Source of the DNA: Sphingomonas kaistensis
GTDB lineage: Bacteria > Pseudomonadota > Alphaproteobacteria > Sphingomonadales > Sphingomonadaceae
NCBI RefSeq assembly: GCF_011927725.1
Contig: NZ_JAATJC010000001.1
Coordinates: 496,001 to 560,000 of the forward strand
Length of the DNA: 64,000 nucleotides
Direction: 5' to 3'
Shown: one piece after another, positions 1 to 64,000 of the stretch
Layout of the letters: every line of letters begins with the position of its first letter
Position numbering within the stretch: the stretch's first letter is position 1
Notes under the pieces: generated by a model
What the model saw: the letters and a program-made list of their open reading frames with translations, nothing else
Database searches by the model: none
Told to the model about the DNA's origin: nothing
Program-made: the position numbers and the translations under genes

Positions 1-143
1 AATACCGGGTGCATCGAGCCCGGGGCCGCAAGCAGCCCGCACAGGCCGGTGAACACCACCAGCGTCATGACGCGCGGCTTGGTCAGCGCGAACAGGTCGC
101 GCCAGTCGGCCGGAAGGTCGTGGGTTTGGACAGCGGTGCTCAT
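1..143 (-). CDS. ctaB: Protoheme IX farnesyltransferase (heme O synthase), N-terminal part
   Basis: The first 47 codons of a gene that runs off the left edge. The start is the ATG at 143. Residues 19-26 read ALTKPRVM and are followed by a hydrophobic stretch ([14 protein letters not shown]). This is the opening of the UbiA-type prenyltransferase that adds a farnesyl group to heme b to make heme O for cytochrome oxidase. The enzyme acts in the cytoplasmic membrane. In alphaproteobacteria ctaB usually follows coxA directly; here coxA lies 3.4 kb upstream on the same strand with four other genes between. The 57 bases to the divergent peptidylprolyl isomerase gene must hold its promoter. Identification rests on the N-terminus only. 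Confidence 0.85.
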
Positions 144-200
144 GATTCAGGCGCCTATAGGCCTCTTTGCTCCCCTGCGGAAGCAGCTAGACTAGAGGCC

Positions 201-809
201 ATGATCAACCGAATCGTTCTTGCTTTCAGCGCCTTGGCGCTTCTTGTCCCGGTTTCGGCCGCAGCACAGACCCCCACGGCGCCGGCTGCTGCCACGGCGG
301 AGGCCAAGGCGGACATCGTCCATGTCCGGCTCGATACCGCCAAGGGGCCGATCCTGCTCGCGCTCGACCGTGGCCGGGCGCCGCTGACGGTCGCCAATTT
401 CCTCCGCTACGTCGATGCCCGGCGCTATGATGGAATCAGCTTCTACCGGGCGATGCCTTATGGCGAGGGCAATGGGCTGATCCAGGCCGGAATCACCAAG
501 GACGCCCGCCTGCTGTTCCCGCCGATCGCGCACGAGCCGTCCAGCAAGACCGGCATCAAGCATGAGCCCGGAACCATCCTGCTCGCCAATGCCGGCCCCG
601 GCACCGGGCGCAGCGAATTCTTCATCACCCTGGGCGCCATTCCCTTTGGCGAGGATTTCGCGCCGTTCGGCAAGGTGGTCGAGGGGATGGAGGTGGTGAA
701 AGCGATCTTCGCTTCGCCGGTCGATCCCGACAAGGGCGCCGGACCGATGAAGGGCCAGATGCTCTCGCCTCAGGTTCTGATCCGCACGACCCGGACCGTA
801 ACGCCCTAA
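201..809 (+). CDS. Periplasmic cyclophilin-type peptidylprolyl isomerase
   Basis: A 202-residue protein. I chose the ATG at 201 because it opens a clean Sec signal peptide (MINRIVLAFSALALLVPVSAAAQ); upstream in-frame codons give no sensible N-terminus. The mature part is a cyclophilin fold: LDRGRAPLTVANFLRYVD, then FYRAMP, LANAGPGTGRSEFFITLG and FAPFGKVVEGMEVV, matching the barrel and active-site loops of bacterial PpiA/PpiB proteins. It should speed cis-trans isomerisation of proline bonds in exported proteins. It is divergent from ctaB, and its stop codon overlaps the stop of the convergent J-domain gene by four bases. This is one of three proline isomerases in the window. Confidence 0.88.
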   Translation: MINRIVLAFSALALLVPVSAAAQTPTAPAAATAEAKADIVHVRLDTAKGPILLALDRGRAPLTVANFLRYVDARRYDGISFYRAMPYGEGNGLIQAGITKDARLLFPPIAHEPSSKTGIKHEPGTILLANAGPGTGRSEFFITLGAIPFGEDFAPFGKVVEGMEVVKAIFASPVDPDKGAGPMKGQMLSPQVLIRTTRTVTP

Positions 810-1285
810 CGCGCCTCGCCTGAAGGAATCGCCGTGGTGTCGACCTTGACCACCGGCGGCGCGACGGGTTCGATCGGCGGGATCGCCGAGGTGGCGGCAA
901 AGGTAATGGCGGTGACGATCAGCGCCAAAAACAGGATGCTGACCCTGATCTTGTGCGGCGGCGGCTCGACCTCGACGACATAGGCATTGGGCCGTGGCGG
1001 CTGCCAGCCGGGGCCGCGCGGTGGCGACCATTGGCCGGCGGTGAAATTGGGCCTGGCCGACGACCGCGGCGCCGCACGTTGCCGGTCATAGGCCGCGCGC
1101 TCGTCGGGATCGCGCAGGCACGCATAGGCCTCGTTGATCGATTGCGCCTGCGCGGCGGCTTCCTCGGCCCGGTTCACGTCGGGGTGATAGAGCCGCATCA
1201 GCTTTCGATAAGCGACCCGGATCGCCGCATCGTCAGCGCTGCTCTCGACCCCGAGAATCGTGTAATAACAGCCGGAAGCTTCCAT
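806..1285 (-). CDS. J-domain protein with C-terminal membrane anchor
   Basis: A 159-residue protein. Residues 6-70 form a J-domain with the HPD motif at 34-36 (YHPDVN) and helix IV ending DERAAYDRQR. A proline/arginine-rich linker follows (about 72-110), then one transmembrane helix (about 114-133) and a short Pro/Val-rich tail. J-domains stimulate the ATPase of DnaK (Hsp70). With the anchor at the C-terminus, the J-domain would face the cytoplasm and recruit DnaK to the inner membrane. There is no zinc-finger or substrate-binding domain, so it is a class III (DjlA-like in concept) co-chaperone rather than DnaJ. It is 43 bases upstream of the M28 peptidase stop and on the same strand. Its specific client is unknown. 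Confidence 0.85.
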   Translation of the reverse strand: MEASGCYYTILGVESSADDAAIRVAYRKLMRLYHPDVNRAEEAAAQAQSINEAYACLRDPDERAAYDRQRAAPRSSARPNFTAGQWSPPRGPGWQPPRPNAYVVEVEPPPHKIRVSILFLALIVTAITFAATSAIPPIEPVAPPVVKVDTTAIPSGEAR

Positions 1286-1328
1286 TCTTCAACAGGATAG
1301 CGCCGGGCGCGGCCGGCTCCAATACCTC

Positions 1329-2939
1329 TTAGCGGCGGTCTCCGGCGCTTGCCGCCCGGACGGTCGCAAAGCTGGACCCCGCGGTCCAGCCCGGCCAGGC
1401 GCTGCTGTTCGCGACCATCTGCCCGACCCGGAAAGCGGCAAGCGCTTCCTGCGCGGTCCCGGCAAAGGTCCAGGCGGGCGAGAATTCGTCGCACGGCTGA
1501 TGGTAGCAGCGCTCGTTGTAGGCGCCGACGACCCGCTGCCCGGCGCGGAGGCCACCGACCTTGAGGTCGCGCCCGGCACGGAAGGCCAGCGCCGGGACGC
1601 CGCGCTGGGCGAAGGGATAATGATCGGAGCGGAAGTACCAGCCGGCCTCGGGGCTTGGCTCGGGATCGACCCGCAGGCCCTGCTCGCGGGCGGCGCTGAC
1701 CAGCAGCGACTCAAGGTCGGTCTGGCCCGGACCGATCAGCTCGAGATTGCGGGCGGCGGGCAGGACGACATGGGGATCGAGGTTGATCACCGCCGCGGTG
1801 CGCGCCAGCGAATAGAGCGGATGCTGGGCGTAATATTCGGCGCCGAGCAGCCCCTTCTCCTCGGCGGTCCAGGCCGCGAACACGACCGAGCGTGCAGGGC
1901 GCCTGGCCAAGGCGAAGGCGCGCGCCACCTCCAGCAGTTCGGCGGTGCCGGTGGCATTGTCGACCGCGCCGTTGCGGATCGCGTCGCCGGTCCGGTCGGG
2001 GCCATTGTGGCCGTTGGCGTCCCAATGGGCGCCATAGAGGACGAACTCGTCCGGCCGGGCGGCGCCGCGCAGGACGCCGACGACATTGTGGCTGACCACC
2101 TCACGCGCGCGATTGGTCGCGGCGACGCTGACCGTCGCCTGCAGCGGAAAAGCGCGGAAGCTCGCCGAGCGGGCGCGGGCTTTCAGCGCCGGCAGGGTCA
2201 GGCCAAGCCGCGCCAGCACCGGCAGGATCGCCGGCCCGCGCACGATGCCGCTGAACTGGAGCGCGTTGGGCTTCAGCGGTGCGTAGGCAAAGCTCGGCAC
2301 ACGGATGCTGTCGCCGGCCTGCGCGTAGGGCCAGCTATAGGCCGCGGTCTCGTGGATGAAGAGTACGCCAAGCGCACCGGCCTTGGCCGCCGCCGCCGTC
2401 TTGGTCCCGCCGCGCCCGCCGACCACCAGCGCGCGCCCGCCGAAGCCGAGGTCCCTGCCGCCCTCGAGGTCAGGGTCGCCGGCCAGCATCACCACCACCT
2501 TGCCGCGCACGTCGACGCCCTGGAACGCATCCCACCCGCGTGCCGGATCGGGCGCTCCCCAGCCGGCGAACAGCAGGGGCGCGTTTCGCACGTCGGTGAC
2601 GCCGGCATTGGTAGGGTTGATGTCGAGGTCGGGCCCGTCGCGCAGCACCGTCGCACGACCGCGGGCGCTCAGGGTGGCCGTGCCGCCCGGCAGCGTGTCG
2701 AGCCGCACCAGCGGGACCTTCTGGTACCAGCCCCCATTCTCGCCGCCCGGGGCGAGCCCGGCCGCCGCCATCTGCCGGGCGAGGAAGGCGATGGTCGCTG
2801 CCTCGCCCGGTTCGCCCGGCCCGCGCCCGGCGAAGGCGTCGGAGGACAGGGTCCGGACGTCGGCCTTGATCCGCGCGGGATCGATCGGCCCGGCGGCAGT
2901 GAGGGCGAGGGCGGCAAGCGGGAGCAGGAGGATACGCAT
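1329..2939 (-). CDS. Secreted M28 family metallopeptidase
   Basis: A 536-residue protein. The ATG at 2939 was chosen because it opens a signal peptide (MRILLLPLAALALTAAG). A PA-domain-like insert (about 120-240, with KVVVMLAGDPD) is followed by the M28 zinc peptidase core: AHWDANG (His305), GAVDNATGT (Asp327), WTAEEKGL (Glu360/361), INLDPH and RSDHYPF near the C-terminus. These match the two-zinc aminopeptidase/glutamate carboxypeptidase-like group, so it probably trims N-terminal residues from peptides in the periplasm. A second, related gene lies at 20977-22602, also on the minus strand. Both share the WYQ(K/Q)VP segment near residue 70 and the HQPCDEF / HHPCDEV segment near the end, so they are paralogs. 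The substrate cannot be told from sequence. Confidence 0.88.
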   Translation of the reverse strand: MRILLLPLAALALTAAGPIDPARIKADVRTLSSDAFAGRGPGEPGEAATIAFLARQMAAAGLAPGGENGGWYQKVPLVRLDTLPGGTATLSARGRATVLRDGPDLDINPTNAGVTDVRNAPLLFAGWGAPDPARGWDAFQGVDVRGKVVVMLAGDPDLEGGRDLGFGGRALVVGGRGGTKTAAAAKAGALGVLFIHETAAYSWPYAQAGDSIRVPSFAYAPLKPNALQFSGIVRGPAILPVLARLGLTLPALKARARSASFRAFPLQATVSVAATNRAREVVSHNVVGVLRGAARPDEFVLYGAHWDANGHNGPDRTGDAIRNGAVDNATGTAELLEVARAFALARRPARSVVFAAWTAEEKGLLGAEYYAQHPLYSLARTAAVINLDPHVVLPAARNLELIGPGQTDLESLLVSAAREQGLRVDPEPSPEAGWYFRSDHYPFAQRGVPALAFRAGRDLKVGGLRAGQRVVGAYNERCYHQPCDEFSPAWTFAGTAQEALAAFRVGQMVANSSAWPGWTAGSSFATVRAASAGDRR

Positions 2940-3043
2940 CGGCTCAGCATGGCCGCATGGCTGCCGGTCGCCAAGCACGATCGTCACCGGGAGCCTCCCA
3001 CGCCCGCGCCCGTTGGGTTGCCGAACCGTCCAGGAGACCAGCC

Positions 3044-3508
3044 ATGCTTCCCTCAATCCTCATCGGCGCCCTGTCGGGCCAACGCGCCCTCAGCCCCATC
3101 GCGGCGGTCGCGATCACCGCCGCGCGCGACCGGCTTCCAGAGGGCAGCGAGGCGGTGCCCCTGCTCGGCAACAAGCTGGTCGCGGGCGGCCTCCTCGCTG
3201 TCGCGGTGGCCGAGATGGTCGGCGACAAATGGCCTAAGGCACCCAACCGCACCGTGCTGTCGGGCAGCACCGCCCGCTTCCTGACCGCGGCGGCCGCAGG
3301 CGCCTCGCTCGCACCACGCGAACACAAGGTTGCTGGTGGCCTTTTTGCCGCGCTCACCGCCGTCACCGCCGCCCATCTCGGCCTTGCCGCCCGGCTGGCG
3401 GCGATGAAGCGCTGGGGTCAGGCCCGCACCGGCTTCGTCGAGGACGCCCTGCTGCTCGCCGGCACCGCCCTCCTGATCCACCAGGTCGCCAAGCCCGCCT
3501 CGGCCTGA
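3044..3508 (+). CDS. Small integral membrane protein, DUF4126-like
   Basis: A 154-residue hydrophobic protein. The start is the ATG at 3044, eight bases after an AGGAGA ribosome-binding site; it begins MLPSILIGALSGQRALSP. Several membrane segments are visible: about 1-20, 40-60, 85-125 and 135-150. The early GxRALxP motif and overall layout resemble DUF4126 membrane proteins, whose function is unknown. It stands alone on the plus strand between two minus-strand genes and ends at a strong bidirectional terminator shared with coxA. It is one of four genes separating coxA from ctaB. The family assignment is moderate; that it is a real membrane protein is fairly certain. Confidence 0.7.
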   Translation: MLPSILIGALSGQRALSPIAAVAITAARDRLPEGSEAVPLLGNKLVAGGLLAVAVAEMVGDKWPKAPNRTVLSGSTARFLTAAAAGASLAPREHKVAGGLFAALTAVTAAHLGLAARLAAMKRWGQARTGFVEDALLLAGTALLIHQVAKPASA

Positions 3509-3522
3509 ACGCGCCCAAAGAG

Positions 3523-3560
3523 AAAGGCCCGCCCTGCTGGTGCAGGACGGGCCTTTTTCG
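3523..3560. terminator. Bidirectional terminator between DUF4126 gene and coxA
   Basis: An AGGCCCG...CGGGCCT hairpin with additional CTGC/GCAG pairing lies between two convergent stop codons (3508 and 3582). T5 follows on the plus strand, and an A-rich run precedes it (read as T-rich on the minus strand). Confidence 0.85.
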
Positions 3561-3581
3561 TGTTCGGTGCCGTGCGAAAGA

Positions 3582-5282
<1,701 letters not shown>

Positions 5283-6500
5283 TTAATTGGTGCCGTCGGT
5301 CGCGCGATTGGCGACGGAGGGAGTGGTGTTGCCGGGTGCCGCAGACTGGGCCGCGCTGGGCGGAGCCGCCGCAGCTGCGCCGGCGGCCGGAGCCGGAGCG
5401 GTCACCGCTGCCGGGCCGACCTGCGTCGCCGCCGTGCTGTCGGCCGCCGCCGGGGTCGCGCCCGGCATGGTGCCGCCCTTGGCCGCGACCCACTGGGCGA
5501 AGCGGTCGGGAGCCATCACCTCGATCGCGATCGGCATGAAGGCGTGGCGCGCGCCGCACAGTTCGGAGCACTGGCCGAAGTAGACGCCCGGCTTGTCGAC
5601 CTTGACCCAGGTTTCGTTGAGGCTGCCCGGGTTGGCGTCGGTCTTGGTCCAGAACGCCGGCATGGCGAAGCTGTGGATGACGTCGTTGGAGGTGACGATG
5701 AACTTCACCACCTTGCCGGCCGGGATCACCAGCCGCTCGTCGACCGCCAGCAGGCGCGGGCCGTCTGCGTCGGTGCGGAAGCGGGCGCCGGCCGCGACCT
5801 CGCCGCGCTCCTTGAGCATATTGGAGACGATCTCAAAGCCGCCGTTATCGGGATACTGGTAGCTCCAGTACCACTGGTTGCCGATCACCTTGACGGTGAG
5901 GTCGGCGGGCGGCGGGCTGTACTGGTGGCGGATCAGCCTTATCGACGGCACCGCGATGGCGACCAGCACCAGCACCGGAACCAGGGTCCAGATCACTTCC
6001 ACGAAGGTGTTGTGGCTGGTCCGGCTGGGGGTCGGGTGCGCGCTGCGGCGATAGCGGACCATGGTCCACAGCAGCAGCGCCAGGACCAGCAGGCTCATCG
6101 CGGCGCACAGCGCCAGCAGCCAGTTGTTGTGGAACGCCGAGGCTTCGCGGCCGACCGGAGTGAATTGGTCCTGCAGGCCCATCCGCCCGTCGGGCATGCC
6201 GATTCCGGGGGTCGGGGCGGCATAGTCGAACGCCGGGGCGGCCGCGGCACCGCCCGGTGCCACCGCGCTTGCACCCGTCGCATCGACGCCGGCAGCCGGA
6301 GTCGCGCTGGGATTGGCGGCAGCGGCGTTCGGGCCGGCCGGAGCGGCAGTCGTCGCGGCCGGAGCGGCGGTCGTCGCGGCCGGAGCGGCAGCTTGTCTCT
6401 GCGCGGCCGGAGCAGCCGTGGTGGCCGCCGTTTGTCCTTGCGCCGCCATCGGGATCATCCCGACGGCAGCAAGCGCGATCAGCCCAGTTTTCAACTTCAT
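5283..6500 (-). CDS. ctaC: Cytochrome c oxidase subunit II
   Basis: A 405-residue protein that carries the CuA centre and takes electrons from cytochrome c on the periplasmic side. A signal peptide (MKLKTGLIALAAVGMIPMAAQG) is followed by a long Ala/Pro/Thr linker with repeated PAATTAAPA units (about 30-85), two membrane helices and the cupredoxin domain. The latter contains the aromatic stretch QWYWSYQYP and the CuA motif GQCSELCGARHAFM with Cys311, Cys315 and His319. A second Ala/Pro tail of about 60 residues ends the protein; typical subunits II lack both extensions. I took the ATG at 6500; a GTG at 6515 is the alternative. It is the first gene of the coxBA unit, with its promoter in 6501-6665, shared with divergent pyrE. 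Confidence 0.95.
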   Translation of the reverse strand: MKLKTGLIALAAVGMIPMAAQGQTAATTAAPAAQRQAAAPAATTAAPAATTAAPAGPNAAAANPSATPAAGVDATGASAVAPGGAAAAPAFDYAAPTPGIGMPDGRMGLQDQFTPVGREASAFHNNWLLALCAAMSLLVLALLLWTMVRYRRSAHPTPSRTSHNTFVEVIWTLVPVLVLVAIAVPSIRLIRHQYSPPPADLTVKVIGNQWYWSYQYPDNGGFEIVSNMLKERGEVAAGARFRTDADGPRLLAVDERLVIPAGKVVKFIVTSNDVIHSFAMPAFWTKTDANPGSLNETWVKVDKPGVYFGQCSELCGARHAFMPIAIEVMAPDRFAQWVAAKGGTMPGATPAAADSTAATQVGPAAVTAPAPAAGAAAAAPPSAAQSAAPGNTTPSVANRATDGTN

Positions 6501-6665
6501 CACGACCCCGGTCACAGGTTCAAATCACAGGAAGGGCCCGGCTGGGCCGCCTGAAAGTGGCGGCCTTATAGGCAGGGGTGCCCGCCTTCTCAAGCGCTTG
6601 TCTCTGCACCTCTTGCACGGCAGGGGAAAGGTCGTCCAAAGACCATGAGCAGAAGGGGCAAGCGC

Positions 6666-7250
6666 ATGACCGAGCAGGAGATATTGGCCGAGTTCCGCGC
6701 GGCGGAAGCGCTTCTCGAGGGCCATTTCATCCTTTCCTCGGGCCTCCGCTCGTCGCGCTACCTGCAGTGCGCGCGGGTGCTGATGGACCCGATCCGCGCC
6801 GAGCGGCTCGCCCGCGCCCTCGCCGAGCGGATCGATCCCGCTCTTCGCGCCGAGCTGCAGGCCGTGGTCTCCCCCGCGATGGGCGGCGTCATCATCGGCC
6901 ACGAAATGGGCCGCGCGCTGGGTCTGCCCGCGATGTTCGTCGAGCGGCCGACCGGCACTTTCGAACTGCGCCGCGGTTTTCGCCTCGACCGCGGCACCCG
7001 CGTGCTGATGGTCGAGGACGTGGTCACCACCGGCCTTTCCAGCCGCGAAGCGATTCTGGCCATCGCCGAGGCAGGCGGGGAAGTGATCGCCGCCGCTGCG
7101 CTGGTCGACCGCTCCAACGGGACGGCCGATCTCGGCGTACCCTTCACCCCGCTGATCCGCCTCGATGTCCCGACCTACGCCGCCGATGCGCTTCCGCCAG
7201 AGCTTGCCGCCATCCCTGCGATCAAGCCCGGAAGCCGCGCGGCCGCCTGA
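6666..7250 (+). CDS. pyrE: Orotate phosphoribosyltransferase
   Basis: A 194-residue cytoplasmic enzyme that joins orotate to PRPP to give orotidine 5'-phosphate in de novo pyrimidine synthesis. The PRPP-binding signature is [12 protein letters not shown] at about 115-126, and the orotate/flexible-loop segments [13 protein letters not shown] (22-34) and [14 protein letters not shown] fit the family. I chose the ATG at 6666 because AGAAGGGG lies seven bases before it; an ATG at 6645 would add seven residues. pdxJ, acpS and lepB follow on the same strand with short gaps, so this is probably a four-gene unit. Confidence 0.93.
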
Positions 7251-7285
7251 TTGAACATCGCGCGGCGCGCTGCCATGTCGGCACG

Positions 7286-8014
7286 ATGAGCGGGTTTCTT
7301 CGCCTCGGCGTCAACATCGACCATGTCGCGACCATCCGTAATGCGCGCGGCGGCGACTTTCCCGATCCGGTCCGCGCCGCCCACGTGGCCGAGGCCGCCG
7401 GCGCGCAGGGCATCACCGCGCACCTGCGCGAGGATCGCCGCCACATCCGCGACGACGACCTCGTCCGTCTCAAGAACGAGATCGCGCTGCCGCTCAACCT
7501 CGAGATGGCGGCGACCGACGAGATGTTGCGAATCGCGCTTGCGACCCGCCCCCATGCCGCCTGCATCGTTCCCGAGAAGCGCGAGGAACGCACCACCGAG
7601 GGCGGGCTCGACGCCGCCGGTCAGTTCGACCATCTGCGCCGCTTCATCGGCGAGCTTGGCGCCGCGGGCATTCGCGTGTCGCTGTTCATCGAGCCCGACG
7701 CGGCGCAGATCGCCGCCGCCGTCCGCCTCGGCGCACCGGTAGTCGAACTTCACACTGGCCGCTACGCCCACCTGCCCGAGGAGGAGCGTGAAACCGAACT
7801 GAGGCGTCTCGCCGACGCTGCCGCGCTGGCCGCCAAGAACGGGATCGAACCGCACGCCGGGCATGGGCTGACCTATGCCAATGTCGTCCCGATCGCCGCC
7901 GTGCCGCAATTCGCCGAGCTCAACATCGGCCATTTCCTGGTCGGCGAGGCGATCTTTGTCGGGCTCGACACCAGCATCCGGCGGATGCGCGACCTGATGG
8001 ACAGCGCCCGATGA
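7286..8014 (+). CDS. pdxJ: Pyridoxine 5'-phosphate synthase
   Basis: A 242-residue TIM-barrel enzyme that condenses deoxyxylulose 5-phosphate with 3-amino-2-oxopropyl phosphate to form pyridoxine 5'-phosphate, the last ring-forming step of the DXP-dependent vitamin B6 route. Signatures are the N-terminal [43 protein letters not shown], and the C-terminal AGHGLTY and [14 protein letters not shown]. The length is normal. The same gene order with acpS and lepB downstream is common in proteobacteria. The start is the ATG at 7286, opening the conserved first strand after four residues. Confidence 0.95.
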
Positions 8015-8048
8015 CGCCCTCCTCCCGCTCCCGGGAGGGAGAGAGAAC

Positions 8049-8459
8049 GTGATCGTCGGCCTGGGCTCGGACCTGTGCAACATCGAGCGGATCCAGAATT
8101 CGCTGGATCGGTTCGGCGACCGCTTCCTCAACCGGGTCTTCACCGACCGCGAACGTGCCAAGGCCGCCCGCCGTCCGTTCACCGCCGCCGGAACGCTGGC
8201 CAAGCGCTTCGCGGCCAAGGAAGCCTTTTCCAAGGCGGTCGGTACCGGGTTCAAGCGCGGCGTGTTCATGAAGGACATCGGGGTGGTCAATCTGCCAAGC
8301 GGCGCGCCCACTCTGCAGCTGACGGGCGGCGCCGCGGCGCGTCTTGACGCGCTAACCCCTGCGGGCCACGCCCTGCGGGTACATCTGACGATGACCGACG
8401 ACCATCCCTGGGCGCAGGCCTTCGTCATCCTGGAAGCCGTGCCGATTGCGGAGACTTAA
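8049..8459 (+). CDS. acpS: Holo-[acyl-carrier-protein] synthase
   Basis: A 136-residue 4'-phosphopantetheinyl transferase that loads the prosthetic group from CoA onto acyl carrier protein, needed for fatty acid synthesis. The N-terminal [12 protein letters not shown] holds the magnesium-binding Asp8, and [17 protein letters not shown] holds Glu58. The start is a GTG at 8049 preceded by a GGGAGGGAGAG stretch. A short inverted repeat (CTCCCG/CGGGAG) lies in the 34-base gap after pdxJ; it carries no T run, so readthrough is likely. The stop codon abuts the lepB start without a gap. Confidence 0.94.
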
Positions 8460-9338
8460 GTGAGCGAGACCGTCCTCAACCAGGCCAACGGGCCCGATGC
8501 ACCGGTGACCGCTCCGGCCGAGGCCAAGAAGGACTCCGCCCTGTGGCGTGAGATCAAGGGCATCTTCTGGGTGCTGGTGGCGGTGCTGCTGTTCCACAGC
8601 CTGGTCGCCAAGCCCTTCTACATCCCGTCGGAATCGATGATGCCCGGCCTGCTCAAGGGCGACCGGCTGGTGGTCAGCAAATATGCCTATGGCTGGTCAT
8701 GGGTGTCGCCCAGCTTCCACCTCTGGCCCGAACAGAAGGGCCGCCTGTGGGGCAGCCTGCCCAAGGCCGGCGACGTGGTCATCGTCACTCCGCCGGGCCT
8801 CCGGGAGGACTACATCAAGCGGGTGATCGGCCTGCCCGGCGACACGGTCGAGGTGCGCGGCGGCCGCCTGATCCTGAACGGCGTGCCGGTTCGCCAGCAG
8901 CGCCTGCCCGACCGGATGGTTCCGGTCGACGACAATGCGCCCTGCGGTGTCGAGCAGTTCGCCGGCCGCCTGGTCCAGCAGCCGGGTGGCGGTTTCGCCT
9001 GCTCGCTCCCGATCGTCCGCGAAACGCTTCCCAACGGCGCCGTCTACGATACCGTCGACCTCGGCCAGAGCATCGGCGACGATTATCCGCCGGTGAAGGT
9101 CCCGGCCGACCATGTCTTTCTGATGGGCGACAATCGCGACCGCAGCGCCGACAGCCGCTTCGCGCTCGGACCGGTGGAGAACGGCCTCGGCGGACCGGTG
9201 CCGTGGGAGAATATCGGTGGTCGGGCCGAGTTCATCACCTTCAGCCTCGACGGATCGGCGAGCTGGTGGAACCCGATCAGCTGGCTGACCAGCCTGCGCG
9301 GTGGACGCGCCGGCACCAGCCTGCGCAGCGGGGTCTAA
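8460..9338 (+). CDS. lepB: Signal peptidase I
   Basis: A 292-residue inner-membrane serine protease that removes signal peptides from Sec- and Tat-exported proteins. One N-terminal membrane anchor (about 34-50) is followed by the catalytic box PSESMMPGLLKGDRL with the Ser59 nucleophile, then YIKRVIGLPGDTVEVR with the general base Lys120, and MGDNRDRSADSR (box E). An insert with two cysteines near 160-185 (DDNAPCGVEQF, GGFACSLP) could be a periplasmic disulfide. The start is a GTG immediately after the acpS stop, so translation is probably coupled. A strong terminator follows. Confidence 0.95.
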   Translation: MSETVLNQANGPDAPVTAPAEAKKDSALWREIKGIFWVLVAVLLFHSLVAKPFYIPSESMMPGLLKGDRLVVSKYAYGWSWVSPSFHLWPEQKGRLWGSLPKAGDVVIVTPPGLREDYIKRVIGLPGDTVEVRGGRLILNGVPVRQQRLPDRMVPVDDNAPCGVEQFAGRLVQQPGGGFACSLPIVRETLPNGAVYDTVDLGQSIGDDYPPVKVPADHVFLMGDNRDRSADSRFALGPVENGLGGPVPWENIGGRAEFITFSLDGSASWWNPISWLTSLRGGRAGTSLRSGV

Positions 9339-9351
9339 GCCCCCGAGAGTT

Positions 9352-9388
9352 GGCGACGCCCGGCAGCGGTGCCGGGCGTCGCCCTTTT
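9352..9388 (+). terminator. Terminator of the pyrE-pdxJ-acpS-lepB unit
   Basis: A perfect 14-bp stem (9352-9365 with 9370-9383), GCGG loop, then CTTTT. It lies between the convergent lepB and FKBP genes and may serve both strands. Confidence 0.88.
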
Positions 9389-9397
9389 ACCTGAAGC

Positions 9398-9946
9398 TTA
9401 TTGGCCCCGCTCGGGACCCGGACCCGGCGGCGGGGGAACCTCGGCGCCCGGTGGAAGCGGCTGGGCACCCTGGGCGCCAAGCTGCGCGGCCGCATTCTGG
9501 ACCACGCGCTTCACCGTGATCTCGAAGTCGAGCGGGCTGTTGGGCGGGATCGGCGAGCCCGGCGGCGGGGTTGCGCCATAGGCCAGTTCACCCGGGATAC
9601 GGACCTTGTAGCGGCCGTTCGGCTGCATGTTCTGGAGCGCTTCGGCGAAGCCCGGCACCACCTGCTGAACCAGCAGCGGCGCATCCTGCGCTTCGTCGAA
9701 CTTGGTCCCGTCCGGCAGCGTCCCGACATAATCGATGATCACCCCGTCCTGCGGCCCGATGATGGCACCCTCGCCGGCCTTGATTGTGCGGATCTGCACG
9801 CCGGTGGCGGTGGTCTTGGGGCCCATCTGGCCGGCACCGGCAAACGCCAGCGCCGCGCCGGCGATGACCAGCAGGATGAGCCCGAAGGCAAGCCGCAGCC
9901 GGGTGGAGCGGGCGACGGGGATAAGGGGAACCTGGGTGGCGCTCAT
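9398..9946 (-). CDS. Membrane-anchored FKBP-type peptidylprolyl isomerase
   Basis: A 182-residue protein. A short basic cytoplasmic N-terminus is followed by a membrane helix at about 19-37 and a periplasmic FKBP domain at about 62-152. The domain shows VIIDYVGTLPDGTKFDEA, PLLVQQVVPGFAEALQNM, GRYKVRIPGELAYGATPPPGSPIPPNSPLDFEI, all family hallmarks. The tail is Pro/Gly-rich (PPPPGPGPERGQ). It should isomerise prolyl bonds of periplasmic or membrane proteins. The ATG at 9946 was preferred over one 36 bases upstream because it places a normal basic leader before the helix. It lies downstream of rpsU on the same strand, separated by a terminator. Confidence 0.9.
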   Translation of the reverse strand: MSATQVPLIPVARSTRLRLAFGLILLVIAGAALAFAGAGQMGPKTTATGVQIRTIKAGEGAIIGPQDGVIIDYVGTLPDGTKFDEAQDAPLLVQQVVPGFAEALQNMQPNGRYKVRIPGELAYGATPPPGSPIPPNSPLDFEITVKRVVQNAAAQLGAQGAQPLPPGAEVPPPPGPGPERGQ

Positions 9947-9982
9947 CAGACGATCATCCTGTGGCGGGAGGCACAAATGCAA

Positions 9983-10006
9983 AGGCCGCCCGGTAAGGGG
10001 CGGCCT
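9983..10006 (-). terminator. Terminator downstream of rpsU
   Basis: A nine-bp stem AGGCCGCCC / GGGCGGCCT with a six-base loop, followed on the minus strand by TTTGCATTTG. It lies 34 bases after the rpsU stop. Confidence 0.7.
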
Positions 10007-10039
10007 CCGTATGGGTCAAGGAAAAGCGTTTCGGCGCTC

Positions 10040-10246
10040 TTACCGTGCACCCTCGCGCTCGGCGCGCTTGCGCTCGAGCTTGCGGGCGCGGCGGATCGCG
10101 GCGGCGCGCTCACGGGCGCGCTTCTCCGACGGCTTCTCGTAGTGACGGCGCAGCTTCATCTCGCGGTAGACGCCCTCGCGCTGCAGCTTCTTCTTGAGCG
10201 CGCGCAGCGCCTGGTCGACGTTATTGTCGCGAACGATGATTTGCAT
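10040..10246 (-). CDS. rpsU: 30S ribosomal protein S21
   Basis: A 68-residue, very basic protein starting [19 protein letters not shown], the invariant opening of bS21, and ending in an Arg/Lys/Glu helix ([20 protein letters not shown]). S21 sits near the anti-Shine-Dalgarno end of 16S rRNA and helps initiation. It is a single gene with its own promoter somewhere in the 299-base gap to 10545. A GGACGG/CCGTCC hairpin in that leader (about 10287-10304) could be regulatory, but I cannot assign it. Confidence 0.95.
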
Positions 10247-10545
10247 AAAAGTCCGTCACTCCATGTCTCAAAGGTTGCGCCCACGCCGTCCTTCTCTGGA
10301 CGGCTAGGCATCGCACTGCTGTCCCCGGGGGACGTACTGCAGGCGACCAAAGCGGCTCCTCGCGCAACCAGGGTCGCGCCGGAAGCTGGAGCCCCTAACA
10401 GCGGATGGCCGATTCGACAACCCATGGGGCCGCCGTGCGACGAAACGACTGCCCGGCGCGCCCGGAATCGGCAATGGTTATCGCCTGTTAACCTATTGCC
10501 GTGTATAGGCTTTTCTTGTTTCCAGTTTCAACAGGAGGGCCTTGG
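10247..10545. other. Intergenic region between divergent rpsU and L,D-transpeptidase genes
   Basis: No coding sequence is apparent. It must contain two divergent promoters. I see a CCGTCC-TTCTCT-GGACGG hairpin near the rpsU side and a clear AGGAGGG ribosome-binding site at 10533-10539 for the plus-strand gene. Confidence 0.6.
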
Positions 10546-11253
10546 GTGACGATCAATCGCCGCGACGTGCTGCGCCATTTGGGTCTTGGTGGCGGTGCCG
10601 CGCTCCTTTCCGGAGCGGCGCTGGCTGCCGACCTGCCCGGGCTTCTTGCCGGGCAGAAGCCGCTGATTGGCGAGCCGCTCGTGCCGATTGCTCCCGCTGC
10701 GCCCGTCGCAACCGTGTCGACCAGCCCGACGGGGCCGATCGGCGTCGACGCGCAACTGTTTGCGCGGGCCAAGGCCGCGCTCGAGCGGCATCGGATGACG
10801 CTGCGCCATACCGACCGGATCGGTATCGCCGACTTCTCCTCGCCCAGCCGCGATCCGCGCTTTCACGTCGTCGACATGGCAACCGGCCAGGTCACCAGCC
10901 ACCGCGTCGCCCACGGTCGTGGTTCCGATCGCGGGCACACCGGTTTCCTGGAGCATTTCTCCAACGATTTCGGGAGCAATGCGACGTCCAACGGGGCCTA
11001 TTCCACCGCCGACTTCTACCATGGCAAATACGGCCTCTCGATGCGGCTGAACGGGCTCGACTGGACCAACAACAATGCGCTCGGCCGCGCGATCGTCGCG
11101 CACCAGGCGTGGTATGCCGAACCCGACATGATCGGGATCCACGGCAAGCTCGGCCGGTCGGAAGGCTGCTTTGCCTTTGGCCGCGACAGTCACTTTGAAG
11201 TGATGCGCACGCTGGGCGATGGGCGAATGATCTACGCCGACAAGCTGGCCTGA
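10546..11253 (+). CDS. Murein L,D-transpeptidase catalytic domain protein (YkuD_2 type)
   Basis: A 235-residue exported protein. A GTG start at 10546 was chosen because AGGAGGG ends seven bases before it; a GTG at 10501 has no such site. The N-terminus (INRRDVLRHLGLGGGAALL) looks like a Tat signal with twin Arg5-Arg6. The catalytic domain contains FHVVDMATGQV, RGHTGFLEHFSN and the active-site motif IHGKLGRSEGCFAF with His199 and Cys208. This is the SxGC signature of the YkuD_2 (PF13645) group. It probably makes or edits 3-3 crosslinks or attaches proteins to peptidoglycan. It is convergent with a second, larger L,D-transpeptidase 89 bases away. Confidence 0.85.
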   Translation: MTINRRDVLRHLGLGGGAALLSGAALAADLPGLLAGQKPLIGEPLVPIAPAAPVATVSTSPTGPIGVDAQLFARAKAALERHRMTLRHTDRIGIADFSSPSRDPRFHVVDMATGQVTSHRVAHGRGSDRGHTGFLEHFSNDFGSNATSNGAYSTADFYHGKYGLSMRLNGLDWTNNNALGRAIVAHQAWYAEPDMIGIHGKLGRSEGCFAFGRDSHFEVMRTLGDGRMIYADKLA

Positions 11254-11290
11254 TCCGCTTCTGCCGGCGGGTCACTCCGCTGAAGCCATG

Positions 11291-11331
11291 AAAAAAGGGA
11301 GCTCCGGCCGACCAGCCGGAGCTCCCTTTTT
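11291..11331. terminator. Bidirectional terminator between the two L,D-transpeptidases
   Basis: A stem GGGAGCTCCGGC / GCCGGAGCTCCC with A6 before and T5 after serves both convergent genes. Confidence 0.9.
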
Positions 11332-11341
11332 GTTGCGTGGA

Positions 11342-12712
11342 TCAGCGCGAGGCCGAGCGGACCGGAGGCTTGGCACCGCCGTCGCGGTCGTTGAGCGCGG
11401 CGCGGACCGGTGCGTCACGCTTGTAGAGGTCGGTGTACTTGACGATGCTGCCGTCGGTCAGCGCGGCGACCGAGAAGTAGACGATGTAGACCGGCACCGG
11501 CTTCACGAAGCTGGGCATGACCGTCTTCTTGCTGTCCAGCGCGGCGTCGATCTTGGCGCGGTCCCAGTCGCCGCCATCATCGCTCAGCAGTTCCGCCGCG
11601 AGGTCGAGGACATTCTCGGTCCGGATGCAGCCGTGGCTGAAGAAGCGGTTCTGCGAATCGAACAGTCCGCGATTGTTGGTGTCATGCAGGAAGATCGCAT
11701 GCTCGTTCGCCATGGTGAACTTGATCTTGCCCAGCGCATTGCTCGGCCCCGGCGGCTGGCGCCAGCGCTGGACCTTGCCGTCCTTGCCCTTGACCGCGAC
11801 GTAGCCGGCCTTGCCCGCGACGCTCGCCGACAGGCTCTTGGGCACTTCCCACCACGGATTGAGGTGCACGCCCGTCGCCATCACCGACAATTGCGGCGTC
11901 GGGGTCTTGGGCGCGCCGGCGATGGCGCGATGCTTCCAGCGCGTGACACTGTTCTCGACCAGGGTGGCGTGCTCGCCCGGCACGTTGACGATGATATAGC
12001 GATTGCCGAGGTCGCGCGGCAGCCAGCGCCAGCGATCCATGTTGAGGCGGATCGCCCCAACCGTCCCGGCATCCTTGGCATCGGCCTTGGCCAGCGCATT
12101 CTTCAGCGAGCCATATTGCGGATGGTTGGGAAGCAGGCCGTTGAGCGTCGCGGTGACGCTGCCCCCGGCCAGCGCCGCATCGAGCAACTGGCGGGTGCGT
12201 CCTTCGGGCAGGTCGGGATCGCGGACGAACCACTGCACGCGCGCAGCGCCGCGGACATGTCCGAGCGCGAGGTCGCGCACGACCAGCGGCCAGACGGTGT
12301 TGGCGGCCGCGCTGATCTGCGCCGGATCGCCGGTCTTCAGCGCCGCCTCCAGCAGCGCCGGGCTGTAGTCTCGCGGGTCAAGGCCCTCGCTGCCGATCGC
12401 GCGGACAAAGCCGAGCAGCTCCGCGGCGGGAGCAGCCGACCAGATTGCCGGCGGCACTTCGGGAACGGGCAGTGGCGCAAGCGGCTCGGCAACCGTGGTG
12501 GTTGTACCGGCCGGCGCCGGCGTGACGGCCGGGGCGGGGGTCGCGGCGCGGGGAGCAAGCGGGTCAACCGCCGGCTGGACCTGCGCCGCAGCGCCGAGCG
12601 GCCTGGTGGTGGTGGTCGTGACAGGCGCCGCCGGGCGGGTCTGCGCCCAGGCCGAACCGGCACTCACCATCAGCATTACCGTTATCGCCGCTCGACCGCG
12701 CATCACTTGCAT
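11342..12712 (-). CDS. L,D-transpeptidase, YcbB-like
   Basis: A 456-residue exported enzyme. The signal peptide (MRGRAAITVMLMVSAGSAWAQ) is followed by a Pro/Thr/Ala-rich linker, a helical scaffold region (about 95-230: LLGFVRAIGSEGLDPRDYSPA, VRDLALGHVRG), then the YkuD catalytic domain. There, NRYIIVNVPGEHATLVE begins the domain, and the active-site motif FFSHGCIRTENVLDLA has Cys362. The scaffold-plus-YkuD layout matches E. coli YcbB (LdtD), which forms meso-DAP3-meso-DAP3 crosslinks and resists beta-lactams. No PG_binding_1 repeat is obvious. The start could be 12712 or 12703 (two ATGs in frame); a TAGGGGT box precedes both. Confidence 0.88.
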   Translation of the reverse strand: MQVMRGRAAITVMLMVSAGSAWAQTRPAAPVTTTTTRPLGAAAQVQPAVDPLAPRAATPAPAVTPAPAGTTTTVAEPLAPLPVPEVPPAIWSAAPAAELLGFVRAIGSEGLDPRDYSPALLEAALKTGDPAQISAAANTVWPLVVRDLALGHVRGAARVQWFVRDPDLPEGRTRQLLDAALAGGSVTATLNGLLPNHPQYGSLKNALAKADAKDAGTVGAIRLNMDRWRWLPRDLGNRYIIVNVPGEHATLVENSVTRWKHRAIAGAPKTPTPQLSVMATGVHLNPWWEVPKSLSASVAGKAGYVAVKGKDGKVQRWRQPPGPSNALGKIKFTMANEHAIFLHDTNNRGLFDSQNRFFSHGCIRTENVLDLAAELLSDDGGDWDRAKIDAALDSKKTVMPSFVKPVPVYIVYFSVAALTDGSIVKYTDLYKRDAPVRAALNDRDGGAKPPVRSASR

Positions 12713-12936
12713 ACCCCTACCAATTCGACGGGCCTTCTGCCCTTGTCCCCTGTTACCGAAGATGAACGTCTTTCTCCAGTGTCCGCGGGGCAACATCCGC
12801 ACCCTCCGCGACTCCGTTTGTCCAGCAACCACCACGGCTTAGCCCGGTCTGGCGTTTCGCCGGAGGATGCGCCATAGCGCCCAGCCGGCCGATCGGTGGA
12901 AACCCTTCGTCCGACCCCCTCCAGGAGTGTGAAAAC

Positions 12937-13251
12937 GTGCCGATCGATGCCCGCATCGCCAAAGACCCGTCCGGCGCCGAGCGCCGCGGTCAGCCGCGTT
13001 CGGCCGTCGAGCTCGACGCGCATGTTCGCGAAATGGGCACCACCGGTACCGAAGCCCGTGTGCTCAACATCTCGAGCGACGGTTTCATGGCCGAGACCAG
13101 CACCGAGCATGAGGTCGGCGCGCGGGTGTGGCTGATCCTGCCGGGCCGCGAACGCGCCAGCGCGATCGTGCGCTGGACCGCCGCCGGCAAGCTCGGCGCG
13201 CAGTTCGCCGAACCGCTCAGCGAGGAAGCGCTCGGCCAGATCGGCGGCTGA
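12937..13251 (+). CDS. PilZ domain protein (c-di-GMP effector)
   Basis: A 104-residue protein made almost wholly of one PilZ domain. The RxxxR motif is at Arg17-Arg21 (RGQPR), and the second motif N-I-S-S-D-G occupies residues 44-49, so both c-di-GMP contacts are present. It starts with GTG at 12937; AGGAG lies nine bases before. Single-domain PilZ proteins act by binding a partner after c-di-GMP binding; the partner here is unknown. It stands between two minus-strand genes. The 224-base upstream gap (12713-12936) has no other gene. A diguanylate cyclase is encoded at 38674-39255. Confidence 0.88.
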   Translation: MPIDARIAKDPSGAERRGQPRSAVELDAHVREMGTTGTEARVLNISSDGFMAETSTEHEVGARVWLILPGRERASAIVRWTAAGKLGAQFAEPLSEEALGQIGG

Positions 13252-13255
13252 CCGC

Positions 13256-13918
13256 CTAGCCCTGCCTTGGTCCGGCCTTGGCCAGCGCGCGCTGGACGGT
13301 CGGCATGATTCCCGTCACCATCCGCTTGATCCCTTCGAAATTGGGATGCACGCCGTCGCCCAGCAGCAAGGCGCGGTTGCCCACGACGCCTTGCAGGATG
13401 AACGGATAAAGTTCTGCATCATATTTGCGGGCGAGCGTCGGAAAGATCGCCTCGTAGCGCTGGCGGTAGTCAGGACCGAGGTTCGGCGCCGCAAGCATCC
13501 CAGCGACCAGCACCGGAATGCCCTGCCGCTTCAATTCGGCCAGGATCGCGTCGAGATTGGCTTCGGTGACCTTGGGATCGACCCCGCGCAGCATGTCGTT
13601 TGCACCCAGCTCGACGATCGCCAGATCGGGCTTGGCGCCCATCCGCTGCAGCGTCCAGGCAAGCCGGGCACGGCCGCCTGCGGTGGTGTCGCCCGACACG
13701 CCCGCGTCATGAACCCGCGCCTTGACGCCATGACGGCGAAGCGCGTCCTCCAGCTGCGGCGCGAAGCCCAGCCCGCGACCAAGGCCATAGCCGGCGGTCA
13801 GGCTGTCGCCGAAGGCCAGGATCAGCGGCCCGTCCGCCGCGGCGCGCGCGATCGGGGCCTGGGCGGCGGCCGGAACGGCGGCGGCGGCGAGGGCAAAGGG
13901 AAACATCCAGCGGATCAT
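13256..13918 (-). CDS. Periplasmic SGNH arylesterase / lysophospholipase (TesA-like)
   Basis: A 220-residue protein with a signal peptide (MIRWMFPFALAAAAVPAAAQA) and the four SGNH blocks: FGDSLTAGYG with nucleophile Ser39, the block II Gly, GANDM with the oxyanion Asn, and DGVHPNFEG with Asp188/His191. It hydrolyses esters, thioesters or lysophospholipids in the periplasm. Divergent 58 bases away is a YbbA/YbbP-type ABC system; E. coli has the same arrangement (tesA divergent from ybbA-ybbP), which strongly supports the assignment and suggests a shared role with exported lipids. Confidence 0.92.
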   Translation of the reverse strand: MIRWMFPFALAAAAVPAAAQAPIARAAADGPLILAFGDSLTAGYGLGRGLGFAPQLEDALRRHGVKARVHDAGVSGDTTAGGRARLAWTLQRMGAKPDLAIVELGANDMLRGVDPKVTEANLDAILAELKRQGIPVLVAGMLAAPNLGPDYRQRYEAIFPTLARKYDAELYPFILQGVVGNRALLLGDGVHPNFEGIKRMVTGIMPTVQRALAKAGPRQG

Positions 13919-13976
13919 GGCCTGACCATCTAGGCCATTGCGGCGACCCTTCAAGCTTCCTAGCTCCCCCGTCGAC

Positions 13977-14648
13977 ATGACAAATCCCCTGATCCAGCTC
14001 GAAGACGTCCAGCTCACCCTCGGCGAAGGGCGGGCCCGGACGGAGATCCTGCGCGGGGTCAGCCTTCGCATCGACGAGGGCGAGACGGTTGCGATCCTCG
14101 GCGCCTCGGGTTCGGGCAAGAGCTCGCTGATGGCGGTCGTCGCCGGACTGGAAAAGGCCTCGGCCGGCAGCGTCAGGGTGCTTGGCGAGGACATGGGCGC
14201 ACTTGGCGAGGACCAGCTGGCGCGTCTCCGGGGCCGGTCGATCGGCGTGGTGCTGCAGGCCTTTCACCTGCTTCCGACCATGACCGCGCTGCAGAACGTG
14301 ATGGTTCCGATGGAGCTGGTCGGCGCCCCCGACCCCCGCGCTCGCGCCCAGGCCGAGCTTGCCGCGGTCGGACTGGCGGCGCGCGAAAACCATTATCCCG
14401 CGCAATTGTCGGGCGGCGAGCAGCAGCGGGTCGCCATCGCGCGCGCCACCGCCCCTGCCCCGCGCCTGCTGCTGGCCGACGAGCCGACCGGCAATCTCGA
14501 CGCCGCCACCGGGGCCAGGATCATCGACCTGCTGTTCGACCGCGTCGCGGCGGCGGGCGCGGGGCTGGTGGTGATCACCCACGATCCCGCCGTCGCCGAG
14601 CGTGCCGGGCGGGTGCTGCGGATCGCCGACGGGCGGCTGGCGGCGTGA
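13977..14648 (+). CDS. ybbA: ABC transporter ATP-binding protein, YbbA/LolD type
   Basis: A 223-residue ATPase with Walker A GASGSGKSS (42-50), signature LSGGEQQR (144-151), Walker B LLADEP and D-loop TGNLD (about 165-175), and a switch His in VITHDP. It belongs to the MacB/LolD/YbbA group that drives FtsX-like permeases. The ATG at 13977 is preferred over an upstream ATG. The stop overlaps the GTG start of the permease gene, so the two subunits are translationally coupled. Location next to the TesA-like esterase points to the YbbAP system, but the substrate has not been settled for this family. Confidence 0.9.
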   Translation: MTNPLIQLEDVQLTLGEGRARTEILRGVSLRIDEGETVAILGASGSGKSSLMAVVAGLEKASAGSVRVLGEDMGALGEDQLARLRGRSIGVVLQAFHLLPTMTALQNVMVPMELVGAPDPRARAQAELAAVGLAARENHYPAQLSGGEQQRVAIARATAPAPRLLLADEPTGNLDAATGARIIDLLFDRVAAAGAGLVVITHDPAVAERAGRVLRIADGRLAA

Positions 14649-17122
14649 GTGCCGGGCTCAGGCTTGGCCGGCGCGACCTCGCGCACGGGGTCGGCGGCCT
14701 GTGGCTGCTGCTGGCCTGCCTGACCATCGCGGTCGCCGGGCTGTCGGCCGTCACCAGCCTGTCGAGCGCAATCGAATCGACCATCGAGGGACAGGCCCGC
14801 GAGCTGCTGGGCGGCGATCTCGCCCTGAGCGTCGCCCAGCGCAGCGCGACGCCCGCGGAACGGGAGGCGATCGCCCGCCTCGGCACCGTGCGGGAGAGCG
14901 TTACCCTGCGCAGCACCGCCCAGATCGGCGGGCAGACCGCTCTGGTCGACCTGTCTGGCGTGGACGAGGGGTGGCCCGCCGCCGGCCGCGTGACGCTCGC
15001 CTCCGGCCGGATGCCGGCCGCCGCGACCGACGCCGCGATCGGGCGCGAACTTGCCGAGCGCTTCTCGCTTCGCCTCGGAAGCCCGCTGCGCATCGGCTAC
15101 GGCGATTACCGGGTCAGCGGGATCATCGAGAAATTGCCGGCGCCCTCGGGTTTCGCGCTGGCGCCGCCGGTGCTGGTCAGCCGCGCCGGGCTGGACGCCT
15201 CGCGGCTGGTCCAGCCGGGCAGCCTCTACACCAGCAGCTACCGCGTCGCGCTTCCCTCCGGGGCCTCCTACGAGGGGATCGGAAGCTCCTTCCAGAAGCG
15301 CTTTCCCGAGGGCGGTTGGCGCGTCACCGACAGGAGCGAAGCCGCGTCCGGCACCCGCCGGTTCACCGAGCGCGCCGGACAGATGCTGCTGCTGATCGCG
15401 CTCGGCGCGCTTGGTATCGGAAGCATCGGCATCGCCTCGGCCGCCAGCGCCTTTGCCGCCTCCCGCCGGTCGACCATCGCCATCCTGAAGGTACACGGCG
15501 CCCGCACCCGCGACCTCGCGCTGATGCTCGGCACCAGCGTCACCCTGCTCGCCCTGGTCGCGATCCTGCTCGGAACGCTGGTCGGCGCCACCGTGCCCGC
15601 GATCGTCGGTCGCGCCGCCGCCGACCTTCTTCCCGTCGCGCCCGACCCCAGCCCGCAATGGGGCGCACTGGGCCGCTCGGCGGTATTCGGGCTGCTGGTC
15701 ACGCTGGCCGCGGCGTGGGTCCCGCTGGCGCGTGCCGCCCGCGCCCGGCCGGCCGCGGTCCTGCGCGGCGATGTCGACGAGGGCAGCCCTGATCGCCGCG
15801 ACCTTCTCGTCCCGCTGCTTGCCGCCGCCGCGGTATCCGCGCTGGCGATCCTGACCTCCGGCAACGAGGCGGTCACCGCCGCGACCATCGCCGGCGGGGT
15901 CGCGCTCGCCTTTCTGTTCGCCGGGGCCGGCAAGCTGCTCGCGCTGGCCGCCCGCCGCCTCGGCAGCCGGGGCGGTCCGGTCGCCCGGCTGGGCCTCGCC
16001 GCGCTGCACCGCCCGGGCGCCGCCACCGTCCGGCTCAGCGTCGCGCTCGGCCTCGGGCTGGCGCTTCTGGTCGCTCTTGCAGGGATCGGCGGAAGCGTCC
16101 GCGCCGAGCTTGCCGGCAACATCCCGGCCAAGGCGCCGGCGCTGTTCATGCTCGACATCCCGGCGACCGAGGAAGCTCGCTTCCGCGACCTTGCCGCGCG
16201 CGAACTGCCCGGCGCCGACCTGCGCCTCGTGCCGTCTCTGCGCGGGCCGGTCACCGCGCTCAACGGCCAGCCGGTGTCGGCGCTCAAGGCGATCCCCGAA
16301 GGCGCCTGGATCCTCCGCGGCGACCGCGGCCTGACCTTCGCCCGCGAGCTTCCGGAGGCCAATCAGGTCGTCGAGGGCGAATGGTGGCCCGCCGATTATG
16401 CCGGACCGCCGCTGGTCAGCCTCGACATCGAGGCGGCCCGGGCGCTCGGCCTCAAGATCGGCGACACCATGACCATCGCAGTGCTGGGGTCGCCGATCGA
16501 AGCGCGCATCGCCAGCTTCCGAACGATCGACTGGCGCAGCCTCGGCTTCAACTTCGCGATCATCTTCGCACCGGGTACGCTGGAGCAGGCCCCCTACACG
16601 CTGATGGCAACCGCCTCGCCCGAACGTGGCGCCTCGACCCTCGGGTTCGAACGCGCGCTTGCCGCCGGGCTGCCGATGGTCAGCACCATCCGGGTCAGCG
16701 ACGTGGTGGCGCAGGTCACGACCATCCTCGAAGGGCTCGACAACGCGATCAGGCTTGCGACCCTGGTGGCGATCGTGATCGGAGTGACGGTGCTGGCCGG
16801 CGCGGTGGCCGCCACCCGCCGCACCCGGACCCGCGAAAGCGTGCTCCTGAAGCTGGTCGGCGCCACCCGCGCGCAGGTGCTGGCCGCGCAGGGGATAGAG
16901 TTTGCGGCAATGGCCGGCGGGATCGTCACCCTCGCCTTCGTGACCGGTACGGCGGCGGCCTACGGGGTCGTCACCTGGCTGTTCGAACTGCCGTTCCTGC
17001 CCGACTGGCCAAGCCTCCTGACCCTGCCGCTGGCCGGCATGGCGGTGGCGGTCCTGACCGCCCTTGTGGCGGCCTGGCCGGCCCTGCGTGCCCGTCCTGC
17101 AACAGCCCTTCGATCCATCTGA
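14645..17122 (+). CDS. ybbP: ABC transporter permease, FtsX/YbbP type
   Basis: An 825-residue integral membrane protein with the YbbP layout. One N-terminal helix (WLLLACLTIAVAGLSAV) is followed by a large periplasmic domain, an FtsX core of three helices (about 240-360), a further pair of helices near 390-480, a second periplasmic domain and a C-terminal FtsX core (LATLVAIVIGVTVLAGAVAATRRTRTRE). E. coli YbbP is about the same size. The GTG start overlaps the ybbA stop as GTGA. It probably couples ATP hydrolysis to moving or extracting a lipid or hydrophobic molecule, not classical uptake. Confidence 0.9.
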   Translation: MSAGLRLGRRDLAHGVGGLWLLLACLTIAVAGLSAVTSLSSAIESTIEGQARELLGGDLALSVAQRSATPAEREAIARLGTVRESVTLRSTAQIGGQTALVDLSGVDEGWPAAGRVTLASGRMPAAATDAAIGRELAERFSLRLGSPLRIGYGDYRVSGIIEKLPAPSGFALAPPVLVSRAGLDASRLVQPGSLYTSSYRVALPSGASYEGIGSSFQKRFPEGGWRVTDRSEAASGTRRFTERAGQMLLLIALGALGIGSIGIASAASAFAASRRSTIAILKVHGARTRDLALMLGTSVTLLALVAILLGTLVGATVPAIVGRAAADLLPVAPDPSPQWGALGRSAVFGLLVTLAAAWVPLARAARARPAAVLRGDVDEGSPDRRDLLVPLLAAAAVSALAILTSGNEAVTAATIAGGVALAFLFAGAGKLLALAARRLGSRGGPVARLGLAALHRPGAATVRLSVALGLGLALLVALAGIGGSVRAELAGNIPAKAPALFMLDIPATEEARFRDLAARELPGADLRLVPSLRGPVTALNGQPVSALKAIPEGAWILRGDRGLTFARELPEANQVVEGEWWPADYAGPPLVSLDIEAARALGLKIGDTMTIAVLGSPIEARIASFRTIDWRSLGFNFAIIFAPGTLEQAPYTLMATASPERGASTLGFERALAAGLPMVSTIRVSDVVAQVTTILEGLDNAIRLATLVAIVIGVTVLAGAVAATRRTRTRESVLLKLVGATRAQVLAAQGIEFAAMAGGIVTLAFVTGTAAAYGVVTWLFELPFLPDWPSLLTLPLAGMAVAVLTALVAAWPALRARPATALRSI

Positions 17123-17202
17123 TTCGGGGCTAGGCACCTCCGATCAAAGGGAACCTTCGCCGGCGCATCGCCGTTATGCCGGGCTGAAAGGATTGCCTGA
17201 TC

Positions 17203-17463
17203 ATGACCAATTTCCCGACCCTCGGAGAGCTGGGCCTGAAGCACGACCCCAAGGGGCGCGGCTACCATGCAGTCTATCGCGAGCATGAAGTGAATCACTG
17301 CCCCGGTTGTGGCCGGACGCACTGGCTGATCGGTCGTGTGTCGGCGGAATGTGCCTTTTGCGCAACGGCCCTGCCGCTCGCCGAAGCCAGCACCCGTCAC
17401 CACAATGGACCGGCGGTGATCCAGCATCGCAACCGCAATCACGGACACGCCTGGGCGGCGTAA
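17203..17463 (+). CDS. Small zinc-ribbon-like protein of unknown function
   Basis: An 86-residue cytoplasmic protein. The two pairs HCPGCGRTHW (about 32-41) and ECAFCATAL (about 49-57) form a CxxC-CxxC zinc-ribbon-like site. The C-terminus is rich in His/Asn/Arg (RHHNGP, QHRNRNHGHAW). It has no membrane segment. It is 80 bases after the ybbP stop on the same strand. I do not recognise a characterised family. Confidence 0.65.
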   Translation: MTNFPTLGELGLKHDPKGRGYHAVYREHEVNHCPGCGRTHWLIGRVSAECAFCATALPLAEASTRHHNGPAVIQHRNRNHGHAWAA

Positions 17464-17530
17464 TCCCACGTCCTCACCGGCAAGACAGGAACGGGGCGCA
17501 GCTTGCCGCCGCGCCGCCGGATGGGGACGA

Positions 17531-18427
17531 CTAACGCGAGGAAGACGAAGGCGCCGGTGTCCGTCTGACGGGCACCGGCGCATTGCATAGGTCGACCCCG
17601 CCGGCGGGGATGTTGAAGAAGGCATCCTTGCGATTGGCCCGCGCCCTGACATAGGCCGAGAAGGTGGCGCTGTCGGTCTTCATGACCTGGAAGCGCGGCC
17701 GTTCCGCCACCGGCATCGCCGAGGCGAGCCGCACGTTGGCGATCATTCGCGCCACCGTTCCCGCCTTGTAGATGCCCAGCGCCTCGGTCCCGCGCGGCAG
17801 CGCCGACATCTGCTCGATCCCTTCGACCACGCGTCCGACCAGCGCGATGTTGCGGTCGAGATGCCGCGGGGCATGACCGATAACTGCATACAGCTCGCCG
17901 CCCATGCCGGTGTCGGGCGCCATGTCGCGGCCGACCCCGACCATGCCATAGCAATGGGTGAGGTTGCCGCGGCCGGTCGCGGGGTTCCAGGCAACCGGCC
18001 AGCTCTGGGCATGGCCGACCCGCGGGGCGTAGGCGTCGGAATGGCCGAGTGGTCGGATGGTGAGGCCGCGTACCGCCCGGTCATATTCGGCCGGCGGCTT
18101 CTTGACGACGCTCGCCGGGATCGGCGGACCGCCTTCGTTGACGCCCCACTGGGTGACGTAATTGTCCTGCACCCGGTAGATGCTGGCACCGCGCCAGTAG
18201 CCGGCGGCCGCCAGGGCGCGAATGTTGGCGACATGCACCGGCGCGAAGGCGGGTGCGAGCTCGATGATGGTTCGCGCGCCACCCTGATAGTCGATCACCA
18301 TCAGGTCGTCCGGACTGACTTCGCTCCATGCGGCGGCCGGCGCCTGCGCGACGATCTCGGAAGGGGTCAGCGGCTTGGCGGCGGCGGGTGCCTGGGCAGC
18401 GGCGGCGAGGGCGAGGAGGATGCTCAT
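17531..18427 (-). CDS. Exported cyclophilin-type peptidylprolyl isomerase, long form
   Basis: A 298-residue protein, longer than usual cyclophilins (about 160-200). A signal-like N-terminus (MSILLALAAAAQAPAAAKP) precedes a region with PDDLMVIDYQGGARTIIELAPAFAPVHVANIRALAAAGYW, which is a cyclophilin start with N-x-R. IYRVQDNYVTQWG then follows, and later GMVGVGRD, GELYAVIGHAPRHLDRNIALVGRVVEG. An insert of about 40 residues (around 105-150) and a C-terminal extension with a conserved-looking DAFFNIPAGGVDLCN are additional. Active-site residues deviate in places (YRVQ for FHRV), so catalytic power is uncertain. It is divergent from purT. Confidence 0.8.
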   Translation of the reverse strand: MSILLALAAAAQAPAAAKPLTPSEIVAQAPAAAWSEVSPDDLMVIDYQGGARTIIELAPAFAPVHVANIRALAAAGYWRGASIYRVQDNYVTQWGVNEGGPPIPASVVKKPPAEYDRAVRGLTIRPLGHSDAYAPRVGHAQSWPVAWNPATGRGNLTHCYGMVGVGRDMAPDTGMGGELYAVIGHAPRHLDRNIALVGRVVEGIEQMSALPRGTEALGIYKAGTVARMIANVRLASAMPVAERPRFQVMKTDSATFSAYVRARANRKDAFFNIPAGGVDLCNAPVPVRRTPAPSSSSR

Positions 18428-18474
18428 GGGGGCAGCCTATCGCGTGATGCGCGGTTGCGGTAGGCACTTGTCCG

Positions 18475-19653
18475 ATGTTCCTTGCCAAGCTCATGCTGCT
18501 GGGGTCGGGCGAACTCGGCCGTGAGTTCGCGATCGCGGCCAAGCGCCTCGGTTGCGCGGTCGTCGCCTGTGATCGCTACCCCAATGCCCCCGCCATGCAG
18601 GTCGCCGACGCGGCGGAAGTCTTCTCGATGCTCGACGGCGCGGCGCTGCGGGCGGCGGTCGAGAAGCATTGTCCGGACTTCATCGTCCCCGAGATCGAGG
18701 CGATCGATACCGCTACGCTGGCGGCGCTGGAGGAAGAGGGCTGGCAGGTGGTCCCGTCCGCAAAGGCGGCGCGGCTGACCATGAACCGCGACGGCATCCG
18801 CCGCTTCGCCGCCGAGGAACAGGGGCTGACCACAAGCCGCTATCGCTTTGCCGAGACCGAGGACGAAGCGCTTGCCGCGGCGCAGGCGGTCGGGCTCCCC
18901 TGCGTCATCAAGCCGGTCATGTCCTCGTCGGGGAAGGGCCAGAGCACCGCTACCACCGAGGCCGAGGTCCGCACCGCCTTCGCCTATGCGATCGAGAAGA
19001 TGCGCGGCGACCGGCCGATGGCGATCGTCGAGGAATTCATCCGCTTCGACAGCGAGATCACCTTGCTGACGGTGGCAGCCGCCGACGGAATCCACTTCTG
19101 CGCGCCCATCGGCCATCGCCAGGAAGCCGGCGATTATCGTGAAAGCTGGCAGCCGGCCGCGATGTCCCCGGCGGTGCTGGAGGACGCCCGGCGGCAGGCG
19201 GCGACGATCGTCGAGGCGCTTGGCGGACGCGGGCTGTTCGGGGTCGAATTCTTCATCGCCGGCGACCGCGCCATCTTCTCGGAACTGAGCCCCCGGCCGC
19301 ACGACACCGGAATGGTGACGCTGATCGGCCAGGACCCAAACGAGTTCGAATTGCACCTGCGCGCCATCCTCGGCCTTCCGGTCGGCACCATCGTCCAGCG
19401 GGGTCCGAGCGCCTCGGCGGTGATCCTGGCCGACCGATCGTGCCGCGAATTCCGGTTCGAAGGGGTGGGCGCGGCGCTTGCCGCTGGATCGGCGGAAACC
19501 CCGGTCGACCTTCGACTGTTCGGTAAGCCGGAAACCCTTCCCGGACGGCGCATGGGCGTCGCCCTGGCGAGGGCGGCGAGCGTCGAGGACGCAGTGGCTG
19601 CCGCCAAGGCGGCCGCAGCGCGGGTGACCATCGCCTATGACGAGGAGAAGTGA
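18475..19653 (+). CDS. purT: Formate-dependent phosphoribosylglycinamide formyltransferase
   Basis: A 392-residue ATP-grasp enzyme that makes formyl-GAR from GAR, formate and ATP, an alternative to folate-dependent PurN in purine synthesis. It starts MFLAKLMLLGSGELGREF; the ATP-grasp part shows PCVIKPVMSSSGKGQS, VEEFIRFDSEITLLTV, GLFGVEFFIAGD and ELSPRPHDTGMVT, typical PurT motifs. It is normal in length. The start ATG is at 18475. It is followed after two bases by a small lipoprotein gene. purE-purK lie at 39.4-40.9 kb in the same window. Confidence 0.95.
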   Translation: MFLAKLMLLGSGELGREFAIAAKRLGCAVVACDRYPNAPAMQVADAAEVFSMLDGAALRAAVEKHCPDFIVPEIEAIDTATLAALEEEGWQVVPSAKAARLTMNRDGIRRFAAEEQGLTTSRYRFAETEDEALAAAQAVGLPCVIKPVMSSSGKGQSTATTEAEVRTAFAYAIEKMRGDRPMAIVEEFIRFDSEITLLTVAAADGIHFCAPIGHRQEAGDYRESWQPAAMSPAVLEDARRQAATIVEALGGRGLFGVEFFIAGDRAIFSELSPRPHDTGMVTLIGQDPNEFELHLRAILGLPVGTIVQRGPSASAVILADRSCREFRFEGVGAALAAGSAETPVDLRLFGKPETLPGRRMGVALARAASVEDAVAAAKAAAARVTIAYDEEK

Positions 19654-19655
19654 GA

Positions 19656-20066
19656 ATGCGTCTGCTGCTTGTCGCCCTGCCGGCACTGGTGCTCACCGCC
19701 TGCGGAAGCGGGGGAAGCGATCAGGCGGCGAGCAAACAGCCGGAGATCGCCGTCCGCAGCGAGGAGCAGAACGCGCTCCACCAGCTCGACGAAATGAACC
19801 GTAACATCGCGCTCAAGCGTGCGATCCTCGCCAGCGGCCTGCGTTGCCGCCGGGTCGAGCGATCTGGCTACGTCACCGAATATAAGAAGCTGTCGATGTG
19901 GTCGGCGGACTGCGACGACAAGCGCAGCTGGGGAATCTTCGTCGGGCCCGACGGCACCGCGCAGGTCCGCCCGTGCAGCGACAATCAGCGTTTCCAGCTA
20001 CCCGAATGCAAGATTGCGGAAGATCCGACCGGACGCACCGCGCGCGGGATTACGAAGACGTCCTAG
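19656..20066 (+). CDS. Small lipoprotein of unknown function
   Basis: A 136-residue protein with a lipoprotein signal: MRLLLVALPALVLTACGSGG, lipobox LTAC with Cys17. The mature part has four further cysteines (GLRCRRVE, SADCDDKRSW, RPCSDN, LPECKI) that could form two disulfides in the periplasm, and a WGIFVGPDG strand. It starts three bases after the purT stop (GAGGAG ribosome site inside purT), so it is co-transcribed with purT, though no functional link is evident. The family is not recognised. Confidence 0.75.
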   Translation: MRLLLVALPALVLTACGSGGSDQAASKQPEIAVRSEEQNALHQLDEMNRNIALKRAILASGLRCRRVERSGYVTEYKKLSMWSADCDDKRSWGIFVGPDGTAQVRPCSDNQRFQLPECKIAEDPTGRTARGITKTS

Positions 20067-20098
20067 GTCTCAACCAACGGCGGGCGGACCCTGCCGGG

Positions 20099-20383
20099 TC
20101 AGTCGCAGCGGCGGCTTTCCTTGAATTCGCCGTTGGCGGTCTTCTCGCGGACGACGATGCAATTGCCCTGCTTGGATTCCTCGCGCCAGCCGCCACCGGG
20201 GCTGGCGACGCGGTTGCCGGGCTTGGGCACGCGCTGGCCGTTGCAGATCATGTAGTTCATGCCGGGCGGCGACACGCAGCCCTGGCCGGTCGACTGCGCC
20301 GACGCCGCACCCGGCACGGCCGCAAGGCCGAGCCCGACCGCGGAAATGGCGGTGGCAATGGTGGCAGGCATGAACAAGCGCAT
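20099..20383 (-). CDS. Small secreted protein of unknown function
   Basis: A 94-residue protein with a signal peptide (MRLFMPATIATAISAVGLGLAAVPGAASAQ), then about 65 residues with four cysteines (GQGCVSPP, YMICNGQ, GNCIVV, SRRCD), suggesting two disulfides in the periplasm. A good AGGAG ribosome site lies 10 bases before the ATG at 20383. It is convergent with the lipoprotein gene. I do not recognise the family. Confidence 0.7.
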   Translation of the reverse strand: MRLFMPATIATAISAVGLGLAAVPGAASAQSTGQGCVSPPGMNYMICNGQRVPKPGNRVASPGGGWREESKQGNCIVVREKTANGEFKESRRCD

Positions 20384-20501
20384 CGAATCGGCTCCTAACG
20401 AGAGCCTTCAATAGGACGATAGACATGAACCGTCGATGACGACGGACCGCCCTATCCTGACGATGAAGCGAACCGTCCCGTTCGGGCACGGTTCAGTAGG
20501 C

Positions 20502-20627
20502 TCAGCCCTGGCGCGCCTTGAAGCGGCGGTTCGTCTTGTTGATGACGTAGGTCCGGCCACGACGACGGATCACGCGGCAATCCCGGTGACGATCCTTGAG
20601 GCTCTTGAGCGAATTGCGAATCTTCAT
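20502..20627 (-). CDS. rpmJ: 50S ribosomal protein L36, zinc-free type
   Basis: A 41-residue protein, [19 protein letters not shown]...FKARQG. The start, the [21 protein letters not shown]-like end and the length identify bL36. Of the zinc ligands of the classical protein (C-x2-C-x12-C-x4-H) only one cysteine (Cys17) remains. It therefore belongs to the C-minus, zinc-independent form (like E. coli YkgO), which is the usual form in alphaproteobacteria. The gene is monocistronic; an imperfect GAACCGT...ACGGTTC hairpin at 20470-20494 follows the stop. Confidence 0.93.
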
Positions 20628-20694
20628 GGCGGGTGGACCCGTCTCTCTAATGTCTGGTTGTCAGCTGACGCCCTTCGGGCTTCGGCCAGCGCCC

Positions 20695-20967
20695 CTATGG
20701 GAGGGGCGGCCCTGAGTCAAGTTTCGTCGGCCGCTTCACCCGCTTCGACCCGAGGGCATCGAAGAGCCTGGATGCGATGACGAGGCTAAGAGCGACGGCC
20801 AACGCCGTGCCGACGTCCATCTGCCTGTAGCGGGCGTGCAGCATGGTGATATCCCAGCGAGCCGCCAACCATTCGATGACCAAATCGAGCGGAAGGAAGA
20901 TGATGAGAAACAGCCCCCCGGCCAGCAGCAGGTCTTTCCAGTCGAAGACGGCCTGCTCCTGCTCCAC
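20695..20967 (-). CDS. Small membrane protein of unknown function
   Basis: A 90-residue protein with a membrane helix at about 12-36 (LLLAGGLFLIIFLPLDLVIEWLA) and a weaker one at about 52-70 (GTALAVALSLVIASRLFDAL), ending in a basic tail. It starts with GTG at 20967, five bases after an AGGGGAG ribosome site, 9 bases downstream of the M28 peptidase stop; galE, the peptidase and this gene form one run. No family is recognised. Confidence 0.6.
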   Translation of the reverse strand: MEQEQAVFDWKDLLLAGGLFLIIFLPLDLVIEWLAARWDITMLHARYRQMDVGTALAVALSLVIASRLFDALGSKRVKRPTKLDSGPPLP

Positions 20968-20976
20968 TTGTCTCCC

Positions 20977-22602
20977 CTATCGCGCCAGCTTGGGCTGGCT
21001 GCCGCCGAAGGTCCGCCCGAAATAGCTGTCGGCATACCAGCGCGGGCGCTCGGGCGCGTCGGCCAGCTGGCGGGCAATCCGATAGTTGAGCTCGCCGAAG
21101 CGCGCCGCCGCCTCCCAGTCGATCCCCTGTCCGACCTCGTCGCACGGATGGTGATAACAGCCGCCGAGGAACTTCTTCCACTGCGCCTCGCCGCCATTGG
21201 CGTAGCCGGTCATCAGGAACACGCTCGGAACCCCGCGGGTGACGAAGCGATAATGGTCGGAGCGGGTGAACAGGCCCTGTTCCGGCATGGGGTCGGCGGT
21301 GGTGCTGACCTGCATCGCCCGCCCGGCCGCGTCGACCGCCTTGACGATATTGCTGTGCTCGGCTCCGAAGGCGATGACGTCGCGGAACGGATAGAGCAAC
21401 AGCGGCATGTCGAGGTTCACCAGCGCGGCGATACGCGGCAGCGGAACGGTCGGGTTGGTCGCGAAATAATCGGCGCCGGTCAGGCCCACTTCCTCGCCAG
21501 TCACCGCGAGGAACAGCAGGCTGCGCTTGGGCGCCTGGCCGGAAGCGACGAACGACCGTGCCGTCTCCAGCATGGTCGACACGCCGCTGGCATTGTCGAG
21601 CGCGCCGTTGTTGATCGCGTCCTCGCCCGGCTTGGCACCCTTGCGCACGCCGATGTGGTCGAGGTGACCCATCAGCGCGACATATTCATTCGACAACTTG
21701 GGATCGGTGCCGGGAAGAACGGCGACCACATTGGGGCTGGTAAAGTCCTCCCACTTGCTGGTCGCGTCCACGCGCAGCTGGCCGGTCAGCGCGAAGCCCT
21801 TGGGTTGCCTCCCCGCCGCGGCCTCGGACTGCGCGGCGGCCAGGGTCTGGCGGGCACCGGCGAACAAACGCTCCGCGGTCGCCTTGCTGAAGCTCATGCG
21901 CAGCAGCGGGGCGGCTCGGCCCTGTCCGGACCCACCCTTCCCGTCGGCCCAGTTGGTCACCGGGCGCGCGGCGCTCGTCACAAGCGGCCCCCAGTTGCCG
22001 AGCGGATTGGCAGGAATCTCGACATAGCCGACCGCGCCGCGGGCGGCGGCCGTCTGCGGCTTCACTTGGCCCAAATGCGCCGACACGTCGCTGCGCAGCC
22101 CCTTGGGGGTGCCGCTGAACGCCACCACGATCTTGCCCTTGGCGTCGACGCCGCGATAATCGTCGATGCCCAGCACCGGATCGGCGATGCCGTAGCCGAC
22201 GAAAACCAGGCCGGCGTTCACCTTCATGTTCCGGGTGACCAGGTTCGGCCGCACCGTGACGTCGGCGCCGTGAGTCAGCGGCACCGAGCCGCCCCGGCTG
22301 GTGAAGCTGAGGGTCGGAACGCCATCCAGCGTCGCCCGCCGATACGGCACCTGCTGGTACCAGCTGCCCTTGTCGCCGCCCGGCTTCAGTCCCAGCGCCT
22401 GCAATTGGCTCACGACATAGCTGGCGGCGATCTCATGCCCGCGGCTGCCGGTGTCGCGGCCTTCGAGGAGGTCGCTGGACAGGAAGGTGACATGGGCCCG
22501 GACGCGCTCAGCGGCACTGCTCTGCGGCAGCGTGGTGGCGGGCTGGGCGGCGCCGATCAGCGCAAAGGCAAGCGGCAGGGCGGCAAAGGTGATGGGGCGC
22601 AA
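20977..22602 (-). CDS. Secreted M28 family metallopeptidase, second copy
   Basis: A 541-residue exported peptidase. No ATG or GTG opens the signal sequence; the best start is the TTG at 22602, eight bases after GAGG and 10 bases after the galE stop. This gives LRPITFAALPLAFALIGAAQ as signal peptide. A PA-like insert (KIVVAFSGTPKG) is followed by the zinc core MGHLDHIGV, INNGALDNASG, TGEEVGLTGADYF, LVNLDMPL and TRSDHYRF. It resembles the M28 gene at 1329-2939 in order and length; here the second Asp/Glu region is canonical (NLDM). It likely degrades peptides in the periplasm. Confidence 0.88.
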   Translation of the reverse strand: MRPITFAALPLAFALIGAAQPATTLPQSSAAERVRAHVTFLSSDLLEGRDTGSRGHEIAASYVVSQLQALGLKPGGDKGSWYQQVPYRRATLDGVPTLSFTSRGGSVPLTHGADVTVRPNLVTRNMKVNAGLVFVGYGIADPVLGIDDYRGVDAKGKIVVAFSGTPKGLRSDVSAHLGQVKPQTAAARGAVGYVEIPANPLGNWGPLVTSAARPVTNWADGKGGSGQGRAAPLLRMSFSKATAERLFAGARQTLAAAQSEAAAGRQPKGFALTGQLRVDATSKWEDFTSPNVVAVLPGTDPKLSNEYVALMGHLDHIGVRKGAKPGEDAINNGALDNASGVSTMLETARSFVASGQAPKRSLLFLAVTGEEVGLTGADYFATNPTVPLPRIAALVNLDMPLLLYPFRDVIAFGAEHSNIVKAVDAAGRAMQVSTTADPMPEQGLFTRSDHYRFVTRGVPSVFLMTGYANGGEAQWKKFLGGCYHHPCDEVGQGIDWEAAARFGELNYRIARQLADAPERPRWYADSYFGRTFGGSQPKLAR

Positions 22603-22612
22603 CGGGTGATCC

Positions 22613-23602
22613 TCAGCTGGCGAGGCGGCGCTCCCATTCGAGCGCGCTTCGAATGATCGTCGCGGTATCGGCGTAGCGTGGCTCCCATCCCAGGCGTTCG
22701 ACCAACCGGCGGTTGGAGGCGACCAGTTGCGGCGGGTCACCGGCGCGGCGCTCGCCCATCACGCGCTTCACCGGCGCCCCGTTCACCGCGTCCAGCGCGT
22801 CCAGCATCTCCAGCACCGAGGTGCCGCGACCGTAGCCGATGTTGAGGGTGAAGCTCTCGGCCGGGCTCGCCATCAGCGCTTCCAGCGCCAGCACGTGGGC
22901 GCTGGCGAGGTCGGAGACATGAATATAGTCGCGGATGCAGGTGCCGTCGGGGGTCGGGTAATCGGTCCCGAACACATCGACATGGGTGCGCTTGCCGACC
23001 GCGGCCTCGCACGCGACCTTGAGCAGGTGCGTGGCGCCCTTGCTGGCCTGGCCCGAGCGCCCCTGCGGATCGGCGCCGGCGACGTTGAAGTAGCGCAGCG
23101 CGCCATAGTTGAAGGCGCCGGTAGCGGCGATGTCGCGGAGCATCTGCTCGGTCATCAGCTTGGACCAGCCGTAGGGATTGATCGGGCGAGTGGCATTGTC
23201 CTCGTCCACCGGCACCGTCTCGGGGGCGCCATAGGCGGCGGCGGTCGAGGAAAAGAGGATGTGGCGAACCCCCGCCTTCATCGACGATCCGATCAGGCTG
23301 TGGCTGGCGACGGTGTTGTTGCGATAATAATAATGGGGGTCGGTGACGCTGTCCGGGACCACGATCGAGCCCGCGAAGTGCATGATCGCGGCGATCGGGT
23401 GCGCAGCGAACAGGCCTGCCATCGCGTCTGCATCGCCGACATCCACCTCGACCAGCGGGACACCCTCCGGAATCGCCTCGCGGCGGCCGTTGGAGAGGTT
23501 GTCGGCGACCACCACCGGCCAGCCCGCGTCGTGCAGCGCGAGGACGGCGTGGCTTCCGATATAGCCGGCGCCGCCGGTGACGAGGATGGTGGGCTTGCTC
23601 AT
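22613..23602 (-). CDS. galE: UDP-glucose 4-epimerase
   Basis: A 329-residue extended short-chain dehydrogenase. The NAD-binding GGAGYIGS is at 10-17, FSSTAAAYG holds the catalytic Ser, and YGWSK (Tyr144, Lys148) completes the active site. C-terminal FNIGYGRGTSVLEMLDAL and ERRAGDPPQLVAS fit GalE. It interconverts UDP-glucose and UDP-galactose, feeding surface polysaccharides. It precedes the M28 peptidase gene by 10 bases. The start ATG at 23602 gives the typical MSKPTILVTGG opening. Confidence 0.94.
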   Translation of the reverse strand: MSKPTILVTGGAGYIGSHAVLALHDAGWPVVVADNLSNGRREAIPEGVPLVEVDVGDADAMAGLFAAHPIAAIMHFAGSIVVPDSVTDPHYYYRNNTVASHSLIGSSMKAGVRHILFSSTAAAYGAPETVPVDEDNATRPINPYGWSKLMTEQMLRDIAATGAFNYGALRYFNVAGADPQGRSGQASKGATHLLKVACEAAVGKRTHVDVFGTDYPTPDGTCIRDYIHVSDLASAHVLALEALMASPAESFTLNIGYGRGTSVLEMLDALDAVNGAPVKRVMGERRAGDPPQLVASNRRLVERLGWEPRYADTATIIRSALEWERRLAS

Positions 23603-23639
23603 GCCACGGCGCTAGCCGGGCGGCGCGGTCAAAGAAAGC

Positions 23640-24041
23640 CTAGCCGACCCGGCTCCACAGCTGGGTCTTGCAGATGATCCCCGCGAAGCAGCCCGACACC
23701 TTCATCTGGTTGCGCGAGGTCATGGTGACGGTGCTGCCGACCTTGCGGCCGAGCTTGGGCACGTAGACCTGGCCCTTCCAGCGGGCGGCGCCGGTCGGGC
23801 GCAGCGCGGTCAGCAGGGTTTCGCCCTCGAGGTCGTCCATCCCGTACTTGGCCGCCTTGGCTTCCTCGCGGGCATTGGCGCTGACTACTTCGCCGCACCA
23901 GTTGCGGCCGCACGGAGCGATCCGGACCACCACCGATTTCTTGTGGTTGGTCCACAGGCCCTCGATCGGGCTCGCGGCCAGGGCGGGCGCCGGGATCGCC
24001 AACGTCGCGGCGGCGGCAAGCGAGAGAATCATCGTGCGCAT
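23640..24041 (-). CDS. Exported DUF2147 family protein
   Basis: A 133-residue protein with a signal peptide (MRTMILSLAAAATLAIPAPALAA). It then carries the DUF2147 pattern: IEGLWTNHKKSVVVRIAPCGRNWCGEVV near the start and MKVSGCFAGIICKTQLWSR at the end, including paired cysteines. DUF2147 proteins are small periplasmic beta proteins of unknown function. It lies 37 bases upstream of galE on the same strand. Confidence 0.85.
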   Translation of the reverse strand: MRTMILSLAAAATLAIPAPALAASPIEGLWTNHKKSVVVRIAPCGRNWCGEVVSANAREEAKAAKYGMDDLEGETLLTALRPTGAARWKGQVYVPKLGRKVGSTVTMTSRNQMKVSGCFAGIICKTQLWSRVG

Positions 24042-24120
24042 AAGGGGATCATTAAACGCTCCACCCTTGACTTAAGCTTGCTCAAGAGTGGCAGGATTGT
24101 GGCGATCCTGGCCCTGATCG

Positions 24121-27551
<3,431 letters not shown>

Positions 27552-27552
<1 letters not shown>

Positions 27553-29087
27553 CAGGAAAACAGCCCGTGGACGAACCACCCGGGCGGGCCGCCACGGCCG
27601 TCGCCGACCAGGCCCTCGCGGAAGATCCAGAACCGCCGGCCGTCGCTGTCCTCGACCTTGTAATAATCGCGCAGGCGGGCGGTGGAGGGCGAGCGCCACC
27701 ATTCGGGCGCGATCCGCCGCGGCCCCTGCGCGCGGGCGATGTCATGGACCCGGCGCCGCCACACGAAGCGGCGGGGGAGGCCTTCGGGAGTGGCATAGAT
27801 GACCGCAATCGCCTCGGGCCGGTCGAGCAGGCGGGTGGGATGGGGACCGGCCTGGTGCCCGGGCTGCCGGGGAGGTTCGGCGGCATCGACCCCGTCGGCC
27901 CAGCCGGCGGCGCGTTCGGGTAGATGGCTTTCGACCGGGCATGGGCGGCGCACCTTGGCGGCGCCGAGACGGACGCTCAGCCGGTCGATCAGCGCCGCTA
28001 CCGCCTGCTCCCCGCCGGGCTCGCCGACCAGCCCTTCCTGTGCGGGGTCGAGCCGTTCCCACCAGCGGACCTCCAGCGCGAAGGCGTCGATGCCGAAGCC
28101 GGGGTCGATCCCCTCGCGCTCGAGCACGCCGCCGAGCAGCCGGGCGAGGTGATCGGGCGCACGGGAAGGAATCGAGGTCGCGACCTGGAGTTCGCAGCAA
28201 CTGCCGTCGACCCGGAAGGCGGTGAGCGCGAGGATCCGGGCACCGAGCCGGCGGTCGGCAAGCTCTGCGGCAAGGCGCGGGATCAGCAGGCGCAGGGCTT
28301 CGGCCGGGGCCTCCGGGTGGAGCACCGGCTCCTTGAGCGGCAGCAGTGCGCGCGGGGGCGGGTCCTCGGGCAGCGGGGTGAGCGGTTCGGCGGTGCGGCC
28401 CAGCGCGCGGTCGAGCGCGTCGAGCGGATGGTCGTCCTTGCCGAAGCGCCGGGCGAGCGCCTTGCGCGGCACCCCGGCAAGGTCGCCGATCAGCTTCAGG
28501 CCGAGGCGGGTCAGGGTGCGGGTGGCGAGCGGCGACAGGCGCAGGGCGGCAACCGGCAGCGGGGCGAGGATGGCGGCCAGCCCCTCGGCGGCGATCGGCG
28601 ACGCGGGGGCGTAACGCGCCAGCGCCCAGGCCGCGCCGGCAGTCGGGGCGATGGCTGCGCGGGCGGTGATGCCCATGGCGTCGAAGCGCCGCTCCATGTC
28701 GGCCAGCAGCGCCGCCTCGCCGCCGAACAGGTGGGCGATCCCGGTGACGTCGAGGCGCAGGGCGGCGGCGCCGTCGACCTCGACCAGCGGCGACCAGCGG
28801 CTGGCCCAGCGGGCGGCGGCGCGCAGCCAGGCCGCTTCGCCGACAAGGTCGGCAGCTTCCGCTTCCAGCGCGGGGTCGAGCGCACGGGCGTCGGTCAGCC
28901 GCGTACCCGGCGCCGCGCCGCGGGCTGCGGCGGCGGCAGTGACGGCATGGATCACCGGCCCGTGGCGGCCTTCGGCGGTCAGCACCAGTGGGCGGGCGAG
29001 CGCGACTTCAGGCCCGTCGGCGTGAAGCCCCGCCCAGCGCTCGATCGACAGGTTCGGCAGCCACAGGGAGCAGATCCGCCGGGTCAA
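27552..29087 (-). CDS. imuB: ImuB, inactive Y-family polymerase subunit of the mutasome
   Basis: A 511-residue protein starting RRICSLWLPNLSIERW, the usual ImuB opening. ImuB resembles Y-family polymerases but lacks the acidic catalytic residues; here the first motif has no Asp-x-Phe-Phe. It recruits DnaE2 to the beta clamp. A beta-clamp motif is expected between the Y-like part (to about 330) and the C-terminal region; the stretch near 225-260 (LARRFGKDDHPLDALDRALGR) is the little-finger entry. The C-terminus ends in RDYYKVEDSDGRRFWIFREG, another ImuB hallmark. The start is a TTG at 29087, inside the end of imuA (80-base overlap). Confidence 0.92.
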
Positions 29088-29712
29088 GGCCGACGATCCA
29101 GCGGGCCGGGGCCTGGCGCCGCGAGCGGAACAGGTCGGCCTCCCAGCGCGGCGCGCCGGGCGCCTTGGGGTCGAGCGGATGGGCCTCGCTCGGCGCGCTG
29201 CCCAGCCGCCAGCGTTCGCGCGCGCCGCTGAGGTTGGCCGCGCCCTGCAGCCGGACCAGCCAGCAGGCGACCCCCGTCCGCTCCGCCGCCACCGCCAACC
29301 GCCGCGTGGCGGTGAAGTCGAGCGCCTGCGGATCGCCCCACAATTCGCCGATCACCGCGCCTATCCCCGCGCATCGGAGGCCCTCCTCCATTGCCCACAA
29401 GGCAGCCTTGGCGTCGCGCGCCTCGACATGGATGAGCCCGGGGCCGAGCGGACCCAGGCCCGCGGGGTGGACCCTCCCGGCCTCGAGGATCGCCATCCTT
29501 TCCTGCACCCACAGCAAGGGCTTTGCGGGATGGAGGTGGGCAAGGACGAAGCCGGTCCAGCCGGCGTCGCGGGGCAAGGCGGGGAACAGTTCGGACAGGG
29601 TGGGCGCGCCACCCGGCCGCGGGACGGCCGCCACCGGCAGGGACGTGTTGCCACTTCCCTCTTCAGCCGCGCGGGATTCCCCGCCGGCGACCAGGCGAAA
29701 CCTTGGATCCAC
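29008..29712 (-). CDS. imuA: ImuA, SOS-induced accessory protein of the mutasome
   Basis: A 234-residue protein with a RecA/SulA-like fold. It shows LSELFPALPRDAGWTGFVLAHLHP, then WVQERMAILEAGRVHPAGL, LIHVEARDAKAALWAMEEGLRC, ALDFTATRRLAVAAERTGVACWLVRL, typical of ImuA. It shares a unit with imuB and dnaE2 and is needed for damage-induced mutagenesis in other alphaproteobacteria such as Caulobacter. It starts with GTG at 29712, 18 bases downstream of the LexA operator. The last 80 bases also encode the ImuB N-terminus in another frame. Confidence 0.88.
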   Translation of the reverse strand: MDPRFRLVAGGESRAAEEGSGNTSLPVAAVPRPGGAPTLSELFPALPRDAGWTGFVLAHLHPAKPLLWVQERMAILEAGRVHPAGLGPLGPGLIHVEARDAKAALWAMEEGLRCAGIGAVIGELWGDPQALDFTATRRLAVAAERTGVACWLVRLQGAANLSGARERWRLGSAPSEAHPLDPKAPGAPRWEADLFRSRRQAPARWIVGLDPADLLPVAAEPVDRALGGASRRRA

Positions 29713-29730
29713 ACGACTCGCAACGCTGTT

Positions 29731-29745
29731 GTTCTGCTTTTGTTC
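29731..29745 (-). promoter_or_regulatory. LexA operator (SOS box) of imuA-imuB-dnaE2
   Basis: The exact alphaproteobacterial direct-repeat SOS box GTTC-N7-GTTC (read as GAAC-N7-GAAC on the gene strand), 18 bases before the imuA start. It implies LexA repression and DNA-damage induction. Confidence 0.88.
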
Positions 29746-29819
29746 TTATTCGCGCGAGTCCGCGAACAGAGTCAATCGGGCGACTCGACAACCCGAAGCA
29801 GCGTTGCGAGGACGGCGCT

Positions 29820-31211
<1,392 letters not shown>

Positions 31212-31308
31212 GCGTTCTCCGTAGCCCGGTGGCGCGGGCTGCCTGTTAGCTGTCGGAGAGCGCTAAAGAGGATGGCGATGGCCGGATCAAGCCCAGCCGG
31301 CCCCAGGC

Positions 31309-31794
31309 TCATTTCTTGCGAGTGAAATCCACCGAGACGACGTTGGAGCCGTCTTCCACCGGCACCGCGACCGGGACGTCGTTTTCGGCGTCGTCATGGT
31401 CTTCGTGGCCATCGTTCTCGGCCCCATTGGCCTGGAACTTGAGGCTGAAGTCGACCGCCGGATCAACGAAATCGGTCACCGCCGCGAACGGGACCCGAAG
31501 CATCGCGGGCACGCCGCCGAAGCTCAGACCCACCGTGAAGAAGTCGGGCGCGACATGCAGGTCCCAGTAACGGTGCTGGATGACGATGGTCATCTCGTCC
31601 GGGAACCGCTGGGCGAGATGCTTGGGAATCTCGACCCCTGCCATCCGCGTGCGGAAGGTGATGTAGAAATGGTGGCCGCCCGGAAGCGATCCGCCCTTCT
31701 CGACCGAGGACAGCACTCTCCCGACCACATCGCGCAGCGCTTCCTGCACGATCTCGTCATAGGGAATCAGGCTTTCTGGACTCTCGTCGGCCAT
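31309..31794 (-). CDS. sspB: SspB-family ClpXP adaptor (alphaproteobacterial type)
   Basis: A 161-residue protein. Residues 8-35 (LIPYDEIVQEALRDVVGRVL) and the core HHFYITFRTRMAGVEIPKHLAQRFPDEMTIVIQHRYWDLHV match the SspB substrate-binding domain, which captures ssrA-tagged peptides. A long acidic, unstructured linker (ENDGHEDHDDAENDVP) leads to the C-terminal tail SNVVSVDFTRKK, a ClpX-tethering motif. It thus delivers tmRNA-tagged proteins to ClpXP. The start ATG at 31794 was chosen because upstream sequence belongs to the divergent HIT gene leader. Confidence 0.9.
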   Translation of the reverse strand: MADESPESLIPYDEIVQEALRDVVGRVLSSVEKGGSLPGGHHFYITFRTRMAGVEIPKHLAQRFPDEMTIVIQHRYWDLHVAPDFFTVGLSFGGVPAMLRVPFAAVTDFVDPAVDFSLKFQANGAENDGHEDHDDAENDVPVAVPVEDGSNVVSVDFTRKK

Positions 31795-31845
31795 GCGTCG
31801 AACTGGTAGCGAGGCGCCCAACAGGGTCAACCGGGAAACGCGTTC

Positions 31846-32223
31846 ATGCCAATCGATCACAAGCAGCCGTACGATGACAGCAACATCTTCGCGCGGATCC
31901 TGCGCGGCGAGCTGCCGTGCCGCAAGGTGTTGGAAACAGACCATGCCCTGGCCTTCCACGACATCAATCCGGTGGCCGCGGTGCACGTGCTGGTGATCCC
32001 CAAGGGCGCCTACGTCAGCTGGGACGATTTCGCGGCCACCGCGCCCGAAGCGGAAATCGCCGGCTTCGTCCGGGCGATCGGCGAGACCGCCCGGCTGGTC
32101 GGTGCAGAACCGCAGGGCTACCGGATCCTCGCCAACAGCGGCAAGCGCGCCGGCCAGGAAGTGCCGCACCTCCATGTCCACCTGTTCGGTGGTCAGCCGC
32201 TGGGACCGATGCTCGCGCGCTGA
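31846..32223 (+). CDS. HIT family nucleotide hydrolase/transferase (HinT-like)
   Basis: A 125-residue protein with the histidine triad HLHVHLF (His108, His110, His112) at the end and the N-terminal YDDSNIFARILRGELPCRKV segment. HinT-type enzymes split aminoacyl- or alkyl-phosphoramidates of AMP/GMP. It is the usual length and cytosolic. It is divergent from sspB with 51 bases between starts. Confidence 0.92.
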   Translation: MPIDHKQPYDDSNIFARILRGELPCRKVLETDHALAFHDINPVAAVHVLVIPKGAYVSWDDFAATAPEAEIAGFVRAIGETARLVGAEPQGYRILANSGKRAGQEVPHLHVHLFGGQPLGPMLAR

Positions 32224-32325
32224 AGCCGGACCCCTGTGGCGGGCATGTGACAGAGGGATTGCACAGGCGGAACTAGCCGCTAGGCTCCGCGCCGATTTCA
32301 CATCCAAGTTCTCGGGGGAGCCTTC

Positions 32326-33909
32326 ATGGCCAGTGCCGCGCCAAAGAAGACACTGATTGGGCGAATGTTCGCCCGCAAGTCGATCGCTCAAGTTCAGCAG
32401 GAGTCCGCGTCGAGCGAACTCAAGCGGACGCTGGGCAAGTGGAACCTGCTGCTGCTCGGCGTCGGCTGCATCATCGGCGCGGGCATCTTCGTCCGCACCG
32501 GCAGCGCCGCCGCCCTGCACGCCGGCCCGGCTGTGCTGCTGAGCTTCGTGGTGGCGGGCATCGTCTGCGCGTTCGCGGGCCTCTGCTACGCCGAACTCTC
32601 CTCGACCCTGCCAGTCTCGGGGTCGGCCTACACGTATGGCTACACCACGCTGGGCGAATTCGTCGCCTGGATCATGGGCGCGCTGCTGCTGCTCGAATAC
32701 GGGCTTGCGGCATCGGTCGTGGCGGTCGGCTGGGGCGGCTACGTCGTCAGTCTGCTGGCCGACTTCGGGCTGGTCATTCCGCCCCAATTCACCGGGCCCG
32801 CCGGCTACACGCTAATGAAGGAAGGCGCGCCGGTGCTAATCAACGGCGCCGAGGTCGTCACCCTGTTCAACCTCCCCGCCTTCCTGATCTGCCTTGCGCT
32901 GTCGGTCCTGCTGGTGGTCGGCGTGTCGGAATCGGCCAAGGTCAACAACGCCATCGTCGCGATCAAGGTCAGCGTGCTGGTCGCCTTCATCGTCGTCGGC
33001 GGCCTGATCGTCCTGTCCAACTTCGGTGACCTCGTCACCCGCAACTGGACCCCGTTCATTCCGGAAAACACCGGCGAGGGGCAATTCGGCGTCGACGGCA
33101 TCATGCGTGCCGCCTCCATCGTCTTCTTCGCCTACATCGGCTTCGAAGCGGTCTCGACCGCCGGGCAGGAAGCCAAGGATCCCAAGCGCGACATGCCGTT
33201 CGGGATCATCGGGTCGCTGATCGTCTGCACCGTCATCTACATGCTGGTGGCCGCGATCATGACCCTGCTGGTGCCCTACGCCCAGCTCAACGTGCCTGAC
33301 CCCGTCGCCGTCGTCGTCGACAACTTCGGCCCGACCTGGAGCTGGCTGGCCAAGATCATCAAGATCGGCGCGATCATCGGCCTGACCTCGGTCGTGCTGG
33401 TGCTGATGTATGCCCAGACCCGCATTTTCTACACCATGGCCCGTGACGGCCTGCTGCCGAAGGTGTTCGCGACGGTCCACCCGCGGTTCAAGACGCCGTA
33501 CATCAACACCATCCTGGTCGGCATCATCACCGCCATCGCCGCCGGCTTCTTCGACATCAACGTGCTGGGCGACATGACCTCGGTCGGAACGCTGGCGGCC
33601 TTCGCCATCGTCTGCCTGTCGGTGATCTACCTCCGCCGTTCCGCGCCGGAACTGCCGCGCGGGTTCAAGGTGCCGCTTTATCCGATCCTGCCGATCTTCG
33701 GCATCCTCTCCTGTCTGTACCTGATCACCACCGTTCCGTGGAACGTGCTGGTGTTCTTCATCTGGTACATGCTCGGCATGACCGCGCTGTATTTCATCTA
33801 CGGCATGCACAACAGCGAGCTGGGCAAGGGCCACACCGTCACTGCCGACGGCGAAATGCCCTACTTCCCCGAGGACAATCCCGACGGGGGCACCGTGACC
33901 CGCGACTAA
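32326..33909 (+). CDS. APC superfamily amino acid permease
   Basis: A 527-residue inner-membrane transporter with about 12 helices. TM1 has GVGCIIGAGIFVRTGSAAA (GxG unwound substrate site), later AYTYGYTTLGEFVAWIMG, and TM6 has IVFFAYIGFEAVSTAGQEAKDPKRDMPFGI. These fit the cationic amino acid transporter (CAT)/YfnA-like branch. It probably imports amino acids with protons; substrate not determinable. The ribosome site GGGGAG lies 8 bases before the ATG. It stands alone with a strong terminator after it. Confidence 0.9.
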   Translation: MASAAPKKTLIGRMFARKSIAQVQQESASSELKRTLGKWNLLLLGVGCIIGAGIFVRTGSAAALHAGPAVLLSFVVAGIVCAFAGLCYAELSSTLPVSGSAYTYGYTTLGEFVAWIMGALLLLEYGLAASVVAVGWGGYVVSLLADFGLVIPPQFTGPAGYTLMKEGAPVLINGAEVVTLFNLPAFLICLALSVLLVVGVSESAKVNNAIVAIKVSVLVAFIVVGGLIVLSNFGDLVTRNWTPFIPENTGEGQFGVDGIMRAASIVFFAYIGFEAVSTAGQEAKDPKRDMPFGIIGSLIVCTVIYMLVAAIMTLLVPYAQLNVPDPVAVVVDNFGPTWSWLAKIIKIGAIIGLTSVVLVLMYAQTRIFYTMARDGLLPKVFATVHPRFKTPYINTILVGIITAIAAGFFDINVLGDMTSVGTLAAFAIVCLSVIYLRRSAPELPRGFKVPLYPILPIFGILSCLYLITTVPWNVLVFFIWYMLGMTALYFIYGMHNSELGKGHTVTADGEMPYFPEDNPDGGTVTRD

Positions 33910-33934
33910 TCTCGCGGGCCTCGGCCAAAAAAGA

Positions 33935-33970
33935 AGGGCCGGTGCAGCGATGCACCGGCCCTTTCTGTTT
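33935..33970. terminator. Bidirectional terminator between permease and adenosine kinase
   Basis: A perfect 12-bp stem AGGGCCGGTGCA / TGCACCGGCCCT with GCGA loop; A6 upstream and TTTCTGTTT downstream allow use from both sides. Confidence 0.9.
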
Positions 33971-33988
33971 GCCCAGCTGAGCGGCGGC

Positions 33989-34981
33989 CTAGAGAATGTC
34001 GCCAGCAAGCGCCTTGAGGTCAGCCTCGGGACGGGCGCCATAATGCTGGATCACTTCCGCCGCGGCGATCGCGCCGAGACGGATCGAGGCTTCGAGGCTG
34101 AGCCCGCGGGCCTGGCCGGCGAGGAAGCCGGCGGCGAACAGGTCCCCCGCACCGGTAGTGTCGACCAGGCGCTCGATCGGCTCGGCCGGGACCGAGGCGC
34201 GCTCCGAACCGGCAACCGCCACCGCACCCTGCTCGCTGCGGGTGACGGCCAGCACCGGCACCTTGGCCGACAGGCTGGCGAGGGCCGCCTCGAAGTCGCT
34301 CTCGCCGGTCATCGCCAGCAGTTCAGCCTCGTTGGCGAACAGGATGTCGACCTTCTTCTCGTCGAGCAGACGGTGGAAGCCGTCGCGGTGGCGGTCGACG
34401 CAGAAGGTGTCGCTCAACGTAAAGGCGACCTTGCGGCCTGCCTCGCGCGCAGCGGCGATCGCGGCTTCCATCGCGGCCCGCGGCACTTCGGGGTCCCACA
34501 GATAGCCTTCGAGATAGAGGATGCCCGCATCGCGCACGGCATCGAGGTCGATGGCGTCCGGCGACAGCTGCTGCGCCGCGCCGAGGAAGGTGTTCATGGT
34601 CCGCTGCGCATCGGCGGTGACCAGGATCAGGCAGCGCGCGGTGGCGCCGACGTCGCCTCGGGCCGGAGTGTCGAAGTCGACACCCAGGCTGCGGATGTCG
34701 TGGCGATAGATGGCACCGAGCTGGTCGTCGGCGACCTGGCCGATGAAGGCGGTCTTGATGCCAAACGCGGCAAGTCCCGCCGCGGTGTTGCCGGCCGACC
34801 CGCCGCTTGCCTCGCGGCCCGGACCCATCAGGCCGTAGAGCCGCTCGGCCTCGGCCTCGTCGATCAGCCGCATGCTCGCCTTGTCGAGACCCTGCGCCTC
34901 GAGAAAGGCGTCGTCGGCATCGGCGATCACATCGACGATGGCATTGCCGATGGCGAGCACGTCGTAGCGGGGAGCGGTCAT
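33989..34981 (-). CDS. PfkB-family sugar/nucleoside kinase, adenosine kinase-like
   Basis: A 330-residue ribokinase-fold enzyme. N-terminal YDVLAIGNAIVDVIADADD, GGSAGNTAAGLAAFG (sugar-binding glycine pair), and C-terminal DTTGAGDLFAAGF (274-286) with catalytic base Asp280. The A-x-G-N-A-I-V-D opening is typical of bacterial adenosine kinases, which phosphorylate adenosine to AMP. The exact substrate is inferred from the subfamily. It is monocistronic. Confidence 0.85.
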   Translation of the reverse strand: MTAPRYDVLAIGNAIVDVIADADDAFLEAQGLDKASMRLIDEAEAERLYGLMGPGREASGGSAGNTAAGLAAFGIKTAFIGQVADDQLGAIYRHDIRSLGVDFDTPARGDVGATARCLILVTADAQRTMNTFLGAAQQLSPDAIDLDAVRDAGILYLEGYLWDPEVPRAAMEAAIAAAREAGRKVAFTLSDTFCVDRHRDGFHRLLDEKKVDILFANEAELLAMTGESDFEAALASLSAKVPVLAVTRSEQGAVAVAGSERASVPAEPIERLVDTTGAGDLFAAGFLAGQARGLSLEASIRLGAIAAAEVIQHYGARPEADLKALAGDIL

Positions 34982-35100
34982 GGGCAGTCCTGATTGTTGG
35001 AAGTGGCGCGCGCCCTACCGCCATCCGGCCATTCAGGGAAGGTCAGGGACCGCGCCGCTAGCCATTGCCTCCCTTCCCCCGTGATGACAAAGCCCTGCCC

Positions 35101-35451
35101 ATGCGCCGCCTGTTTCCGCTTGCCGCCCTGTTCGTCGGGGCCTGCGCCACCACTCCCCGACCCGCCCCAGCACCGACGCCAGGCGTTCCGGCGCCGGCGG
35201 AGGTACGGACCAACCTCAGCGGGCTGACCGAGGCCGAGCTGCTCGGCCGCTTCGGCCCGGCGCCCTTCCGGGTGCGCGAGGGAAGCGGGCTCAAGCTGCA
35301 GTGGCAGAATGCGAGCTGCGTGCTCGACACCTATCTGTACCCGCCGGTCAACGGGGCCGGCGCGGCGACTGTGCTGCATGCCGACGCGCGGCGGCCGGGA
35401 ACGGGCGAGACGGTGGCGGTCGAAGGATGCGTGGTCAGCCTGACCCGCTGA
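35101..35451 (+). CDS. Small lipoprotein of unknown function
   Basis: A 116-residue protein with a lipoprotein signal MRRLFPLAALFVGACATT (Cys15), a Pro/Ala-rich linker, and a compact domain. This begins LSGLTEAELLGRFGPAPFRVREGSGLKLQWQNASCVLDTYLYPP and has two further cysteines. The 'L-x-x-L-F-G-x-P' then 'W-x-Y'-like pattern resembles SmpA/OmlA-like lipoproteins, but I cannot assign a family. Its last 17 bases overlap the convergent queG gene. Confidence 0.7.
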   Translation: MRRLFPLAALFVGACATTPRPAPAPTPGVPAPAEVRTNLSGLTEAELLGRFGPAPFRVREGSGLKLQWQNASCVLDTYLYPPVNGAGAATVLHADARRPGTGETVAVEGCVVSLTR

Positions 35452-36487
35452 GGAGCCTGGCGCTGGCCCATTCGGCGGCTTCCGCCACCACCGGATCCTC
35501 GTCCCCGCGCAGCGCCTCGACCCGCGCCGCCAGCGCCAGGTCGCCGCTGTTGCCCGCCGCGATCAGGCAGTTGCGCAGGAAGCGCCCGACTCCGATCCGC
35601 TTGATCGGACTGCCCGAGAACAGTTCGCGGAAGCTCGCGTCGTCGAGCGCCAGCAAATCCCCCAGGGCCGGCGCGACCAGTTCGGCGCGGGGCAGGAAGG
35701 CGCGATTGGCCTGCGCCTGCGCGGCGAACCGGTTCCACGGGCAGGCGGCGAGGCAATCGTCGCAGCCGTAGATGCGGTTGCCGATCGCCTCGCGATATTC
35801 GAGCGGGATCGGGCCCGAATGCTCGATCGTCAGGTAGGAAATGCACCGCCGCGCATCGAGCCGGCCCGGCCCGTCGATCGCCCCGGTCGGGCAGGCCACC
35901 ATGCAGGCGCTGCAACTGCCGCAATGATCGCTTGCCGGCAGGTCGGGCTCCAGCTCCAGCTCGGTGAAGATGACGCCGAGGAACAGCCAGTTGCCGTGGG
36001 TGCGCGACAGGAGATTGGTATGCTTGCCCTGCCACCCGATCCCGGCCGCTGCGCTGAGCGGCTTTTCCATCACGGGGGCGGTATCGACGAATACCTTGAG
36101 CTCGCTTGGGCAAGCGTCGACGATGAAGCGGGCGAGCGCCTTCAGCGCCTTCTTGACCGTCTTGTGATAGTCGGCGCCCTGGGCATAGACGCTGATGCGG
36201 CCAAGCGACGGCTCCGCCTCCAGCGCGCGCGGATCGCCCGCGGGGGCATAGCTCATCGCCAGCGCGATCACGCTGTTCGCCTCCGGCCACAAGCCCTGCG
36301 GACTGGCCCGCTGGCCGGCGCGCTCCTCCATCCAGCCCATCGCGCCGTGGCGCCCTTCGGCCAGCCACTCGCGCAATCGATCGCCCGCCTCCGGCACCGC
36401 ATCGGCACGCGCGAAGCCGCACGACACGAAACCCAGCCGCTCGGCCTCGGCGCGTATCCGTTCCTTAAGGCTTGCGGGTTCAAGCAC
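35435..36487 (-). CDS. queG: Epoxyqueuosine reductase
   Basis: A 350-residue cobalamin and iron-sulfur enzyme that reduces epoxyqueuosine to queuosine in tRNA (last step of Q synthesis). Asp135 (VDTAPVMEKPL) is the proposed proton donor. Two 4Fe-4S sites are formed by CGSCSACMVACPTGAI (Cys189, 192, 195, 199) and CDDCLAACPW (Cys242, 245, 249) plus Cys215. The C-terminal HEAT-like helices end at about 345. The start is a GTG at 36487. Divergent ABC genes start 41 bases away. Confidence 0.95.
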   Translation of the reverse strand: MLEPASLKERIRAEAERLGFVSCGFARADAVPEAGDRLREWLAEGRHGAMGWMEERAGQRASPQGLWPEANSVIALAMSYAPAGDPRALEAEPSLGRISVYAQGADYHKTVKKALKALARFIVDACPSELKVFVDTAPVMEKPLSAAAGIGWQGKHTNLLSRTHGNWLFLGVIFTELELEPDLPASDHCGSCSACMVACPTGAIDGPGRLDARRCISYLTIEHSGPIPLEYREAIGNRIYGCDDCLAACPWNRFAAQAQANRAFLPRAELVAPALGDLLALDDASFRELFSGSPIKRIGVGRFLRNCLIAAGNSGDLALAARVEALRGDEDPVVAEAAEWASARLLSGSG

Positions 36488-36527
36488 CGGCGCTCACTAC
36501 AAGGGCACGTGCGGGGAGGCCAGTCGA

Positions 36528-37462
<935 letters not shown>

Positions 37463-37466
<4 letters not shown>

Positions 37467-38677
37467 CCCGCCACCTCAACAAGCTCCAGGCCGCCTTCGT
37501 CATCGCCCGGCGCGACTATACGGCGACGGTGTTCAGCCGCGCCTTCCTTTTCTTCCTTCTCGGCCCGCTGTTCCCGATCCTGCTCGGCGTGCTGTTCGGC
37601 GGCATCGGCGCCAAGGTTGCCAGCGATACGGAGCGGGTCCGGGTGGCGGTAATCGCCGCGCCGGCTGAATTCGCCCGCGTCGAACGGGCGCGGATGGAAC
37701 TCGCTGCGCTGCCCGGCACCGGTCAGTTACCGCTGCTAAAGGCTGCGCCGCTGGGCACCGATTACAAGAGCCTCCTCAACGACACTGACGGTTCGGTGAT
37801 TGCGGTGCTCGAGTATCCGTTCAATGCGCCGTCGCTGATCGGCAAGGTCAGTGGCAGCGATCCAATAGTGGGGCAGGTCCGGCTGATCCTCGACCGCGCG
37901 GCGAACGGGCCGACCCCTATCCCCGAGATCGGAGTCATCCAGCTCAGGCAAACCGCCGGCGCGACCCGCAACGCACGCGAGATCACCGCACGCGCCGGCC
38001 AAGCCTTGCTGTTCCTGCTGACCCTGCTGCTGTCCGGCATGCTGCTCAGCCAGTTGATCGAGGAAAAATCGAACAAGGTGATCGAGGTGCTGGCCGCCGC
38101 GGTGCCGGTAGAATCGATCTTCATCGGCAAGCTGTTCGCGATGCTGGCGATGAGCCTGACGGGAATCGCGGTGTGGATGACTGTCGCTATCAGCTTCCTG
38201 CTGCTGTTCGCGCCCGGGCTGTTCGCGGTGCTTCCGGTGCCGGCCATCGGCTGGCCGTTGTTCCTGCTGCTCGGCGCGCTCTATTACGGAATGAGCTACC
38301 TGCTGATCGGTGCCGCCTTCCTCGGGATCGGGGCGCAGGCCAGCACCGCGCGCGAAGTGCAGACTCTGTCGATGCCGGTCACCATGGGCCAGGTCGGGCT
38401 GCTGCTGCTGGCCAATTTCGCGATCAGCGATCCGCACGGCTCGGCCGGGATCGCCGCTGCCGCCTTTCCCCTGTCCTCGCCCTTCGCGATGATGGCGCGT
38501 GCAGCGCTGGACGGCGCGGTCCTGCCCCACCTGGCGGCGCTGTTGTGGCAGGGCCTGTGGGTAGCGCTGATGCTGAAGCTGGTGGCGGCCTGGTTCCGCC
38601 GCTCGGTCCTCAACAGCAGCGGCCCGCGCCCGCGCTGGTGGAAACGCGTGGAGATCCCTTCAGGCCTGCAGCCCTAG
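37463..38677 (+). CDS. ABC exporter permease (NatB/ABC-2 type)
   Basis: A 404-residue membrane protein. One N-terminal helix ([21 protein letters not shown]) and a large extracytoplasmic loop (about 45-180) are followed by five or six C-terminal helices, including [36 protein letters not shown]. That [10 protein letters not shown] segment is the ABC-2 permease coupling motif. It is coupled by a four-base overlap to the ATPase gene, forming a two-gene exporter. Its stop codon shares a CTAG with the stop of the convergent diguanylate cyclase gene. Confidence 0.88.
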
Positions 38678-39255
38678 GCCGCGGCCTTCTGCTCGTACAT
38701 CGCGCGGTCGGCGCGAACGAGCACGCTTTCGGGGGTGTCGTCGCCGCGGATTTCGGCGATCCCGATTGCCGCCGAGAGGGGGATGCACACCCCGCCGAAG
38801 CTGAAGCTGCTGCCGGCGATGCGGTCGGTCAGCCGGGTCGCGGTTTCGGTCGCCTGGTCGATGTCGACCCGTTCCAGCAGCACCGCGAATTCATCGCCGC
38901 CGAAGCGGGCCACCGTGTCGCTCTGGCGAACCCCGCCGGTCAGCAGTTCGGCGATGTGGATCAGCGCGGCATCGCCGGCGTCATGCCCGAAGCCGTCATT
39001 GACGAACTTCATCCCGTCCACGTCCACGAACAGCAGTGCACCGCCATCGCCATAGCGCTCGATCCGGTCGATCAGTCCTGCCAGCTGCCGCTCGAAACCG
39101 CGCCGGTTGGGGAGCGGCACCAGCGCATCCTGATGGGCCAGCCGGTCGAGCTCACCGACCCGTTGCTCCAGCTTCGCGACCGTGGCGCGAAGACGCGCGA
39201 TCTCGGCCCACAGCGCGGTGGGGTCCTCGCCGACGACCTCGTTGCCAATACTCAT
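38674..39255 (-). CDS. Diguanylate cyclase (GGDEF protein), soluble
   Basis: A 193-residue cytoplasmic protein. An N-terminal coiled coil (about 15-45, [18 protein letters not shown]) is followed by a full GGDEF domain. The substrate loop is LPNRRGF, the metal-binding site [11 protein letters not shown], and the active-site GGDEF at 119-123. An inhibitory I-site RQSD (110-113) stands exactly five residues before, so product feedback is likely. It makes c-di-GMP from GTP; with no sensor domain, activity may depend on dimerisation via the coiled coil. The start ATG at 39255 was chosen because residues upstream look non-coding. Confidence 0.9.
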
Positions 39256-39381
39256 GCCGTGCAAACCACTCCGCTGGCGGCCAAGCAGCCCATAACGCAG
39301 ATCAAGCTGTTTTGGGAGCGGGTGACAGAATCGCGGCACGCCCCTAGGGAAGTGGCCGTTCGACCGGGGAGCGATACGCGA

Positions 39382-39855
39382 ATGGACGTCGGGATCATCA
39401 TGGGCAGCCAGTCCGATTGGGAAACGATGCGACACGCCGCGTCGATTCTCGAAGAGCTTGGCGTCGCTTATGAAGCAAAGGTGGTCTCGGCGCATCGTAC
39501 CCCCCAGCGACTGTACGATTATGCGACAGGCGCAAAAGCGCGCGGTCTCAAGGTCTTGATCGCCGGCGCGGGCGGCGCGGCCCACCTTCCCGGCATGGCC
39601 GCGGCAATGACCCCGCTACCCGTCCTCGGAGTGCCGGTGGAGAGCAAGGCGCTGTCCGGGCTCGACAGCCTGTTGTCGATTGCGCAGATGCCGGGCGGCA
39701 TTCCAGTCGGTACGCTGGCGATCGGCAAGGCTGGCGCGATCAACGCGGGCCTGCTGGCCGCGGCCATCCTCGGCCTCGCCGATCCGGCGCTCGCCGGCAG
39801 GCTTGAGGCATGGCGCTCCGCCCAGACCGATTCGGTCGCCGAGAGCCCGGAGTGA
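39382..39855 (+). CDS. purE: N5-carboxyaminoimidazole ribonucleotide mutase
   Basis: A 157-residue class I Pur[77 protein letters not shown]. It moves the carboxyl group of N5-CAIR to give CAIR in purine synthesis, working with PurK. The stop overlaps the purK start (GTGA), so they are coupled. The ATG at 39382 follows a GGGGAG. Confidence 0.96.
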
Positions 39856-40907
39856 TCGCGCCCGGCGGCACGATCGGGATCATCGGCGGGGGCCAGCTCG
39901 GCCGGATGCTGGCACTGGCCGCGGCGCCGCTCGGCTACAAGGTCCATGTGTTCGATCCCCATGAGCGGCCCTGCGCCGCCGACGTCGCCGCCGCCTTCAC
40001 CCGCGCCGAATTCGACGATGTCGCCGCGCTGGAGCGCTTCGCCGCCGCCTGCGACGTCGTCACCTACGAGTTCGAGAATCTGCCGGTCGACCCCCTCGCG
40101 ACCATCGCCGGCAAGCTTCGTCCGGGCACCGCAAGCCTCGCCATCGCGCAGGACCGCTGCGCCGAAAAGGCCTTCGTGGAAGGCGCCGGAGCGCGCCCCG
40201 CGGCATGGCGGGCGATCGAAGGGCCGGACGATATTGCCGCTGCGGTCGAGGCGCTCGGCCTGCCGCTGGTCCTCAAGACACGGCGCGACGGCTATGACGG
40301 CAAGGGCCAGGCCTGGCTGCGCTCGGCAGACGACGTCGCGGCGGTGTGGGACGACCTCGGCGGGCGTCCGCTGGTGGCCGAGCAGGCGATCGGCTTCGAG
40401 GCCGAATTCTCGGTCGTGCTGGCGCGCGGCGCCGACGGCGGCCTCGCCTTTTACGATTCGACCCGCAACACCCACGAAGACGGCATCCTCCGCCGCTCCG
40501 AATTGCCGGCCGGCGAGCTGATCGAGGGGCAGGTCGACCAGGCCCGCCGGCAGGCCGGCGCGATCGCCGAGCGGCTTGGCCATGTCGGCGTGCTGACGGT
40601 CGAATATTTCGCCTGCGCCGACGGCCCCTTGGTCAACGAGATCGCGCCCCGGGTCCATAACAGCGGCCACTGGACGATCGAGGGCGCAGTGACCTCGCAG
40701 TTCGCGCAGCATATCCGCGCCATCGCCGGACTTCCCCTCGGCAGCACCGCGCTGCGCAGTCCCCGCGTGGCGATGGACAATCTGATCGGCGACGAGATCG
40801 ACGCCTGGCCCCAACTTGCCGCCGATCCGGCCGCTGCGCTTCACCTCTACGGCAAGGGCGCACCCCGGCCCGGCCGCAAGATGGGCCACGTCACCCGCAT
40901 CGGCTGA
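39852..40907 (+). CDS. purK: N5-carboxyaminoimidazole ribonucleotide synthase
   Basis: A 351-residue ATP-grasp enzyme making N5-CAIR from AIR, bicarbonate and ATP. It shows [19 protein letters not shown] at the N-terminus, [16 protein letters not shown], and the C-terminal [30 protein letters not shown]. It starts with GTG overlapping the purE stop. It ends in a terminator shared with the M16 peptidase gene. Confidence 0.95.
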
Positions 40908-40914
40908 GCCGCAA

Positions 40915-40958
40915 CGAAAAAGGCCCGGAGCATCGCTGCCCCGGGCCCTTTCTCTTTC
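40915..40958. terminator. Bidirectional terminator between purK and M16 peptidase
   Basis: GGCCCGG/CCGGGCC stem (40922-40928 with 40941-40947) with inner AGC/GCT pairing, A5 before and CTTTCTCTTT after. It lies between convergent stop codons. Confidence 0.85.
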
Positions 40959-40974
40959 GAGCGACGACCGGCCC

Positions 40975-43773
40975 TTACTTGGGCTCGATCACCTGCACCG
41001 GATAGCCGAGCTTATCGAGCTGCGGCTTCACCTTGGCGGCGTCGCCGACGACCAGCCAGGTGAACCCCTTGGGGTCGATCGACTGGCGCAGCGCCGTGTC
41101 GATCCCGCCCTGGTTCAGCGCGCGGTAGCGAGTGGCCAGCTGCTCCTGATAATCGTCCGGACGGCCAAGCAGGCTGTTGGACATCATCGCCCCAAGCACC
41201 GCGCTCGACGTCTCGAAGCGACCCGGAAGCGTGTTGACGTTGTTGCTGACCAGACGCGCCAGCTCGTCCTCGGTCACGCCCTTGCCGCCCAGCAGGTCGG
41301 TCACCTGGCTGTTGAGCGCGGTGATCGAATCGCCGGTGCGATCGGCCTGGACCGGCGCGGTGATGGCATAGCCGACACCTTCGCGGGCGACATCGAAGCT
41401 GCTGCGGACGCCGTAACTCCAGCCCTTGGTTTCACGCAGGTCGGTGTTGATGCGCGACAGGAAGTTGCCGCCGAGCACTTCGTTGCCGGCCTGGGTGGCG
41501 ATGATGTCGCCGCGCGGGTCGACCCCGGTGCTCTGGGCCGCGACGATCACCGACTGCGGCGCGCTGGGCACGTTCACGAGGTAGATGGTCGGCGACGTCG
41601 GACGGGCCGGGGCCGCGATGAACTTCTTGGTCCCCTTGGCCACGCCGGCCGGCGCCGCCCAGGTGCCGAACCGGCGCTCCAGCTGCGGAGTCAGCTGCGA
41701 CAGCGGCAGGTTGGAAACCACGAAGATCTCGGCATTGTCCGGACGCAGCCACGCCTGCTGGAAACCGACGATGTCGTTGCGGGTGAAGCCCTTTACCGCA
41801 TCGGCCGATCCGCTGCCGACGATCGCATAGGGGTGGTTGGCACCCCACACGAGCGACGGGATGATGCGGGCGGCGATGCCGTTGGGGTCGCGCTGCTGGG
41901 CGGCGATGCCGGTCAGCGTCTGCGCGCGAACACGCTCCAGCTCGGCCGGGGCATAGGTCGGCTGCTCGACCACGGTCTCGAGCAGGTCGAGGCTGGGGGC
42001 GAGATTGGCCGACAGGGCCGACAGGGTTACCGTGCTGCGGTCAAGCGACGAACCGGTGCCGATGCTGGCGCCGAGTTCTTCCTGGCGCTCGGCGATCTGC
42101 TGGCTGGTGAGGTTGCCGGCACCTTCGTCGAGCAGGCCCATGGCGAGGCCTGCGAGGCCGCGCTGGTTGGCGGCTTCGGCGGCCTGGCCGGCATCGAACG
42201 ACAGCGCCATGGTGGTCACCGGGACCGCCGTGCGCTGCGCGTAGTTGACGCGGATGCCGTTGGACAACGTCGCGCGCTGGATCGTCGGGAAGTCGAGCGC
42301 GGCGAATTCGCCGACCGGCGGCACGTCGCGCTTGGTGGGCGGCGGCGGGGTGCCGACGCCCTTCTGCGCGGTCGGGCCCTTGGGCTCGATGGGAGCCGGG
42401 CGCTCACCCGGCTCAAGCCGGATCTTGAGCGGGGCGGCGGTCAGATACTGGCGGAACGCCGCCTGCACCTGGGCCGGGGTAACCCGGGCATATTCATCAA
42501 GCTGCTTGCGGAAGAAGTTGGGGTCGTTTGCGTAGAGCTGGCCCTGCGCCAGCGCGACGGCCTTGCCGCCGAAACCGCCGACCTGCTCGAGGCCCTTGAT
42601 GGTGCCCGCCACTTCCTGGGTCGCAGCACGGCTCAGTTCGGCGCGGGTCGGACCCTTGGCGATGAAGTCGGCCATCAGTTCGTCGAGGCGCTTCTCGACC
42701 TGGGCCGGCTCAACGCCCGGACGGACGGTCGCCTGGACCTGGAACAGACCGACGCGATGCTGCGGCGACGCGCTGGCCGACACCGACACCGCCAGCTTCT
42801 CGTTGCGGACTAGCGCATTGTCGAGCCGCGAGCTGGCGAGGCCGCCGAGCACCGAGCCGCCCAGTTCAAGCGCAGCGGTCTGCTTGTCGAGCATTCCGGG
42901 GATCGCCCAGGTGCGGGTGAGAACGACCGCCGGCACGCGATCCTTCATCACGATCGTCTTGCCGCTGGCGGGCGGCACGCTGGCCATCGCCGGGGTGTTC
43001 ACCGGACCGCGCTTGATCGCACCGAAATACTTCTGGACCAGCGGCCGGGCCTCGGCGGCGTTGATGTCGCCCGCCAGCACCAGCACCGCATTGTTGGGCG
43101 CATAATTGTCGATGAACCACTTTTGGACGTCGGCCAGGCTCGCAGCGTCGAGGTCGGCCATCGAGCCGATCGGGGTGTGGTGATAGGGGTGACCGGCCGG
43201 GAACAGGTTGCTGAAGATCTCATACTGGATCAGCCCGCCCGGGCGGTTGTCGCCCTGCCGCTTCTCGTTCTGGACGACGCCGCGCTGGTTATCCAGCTTG
43301 GCCTGGGTCACCGCGCCGAGCAGATAGCCCATGCGGTCCGATTCCATGAACAGCGCCTTGTCGAGCGCGGCCTTGGGCACGGTCTGGAAATAGTTGGTGC
43401 GGTCGAAGCTGGTGGTGCCGTTAAGGTCGGTCGCACCGATCTGCGTGGTATACTTGAAGTAATCGTCGGGCAGGTTCTCCGACCCGTTGAACATCAGATG
43501 CTCGAACAGGTGGGCGAAGCCGGTCTTCCCGGTGGGCTCGTCCTTGGAGCCGACATTGTACCACACGCTGACCGCGACCACCGGCGCCTTGCGATCCTCA
43601 TGGACCACCACGGTCAGGCCGTTCTGCAGCTTGAATGTCTGGTTGGGGATCTTGACGTCCTTGACCAGCGTCGGAAGCGGCGCGGCGCCCTGCCCTTGCG
43701 CGGACGCGGGGGTGGCGAGCGCTGCGAGCGAGGCTCCGGCGAGCAGCAGCGGAAGTCGAACGGAATCACGCAT
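40975..43773 (-). CDS. Secreted M16 family zinc peptidase, two-half form
   Basis: A 932-residue exported metallopeptidase of the pitrilysin/insulinase type. A signal peptide (MRDSVRLPLLLAGASLAALATPASA) is followed by an active N-terminal half with the inverted zinc motif HLFEH (His88, Glu91, His92) and the distal Glu near residue 169 (VVQNEKRQ). The second half (from about 470, RATLSNGIRVNYAQRT) lacks HxxEH and is the inactive lobe. Both lobes are fused by a Pro/Gly linker, as in the one-chain periplasmic forms. It probably cuts unfolded or small peptides. A single gene. Confidence 0.92.
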   Translation of the reverse strand: MRDSVRLPLLLAGASLAALATPASAQGQGAAPLPTLVKDVKIPNQTFKLQNGLTVVVHEDRKAPVVAVSVWYNVGSKDEPTGKTGFAHLFEHLMFNGSENLPDDYFKYTTQIGATDLNGTTSFDRTNYFQTVPKAALDKALFMESDRMGYLLGAVTQAKLDNQRGVVQNEKRQGDNRPGGLIQYEIFSNLFPAGHPYHHTPIGSMADLDAASLADVQKWFIDNYAPNNAVLVLAGDINAAEARPLVQKYFGAIKRGPVNTPAMASVPPASGKTIVMKDRVPAVVLTRTWAIPGMLDKQTAALELGGSVLGGLASSRLDNALVRNEKLAVSVSASASPQHRVGLFQVQATVRPGVEPAQVEKRLDELMADFIAKGPTRAELSRAATQEVAGTIKGLEQVGGFGGKAVALAQGQLYANDPNFFRKQLDEYARVTPAQVQAAFRQYLTAAPLKIRLEPGERPAPIEPKGPTAQKGVGTPPPPTKRDVPPVGEFAALDFPTIQRATLSNGIRVNYAQRTAVPVTTMALSFDAGQAAEAANQRGLAGLAMGLLDEGAGNLTSQQIAERQEELGASIGTGSSLDRSTVTLSALSANLAPSLDLLETVVEQPTYAPAELERVRAQTLTGIAAQQRDPNGIAARIIPSLVWGANHPYAIVGSGSADAVKGFTRNDIVGFQQAWLRPDNAEIFVVSNLPLSQLTPQLERRFGTWAAPAGVAKGTKKFIAAPARPTSPTIYLVNVPSAPQSVIVAAQSTGVDPRGDIIATQAGNEVLGGNFLSRINTDLRETKGWSYGVRSSFDVAREGVGYAITAPVQADRTGDSITALNSQVTDLLGGKGVTEDELARLVSNNVNTLPGRFETSSAVLGAMMSNSLLGRPDDYQEQLATRYRALNQGGIDTALRQSIDPKGFTWLVVGDAAKVKPQLDKLGYPVQVIEPK

Positions 43774-43901
43774 GGGATTGAGGCTCCAAGAGAATCTTCG
43801 GCGGGTTGAGTGAGCGGAAAACGCGAAGTGAACGCCCGTTCATCGACCAACGGCGGCTGGGCTTCGACGGGCGGCGGTGGCCGGCGCGGAACCGAGCAGC
43901 C

Positions 43902-44372
43902 TCAGGCGGGTCGCGGGTTGAGCCTGACGATCTGCCAGTTGAGCCAGGCGGCGAAGCTGACCCAAAGCAGGTAAGGCAGGATCAGCAGGCTGGCTTGCCG
44001 CGAGATCGGCGCCAGGCCGACCACCAGCGCAACCAGCGAGGCCCACAGGAACACCACCTCGACCAGCGCCCAGTCGGGCCGCTTCCACTTGAAGAACAAC
44101 GGGCTCCACAGCAGGTGCAGCAGCGCATTGGCGCCGAACAGCAGGACCACCAGCCGCCGCTCGCCATCGGTATCCGCCGCTTCCCAGGCGATGCTGGCCG
44201 ACCACGCGGCGAGCCCTAGGATGATGGTCCAGGCCGGTCCGAACAGCCAGTCGGGCGGGTTGAGCCGCGGCTTGCGCAGCCCGTGGTACCAGGCCCCTAC
44301 CTCGGTCAGCAGGCCGCCTGCGACGCCGAGCAGGATCGCGACGCCGAAGCTGATGATGACCGGCGTGCTCAT
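43902..44372 (-). CDS. tspO: TspO/MBR family tryptophan-rich sensory protein
   Basis: A 156-residue protein with five membrane helices. The signature WYHGLRKPRLNPPDWLFGPAW (about 28-48) and ANALLHLLWSPLFF are family hallmarks. TspO binds tetrapyrroles and is linked to stress and photosynthesis control in alphaproteobacteria. The start ATG is at 44372, divergent from lepA by 78 bases. Confidence 0.94.
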   Translation of the reverse strand: MSTPVIISFGVAILLGVAGGLLTEVGAWYHGLRKPRLNPPDWLFGPAWTIILGLAAWSASIAWEAADTDGERRLVVLLFGANALLHLLWSPLFFKWKRPDWALVEVVFLWASLVALVVGLAPISRQASLLILPYLLWVSFAAWLNWQIVRLNPRPA

Positions 44373-44450
44373 GCCGCTGCTTGTGGCACGCTGCGGACCC
44401 GGAGGTCCAGATGACAGGAGGCGCCGCCCCTGCTAGCGGCTCCCCCCGAC

Positions 44451-46274
44451 ATGACCGACCTATCCCACATCCGTAACTTCTCGATCATCGCCCATATCGA
44501 CCATGGCAAATCGACGCTGGCCGACCGGCTGATCCTGCGTACCGGCGGCCTGACCGAGCGCGAGATGACCCACGGCCAGGTGCTCGACAACATGGAGATC
44601 GAGCAGGAGCGCGGGATCACCATCAAGGCGCAGACCGTGCGCCTGTCCTACACCGCCAAGGACGGCGAAACCTACACCCTCAACCTGATGGACACGCCGG
44701 GCCACGTCGACTTCGCTTATGAAGTCAGCCGCAGCCTCGCCGCCTGCGAGGGCGCGTTGCTAGTGGTCGACGCCGCGCAGGGTGTCGAGGCGCAGACGCT
44801 TGCCAACGTCTACCAGTCGATCGAGCACGACCATGAGATCGTGCCGGTGATCAACAAGATCGACCTGCCGGCGGCCGAGCCCGACAAGGTCAAGGCCGAG
44901 ATCGAGGAAGTGATTGGGCTCGACGCCAGCGACGCCGTCCTGACCAGCGCCAAGAGCGGGATCGGGATCGAGGAAGTACTGGAAGCGATCGTCACCCGCA
45001 TTCCGCCGCCCAAGGGCGACCCGGATGCGCCCTTGAAGGCGATGCTGGTCGACAGCTGGTACGACCCGTACCTCGGCGTCGTCATCCTGATCCGCGTCAT
45101 CGACGGATATATCCGCAAGGGCCAGGAAATCGTCTTCATGGCGGCCGGCACCCGCCATCTGGTCGACCGGGTCGGTGCGATGAACCCCAAACTGCAGCTT
45201 CTCCCCGAGCTTGGCCCCGGCGAAATCGGCATCATCACCGCCCAGATCAAGGAAGTGGCGCAGACCCGCGTCGGCGACACCATCACCGACGCCAAGCGCC
45301 GCACCGCCGAACCTCTCCCGGGCTTCAAGGAAGTCCAGCCAGTGGTGTTCTGCGGACTGTTCCCGGTCGACGCCGCCGACTTCGAGAAGCTTCGCGAAAG
45401 CATCAGCAAGCTGCGCCTCAACGACGCCAGCTTCAGCTTCGAGACCGAAAGCAGCGCGGCGTTGGGCTTCGGCTTCCGCTGCGGCTTCCTCGGCCTCCTG
45501 CACCTCGAGATCATCCAGGAGCGGCTGACCCGCGAATATGACCTCGACCTCATCACCACCGCGCCGAGCGTCGTCTATACCCTGCACCTCAGCCATTCGA
45601 AAACCGAGGACGCCAAGACGATCGAGCTGCACAATCCGGCCGACATGCCTGACGTCAACCGGATCGCGAGCATCGAGGAGCCGTGGATCGAGGCGGTCAT
45701 TTACGTCCCCGACGAATATCTCGGGCCGATCCTCAAGCTGTGCCAGGACCGCCGCGGGATCCAGAAGAACCTGACCTACGTCGGCGGCCGCGCGCAGCTC
45801 ACCTACGAGCTTCCCTTGAACGAAGTGGTGTTCGATTTCTACGACCGGCTGAAAAGCATGTCGAAGGGCTATGCGAGCTTCGACTATCACCAGATCGGAA
45901 CCCGCGAGGGCGACCTCGTCAAGATGAGCATCCTGGTCAACGAGGAGCCGGTCGACGCGCTTTCCATGATTGTCCACCGCGGCACCGCCGAACAGCGCGG
46001 CCGCGGGATGGTCGAGCGCCTCAAGGAGCTGATCCCGAGGCACATGTTCAAGATCCCGATCCAGGCCGCGATCGGCGGCAAGGTCATCGCCCGCGAGACG
46101 ATCAGCGCGATGCGCAAGGACGTCACCGCCAAGTGCTACGGTGGCGACGCCACCCGCAAGCGCAAGCTTCTGGAGAAGCAGAAGAAAGGCAAGGCGCGGA
46201 TGCGGGAATATGGCAACGTCAGCATCCCGCAGGAAGCGTTCATCGCCGCGCTGCGGATGGGTGACGAGAACTGA
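44451..46274 (+). CDS. lepA: Elongation factor 4 (LepA)
   Basis: A 607-residue ribosomal GTPase. P-loop AHIDHGKST (14-22), [16 protein letters not shown]; the C-terminal domain with [28 protein letters not shown] is specific to LepA. It acts on stalled ribosomes and in 30S assembly. The gene is the first of the plus-strand run; the next gene starts 354 bases later. Confidence 0.97.
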
Positions 46275-46628
46275 TCCTCAACTGACGGGTCACGACGACG
46301 GCAAATACAGTCGATTATTATGCCGTATAACGTCTGGAACTAACGCTTCTTATCCAAGTTCTGTCTCTCAACTCTGCTGAGGCAGGCTTGGGCATCCCTC
46401 TTGGTGTCCCAGGTGTGTGGGGAGCGTTATTTTTGCGTACCGCTTCCTACCCTCCGGCACCGGCGGCTCGTCCGTCGTTTGCGCTCCCCCGCCGGGGCGC
46501 CGCATACTCCACTTTTTTCGGCCATCGCATCTCGCGCCGCGATTTCTCGCGCGCGGTGGGCGCCCGTGCATCTGCGCGCATCGACCGGCCGTATCTTCTT
46601 TTACGATTCCAACAGGGAGTGTGCACGC
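46275..46628. other. Long leader region between lepA and the ferritin-like genes
   Basis: 354 bases without a convincing gene. It holds a candidate EcfG promoter at 46336-46360, a T7 run near 46512-46518 and an AGGGAG ribosome site at 46614-46619. The untranslated leader of the ferritin-like gene would be about 260 bases if the promoter is real. Confidence 0.55.
46336..46360 (+). promoter_or_regulatory. Candidate EcfG (general stress sigma factor) promoter
   Basis: GGAAC followed by 17 bases and GTT, the -35/-10 pattern of alphaproteobacterial EcfG promoters (GGAAC-N16/17-(C)GTT). The base before GTT is A rather than C, so this is a moderate match found by eye. Confidence 0.4.
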
Positions 46629-47573
46629 ATGCAGGAAGACTTGGCCCTTCACGCGCTTGAAAGCCGTGAAAAGCGACGCAATGAGCGGCGTGATTTCTTC
46701 CGTCTTGCGGCCACCGCCGCAATCGCGGCGCCGCTGACCCTGACCCTCGGCGGGCAGCCGGTTACCGCCCAGACAGCGGTCACCGATGCCGACATCCTGA
46801 ATTTCGCGCTCAACCTCGAATATCTCGAAGCGCAATTCTATCTCTACGCCGTGACCGGTGCCGGCCTTCCCGCCGGACTTACCACCGGCACCGGCACCCA
46901 GGGCGCCGTCACCGGGGGCCGCCAGGTGACCTTCACCGACCCGCTGGTGCGTGACTATGCCAACGAGATCGCGTCGGACGAGCAGGCCCACGTTGCCTTC
47001 CTCCGCAACGCGCTTGGCACGGCCGCGGTGGCGCAGCCGGCGATCGACATCGGGACCGATCCCAATGGCGCCTTCTCGACTGCGGCGCGGGCCGCCGGCC
47101 TGGTCGGCGCGGGCCAGAGCTTCGACCCCTATGCCAATGACGAGAACTTCCTGCTGGGCGCCTTCATCTTCGAGGACGTCGGGGTCACCGCCTACAAGGG
47201 CGCGGCGCCGCTGATCAGCAACAAGACCTTCCTCGAGGCCGCCGCCGGCATCCTCGCGGTGGAAGCCTATCACGCCGCGCTGGTCCGCACGACCTTGTTC
47301 CGCAAGGGCATCCAGACCCCCGCGCTGATCCAGGCGACCGAAGCCATCTCCAACGCCCGCGACAGCCTCGACGGGCCGGCCGACAAGGATCAGGGCATCG
47401 CCGTGCGCGACAATGCCTCCAACATCGCGCCGCTCGACAGCAACGGCCTCGCCTACAGCCGCTCGGCGGGCGAAGTGCTGAACATCGTCTACCTAACGCA
47501 ACTGGCGCGCACGCAAGGCGGGTTCTTCCCGGCCGGCGTGAACGGCAACATCCGCACCAGCCAGGCCAACTGA
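46629..47573 (+). CDS. Tat-exported ferritin-like domain protein, copy 1
   Basis: A 314-residue protein. Residues 16-45 form a Tat signal ([20 protein letters not shown], twin Arg20-Arg21). The mature part is a four-helix ferritin-like fold with di-iron ligand pattern: Glu64/Glu67 ([11 protein letters not shown]), Glu118-x-x-His121 (DEQAHVAF), Glu182 (IFEDVG) and Glu212-x-x-His215 (VEAYHAAL). The family (ferritin_2, desiccation-associated PCC13-62-like) has unknown activity, perhaps metal or peroxide handling. It was started at the ATG at 46629 after AGGGAG. A close paralog follows 40 bases later. Confidence 0.85.
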
Positions 47574-47613
47574 GCCGATTCAATCAGCCCCTTTGGCGGG
47601 CCGGAGACGTGAC

Positions 47614-48630
47614 ATGATCGAACAGGATACCATCAACGAAGTGCTCGACGCGTGCGACAAGCGACGCGACGCACGCCGTGCCTTTCTTCGCGCCAGCAGC
47701 ACTGCGGCGGTGCTGGTCGGTGCCGGCGCCCTTGCCGGTTGCGGCGGCGGCGGCGGCGGCGGCAATGACGACGTGCCGATCCAGGTGCCCGGAACGCCGG
47801 GCGGCAACCCGCCGACCGGAAGCAACCCGGGCACGATTTCGGATGCCGACATCCTCAACTTCGCGCTGAACCTCGAATATCTCGAGGCGCAATTCTACTC
47901 GTTCGCGGCGTTCGGCACCGGCCTTGCCGCCAACCTCCTGACCGGCACCGGGACGCAGGGCGCCGTGACCGGCGGCCGCCAGGTCACCTTCACCGATAAC
48001 CTAGTCGCCCAATATGCCCGCGAGATCGCGGTCGACGAGCGCCAGCACGTCGCCTTCCTTCGCTCGGCCCTGGGCAGCGCAGCGGTTGCCCAGCCGGCGA
48101 TCGACATCAGCGCAACCGCCACCAGCGCCTTCTCCGCCGCGGCCCGGGCCGCCGGCCTGATCGGTGCGGGCCAGTCGTTCGACCCTTATGCCAATGACGA
48201 GAACTTCCTCCTCGGCGCGTTCATCTTCGAGGACGTCGGCGTCACCGCCTACAAGGGTGCCTCGCCGCTGATCACCAACAAGACCTTCCTCGAGGCAGCG
48301 GCCGGAATCCTCGCCGCCGAAAGCTACCACGCCGGGCTGGTCCGGACGGTGCTCTACGCCAAGGGGCTGCAGACGCCGTCGCTGCGCACCGCGACCGAGT
48401 CGATCTCGGACGCCCGCGACAGCCTCGATGGTCCGACCGACGTCGATCAGGGCGTGGCAATGCGCGGCGCGGCATCCAACATCGTGCCGACCGACAACAA
48501 TGCGATCGCCTACAGCCGGACGCCGGGCGATGTGCTCAACATCGTCTACCTGACCGCCGCCGCGGCCCAGCAGGGCGGGTTCTTCCCGGCCGGCGTTAAC
48601 GGCAACGTCCGCGTCAGCACCGCAGGATAA
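47614..48630 (+). CDS. Ferritin-like domain lipoprotein, copy 2
   Basis: A 338-residue paralog of the previous gene; from [18 protein letters not shown] to the end [12 protein letters not shown] the two are nearly collinear and most residues are identical. All di-iron ligands are kept ([31 protein letters not shown]). The N-terminus differs: a Tat-like [23 protein letters not shown] with a lipobox (Cys43), then a Gly8 run and a Pro/Gly linker of about 30 residues, so it is probably an anchored lipoprotein. The pair arose by tandem duplication. A terminator follows. Confidence 0.85.
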
Positions 48631-48640
48631 TCAATCAGGA

Positions 48641-48675
48641 GGGAGCCCGACCGTCACGCGCCGGGCTCCCCTTTT
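48641..48675 (+). terminator. Terminator after the ferritin-like pair
   Basis: Stem GGGAGCCCG (48641-48649) with CGGGCTCCC (48662-48670), then CTTTT. It separates the pair from the outer-membrane protein gene. Confidence 0.8.
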
Positions 48676-48695
48676 CCACGAGACAGGGGATGAAG

Positions 48696-49703
48696 ATGAG
48701 AAAATTCCTACTGGCCAGCGCCGTGCTGTTCGGCGTCGCCGCACCTGCCCAAGCCCAGAACAGCGGCGGCTATTTCGGCGTGGAGGGCGGCATCATGTCG
48801 GCCAAGACCAACCGCGCCGACGTGTTCGCCGACTTCACCACGGTTCAGACCCCGGCCACTCCGGCCGGCCCGGCGACCGTCGCCGACGTGATCCTGCCCG
48901 GCGCCATCCGCGTCGACTACAAGCGCGGCTACGATGTCGACGCGATCGCGGGTTATGACTTCGGCTTCATCCGGACCGAGGTCGAGCTCGGCTACAAGCG
49001 CGCCAAGCTCAACGAGTATCGCATCGGCGACGCCGAGTTGGCGACGCTGAGCACCGCGCTCAACCGTCCGTCGGCGGCGCCCGATCCCTTCGCACCGGGC
49101 TTCGGCGCGCTGACCACCGAGAATGTCGATGGCCGGATGACCATCTATTCGGCGATGGCCAACGCCCTGCTCGATCTCGGCAACGACCGTTTCTCGGTCT
49201 ACGCCGGCGGCGGCTACGGCCGGGCCCGGGCCAAGCTGCTCGGCAACCGCGACGACGCCTGGGCGCACCAGCTGATCGCCGGCGCGCGCTTCGCGCTGTC
49301 GGACAACATCGATTTCGGCGTTAAGTATCGTTACTTCCGGACCAATCGCCTCAACCTTGGCGATTCCGAAACCACGGTGGTGCAGGGCAATCCCGACCTT
49401 CTCAATCTCGGGACGACCTCGTCGCCGGTGTTCGTGGAGCGCCGGACTAGTGCCGCGCTGGACACCCAGTTCAACGAGCGGTTCCGGTCGCACAGCCTGC
49501 TCGCCAGCCTGATCTTCAACTTTGGTGGCCGTGACGCGGCACCGCCGCCCCCGCCTCCTCCGCCGCCGCCCCCGCCGGTCGAGGTTGCACCGCCGCCGCA
49601 GACCCAGACTTGCCCGGATGGCAGCGTGGTCCTTGCGACCGACGTGTGCCAGGCGCCGCCGCCTCCGCCGCCTCCGCCGGAAGTCGCTCCGGTTCGCGGC
49701 TGA
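48696..49703 (+). CDS. Outer-membrane beta-barrel protein with polyproline tail
   Basis: A 335-residue protein. The signal peptide (MRKFLLASAVLFGVAAPAQAQ) is followed by an OmpA/OprF-like eight-strand barrel: NSGGYFGVEGG, then aromatic-ended strands such as GYDFGFIRTEVELGYKRAK, NDRFSVYAGGGYGRARA, IDFGVKYRYFRTNRL and SHSLLASLIFNFGG. Instead of the OmpA peptidoglycan-binding domain the C-terminus is two polyproline runs (12 and 8 Pro) around a short CPDGSVVLATDVC segment. I chose the second ATG (48696), six bases after AGGGG; an in-frame ATG at 48690 overlaps that site. Likely a structural or porin-like protein. Confidence 0.85.
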   Translation: MRKFLLASAVLFGVAAPAQAQNSGGYFGVEGGIMSAKTNRADVFADFTTVQTPATPAGPATVADVILPGAIRVDYKRGYDVDAIAGYDFGFIRTEVELGYKRAKLNEYRIGDAELATLSTALNRPSAAPDPFAPGFGALTTENVDGRMTIYSAMANALLDLGNDRFSVYAGGGYGRARAKLLGNRDDAWAHQLIAGARFALSDNIDFGVKYRYFRTNRLNLGDSETTVVQGNPDLLNLGTTSSPVFVERRTSAALDTQFNERFRSHSLLASLIFNFGGRDAAPPPPPPPPPPPPVEVAPPPQTQTCPDGSVVLATDVCQAPPPPPPPPEVAPVRG

Positions 49704-49710
49704 TCAATTC

Positions 49711-49756
49711 GGGACCGCTCTACCTCTGGCTGAGGTAGTAGCGGTCCCGCTTTTGC
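49711..49756 (+). terminator. Terminator of the beta-barrel gene, overlapping gpmA
   Basis: Stem GGGACCGCT (49711-49719) with AGCGGTCCC (49740-49748) and inner ACCTC/GAGGT pairing, followed by GCTTTT. Its right part lies inside the last codons of the convergent gpmA gene. Confidence 0.82.
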
Positions 49757-50409
49757 AAATTATCGTCCAGTTCGTAGACGATCGGCTGTCCGGTCGGAAT
49801 CTCCAGCCCGGTGATGTCGGCATCGGAAATGCCCGACAAATGCTTCTCCAGTGCGCGCAGGCTGTTGCCATGCGCCGCCACCAGCACCCGCTCCCCGCGC
49901 TTCAGCGCCGGCGCGATCTCCGCCTCGTAATAGGGGAGGACGCGGGCGATCGTGTCCTTCAGGCTTTCGCTCTCCGGAACCGTGATCCCGGCATAGCGCC
50001 GGTCGTCCTGCAGCGCGGCATAGGGGCTGTCGGCCTCCAGCGGCGGCGGCGGGACGTCGAAGCTGCGGCGCCAGATCTTGACCTGCTCCTCGCCCACCTT
50101 GGCCACCGTCTCGGCCTTGTTGAGCCCGGTCAGCCCGCCATAATGGCGCTCGTTCAGCCGCCAGTCCTTGGTCATCGGAAGCCAGATCCGGTCCATCGCT
50201 TCCAGCGCCAGGTTGGCGGTGCGGATCGCGCGCTTCTGGACGCTGGTGAACACCCGGTCGAGGTCCATGCCCTTGTCGACCAGCAATTGTCCCGCGGCCC
50301 GCGCCTCGGCCTCGCCCTTCTCCGTGACGTCGACGTCCCACCAGCCGGTGAAGCGGTTTTCGAGGTTCCACTGGCTCTGGCCGTGGCGCAGCAGGACGAG
50401 GGTCGGCAT
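49720..50409 (-). CDS. gpmA: 2,3-bisphosphoglycerate-dependent phosphoglycerate mutase
   Basis: A 229-residue glycolytic enzyme interconverting 3- and 2-phosphoglycerate. The active-site motif RHGQSQWN has phospho-His9; [25 protein letters not shown] and [13 protein letters not shown] (second His) follow. Slightly shorter than E. coli GpmA, as usual in alphaproteobacteria. The ATG at 50409 lies four bases downstream of the M14 peptidase stop, so the two are co-transcribed. Confidence 0.95.
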
Positions 50410-50413
50410 GGCC

Positions 50414-51541
50414 TTACTTCGCCTCCAGTTCGGGCAGGATCTGGTGCAGCGCGTCGAGGCACGAATGGGCCAGCCGCTTGGACCGCTCCGGGCTCCACCC
50501 GTGGACCGGGTCGGCCAGCGGATCATGGTCCTTGAACGGCATTTCCAGCGTCATCGACACGCATCCGTAGCGCTCGGCAAGCTGGGTCGTGCTCATCGAC
50601 AGATTGGCCTCGCCCGGCCGCGACAGTTCATAGCCCTGGCTGGTCTGGAAATCGGGGCAGATCCGCTCCAGCGTGTTGGCAAACAGATGGTACTTCTCCT
50701 CCTGCCGCGCGGTCAGGCTGGGAATACCCTCGAAGCCCGCCAGGAAGTTGGCGGCGATCGCCTCGTCCCCGTGGATGTCCATCGCGAACACCGGCTTGGC
50801 CTCGTCCATCGCATTGCGGACGCACAGCACTTCGGGGCTGCGCTCCGCCGACGGCGCATGCCATTCGCGGTTGAGGTTCACGCCCACCGCATTGGTACGC
50901 AGGTGCCCGCGCGCGGACCCGTCGGGGTTCATGTTGGGCACGCAGTGGAAGGTGCAGCGGGCACGCAGCGCGCGGGCAACCGCGTCGTCGGGATCGACCA
51001 GCCGCTCCAGCGCGCCTTCCATCCACCATTCGGCCATGCTCTCGCCCGGATGCTGGCGGGCATAAAGCCAAACGGTGAGCGGCCCCTCGCCGATCGTCAG
51101 GCAATCGATCGCCTGCCCGTCGAGGCTGACGCCCAGCTCGCGGTGGGTCACCTGCGGCAGCTCGGCCAGTGCGGCGACGAGGTCGTTGTGCCGGTCCATC
51201 GAATAGGGCGCGAAATAGGCCACCCACAGCAGGTCGCTGTCGACCTCGGCGTTGATGGTCAGCACGCCATTGTCATAACTGGTGTCGGCCAGCACCCAAT
51301 TCTCGCGGTCGGTCGACACCCGCGCCTGATAGCCCGGCCAGCCCATCGGATAGGCCGACTTCGCGCAATTGGTGAGCCGCAGCGTCAGCGCCTGGCCGCG
51401 CACGCCGGCCAGGCGGAAGTGGAACCACTGGTAGAAATCGGACTGAGCGTCGTTGACGATCTCGAGGTCGAGGGTCGAACCCTCTGCCTTGACCAGCCGG
51501 ATGTTGCCGCTGTCGAAGGCGCTGTTGACGGATATGGACAT
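50414..51541 (-). CDS. M14 family cytosolic carboxypeptidase-like protein
   Basis: A 375-residue protein without signal peptide. An N-terminal beta domain (about 1-115, [24 protein letters not shown]) precedes an M14 zinc domain: [15 protein letters not shown] with His164 and Glu167, [33 protein letters not shown] with zinc ligand His257, and MTLEMPFKD with the catalytic Glu. This is the layout of the cytosolic carboxypeptidase (CCP/AGBL) branch, which in eukaryotes removes glutamates from tubulin; the bacterial substrate is unknown. It sits between hutH and gpmA with gaps of 26 and 4 bases. Confidence 0.9.
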
Positions 51542-51567
51542 GGGGCCGCGCCTTAAGGGCTCAGCGC

Positions 51568-53082
51568 TCAGCGGCCAAGAAGAAAGCCGCCGCTCATCCG
51601 CCCGTCGAGCACCGCCGACTGCAGCGCCGCCATTTCATCCGCCCAATAACGGTCCGCCTCAAGCCGCGGACTGATCGCACGTACCGCGCCATGCAGCGCG
51701 GCGAGCGCCGGGGAGGTGGCCAGCGGGGCATGGTAATCGACCCCCTGCGCGGCAGTGATCAGCTCCACCGCCACCACGCCGGCCGCGTTGCGTGCCACGG
51801 CCACCGCCTTGCGCGCGGCGATCGGGGCCATCGAGACATGGTCTTCCTGGCCGGCCGAGGTCGGGATCGAATCGACCGAGGCCGGGAAGGCGAGGCTGCG
51901 GTTTTCCGCCACCAGCGCGGCGGCGGTGACCTGCGGGATCATCAGCCCGCTGTTGACCCCGCCGTCGTCGGTCAGGAACGCCGGCAGCCCGCTCATCTTG
52001 GGATCGACCAGCACCGAGATGCGCCGCTCGGACAGGCTGGCGATTTCGCACAGCGCAAGGGTAATGGTGTCGGCGGCGAAGGCGACCGGCTGGGCGTGGA
52101 AGTTGCCGCCCGAGATGGCGTCGTCGCCATCCTCGCCGCTGAACAGGATCGGATTGTCGGTAACCGCAGCGGCTTCGATGGTCAGGGTGCGCGCGGCATT
52201 CTCAAGCAGGTCGAGCGCGGCGCCCATCACCTGCGGCTGGCAGCGGAAGCTGTAAGGGTCCTGCACCCGGCCGCAGCGATGGTGCGAGGAGACGATCGCC
52301 GATCCGTCGAGCAAGCGGCTGAGTTCGCCCGCGACGCGGATCTGTCCCGGCTGTCCGCGCAACGCCGAGATGCGCGGGTCGAACGGCTTGACGCTGCCCT
52401 TCAGCGCATCGACCGCCAGCGCCCCGGCCTGCAGCGCGGCCCCGAACACCCGCTCCGCCGCGAACAGCGCGTCGAGCGCCACCGCGGTGCTGAACTGGGT
52501 CCCGTTGATCAGCGCCAGCCCTTCCTTGGGCCCGAGCTCCAGCGGCGCCCGCCCCATCCGCTCCAGCGCGGCGGCCGCGGGCAGGCGCTCGCCGGCGAGG
52601 TCGATCCAGCCATGCCCCATCAAGGCCGCGGTCATGTGCGCCAGCGGTGCGAGATCGCCCGACGCACCGACCGACCCCTGCGAGGGGATCACCGGCATCG
52701 CATCGCCATCGAGCAGCGCCTGCAGTGCCTCGACGACCTCGCGCCGCACCCCCGAATGCCCGCGCCCCAGCCCGAGCAGCTTGAGCACGATCATCAGCCG
52801 CGTGACGTGCCGAGGCGTCGCCTCGCCCAGACCGCAGCTGTGCGAGAGGATGAGGTTGCGCTGAAGCTCGGCCAGCCGATCATGCGGAATGCGCTCCTGC
52901 GCCAGCAGGCCAAAGCCGGTGTTGATCCCGTACACCGTCTCCCCGCCGGCAACGATGCGCGCGACGGCGGCAGCGGAAGCGTCGATGCGGCCAAGCGCGG
53001 CGTCATCGAGGCGGGCGGACGACCCGTTCCGCAGCTGGCGAAGGGTGGCGAGGGTGATGGCTTCGGGATCGAGGATAAGCAT
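51568..53082 (-). CDS. hutH: Histidine ammonia-lyase
   Basis: A 504-residue enzyme that removes ammonia from L-histidine to give urocanate, first step of histidine use. The MIO cofactor forms from Ala140-Ser141-Gly142 in [23 protein letters not shown] (51-58) and [10 protein letters not shown] also mark it. Normal length. It heads a minus-strand run with the M14 gene and gpmA. hutU and hutI lie 1 kb upstream, separated by an opposite-strand gene. Confidence 0.96.
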
Positions 53083-53220
53083 GGGCGCCCCTTAGAACGG
53101 ATGCCCGCGAAACGGGAGAGGCGCGGTCCTACTCCGCTAACCCTTTCGATAGAGGACCGGGCTATTCACAAGGTGTCTGCCCGCAAGGCAGGCTTGTATC
53201 TTCACCACACCGGACACCCA

Positions 53221-53937
53221 ATGCGCAGCAGAAATCTAGAACGAGACAGAAACGTCCGCATCGCCATGATGATGCTAATTGCACTTGCTTCCGTTTTGCT
53301 TTGGCAGACATCGCCCGGCCAGTTCATCCTCTACCCCTTCACCATCCTCGCGACCTGGTTTCACGAGTTCGGGCACGGCCTTGCAGCCTTGCTGACCGGT
53401 AACGCATTCCACGAAATGCTGATCTTTCCTAATGGGTCCGGGCTTGCCAGCACAGGTCGGCGCTATGACGCCTACCGCCTTACCCACGCCCTGATCCCAG
53501 CAGGCGGTCTGTTAGGCCCTCCGATTGCCGGCGCGCTGCTCATCGTTGCATCGCGTAGCCGTGAAGCAACGCAGGGTGGCCTCAGCCTGCTCGGGATCCT
53601 GTTGATTGCCTCGACCGCGATCTGGGTCAGAACCCTTGTCGGATGGTTGGTCCTGCCAGCGATGGGCGCGATCATTCTCGTGATCGCGTACCGTGCGTCT
53701 CCCGCCGTCCAGCGCCTTGCGATCCAGTTACTCGGCGTGCAGGCCGTCATCAGCGTATGGGCGCAGCTCGACTATCTCTTCATGTCCGAAGCCAATGTCG
53801 ACGGTAAGGTCGGGCGTTCGGATTCAGCCGCCATCGCCGATGCGTTGTTTGCCCCCTATTGGTTCTGGGGCGCCGCCATCAGCGTCGCGAGTTTTGCCTT
53901 GCTGTGGTGGAGCCTGAAGGTCGCAATTCGGCGCTGA
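53221..53937 (+). CDS. M50B-type membrane zinc peptidase-like protein
   Basis: A 238-residue integral membrane protein with about six helices. The HEFGH zinc motif (His48, Glu49, His52) in helix 2 (TWFHEFGHGLAALLTG) matches the M50B group; AGGLLGPPIAGALL may be the second conserved region. The substrate and role are unknown. It lies on the plus strand between hutU and hutH, both minus. Its codon use and base composition look less GC-rich than its neighbours, a possible sign of later insertion. There is no strong ribosome site before the ATG at 53221. Confidence 0.78.
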   Translation: MRSRNLERDRNVRIAMMMLIALASVLLWQTSPGQFILYPFTILATWFHEFGHGLAALLTGNAFHEMLIFPNGSGLASTGRRYDAYRLTHALIPAGGLLGPPIAGALLIVASRSREATQGGLSLLGILLIASTAIWVRTLVGWLVLPAMGAIILVIAYRASPAVQRLAIQLLGVQAVISVWAQLDYLFMSEANVDGKVGRSDSAAIADALFAPYWFWGAAISVASFALLWWSLKVAIRR

Positions 53938-54069
53938 AGCGCCGTTGCAAAGTAGGATTTCGCCTGCTCAGCTACCCTCGGCGTCACTGCCAGGCTCTTT
54001 CACTTCGTCGACCATCCGCATCCCGGCGTGAACACCCCGCCCTATGGGAACTTCGAGAACTTTGTGACC

Positions 54070-55728
54070 TCAGCCGAGGCTCGGCAGGTCCAGCCCCTGC
54101 TCCCGCGCGCAGGCCACCGCTTCCTCATACCCCGCATCGGCGTGACGCATGACCCCGGTGGCTGGGTCGTTCCACAGCACGCGCTCCAGCCGCCGCGCGG
54201 CTTCGTCGGTGCCGTCGGCAACGATCACCATGCCGGCATGCTGGCTATAGCCCATTCCGACCCCGCCGCCGTGGTGGAGCGATACCCAGGTCGCGCCGCT
54301 CGCGGTGTTGAGCAGGGCGTTGAGCAGCGGCCAGTCGCTGATCGCATCGCTGCCGTCCTTCATCGCCTCGGTCTCACGGTTGGGGCTCGCGACCGAGCCG
54401 CTGTCGAGATGGTCGCGGCCGATCACGACCGGCGCCTTGAGTTCGCCGCTGCGCACCATCTCGTTGAAGGCGAGGCCGAGGCGGTGGCGCTGGCCGAGGC
54501 CGACCCAGCAGATGCGCGCGGGCAGGCCCTGGAACGCGATCCGCTCGCGCGCCATGTCGAGCCAGCGGTGGAGGTGGGGGTCGTCGGGGATCAGCTCCTT
54601 CACCTTGGCATCGGTCTTGTAGATGTCCTCGGGATCGCCGCTCAGCGCGACCCAGCGGAACGGCCCCACCCCGCGGCAGAACAGGGGCCGGATGTAGGCC
54701 GGCACGAAGCCGGGGAAGTCGAAGGCATGCTCGACGCCGGTGTCGAGCGCTTCCTGGCGGATGTTGTTGCCATAGTCGAAGACGGGGATGCCCTCGGCCT
54801 TGAAGCTTAACAGTGCCTCGACATGGCGCGCCATGGAGATGCGCGCGGCCGCCGCGGTGCCCTCGGGGTCACGCTCGCGGCGCTCGATCCATTCGGCGAC
54901 GGTCCAGCCCATTGGCAGGTAGCCGTTGACCGGATCGTGGGCGCTGGTCTGGTCGGTGATGGCGTCCGGCCGGATGCCGCGGGCGAGCATCTCGGGGACG
55001 ATCTCGGCCGCGTTTCCGAGCAGGCCGACACTGGTCGGCTCCGTCGCCGCGGCGATGATCTCGAGCGCCTCGTCGATGGTCGCGGCGCGGCGGTCGAGGT
55101 AGCGGGTTTCGAGGCGTTTCTCGATCCGGCTTTCCTGGCATTCGATGGCGATGCAGTGCGCGCCGGCCATCACCGCCGCCAGCGGCTGCGCCCCGCCCAT
55201 CCCGCCGAGGCCGGCGGTCAGGATCCACTTGCCCGACAGGTCACCGCCGAAATGCTGGCGTCCCATCTCGGCAAAGGTTTCAAAGGTGCCCTGAACGATG
55301 CCCTGCGTGCCGATGTAGATCCAGCTGCCGGCGGTCATCTGGCCGTACATCATCAGGCCCGCGCGATCGAGCTTGTGAAAATGCTCCCACGTCGCCCACT
55401 TGGGGACGAGGTTCGAATTCGCCAGCAGCACGCGGGGGGCGTCGGGGTGGGTGCGGAAGACACCGACCGGCTTGCCCGACTGTACCAGCATCGTCTCGTC
55501 GCCCTCCAGCCGCTCCAGCGTCTCGACGATCCGGTCGAAACTCGCCCAGTCGCGCGCGGCGCGGCCGATGCCGCCGTAGACGACCAGGCTCTGCGGATCC
55601 TCCGCCACCTCGTCGTCGAGATTATTCTGGAGCATCCGCACCGCCGCTTCGGTTTGCCAGCTTTTGGCGACCAGCTCGGGGCCGCGACGGGCCCGGATGA
55701 TGCGCTGATTGTCGCGGCGGTCGTTCAC
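54070..55728 (-). CDS. hutU: Urocanate hydratase
   Basis: A 552-residue NAD-dependent enzyme turning urocanate into imidazolone propionate. [19 protein letters not shown] opens it; [29 protein letters not shown] (NAD site), [14 protein letters not shown] and [30 protein letters not shown] are family motifs. The start is a GTG at 55728, overlapping the hutI stop by four bases. Downstream gene order breaks at the M50B gene. Confidence 0.96.
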
Positions 55729-56927
55729 TGTTCCACTCCCCCGAAGATCCGTCGTTCCGGCATGAGGCCGAGCCAGTAGCCGAGCTCGGCGGGTTCGGCG
55801 ATCCGCCACACTGCGAGATCGGCCGCCTTGCCCGGCGCGATCGAGCCGACCTCATCGGCCAGCCCCAGCGCGCGCGCGGCATGGCTGGTCATGCCGGCGA
55901 TCGCCTCCTCCGGCGTCAGGCCAAACAGGTTGCACGCCATGTTCATCGCAAGCTGCGGCACCAGATTGGGCGAGGTGCCTGGATTGCAATCGGAAGCGAC
56001 GGCCATCGCCACTCCATGCTTGCGGAGAAGGTCGACCGGCGGCTGCCGGGTTTCGCGCAGGGTGTAGAAAGCGCCCGGCAGCAACACCGCGACGGTACCG
56101 GCCGCCGCCATCGCCGCCGCCCCGGCTTCATCGAGATGCTCGAGGTGATCGGCCGACAAGGCGTTGTGGCGCGCGGCAAGCGCTGCGCCATTCTGGTTGG
56201 AGAGCTGCTCGGCATGAAGCCGGACTGGCAGTCCATGCGCGGCGGCGGCCTCAAACAGGCGCTCGGTCTCGGCCGGAGTGAAGGCGATGCCTTCGCAAAA
56301 AGCGTCAACCGACGTCGCAAGCCCAAGCCGCGCGACGGTCGGGACCAGATCCTCGATCATCCGGTCGACGAAGCTGTCGCGGTCGGCGCCGGCCGGCAGG
56401 GCGTGGAGCGCCAGGAGGGTCGGCACCACCCGCGCCGGCTCGGACCGGGCCAGGGTACGGATGACGTTGAGCAGGCGAAGCTCGGCGGCGGGATCGAGGC
56501 CGTAGCCCGACTTGATCTCGACCGTGGTCACCCCGCCCCGCATCAGCGCGTGCAGCCGCCGCCGGCTCTGGTCGAGCAGCTCGGTGACGCTTGCGGCGGC
56601 GGTGGCGCGCACGGTCGAGGCGATCCCCCCGCCTTCGCGCGCGATCTCCTCATAGGTAGCGCCGGCGCGGCGCCGGGCGTGCTCGCCCGCGCGGGTGCCG
56701 CCGAACACGAGGTGGGTGTGGCAGTCGATCAGGCCCGGCGTCACGAACGCACCGCCGAGCGGCACTACTTCGCCGGCACGGGTTCCCGCCAGCTCGGTCC
56801 GGCGGCCGACCCGCACGATCCGGCCGTCGTGGATGCCGATCGCGGCATTGTTGATGAGGCCGAGCGGATTGCCGGGCGACGGGATCATCGTCAGGACATG
56901 GCAGTCGGTCAGCAGGCGGTCCCACAT
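55725..56927 (-). CDS. hutI: Imidazolonepropionase
   Basis: A 400-residue amidohydrolase opening the ring of imidazolone propionate to N-formimino-L-glutamate. Metal site [26 protein letters not shown] and SDCNPGTSP give the remaining ligands. The start ATG at 56927 follows a very short divergent spacer (36 bases) to hutG, so a shared regulator may sit there. Translationally coupled to hutU. Confidence 0.95.
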
Positions 56928-56963
56928 GCGACAAGCCTGTAGGCGGGTGCTAGAGCAGCGGCA

Positions 56964-57863
56964 ATGACCAGCGCATGGCCCAATCTCTCCGACCTCTTGC
57001 TTGCCACCGATGCGGCGGCCCCGATCGGACTGGTCGGGGCGCCGCTCGGCGCGGGATCGGTCACCCCGGGCCGCTGCGACCTCGCCCCGGCGAGGCTTCG
57101 GGCGGTGATGAAGCGGATCGGGCTGTACGACATCGACACCGGTCGCGAGCTCGGCTCCGCAATCGCCGACCATGGCGATGCTGCGATCGGCGACCTCGAT
57201 ATCGAGGCGGCGACCGGGCCGATCCGGTCGGCCGTGAAGGATGCGGTCCGGCGCCATTCGCTGACTGTGCTGATCGGTGGCAATAATGCCGTCACCCGCC
57301 CGGGGGTGCTGGGCATGGCGGAGGCGCTCGGGCTCCCGCTCGACAAGGTCGGTCTGATCACGCTCGATGCCCATTTCGACATGCGCGGGCTTGAGAACGG
57401 CTTGTCGAACGGCAATCCGGTCCGGGCGCTGATCGAGGACGGCCTGCCCGGACGCAACATTGTGCAGATCGGGCTGGCGCCTTGGGCGAACAGCCGCGAG
57501 ATGCACGAATTCGCCCAGGGCGAGGGCGCCGCCACGGTGAGCCTTGGCAATTTCCACGGCATGGGCGTGACGTGGACCGTCGATCACGCCTTCGAGTGCC
57601 TCGAGCATGTCGAGGCGATCCTGCTCGACTGCGATATCGACGTCATCGACCGAAGCCAGTTCCCGGGGGCCCCGGGGGCGCGGGCAGGCGGCATGAGCGT
57701 CCATGACTTCTTCAAGGCCGTTCGCCTGTTCGCCGCGCATCGTAAGGTCCGCGCGATCGACCTCACCGAATGGGACCCGCCGCTCGACCAGACCGACCTC
57801 AGCGCGCTGACCGCCGGACGCTGGCTGGCGGAGGTCGTCGCCGGCTTCGAATCCCGCGCCTAG
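56964..57863 (+). CDS. hutG: Formimidoylglutamase (arginase family)
   Basis: A 299-residue ureohydrolase-fold protein. With hutI, hutU and hutH adjacent, it should split N-formimino-L-glutamate to glutamate and formamide. The metal motifs are DAHFD (135-139) and DCDIDVID (222-229). The first arginase motif GGDHS is changed to GGNNA (Asn107-Asn108), losing the usual His ligand of one manganese. SRPGFPGAPGARAGG-like loop follows (PGAPGARAGGMS). Start ATG at 56964. It is convergent with the kinase gene, sharing a CTAG across their stops. Confidence 0.85.
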   Translation: MTSAWPNLSDLLLATDAAAPIGLVGAPLGAGSVTPGRCDLAPARLRAVMKRIGLYDIDTGRELGSAIADHGDAAIGDLDIEAATGPIRSAVKDAVRRHSLTVLIGGNNAVTRPGVLGMAEALGLPLDKVGLITLDAHFDMRGLENGLSNGNPVRALIEDGLPGRNIVQIGLAPWANSREMHEFAQGEGAATVSLGNFHGMGVTWTVDHAFECLEHVEAILLDCDIDVIDRSQFPGAPGARAGGMSVHDFFKAVRLFAAHRKVRAIDLTEWDPPLDQTDLSALTAGRWLAEVVAGFESRA

Positions 57864-59431
57864 CTCAACAGCTCGTCAAGCGAGGCCGACAGGGCCGCGG
57901 CGCTGATCGGCTTCTTGAGGATCCGGGCGCGGCCATTCACCGCCTTGTCGATCGCGTCGCTGTCGGCATAGCCCGTCAGGAACAGCAGTTTGAGGTCGGG
58001 GTGCTGCTCCAGCACCCGGGCGGCAAGCTGCGCGCCGTTCATCCCGGGCATGGCGTAATCGAACAGCGCCAGATCCGGGGTCATGCGTTCGAGCTCGAGC
58101 AGCGCCTGCGGCCCATTCTCGGCCTCGGTCACCCGGTGACCATCCGCGCGAAGCATGTCGGCCACCGCCTGGCGAACCTCCGGATCGTCGTCGACCAGCA
58201 GCACGTTGACCTTGCGCCCCGGCGAGGCCGATTGCCCGCCCCCTCGCACCGCCGGAGCCGCAGCCTCGGCGGCGGGGGTGCGCGGGAGGAGCAGGGTCAC
58301 TGCCGTCCCCTCGCCCGGCTCGCTGTCGATGCGCAGGTCGCCGCCGGCAGCGCGCGCGACGCCATAGGCCATCGAAAGGCCGAGCCCGGTACCGCGCCCC
58401 GGCCCCTTGGTGGTGAAGAAAGGCTCGAGCGCGCGCGCCACGATGTCGGGGGTCATGCCGACACCCTGATCGACGATCCGAACCGCGACGCGGTCCGCCG
58501 CATCGACCTCTGCCCGGACGAGCAAGCGGCCGCCCGACGGCATGGCGTCACGGCCGTTGATGGCGAGATTGATGATGGCAAGCTCCAGCTGGGTCGCATC
58601 GGATCGGACGGTGCCGAGATCCGGCCCGACATCGACCTGTAGGTCGACGGTCGGGCCAACCGAGTTGCGGAGCAGGCCGGACATGTCCCGGAGCAGCTTG
58701 CCGACATCGATGTCGGTCGCCTCCAGCCGCTGGCGACGCGAGAAGGTCAGCAACTGGCCGGTGAGCTTGGCTCCGCGCTCGCTGGCAAGCGCGGCATTGG
58801 CGGCCCAGCGCAGGACCTTGTCCTTGTTGTCGGGCGCGAGCTTGATCAGTTCGAGGTTGCCCGAAATCGCCTGCAACAGATTGTTGAAGTCATGCGCGAT
58901 GCCGCCCGTCAACTGGCCGACCGCTTCCATTTTGTTGGCCTGCACCAGCGCAGCCTCGGCCCGTTCGCGCTGCGCCACTTCGCCGCGCAATTGCTCCAGC
59001 GCGGCGTCACGTTCGGCTAGCGCGGCGGCAAGCTCGTCATTCTTCTTCTGGAGCATCGAGGGGCTGGGGATTGCCAGGGCCTTTGGCAGCAAAGGCCACA
59101 ACAGGATGGCGGTGGGTACGCTGGCGATTGCGGTGATCGCCTTGATCGTCGCTTCGGCGGCATAATCGCCGTTCCAGAGGTTCCAGATCCCCATGATGTG
59201 AGTCAGGCCGCACGACATGATGAACAGGGCGAACAGCCAGAACATCTTGCCGAATTCGATGTCGGGCCGCTTGCGGACAAAGGTGACCAGCGCCACCGGG
59301 ATCGAGAAATAGGACGCCGCGATCAGGGCGTCCGACACGACATGGGTCCAGATCAGCTCGGGCTGCCACAGCAGGCAATAACCGTGCGGCGCATAGTCGC
59401 CGGAGAAGAAAGCCTTGGCGGAGTCGAGCAT
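57860..59431 (-). CDS. Hybrid histidine kinase with ethylene-receptor-like (ETR1) membrane sensor
   Basis: A 523-residue sensor kinase. Residues about 25-115 are three membrane helices with the pattern of the plant ETR1 ethylene-binding domain. Asp34, Tyr41 and Pro45 (SDALIAASYFSIP), Ile71, Cys74 and His78 (IMSCGLTH) have exactly the same spacing as ETR1 Asp25, Tyr32, Pro36, Ile62, Cys65, His69; Cys and His hold Cu(I). A coiled coil (130-165), HisKA with phospho-His180 (GGIAHDFNN), HATPase (LAINGRDAM, DQGVGM, GRGTGLGLSMAYG) and a receiver domain (Asp458 in FDYAMPGMNG, Lys507) follow. No GAF domain. The ATG at 59431 follows AGGAT. Confidence 0.9.
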   Translation of the reverse strand: MLDSAKAFFSGDYAPHGYCLLWQPELIWTHVVSDALIAASYFSIPVALVTFVRKRPDIEFGKMFWLFALFIMSCGLTHIMGIWNLWNGDYAAEATIKAITAIASVPTAILLWPLLPKALAIPSPSMLQKKNDELAAALAERDAALEQLRGEVAQRERAEAALVQANKMEAVGQLTGGIAHDFNNLLQAISGNLELIKLAPDNKDKVLRWAANAALASERGAKLTGQLLTFSRRQRLEATDIDVGKLLRDMSGLLRNSVGPTVDLQVDVGPDLGTVRSDATQLELAIINLAINGRDAMPSGGRLLVRAEVDAADRVAVRIVDQGVGMTPDIVARALEPFFTTKGPGRGTGLGLSMAYGVARAAGGDLRIDSEPGEGTAVTLLLPRTPAAEAAAPAVRGGGQSASPGRKVNVLLVDDDPEVRQAVADMLRADGHRVTEAENGPQALLELERMTPDLALFDYAMPGMNGAQLAARVLEQHPDLKLLFLTGYADSDAIDKAVNGRARILKKPISAAALSASLDELLS

Positions 59432-59513
59432 GAAGACATCCTGCACGGGGCAGGCAGGAATGCCCGCCGAGGCAGCCAGCCTAGAGTCATCGAGACGACA
59501 TGCCAATCATGGT

Positions 59514-60530
59514 TCAGCCGTTCCGGAGCAGGTCGGCCAGGCCAGCGGGAGTCAGGGGATGGCTGAGCTGCTCGCAGCGGCACTGGTCGGGGCGCTTGTC
59601 GGGTCGTCTCCTCAGCAGCCTGGTACCGTGGCGAAAGCGGCCATTGGTGACCTGATCGTAGAGGACTTCCACCACCAGTTCCGGGCGCAAGGGGACCCAC
59701 TCCGCCGTCCGTTCACGCGACCAGCGGCTGGGCTTGTCCGGCCGGTTGCCGGTGAAGCCCTCTCCGCCACCCAGCGGAGCGAGCTCGGCCGCCCACTCTC
59801 GCCGCTCGGCCGCCTTGAAGCTGGAACAGAAGCCGACATGATGAAGCAGCCCCTCGTCGCCGTAGAGGCCGAGCAGAAGCGAAGCGACGCCCCCGCCGCT
59901 GGCAGCGCTGCGGTAGCCGCCGACGACGCAATCAGCGCTGCGATGGTGCTTGATCTTCAGCATCGCGCGTTCACCCGCGCGATAGGGTTCGTCACTGCGC
60001 TTGGCGATGACGCCGTCGAGCGCTCCGCCGCTCCGTTTCAGCCAGTCACGGGCCTGCGCGATGTCGCCGGTTTGCGGTGACAGGAGGAGCGACGGCGCCT
60101 TCGCCTTTTGTACGAGCCGCTCGAGCCACTGGCGACGTTCCGCCAGCGGTGTTTGCTCCAGTTGCTGCTTGCCCCAGCCCAGGAGATCGAACGCGATGAA
60201 CAAGGCCGGCCTCTCGGCGGCGAGCTTGCGGACTCGGCTCTCGGCCGGATGAAGGCGCTGCGACAAGGCGTCGAAGCTGAGGCCGTCCGCGGTTTCGATC
60301 ACTAGTTCGCCGTCCAGCGCCAGGTCGCCCGCAGGCAATCCCGCGATCAGCGTTTCGATTTCGGGGAAGTAGCGCCCGAGCGGCTTTCCCGAGCGGGACC
60401 ACAAGGCGACCTCGCCCCCGGTCCGCAGCGCAAGGCAGCGGAAGCCGTCCCATTTGGGCTCGTAACGCCACTCGGATCCAGCCGGCAGCTCGTCGACCAG
60501 CAGCGCTTCCATCGTCGCGGGCGCGGTCAT
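59514..60530 (-). CDS. ATP-dependent DNA ligase (LigC/LigD-ligase type)
   Basis: A 338-residue enzyme: nucleotidyltransferase domain with KxDG motif EPKWDGFR (AMP-lysine Lys26), LDGELVI, FDLLGW and EGVIAKR-like DGVIAKRSDEPY, then an OB domain ending TRLLRRRPDKRP. It seals nicks using ATP; small two-domain ligases of this kind work in repair. It has no polymerase or nuclease domain and no Ku gene is in view. Its start overlaps the stop of the exonuclease III gene (ATGA), suggesting the two act together in base-excision or strand-break repair. Confidence 0.92.
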   Translation of the reverse strand: MTAPATMEALLVDELPAGSEWRYEPKWDGFRCLALRTGGEVALWSRSGKPLGRYFPEIETLIAGLPAGDLALDGELVIETADGLSFDALSQRLHPAESRVRKLAAERPALFIAFDLLGWGKQQLEQTPLAERRQWLERLVQKAKAPSLLLSPQTGDIAQARDWLKRSGGALDGVIAKRSDEPYRAGERAMLKIKHHRSADCVVGGYRSAASGGGVASLLLGLYGDEGLLHHVGFCSSFKAAERREWAAELAPLGGGEGFTGNRPDKPSRWSRERTAEWVPLRPELVVEVLYDQVTNGRFRHGTRLLRRRPDKRPDQCRCEQLSHPLTPAGLADLLRNG

Positions 60531-61297
60531 TCGAATGCGATCCACGCCGGTGCATGGTCACTGGTCTTGGGCAAGGCGCGGACCGATTTGTCGACCCCCG
60601 CCGCCTTGAGGCGCCCGGCGGCGGCGGCGTTCAGGAGCAGGTGGTCGATCCGCAGCCCGGCGTCCCGCGCGAACGCGTTGCGAAAGTAATCCCAAAAGGT
60701 GAACACCTGCTCGTCGGGGTGGAGGCGGCGCAGGGCGTCCGTCCAGCCGGCGTTCGTGAGGCGTTCGAACGCGTCCCGCACGTCCTGCACGAACAGCGCG
60801 TCCTCGGTCCAGCGCTCGGGCTTGTAGACGTCGCGCTCAGTCGGAATGATATTATAGTCGCCGGCCAGCACGACCGGCTGGTCGAGCGGAAGGACTTCGG
60901 CGGCAAGCGCCTCGAACGCGGCGATCCACCGGAGCTTGTAGTCAAACTTGGGACCGGGCCGGGGATTGCCGTTCGGGAGATACAGGCAGCCGATCAGGAC
61001 CCCGTTGACCGCGGCCTCCAGATACCGGCTTTGCGTGGGATCGGGGTCGTCCGGAAGCCCTCGGCGCGTCTCCACCGGGGTGCAGCCGCGGGCCATGATG
61101 GCGACGCCGTTCCAGCTTTTCTGCCCATGCCAGATCGCCCCGTAGCCGGCCTCCTCCAGCGCCTTGAGCGGGAACTTCTCGTCCGGCGCCTTGAGTTCCT
61201 GCAGGCAGACGACATCCGGCTGGGTCGCCTCGAGCCATTCGAGCAGCACCGGCAGCCGTCCGTTGACGCCGTTCACATTGTAGGTCGCGATCCGCAC
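60527..61297 (-). CDS. xthA: Exodeoxyribonuclease III
   Basis: A 256-residue Mg-dependent AP endonuclease/3'-exonuclease. VRIATYNVNGVNGRL opening, LQELKAPDEKFP (metal Glu), LAGDYNIIPTERDVY (Asp, Asn), RIDHLLLN and TSDHAPAW (catalytic His). The start is the GTG at 61297; an ATG 69 bases upstream would add 23 low-complexity residues. It leads the xthA-ligase pair, possibly also the sensor kinase gene 82 bases after the ligase. Confidence 0.92.
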   Translation of the reverse strand: MRIATYNVNGVNGRLPVLLEWLEATQPDVVCLQELKAPDEKFPLKALEEAGYGAIWHGQKSWNGVAIMARGCTPVETRRGLPDDPDPTQSRYLEAAVNGVLIGCLYLPNGNPRPGPKFDYKLRWIAAFEALAAEVLPLDQPVVLAGDYNIIPTERDVYKPERWTEDALFVQDVRDAFERLTNAGWTDALRRLHPDEQVFTFWDYFRNAFARDAGLRIDHLLLNAAAAGRLKAAGVDKSVRALPKTSDHAPAWIAFE

Positions 61298-61415
61298 GAA
61301 GGTTGAACCGCCAGCGACCGCCGAAGCTCCCCCGCGAACCGGGCCGACAGGCGAGGTAGGGTCCAACCGCGCTTCTTCATTCGCCGCGCTGGACTTCCCG
61401 TTCTAAGGGACGGGC

Positions 61416-62759
61416 ATGTCCCCTTTGCAAACGGCCGACACGGCGATCGACACTTCCGCTGAGACGAGCATCCAGGACCAGTTGTCGTCGAAGGCGCGCC
61501 CCAAGGCGATCCTCGGCGGGGCGACCGGCAACCTTGTCGAATGGTACGACTGGTATGCCTACGCGGCCTTCACGCTCTACTTTGCGCCGCATTTCTTCCC
61601 CTCGGCGGATCCGACGGCGCAGCTGCTTGGCGCCGCCGCTGTCTTCGCCGTCGGCTTCTTCATGCGGCCGCTGGGTGCCTGGATGATGGGCATCTATGCC
61701 GACCGCAGGGGGCGCAAGAGCGGCCTCGCCTTGTCGGTCACCCTCATGTGCGCGGGCTCGTTGCTGATTGCGGTCGCGCCGACCTACGAAAGCGTCGGAC
61801 TCTTTGCGCCGGCGGTGCTGCTGGTCGCCCGGCTGCTGCAGGGCCTCTCGGTCGGCGGCGAATATGGCGCCAGCGCGACCTACCTGTCGGAGATGGCGGG
61901 CAAGAAGCGGCGCGGCTTCTTCTCCTCGTTCCAGTACGTCACCCTGATCGGCGGGCAGCTGGTCGCGATCGGCGTGCTCCTCCTCCTCCAGGCGGTGATG
62001 AGCGAAAGCGACCTCGAGGCCTGGGGATGGCGCATCCCGTTCGCCATCGGGGCGGTGCTGGCGGTCGTGGTGTTCTGGATCCGCCGTGGGCTCGCCGAAA
62101 CCGAAAGCTTCAAGAACGCCCAGCAGAACAGCGACGTCCCCAGGTCGGGGGCATTGGCGCTGTTCCGCCATCATCCGCGCGAGGCCATGACCGTCATGCT
62201 GCTGACCGCCGGCGGCACGCTCGCCTTTTATGCCTACTCGATCTACATGCAGAAATTCCTGGTCAACACCTCGGGTTTTTCCCGTGAGACCGCGTCGCAG
62301 ATCAACGGTGCGACCCTTTTCATCTTTATGCTGCTGCAGCCCCTGGCGGGGGCGCTGTCGGACCGGATCGGGCGCAAGCCGCTGCTGATCGGCTTCGGCC
62401 TCGCCGGAATGCTGTGCACCTACCCGCTGTTCTCGAAGCTCGAGACGACCCGCGATCCGCTGACCGCCTTCCTGCTTGTCATGGGCGGACTCGTCATCGT
62501 CACCGGCTACACCTCGATCAACGCGGTGGTGAAAGCCGAGCTGTTCCCAGCCCACATCCGCGCGCTCGGCGTTGCGCTGCCCTACGCGCTTGCCAACACC
62601 GTCTTTGGCGGCACGGCCGAATATGTCGCCCTGCGCTTCAAGGACGCCGGTTGGGAGCGCGGCTTCTACTGGTACGTCACCGCGATGATCGCCGTGTCGC
62701 TGATCGTCTACATCCGGATGAAGGACACCAGGGACAGCAGCGCGATCGTCGAGGATTGA
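61416..62759 (+). CDS. MHS-family MFS transporter (KgtP-like)
   Basis: A 447-residue inner-membrane transporter with 12 helices. GATGNLVEWYDWYAYAAF opens helix 1; RPLGAWMMGIYADRRGRKSGL is the MFS loop 2-3 motif of the metabolite:H+ symporter (MHS) group; LLQGLSVGGEYGASATYLSEM follows. Closest known type is 2-oxoglutarate/proline/citrate-type uptake (KgtP, ProP). The substrate is inferred only at group level. Confidence 0.9.
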   Translation: MSPLQTADTAIDTSAETSIQDQLSSKARPKAILGGATGNLVEWYDWYAYAAFTLYFAPHFFPSADPTAQLLGAAAVFAVGFFMRPLGAWMMGIYADRRGRKSGLALSVTLMCAGSLLIAVAPTYESVGLFAPAVLLVARLLQGLSVGGEYGASATYLSEMAGKKRRGFFSSFQYVTLIGGQLVAIGVLLLLQAVMSESDLEAWGWRIPFAIGAVLAVVVFWIRRGLAETESFKNAQQNSDVPRSGALALFRHHPREAMTVMLLTAGGTLAFYAYSIYMQKFLVNTSGFSRETASQINGATLFIFMLLQPLAGALSDRIGRKPLLIGFGLAGMLCTYPLFSKLETTRDPLTAFLLVMGGLVIVTGYTSINAVVKAELFPAHIRALGVALPYALANTVFGGTAEYVALRFKDAGWERGFYWYVTAMIAVSLIVYIRMKDTRDSSAIVED

Positions 62760-63216
62760 GCCAAGCGGGCTTGGAGTGCTTCAGGGACTTACCCATTATC
62801 GGCTCGGCTCGTGAGCAAGAGCTACGAAATTACCTCTCTCCCGCAGCAAGTCTTGCGGCGGCAGAGCGGCGGCCGGGATCCGGGCACGAAAGCACTGAGC
62901 TACAGGACGCGGCTCGGCCATGCGCACGGCGTTTGCTCGCGTCCATTAAGTTGCCGAACGGAACACCTCACGGCAGCCCGGCTCCACGCAAATGGGCAGC
63001 GAGCCAGGCGCAGACAAAGGCTGTAGCAAGGCAAGTCTCGAGGCGAGATCGACGATCACCGCTTCAGCGCCACCAAATACCGCCACTCTTTCGAACTCTT
63101 GAATGTGAAACAGCGGCGCTTCCTTGGGCCGATCCTCACCACGAGGGTGCGCTCCGCCGCCATCGAATTCGCTCGACGGCCCTGACGCTGCGCACAGCTT
63201 TCGCGACCGCAAACGA
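62760..63216. other. Region without an identifiable gene between transporter and rRNA operon
   Basis: 457 bases. Open frames exist on both strands (for example 62946-63212 minus, 88 residues) but none shows a recognisable motif, a good ribosome site or a convincing neighbour. No tRNA, repeat or transposase remnant is visible. It may be a decayed gene. Confidence 0.5.
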
Positions 63217-63250
63217 GAACAGCCCCCGGGCTTTCGCTCGGGGGCTGTTC
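63217..63250 (-). terminator. Terminator of the rRNA operon after tRNA-fMet
   Basis: Stem GAACAGCCCCCGGGC / GCTCGGGGGCTGTTC (one G-T pair), TTTC loop, followed on the minus strand by TCGTTT. It lies eight bases after the encoded CCA of the tRNA. Confidence 0.82.
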
Positions 63251-63258
63251 TGTATCGG

Positions 63259-63335
<77 letters not shown>

Positions 63336-63377
63336 CCAATATCGCAGCGACCGCAGGCGACCGCCGTTGAGACAAGA

Positions 63378-63412
63378 ACGCCGCCGCCACCCCAAAGGGC
63401 AAGCGGCGGCGT
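63378..63412 (-). other. Hairpin between 5S rRNA and tRNA-fMet
   Basis: A 10-bp stem ACGCCGCCGC / GCGGCGGCGT with a 15-base loop, on the minus strand followed by TTCTTG. It may be a processing stem or weak terminator within the operon. Confidence 0.5.
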
Positions 63413-63442
63413 ACTTCAACATGTGAATGGGTTTCTTCTCGT

Positions 63443-63590
63443 GCCCGCCGGCTACAAAGCCTGGCGACGACCTACTCTTCCGCAGCTTAAGCTGAAGTAC
63501 CATCGGCGCAGTCTGGTTTCACGGCCGAGTTCGGGATGGGATCGGGTGGGTCACAGACGCTATGGTCACCAAGCTATGAAGCCGGCGGGC
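63443..63590. repeat. Inverted repeat flanking 5S rRNA
   Basis: GCCCGCCGGCT (63443-63453) and its perfect complement AGCCGGCGGGC (63580-63590) bracket the 5S gene. It would form a precursor stem, probably cut during rRNA maturation. Confidence 0.75.
63460..63574 (-). rRNA. rrf: 5S ribosomal RNA
   Basis: About 115 bases. The start CTTGGTGACCATAGCG and end GTCGTCGCCAGG pair in the terminal stem; CCCGATCCCATCCCGAACTC is the conserved loop A-C region. Ends are estimated to within a few bases. Confidence 0.93.
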
Positions 63591-63687
63591 AAGAGAAGTT
63601 CTAGAAATCGATACTGACCAAATTCTTGGCGTCATCTAGCTGAAAGACACACCCATCGATCAGCAGAACTGTCGATGATGGTGGGAC

Positions 63688-64000
<313 letters not shown>

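Follow-up and report, generated by a model that had tools for sequence, protein, structure and literature searches.

The window, a stretch of 64,000 nucleotides from Sphingomonas kaistensis, encodes a protein that, judging from its sequence and by analogy with characterized receptors, is likely an inner-membrane Cu(I)/ethylene receptor with a hybrid histidine kinase under its control. The protein is probably able to sense ethylene gas and looks like one more of the already known bacterial ethylene receptors.

Domain organization of the kinase

An earlier note on this DNA had described the gene as a hybrid kinase bearing an ETR1-type ethylene/copper sensor domain, and Pfam agreed by placing HisKA, HATPase_c and a receiver on one chain behind an ETR1_N domain (Table 1); the fused receiver that it had read from the translation is real. 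The profile comparison with the ethylene-binding domain family, proposed at the time as a check, gave a match far beyond chance, which covered the full model at 132.2 bits, the cut-off being 27. Domains and motif residues can be read directly from the translation: H180, N292, D321, G347, D458, T486 and K507, which we take to be the kinase and receiver motif residues, were all found by sequence check.

The 50 residues separating ETR1_N from HisKA are charged, coiled-coil-like by eye and devoid of any Pfam match, as had been anticipated together with the lack of a GAF domain. Since Pfam matched no GAF domain, the architecture of the protein is not that of plant-type ETR1; PAS and photoreceptor domains were not matched either. 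The absence of GAF appears ordinary because, among the related loci, L106 consists of sensor, HisKA and HATPase_c only and L103 has a PAS domain instead. The profile search found a single ETR1_N copy in this genome. The cell-cycle hybrid kinase CckA was rejected as an identification, as the best CckA model in NCBIfam scored 271.6 bits against an equivalog cut-off of 1000 and covered residues 151-522 only. A PDB sequence search with the sensor gave no credible match (best E 0.055).

Table 1. Features of the receptor gene and its neighbours in the window
Feature	Position	Strand	Basis and remarks
Ethylene-receptor-type hybrid histidine kinase	57860..59431	-	ORF, ATG at 59431, 523 aa
ETR1_N sensor domain, residues 25-121	59069..59359	-	PF25487, E 8.6e-39; three hydrophobic stretches
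PHxxC motif, codons His16 to Cys19	59375..59386	-	N-terminal, beyond the Pfam model; conservation count
Linker after helix 3, residues 122-171	58919..59068	-	No GAF/PAS match; coiled-coil-like by eye
HisKA dimerisation/phospho-acceptor domain, residues 172-234	58730..58918	-	PF00512, E 1.2e-6; His180 in HDFNN
HATPase_c kinase domain, residues 278-385	58277..58600	-	PF02518, E 2.7e-20; N292, D321, G347 motifs
Receiver domain, residues 410-517	57881..58204	-	PF00072, E 8.3e-22; Asp458 phospho-acceptor, Thr486, Lys507
Arginase-family gene (hutG), convergent neighbour	56964..57863	+	PF00491; synteny; marks the conserved locus
ATP-dependent DNA ligase, upstream neighbour	59514..60545	-	PF01068; synteny; on the kinase's strand
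Endonuclease/exonuclease/phosphatase family gene (xth), upstream neighbour	60527..61366	-	PF03372; synteny

The sensor site and a possible signalling path

The sensor domain holds D34, Y41, I44, P45, I71, C74 and H78, the counterparts of the seven ETR1 binding residues, together with K97. Six of the seven (Asp34, Tyr41, Pro45, Ile71, Cys74 and His78) had been listed previously with spacings of 7, 4, 26, 3 and 4; residues, spacings and gene boundaries are exact, and Ile44 adds the seventh. Y41, I44, P45 and I71 presumably correspond to Y32, I35, P36 and I62 of ETR1. Seven residues of ETR1 are described as needed for ethylene binding, and the ETR1 numbers C65, D25 and H69, as well as K91 for the lysine, are given in print (PMC11819568). 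K97 aligns with K98 of the Azospirillum protein, the counterpart of ETR1 K91.

Kyte-Doolittle hydropathy showed three main hydrophobic stretches, centred at about residues 39-45, 67-77 and 100-114, with lone positions 35 and 118 also exceeding the threshold; this agrees with the three membrane helices of the ETR1_N family and with the three N-terminal helices proposed earlier. The loop at 53-62 carries four positive residues, while the N-terminus and the 87-93 loop are acidic. This charge pattern suggests an N-outside topology in which D34, C74, H78 and K97 would lie toward the periplasmic half of the membrane.

The path that we infer, as regards topology, dimer, copper, ethylene, direction of response and downstream partner alike, would run as follows. 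By analogy with ETR1 and AzoEtr1, the three N-terminal helices would dimerise and hold Cu(I) between Cys74 and His78, in a pocket shaped by Asp34, Tyr41, Ile44, Pro45 and Ile71, and Lys97 would relay the state of this pocket. Binding of ethylene or a similar small olefin to the copper would shift the helices and, through the linker and the HisKA/HATPase_c unit, alter autophosphorylation of His180. Asp458 in the fused receiver would then accept the phosphate and probably hand it on to a distinct phosphotransfer protein or response regulator whose gene lies elsewhere. Signalling via the fused receiver, which the earlier note had suggested, is plausible from the motifs. No regulator gene adjoins the kinase among the open reading frames around the locus and the four neighbours scanned with Pfam; the genome as a whole has 45 receiver matches, and an HPt domain was matched four times in it, in long open frames of 794 and 1157 codons and in short frames of 164 and 96.

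A domain that binds Cu(I) may also report copper or redox state as its natural signal, ethylene binding being incidental. Cys74, His78 and the N-terminal His/Cys pair are conserved as this would demand, and a Cu(I) binding constant of 1.3e-15 M was obtained for the ETR1 sensor domain in purified form (PMC6586836). Yet every residue relevant to ethylene is kept, beyond the two copper ligands, and ethylene elicits a response in the bacterial relative that has been examined (PMC11819568). The genomic context bears on both sides. Pfam was run on four neighbours only, namely hutG, the ligase, xth and an MFS gene, and pointed to nothing related to ethylene, copper or plants in their products, which leaves the kinase without a visible tie to plants or ethylene but equally without a copper gene among the scanned proteins. 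Copper-sensing kinases usually adjoin copper genes. On this balance we regard a copper or redox signal as unlikely and retain the ethylene receptor as the preferred reading. ACC deaminase, considered as a possible sign of plant association, had no match in this genome, and the idea was dropped; 3 of 37 genomes matched weakly, none of them above the cut-off.

A PHxxC motif before helix 1

Most bacterial members of the family keep a P-H-G-x-C motif ahead of helix 1, outside the Pfam model, and to our knowledge it is absent from ETR1. Conservation of the motif was tallied over 105 domains retained from 108 distinct hits, which came from 108 of the 110 loci; the fragments dropped were two pieces of L057 and the remnant L009. 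Where the site was intact (D34, Y41, P45, C74 and H78 present), H16 and C19 occurred together in all 90 domains, against 7 and 9, respectively, of the 15 domains with a degenerate site. The corresponding Fisher p values of 2e-8 and 3e-6 are nominal, since the sequences are not independent and kinship was ignored. F70 and S104 are likewise invariant in the 90 intact-site domains, and other positions are also lost from the degenerate ones (T107 kept in 5 of 15, with a nominal p below that of H16, P15 in 6 and S104 in 11), so that part of the association reflects general decay.

It is tempting to speculate that the motif works in the copper/ethylene site: periplasmic His16 and Cys19 might capture Cu(I) or assist in its retention, or they might link the dimer through a disulfide next to the site, a job that in plants falls to the RAN1 ATPase, which delivers copper, and to the N-terminal disulfides. 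We put this forward tentatively and consider it rather doubtful. RAN1 is the copper donor of ETR1 (PMC12586476), and a possible disulfide has been discussed for the N-terminal cysteine in cyanobacteria (PMC6682694). In the accessible portions of the open-access receptor literature, searched on the general subject, the histidine was not mentioned.

Distribution of the sensor

Profile searches found ETR1_N in 9 of 61 relatives, among them 8 of the 37 from the same genus (counting the genome of the window and one remnant), and in 48 of 396, 28 of 385 and 29 of 398 genomes drawn from the order, class and phylum, respectively, 28 of the last being above the cut-off; these samples overlap in part. 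None of the 14 control genomes had a match. Within the order, the distribution is thus patchy. Eighteen of 72,556 plasmid records carried the domain, and none of 50,697 phage records did at E 1e-4.

Across 71 domain hits, the site is well kept: D34 in 66, Y41 in 67, I44 in 68, P45 in 67, I71 in 66, C74 in 66, H78 in 69 and K97 in 68. These hits derive from the first 72 loci, of which L002 and L066 represent one contig and L009 is a remnant. The residue counts, those for PHxxC included, lean toward good matches because 25 further matches from the order, class and phylum samples, mostly weaker, came without a locus and stand outside them. The open frames of L037, L041 and L045 comprise 142-195 residues and little besides ETR1_N; they are possibly stand-alone sensors, or genes broken in assembly.

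One sensor, several outputs

The ethylene-binding domain (EBD) is coupled to outputs of different kinds. Among 71 loci, kinase and receiver share one chain in 21, a receiver open frame lies directly downstream of the EBD kinase in 13, and no downstream receiver was seen in 14, some of which have little downstream sequence. In six the kinase is cut by the end of the locus, and the remaining 17, remnant included, have no HisKA-type kinase by profile. One of these 17, L008 (715-1893), and one locus from the plasmid search, L107 (2113-3258), were scanned with Pfam and both proved to carry HWE_HK, which places ETR1_N on HWE-type histidine kinases in other sphingomonads; L006, L030 and L034 resemble this type by eye. 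L107 is the Blastomonas plasmid pBSY18_2, where two response-regulator genes follow the kinase on the other strand. In alphaproteobacteria the general stress response receives input from HWE kinases, and ethylene might for this reason be wired to stress in these sphingomonads.

Two further arrangements are worth noting. At L106:3950-5417, on the conjugative plasmid p2 of Novosphingobium sp. ES2-1 and near a type II cas9 gene, an EBD kinase overlaps a single-domain response regulator; this plasmid is a possible route for the spread of ethylene sensing. In Novosphingobium loci L070 (5944-7875), L071, L072 and L068, EBD frames of 665-673 codons encode a HELRT-type kinase with a fused receiver, and a further long open frame matching the receiver begins 47-65 bases after the stop.

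A question of origin, compatible with the receptor reading, is whether the fused receiver descends from a separate single-domain regulator gene, which would make AzoEtr1/AzoRR and the window protein a split and a fused version of the same system. The 13 loci with a receiver frame directly downstream point that way, as does the regulator adjoining AzoEtr1 itself (PMC11819568). Phylogenies of both parts did not bear this out. In the receiver tree, 13 of 18 fused receivers, that of the window included, grouped with four receivers of other proteins from this genome (support 97/93), while 8 of 15 split receivers formed a separate clade (97/95) and the remaining seven fell elsewhere, that of L103 beside a receiver of this genome. 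In the kinase-core tree, the window type belonged to a clade of 12 (100/98), and 8 of 11 EBD kinases with separate receivers lay in another clade of nine (96/93); each EBD clade was nearest to a sensor-less kinase of this genome, with weak (85/50) and moderate (93/82) support. The receiver tree has few columns and an unsettled bootstrap, and several branches are long. The background was drawn from 30 of the 45 receiver and 30 of the 34 HATPase matches of the genome, and 33 receivers and 23 kinase cores from this background entered the trees; as near copies, L066 was left out of both trees and L071 and L072 out of the kinase tree. No genome of the genus with a match had two sensor copies, and for that reason fused and split forms were not seen together there. 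Descent from the neighbouring regulator of the split systems was dropped, as the trees give it no support, and we consider such an origin quite improbable.

The locus and its history in the genus

The genes around the kinase include neighbours that we recognized as, and take to be, hutG, hutI, hutU, hutH and xth. In five relatives of the genus (L108 to L112, the first being the same place as L066, in Sphingomonas arenae SYSU D00720) the kinase adjoins hutG and has xth on its other side. A full-length ligase match intervenes between kinase and xth in three of the five; at the kinase locus of L109 the ligase was matched in pieces only, and at that of L110 no match to it was found. Cys74 and His78, whose loss in the closest orthologs the earlier note would have counted against its reading, are kept at this locus except in one decayed remnant. 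Identity between the window protein and the five orthologs was 77-83% for the sensor, 68-77% for the kinase core and 55-66% for the receiver; the sensor is thus the best-kept part. An Rfam scan of the window matched rRNA and tRNA at its right end only, where an rRNA operon ends on the minus strand (63262-64000; 23S end, 5S and tRNA).

Two genomes of the genus show the locus in other states. G016 has an empty site (L120:7700-7745), where the ligase match ends at 7719 and that of hutG at 7731, 12 positions apart and with no kinase, in a genome whose hutU and ligase are 96% and 81% identical to those of the window. In G019, a 68-codon remnant (L116:9313-9519) with D34 and Y41 replaced stands directly before hutG, and the ligase and xth lie beyond hutI and hutU, on the far side. 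From these sequences, the receptor gene may be read as long established in the genus with occasional losses, and it appears dispensable there. That the window sensor is itself a decaying relic, in a lineage losing its ethylene receptor, would fit the empty site and the remnant at the same place and the few matches in the genus, but is highly improbable given the intact site, kinase and receiver motifs and the best-conserved standing of the sensor among orthologs.

Implications

Ethylene is a gas given off by plants and some microbes. If the window protein binds it, sphingomonads would join cyanobacteria and Azospirillum as ethylene-reading bacteria. One order carries the same sensor on at least three kinds of output, and one genus has the receptor kept, deleted or decaying at a single chromosomal place; together these form a natural series in which the purpose of ethylene sensing could be studied. 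In turn, the PHxxC motif offers a direct mutational test of copper acquisition by bacterial receptors.

Comparison with known receptors

The kind of protein described here is not new, because putative ethylene receptors have already been stated to occur in many proteobacteria (PMC11819568). The open-access literature searched for Sphingomonas, Novosphingobium and alphaproteobacteria, in its accessible portions, yielded no description of a sphingomonad ethylene receptor.

The closest point of reference is AzoEtr1 of Azospirillum brasilense, described as a protein of 525 aa with D35, C75, H79 and K98 and an overlapping gene for a 135-aa regulator (PMC11819568). Locus L103, from A. brasilense Sp7, was obtained in the plasmid search; its 525-aa product consists of ETR1_N, PAS, HisKA and HATPase_c, with an overlapping receiver open frame at its end. 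L103, on a plasmid record that carries no annotation at this place, fits the printed description of AzoEtr1. The window sensor shares 52% identity with the L103 domain over 128 aligned positions. Residues 1-130 of AzoEtr1, produced in Pichia as a GST fusion, showed saturable 14C-ethylene binding, and disruption of the gene left cells with little or no binding (PMC11819568), so that proteins of this class are already known and the binding itself has been demonstrated for a relative. Both proteins come from the same bacterial class and share the sensor domain, the seven residues, the helix 3 lysine, PHGxC and histidine kinase domains for output. They differ in that AzoEtr1 contains PAS and is accompanied by a single-domain regulator from a separate, overlapping gene, whereas the window protein has its own receiver and no PAS match.

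SynEtr1 (slr1212) of Synechocystis PCC 6803 likewise combines a bacterial ethylene-binding domain with a histidine kinase and has one cysteine near its N-terminus (PMC6682694, PMC11819568), but it perceives light as well and passes its signal to the regulator slr1213, whereas no photoreceptor domain was matched in the window protein. Plant ETR1 shares the three-helix copper/ethylene domain, the kinase and the C-terminal receiver; it differs by its GAF domain and by disulfides near the N-terminus, at residues 4 and 6, and for the most part plant receptors do not need histidine kinase activity to signal (PMC6586836, PMC11819568). Finally, the other sphingomonad EBD kinases have the same ETR1_N sensor and differ in what follows it, L106 having HisKA and a separate regulator gene, and L008 and L107 an HWE_HK kinase without receiver.
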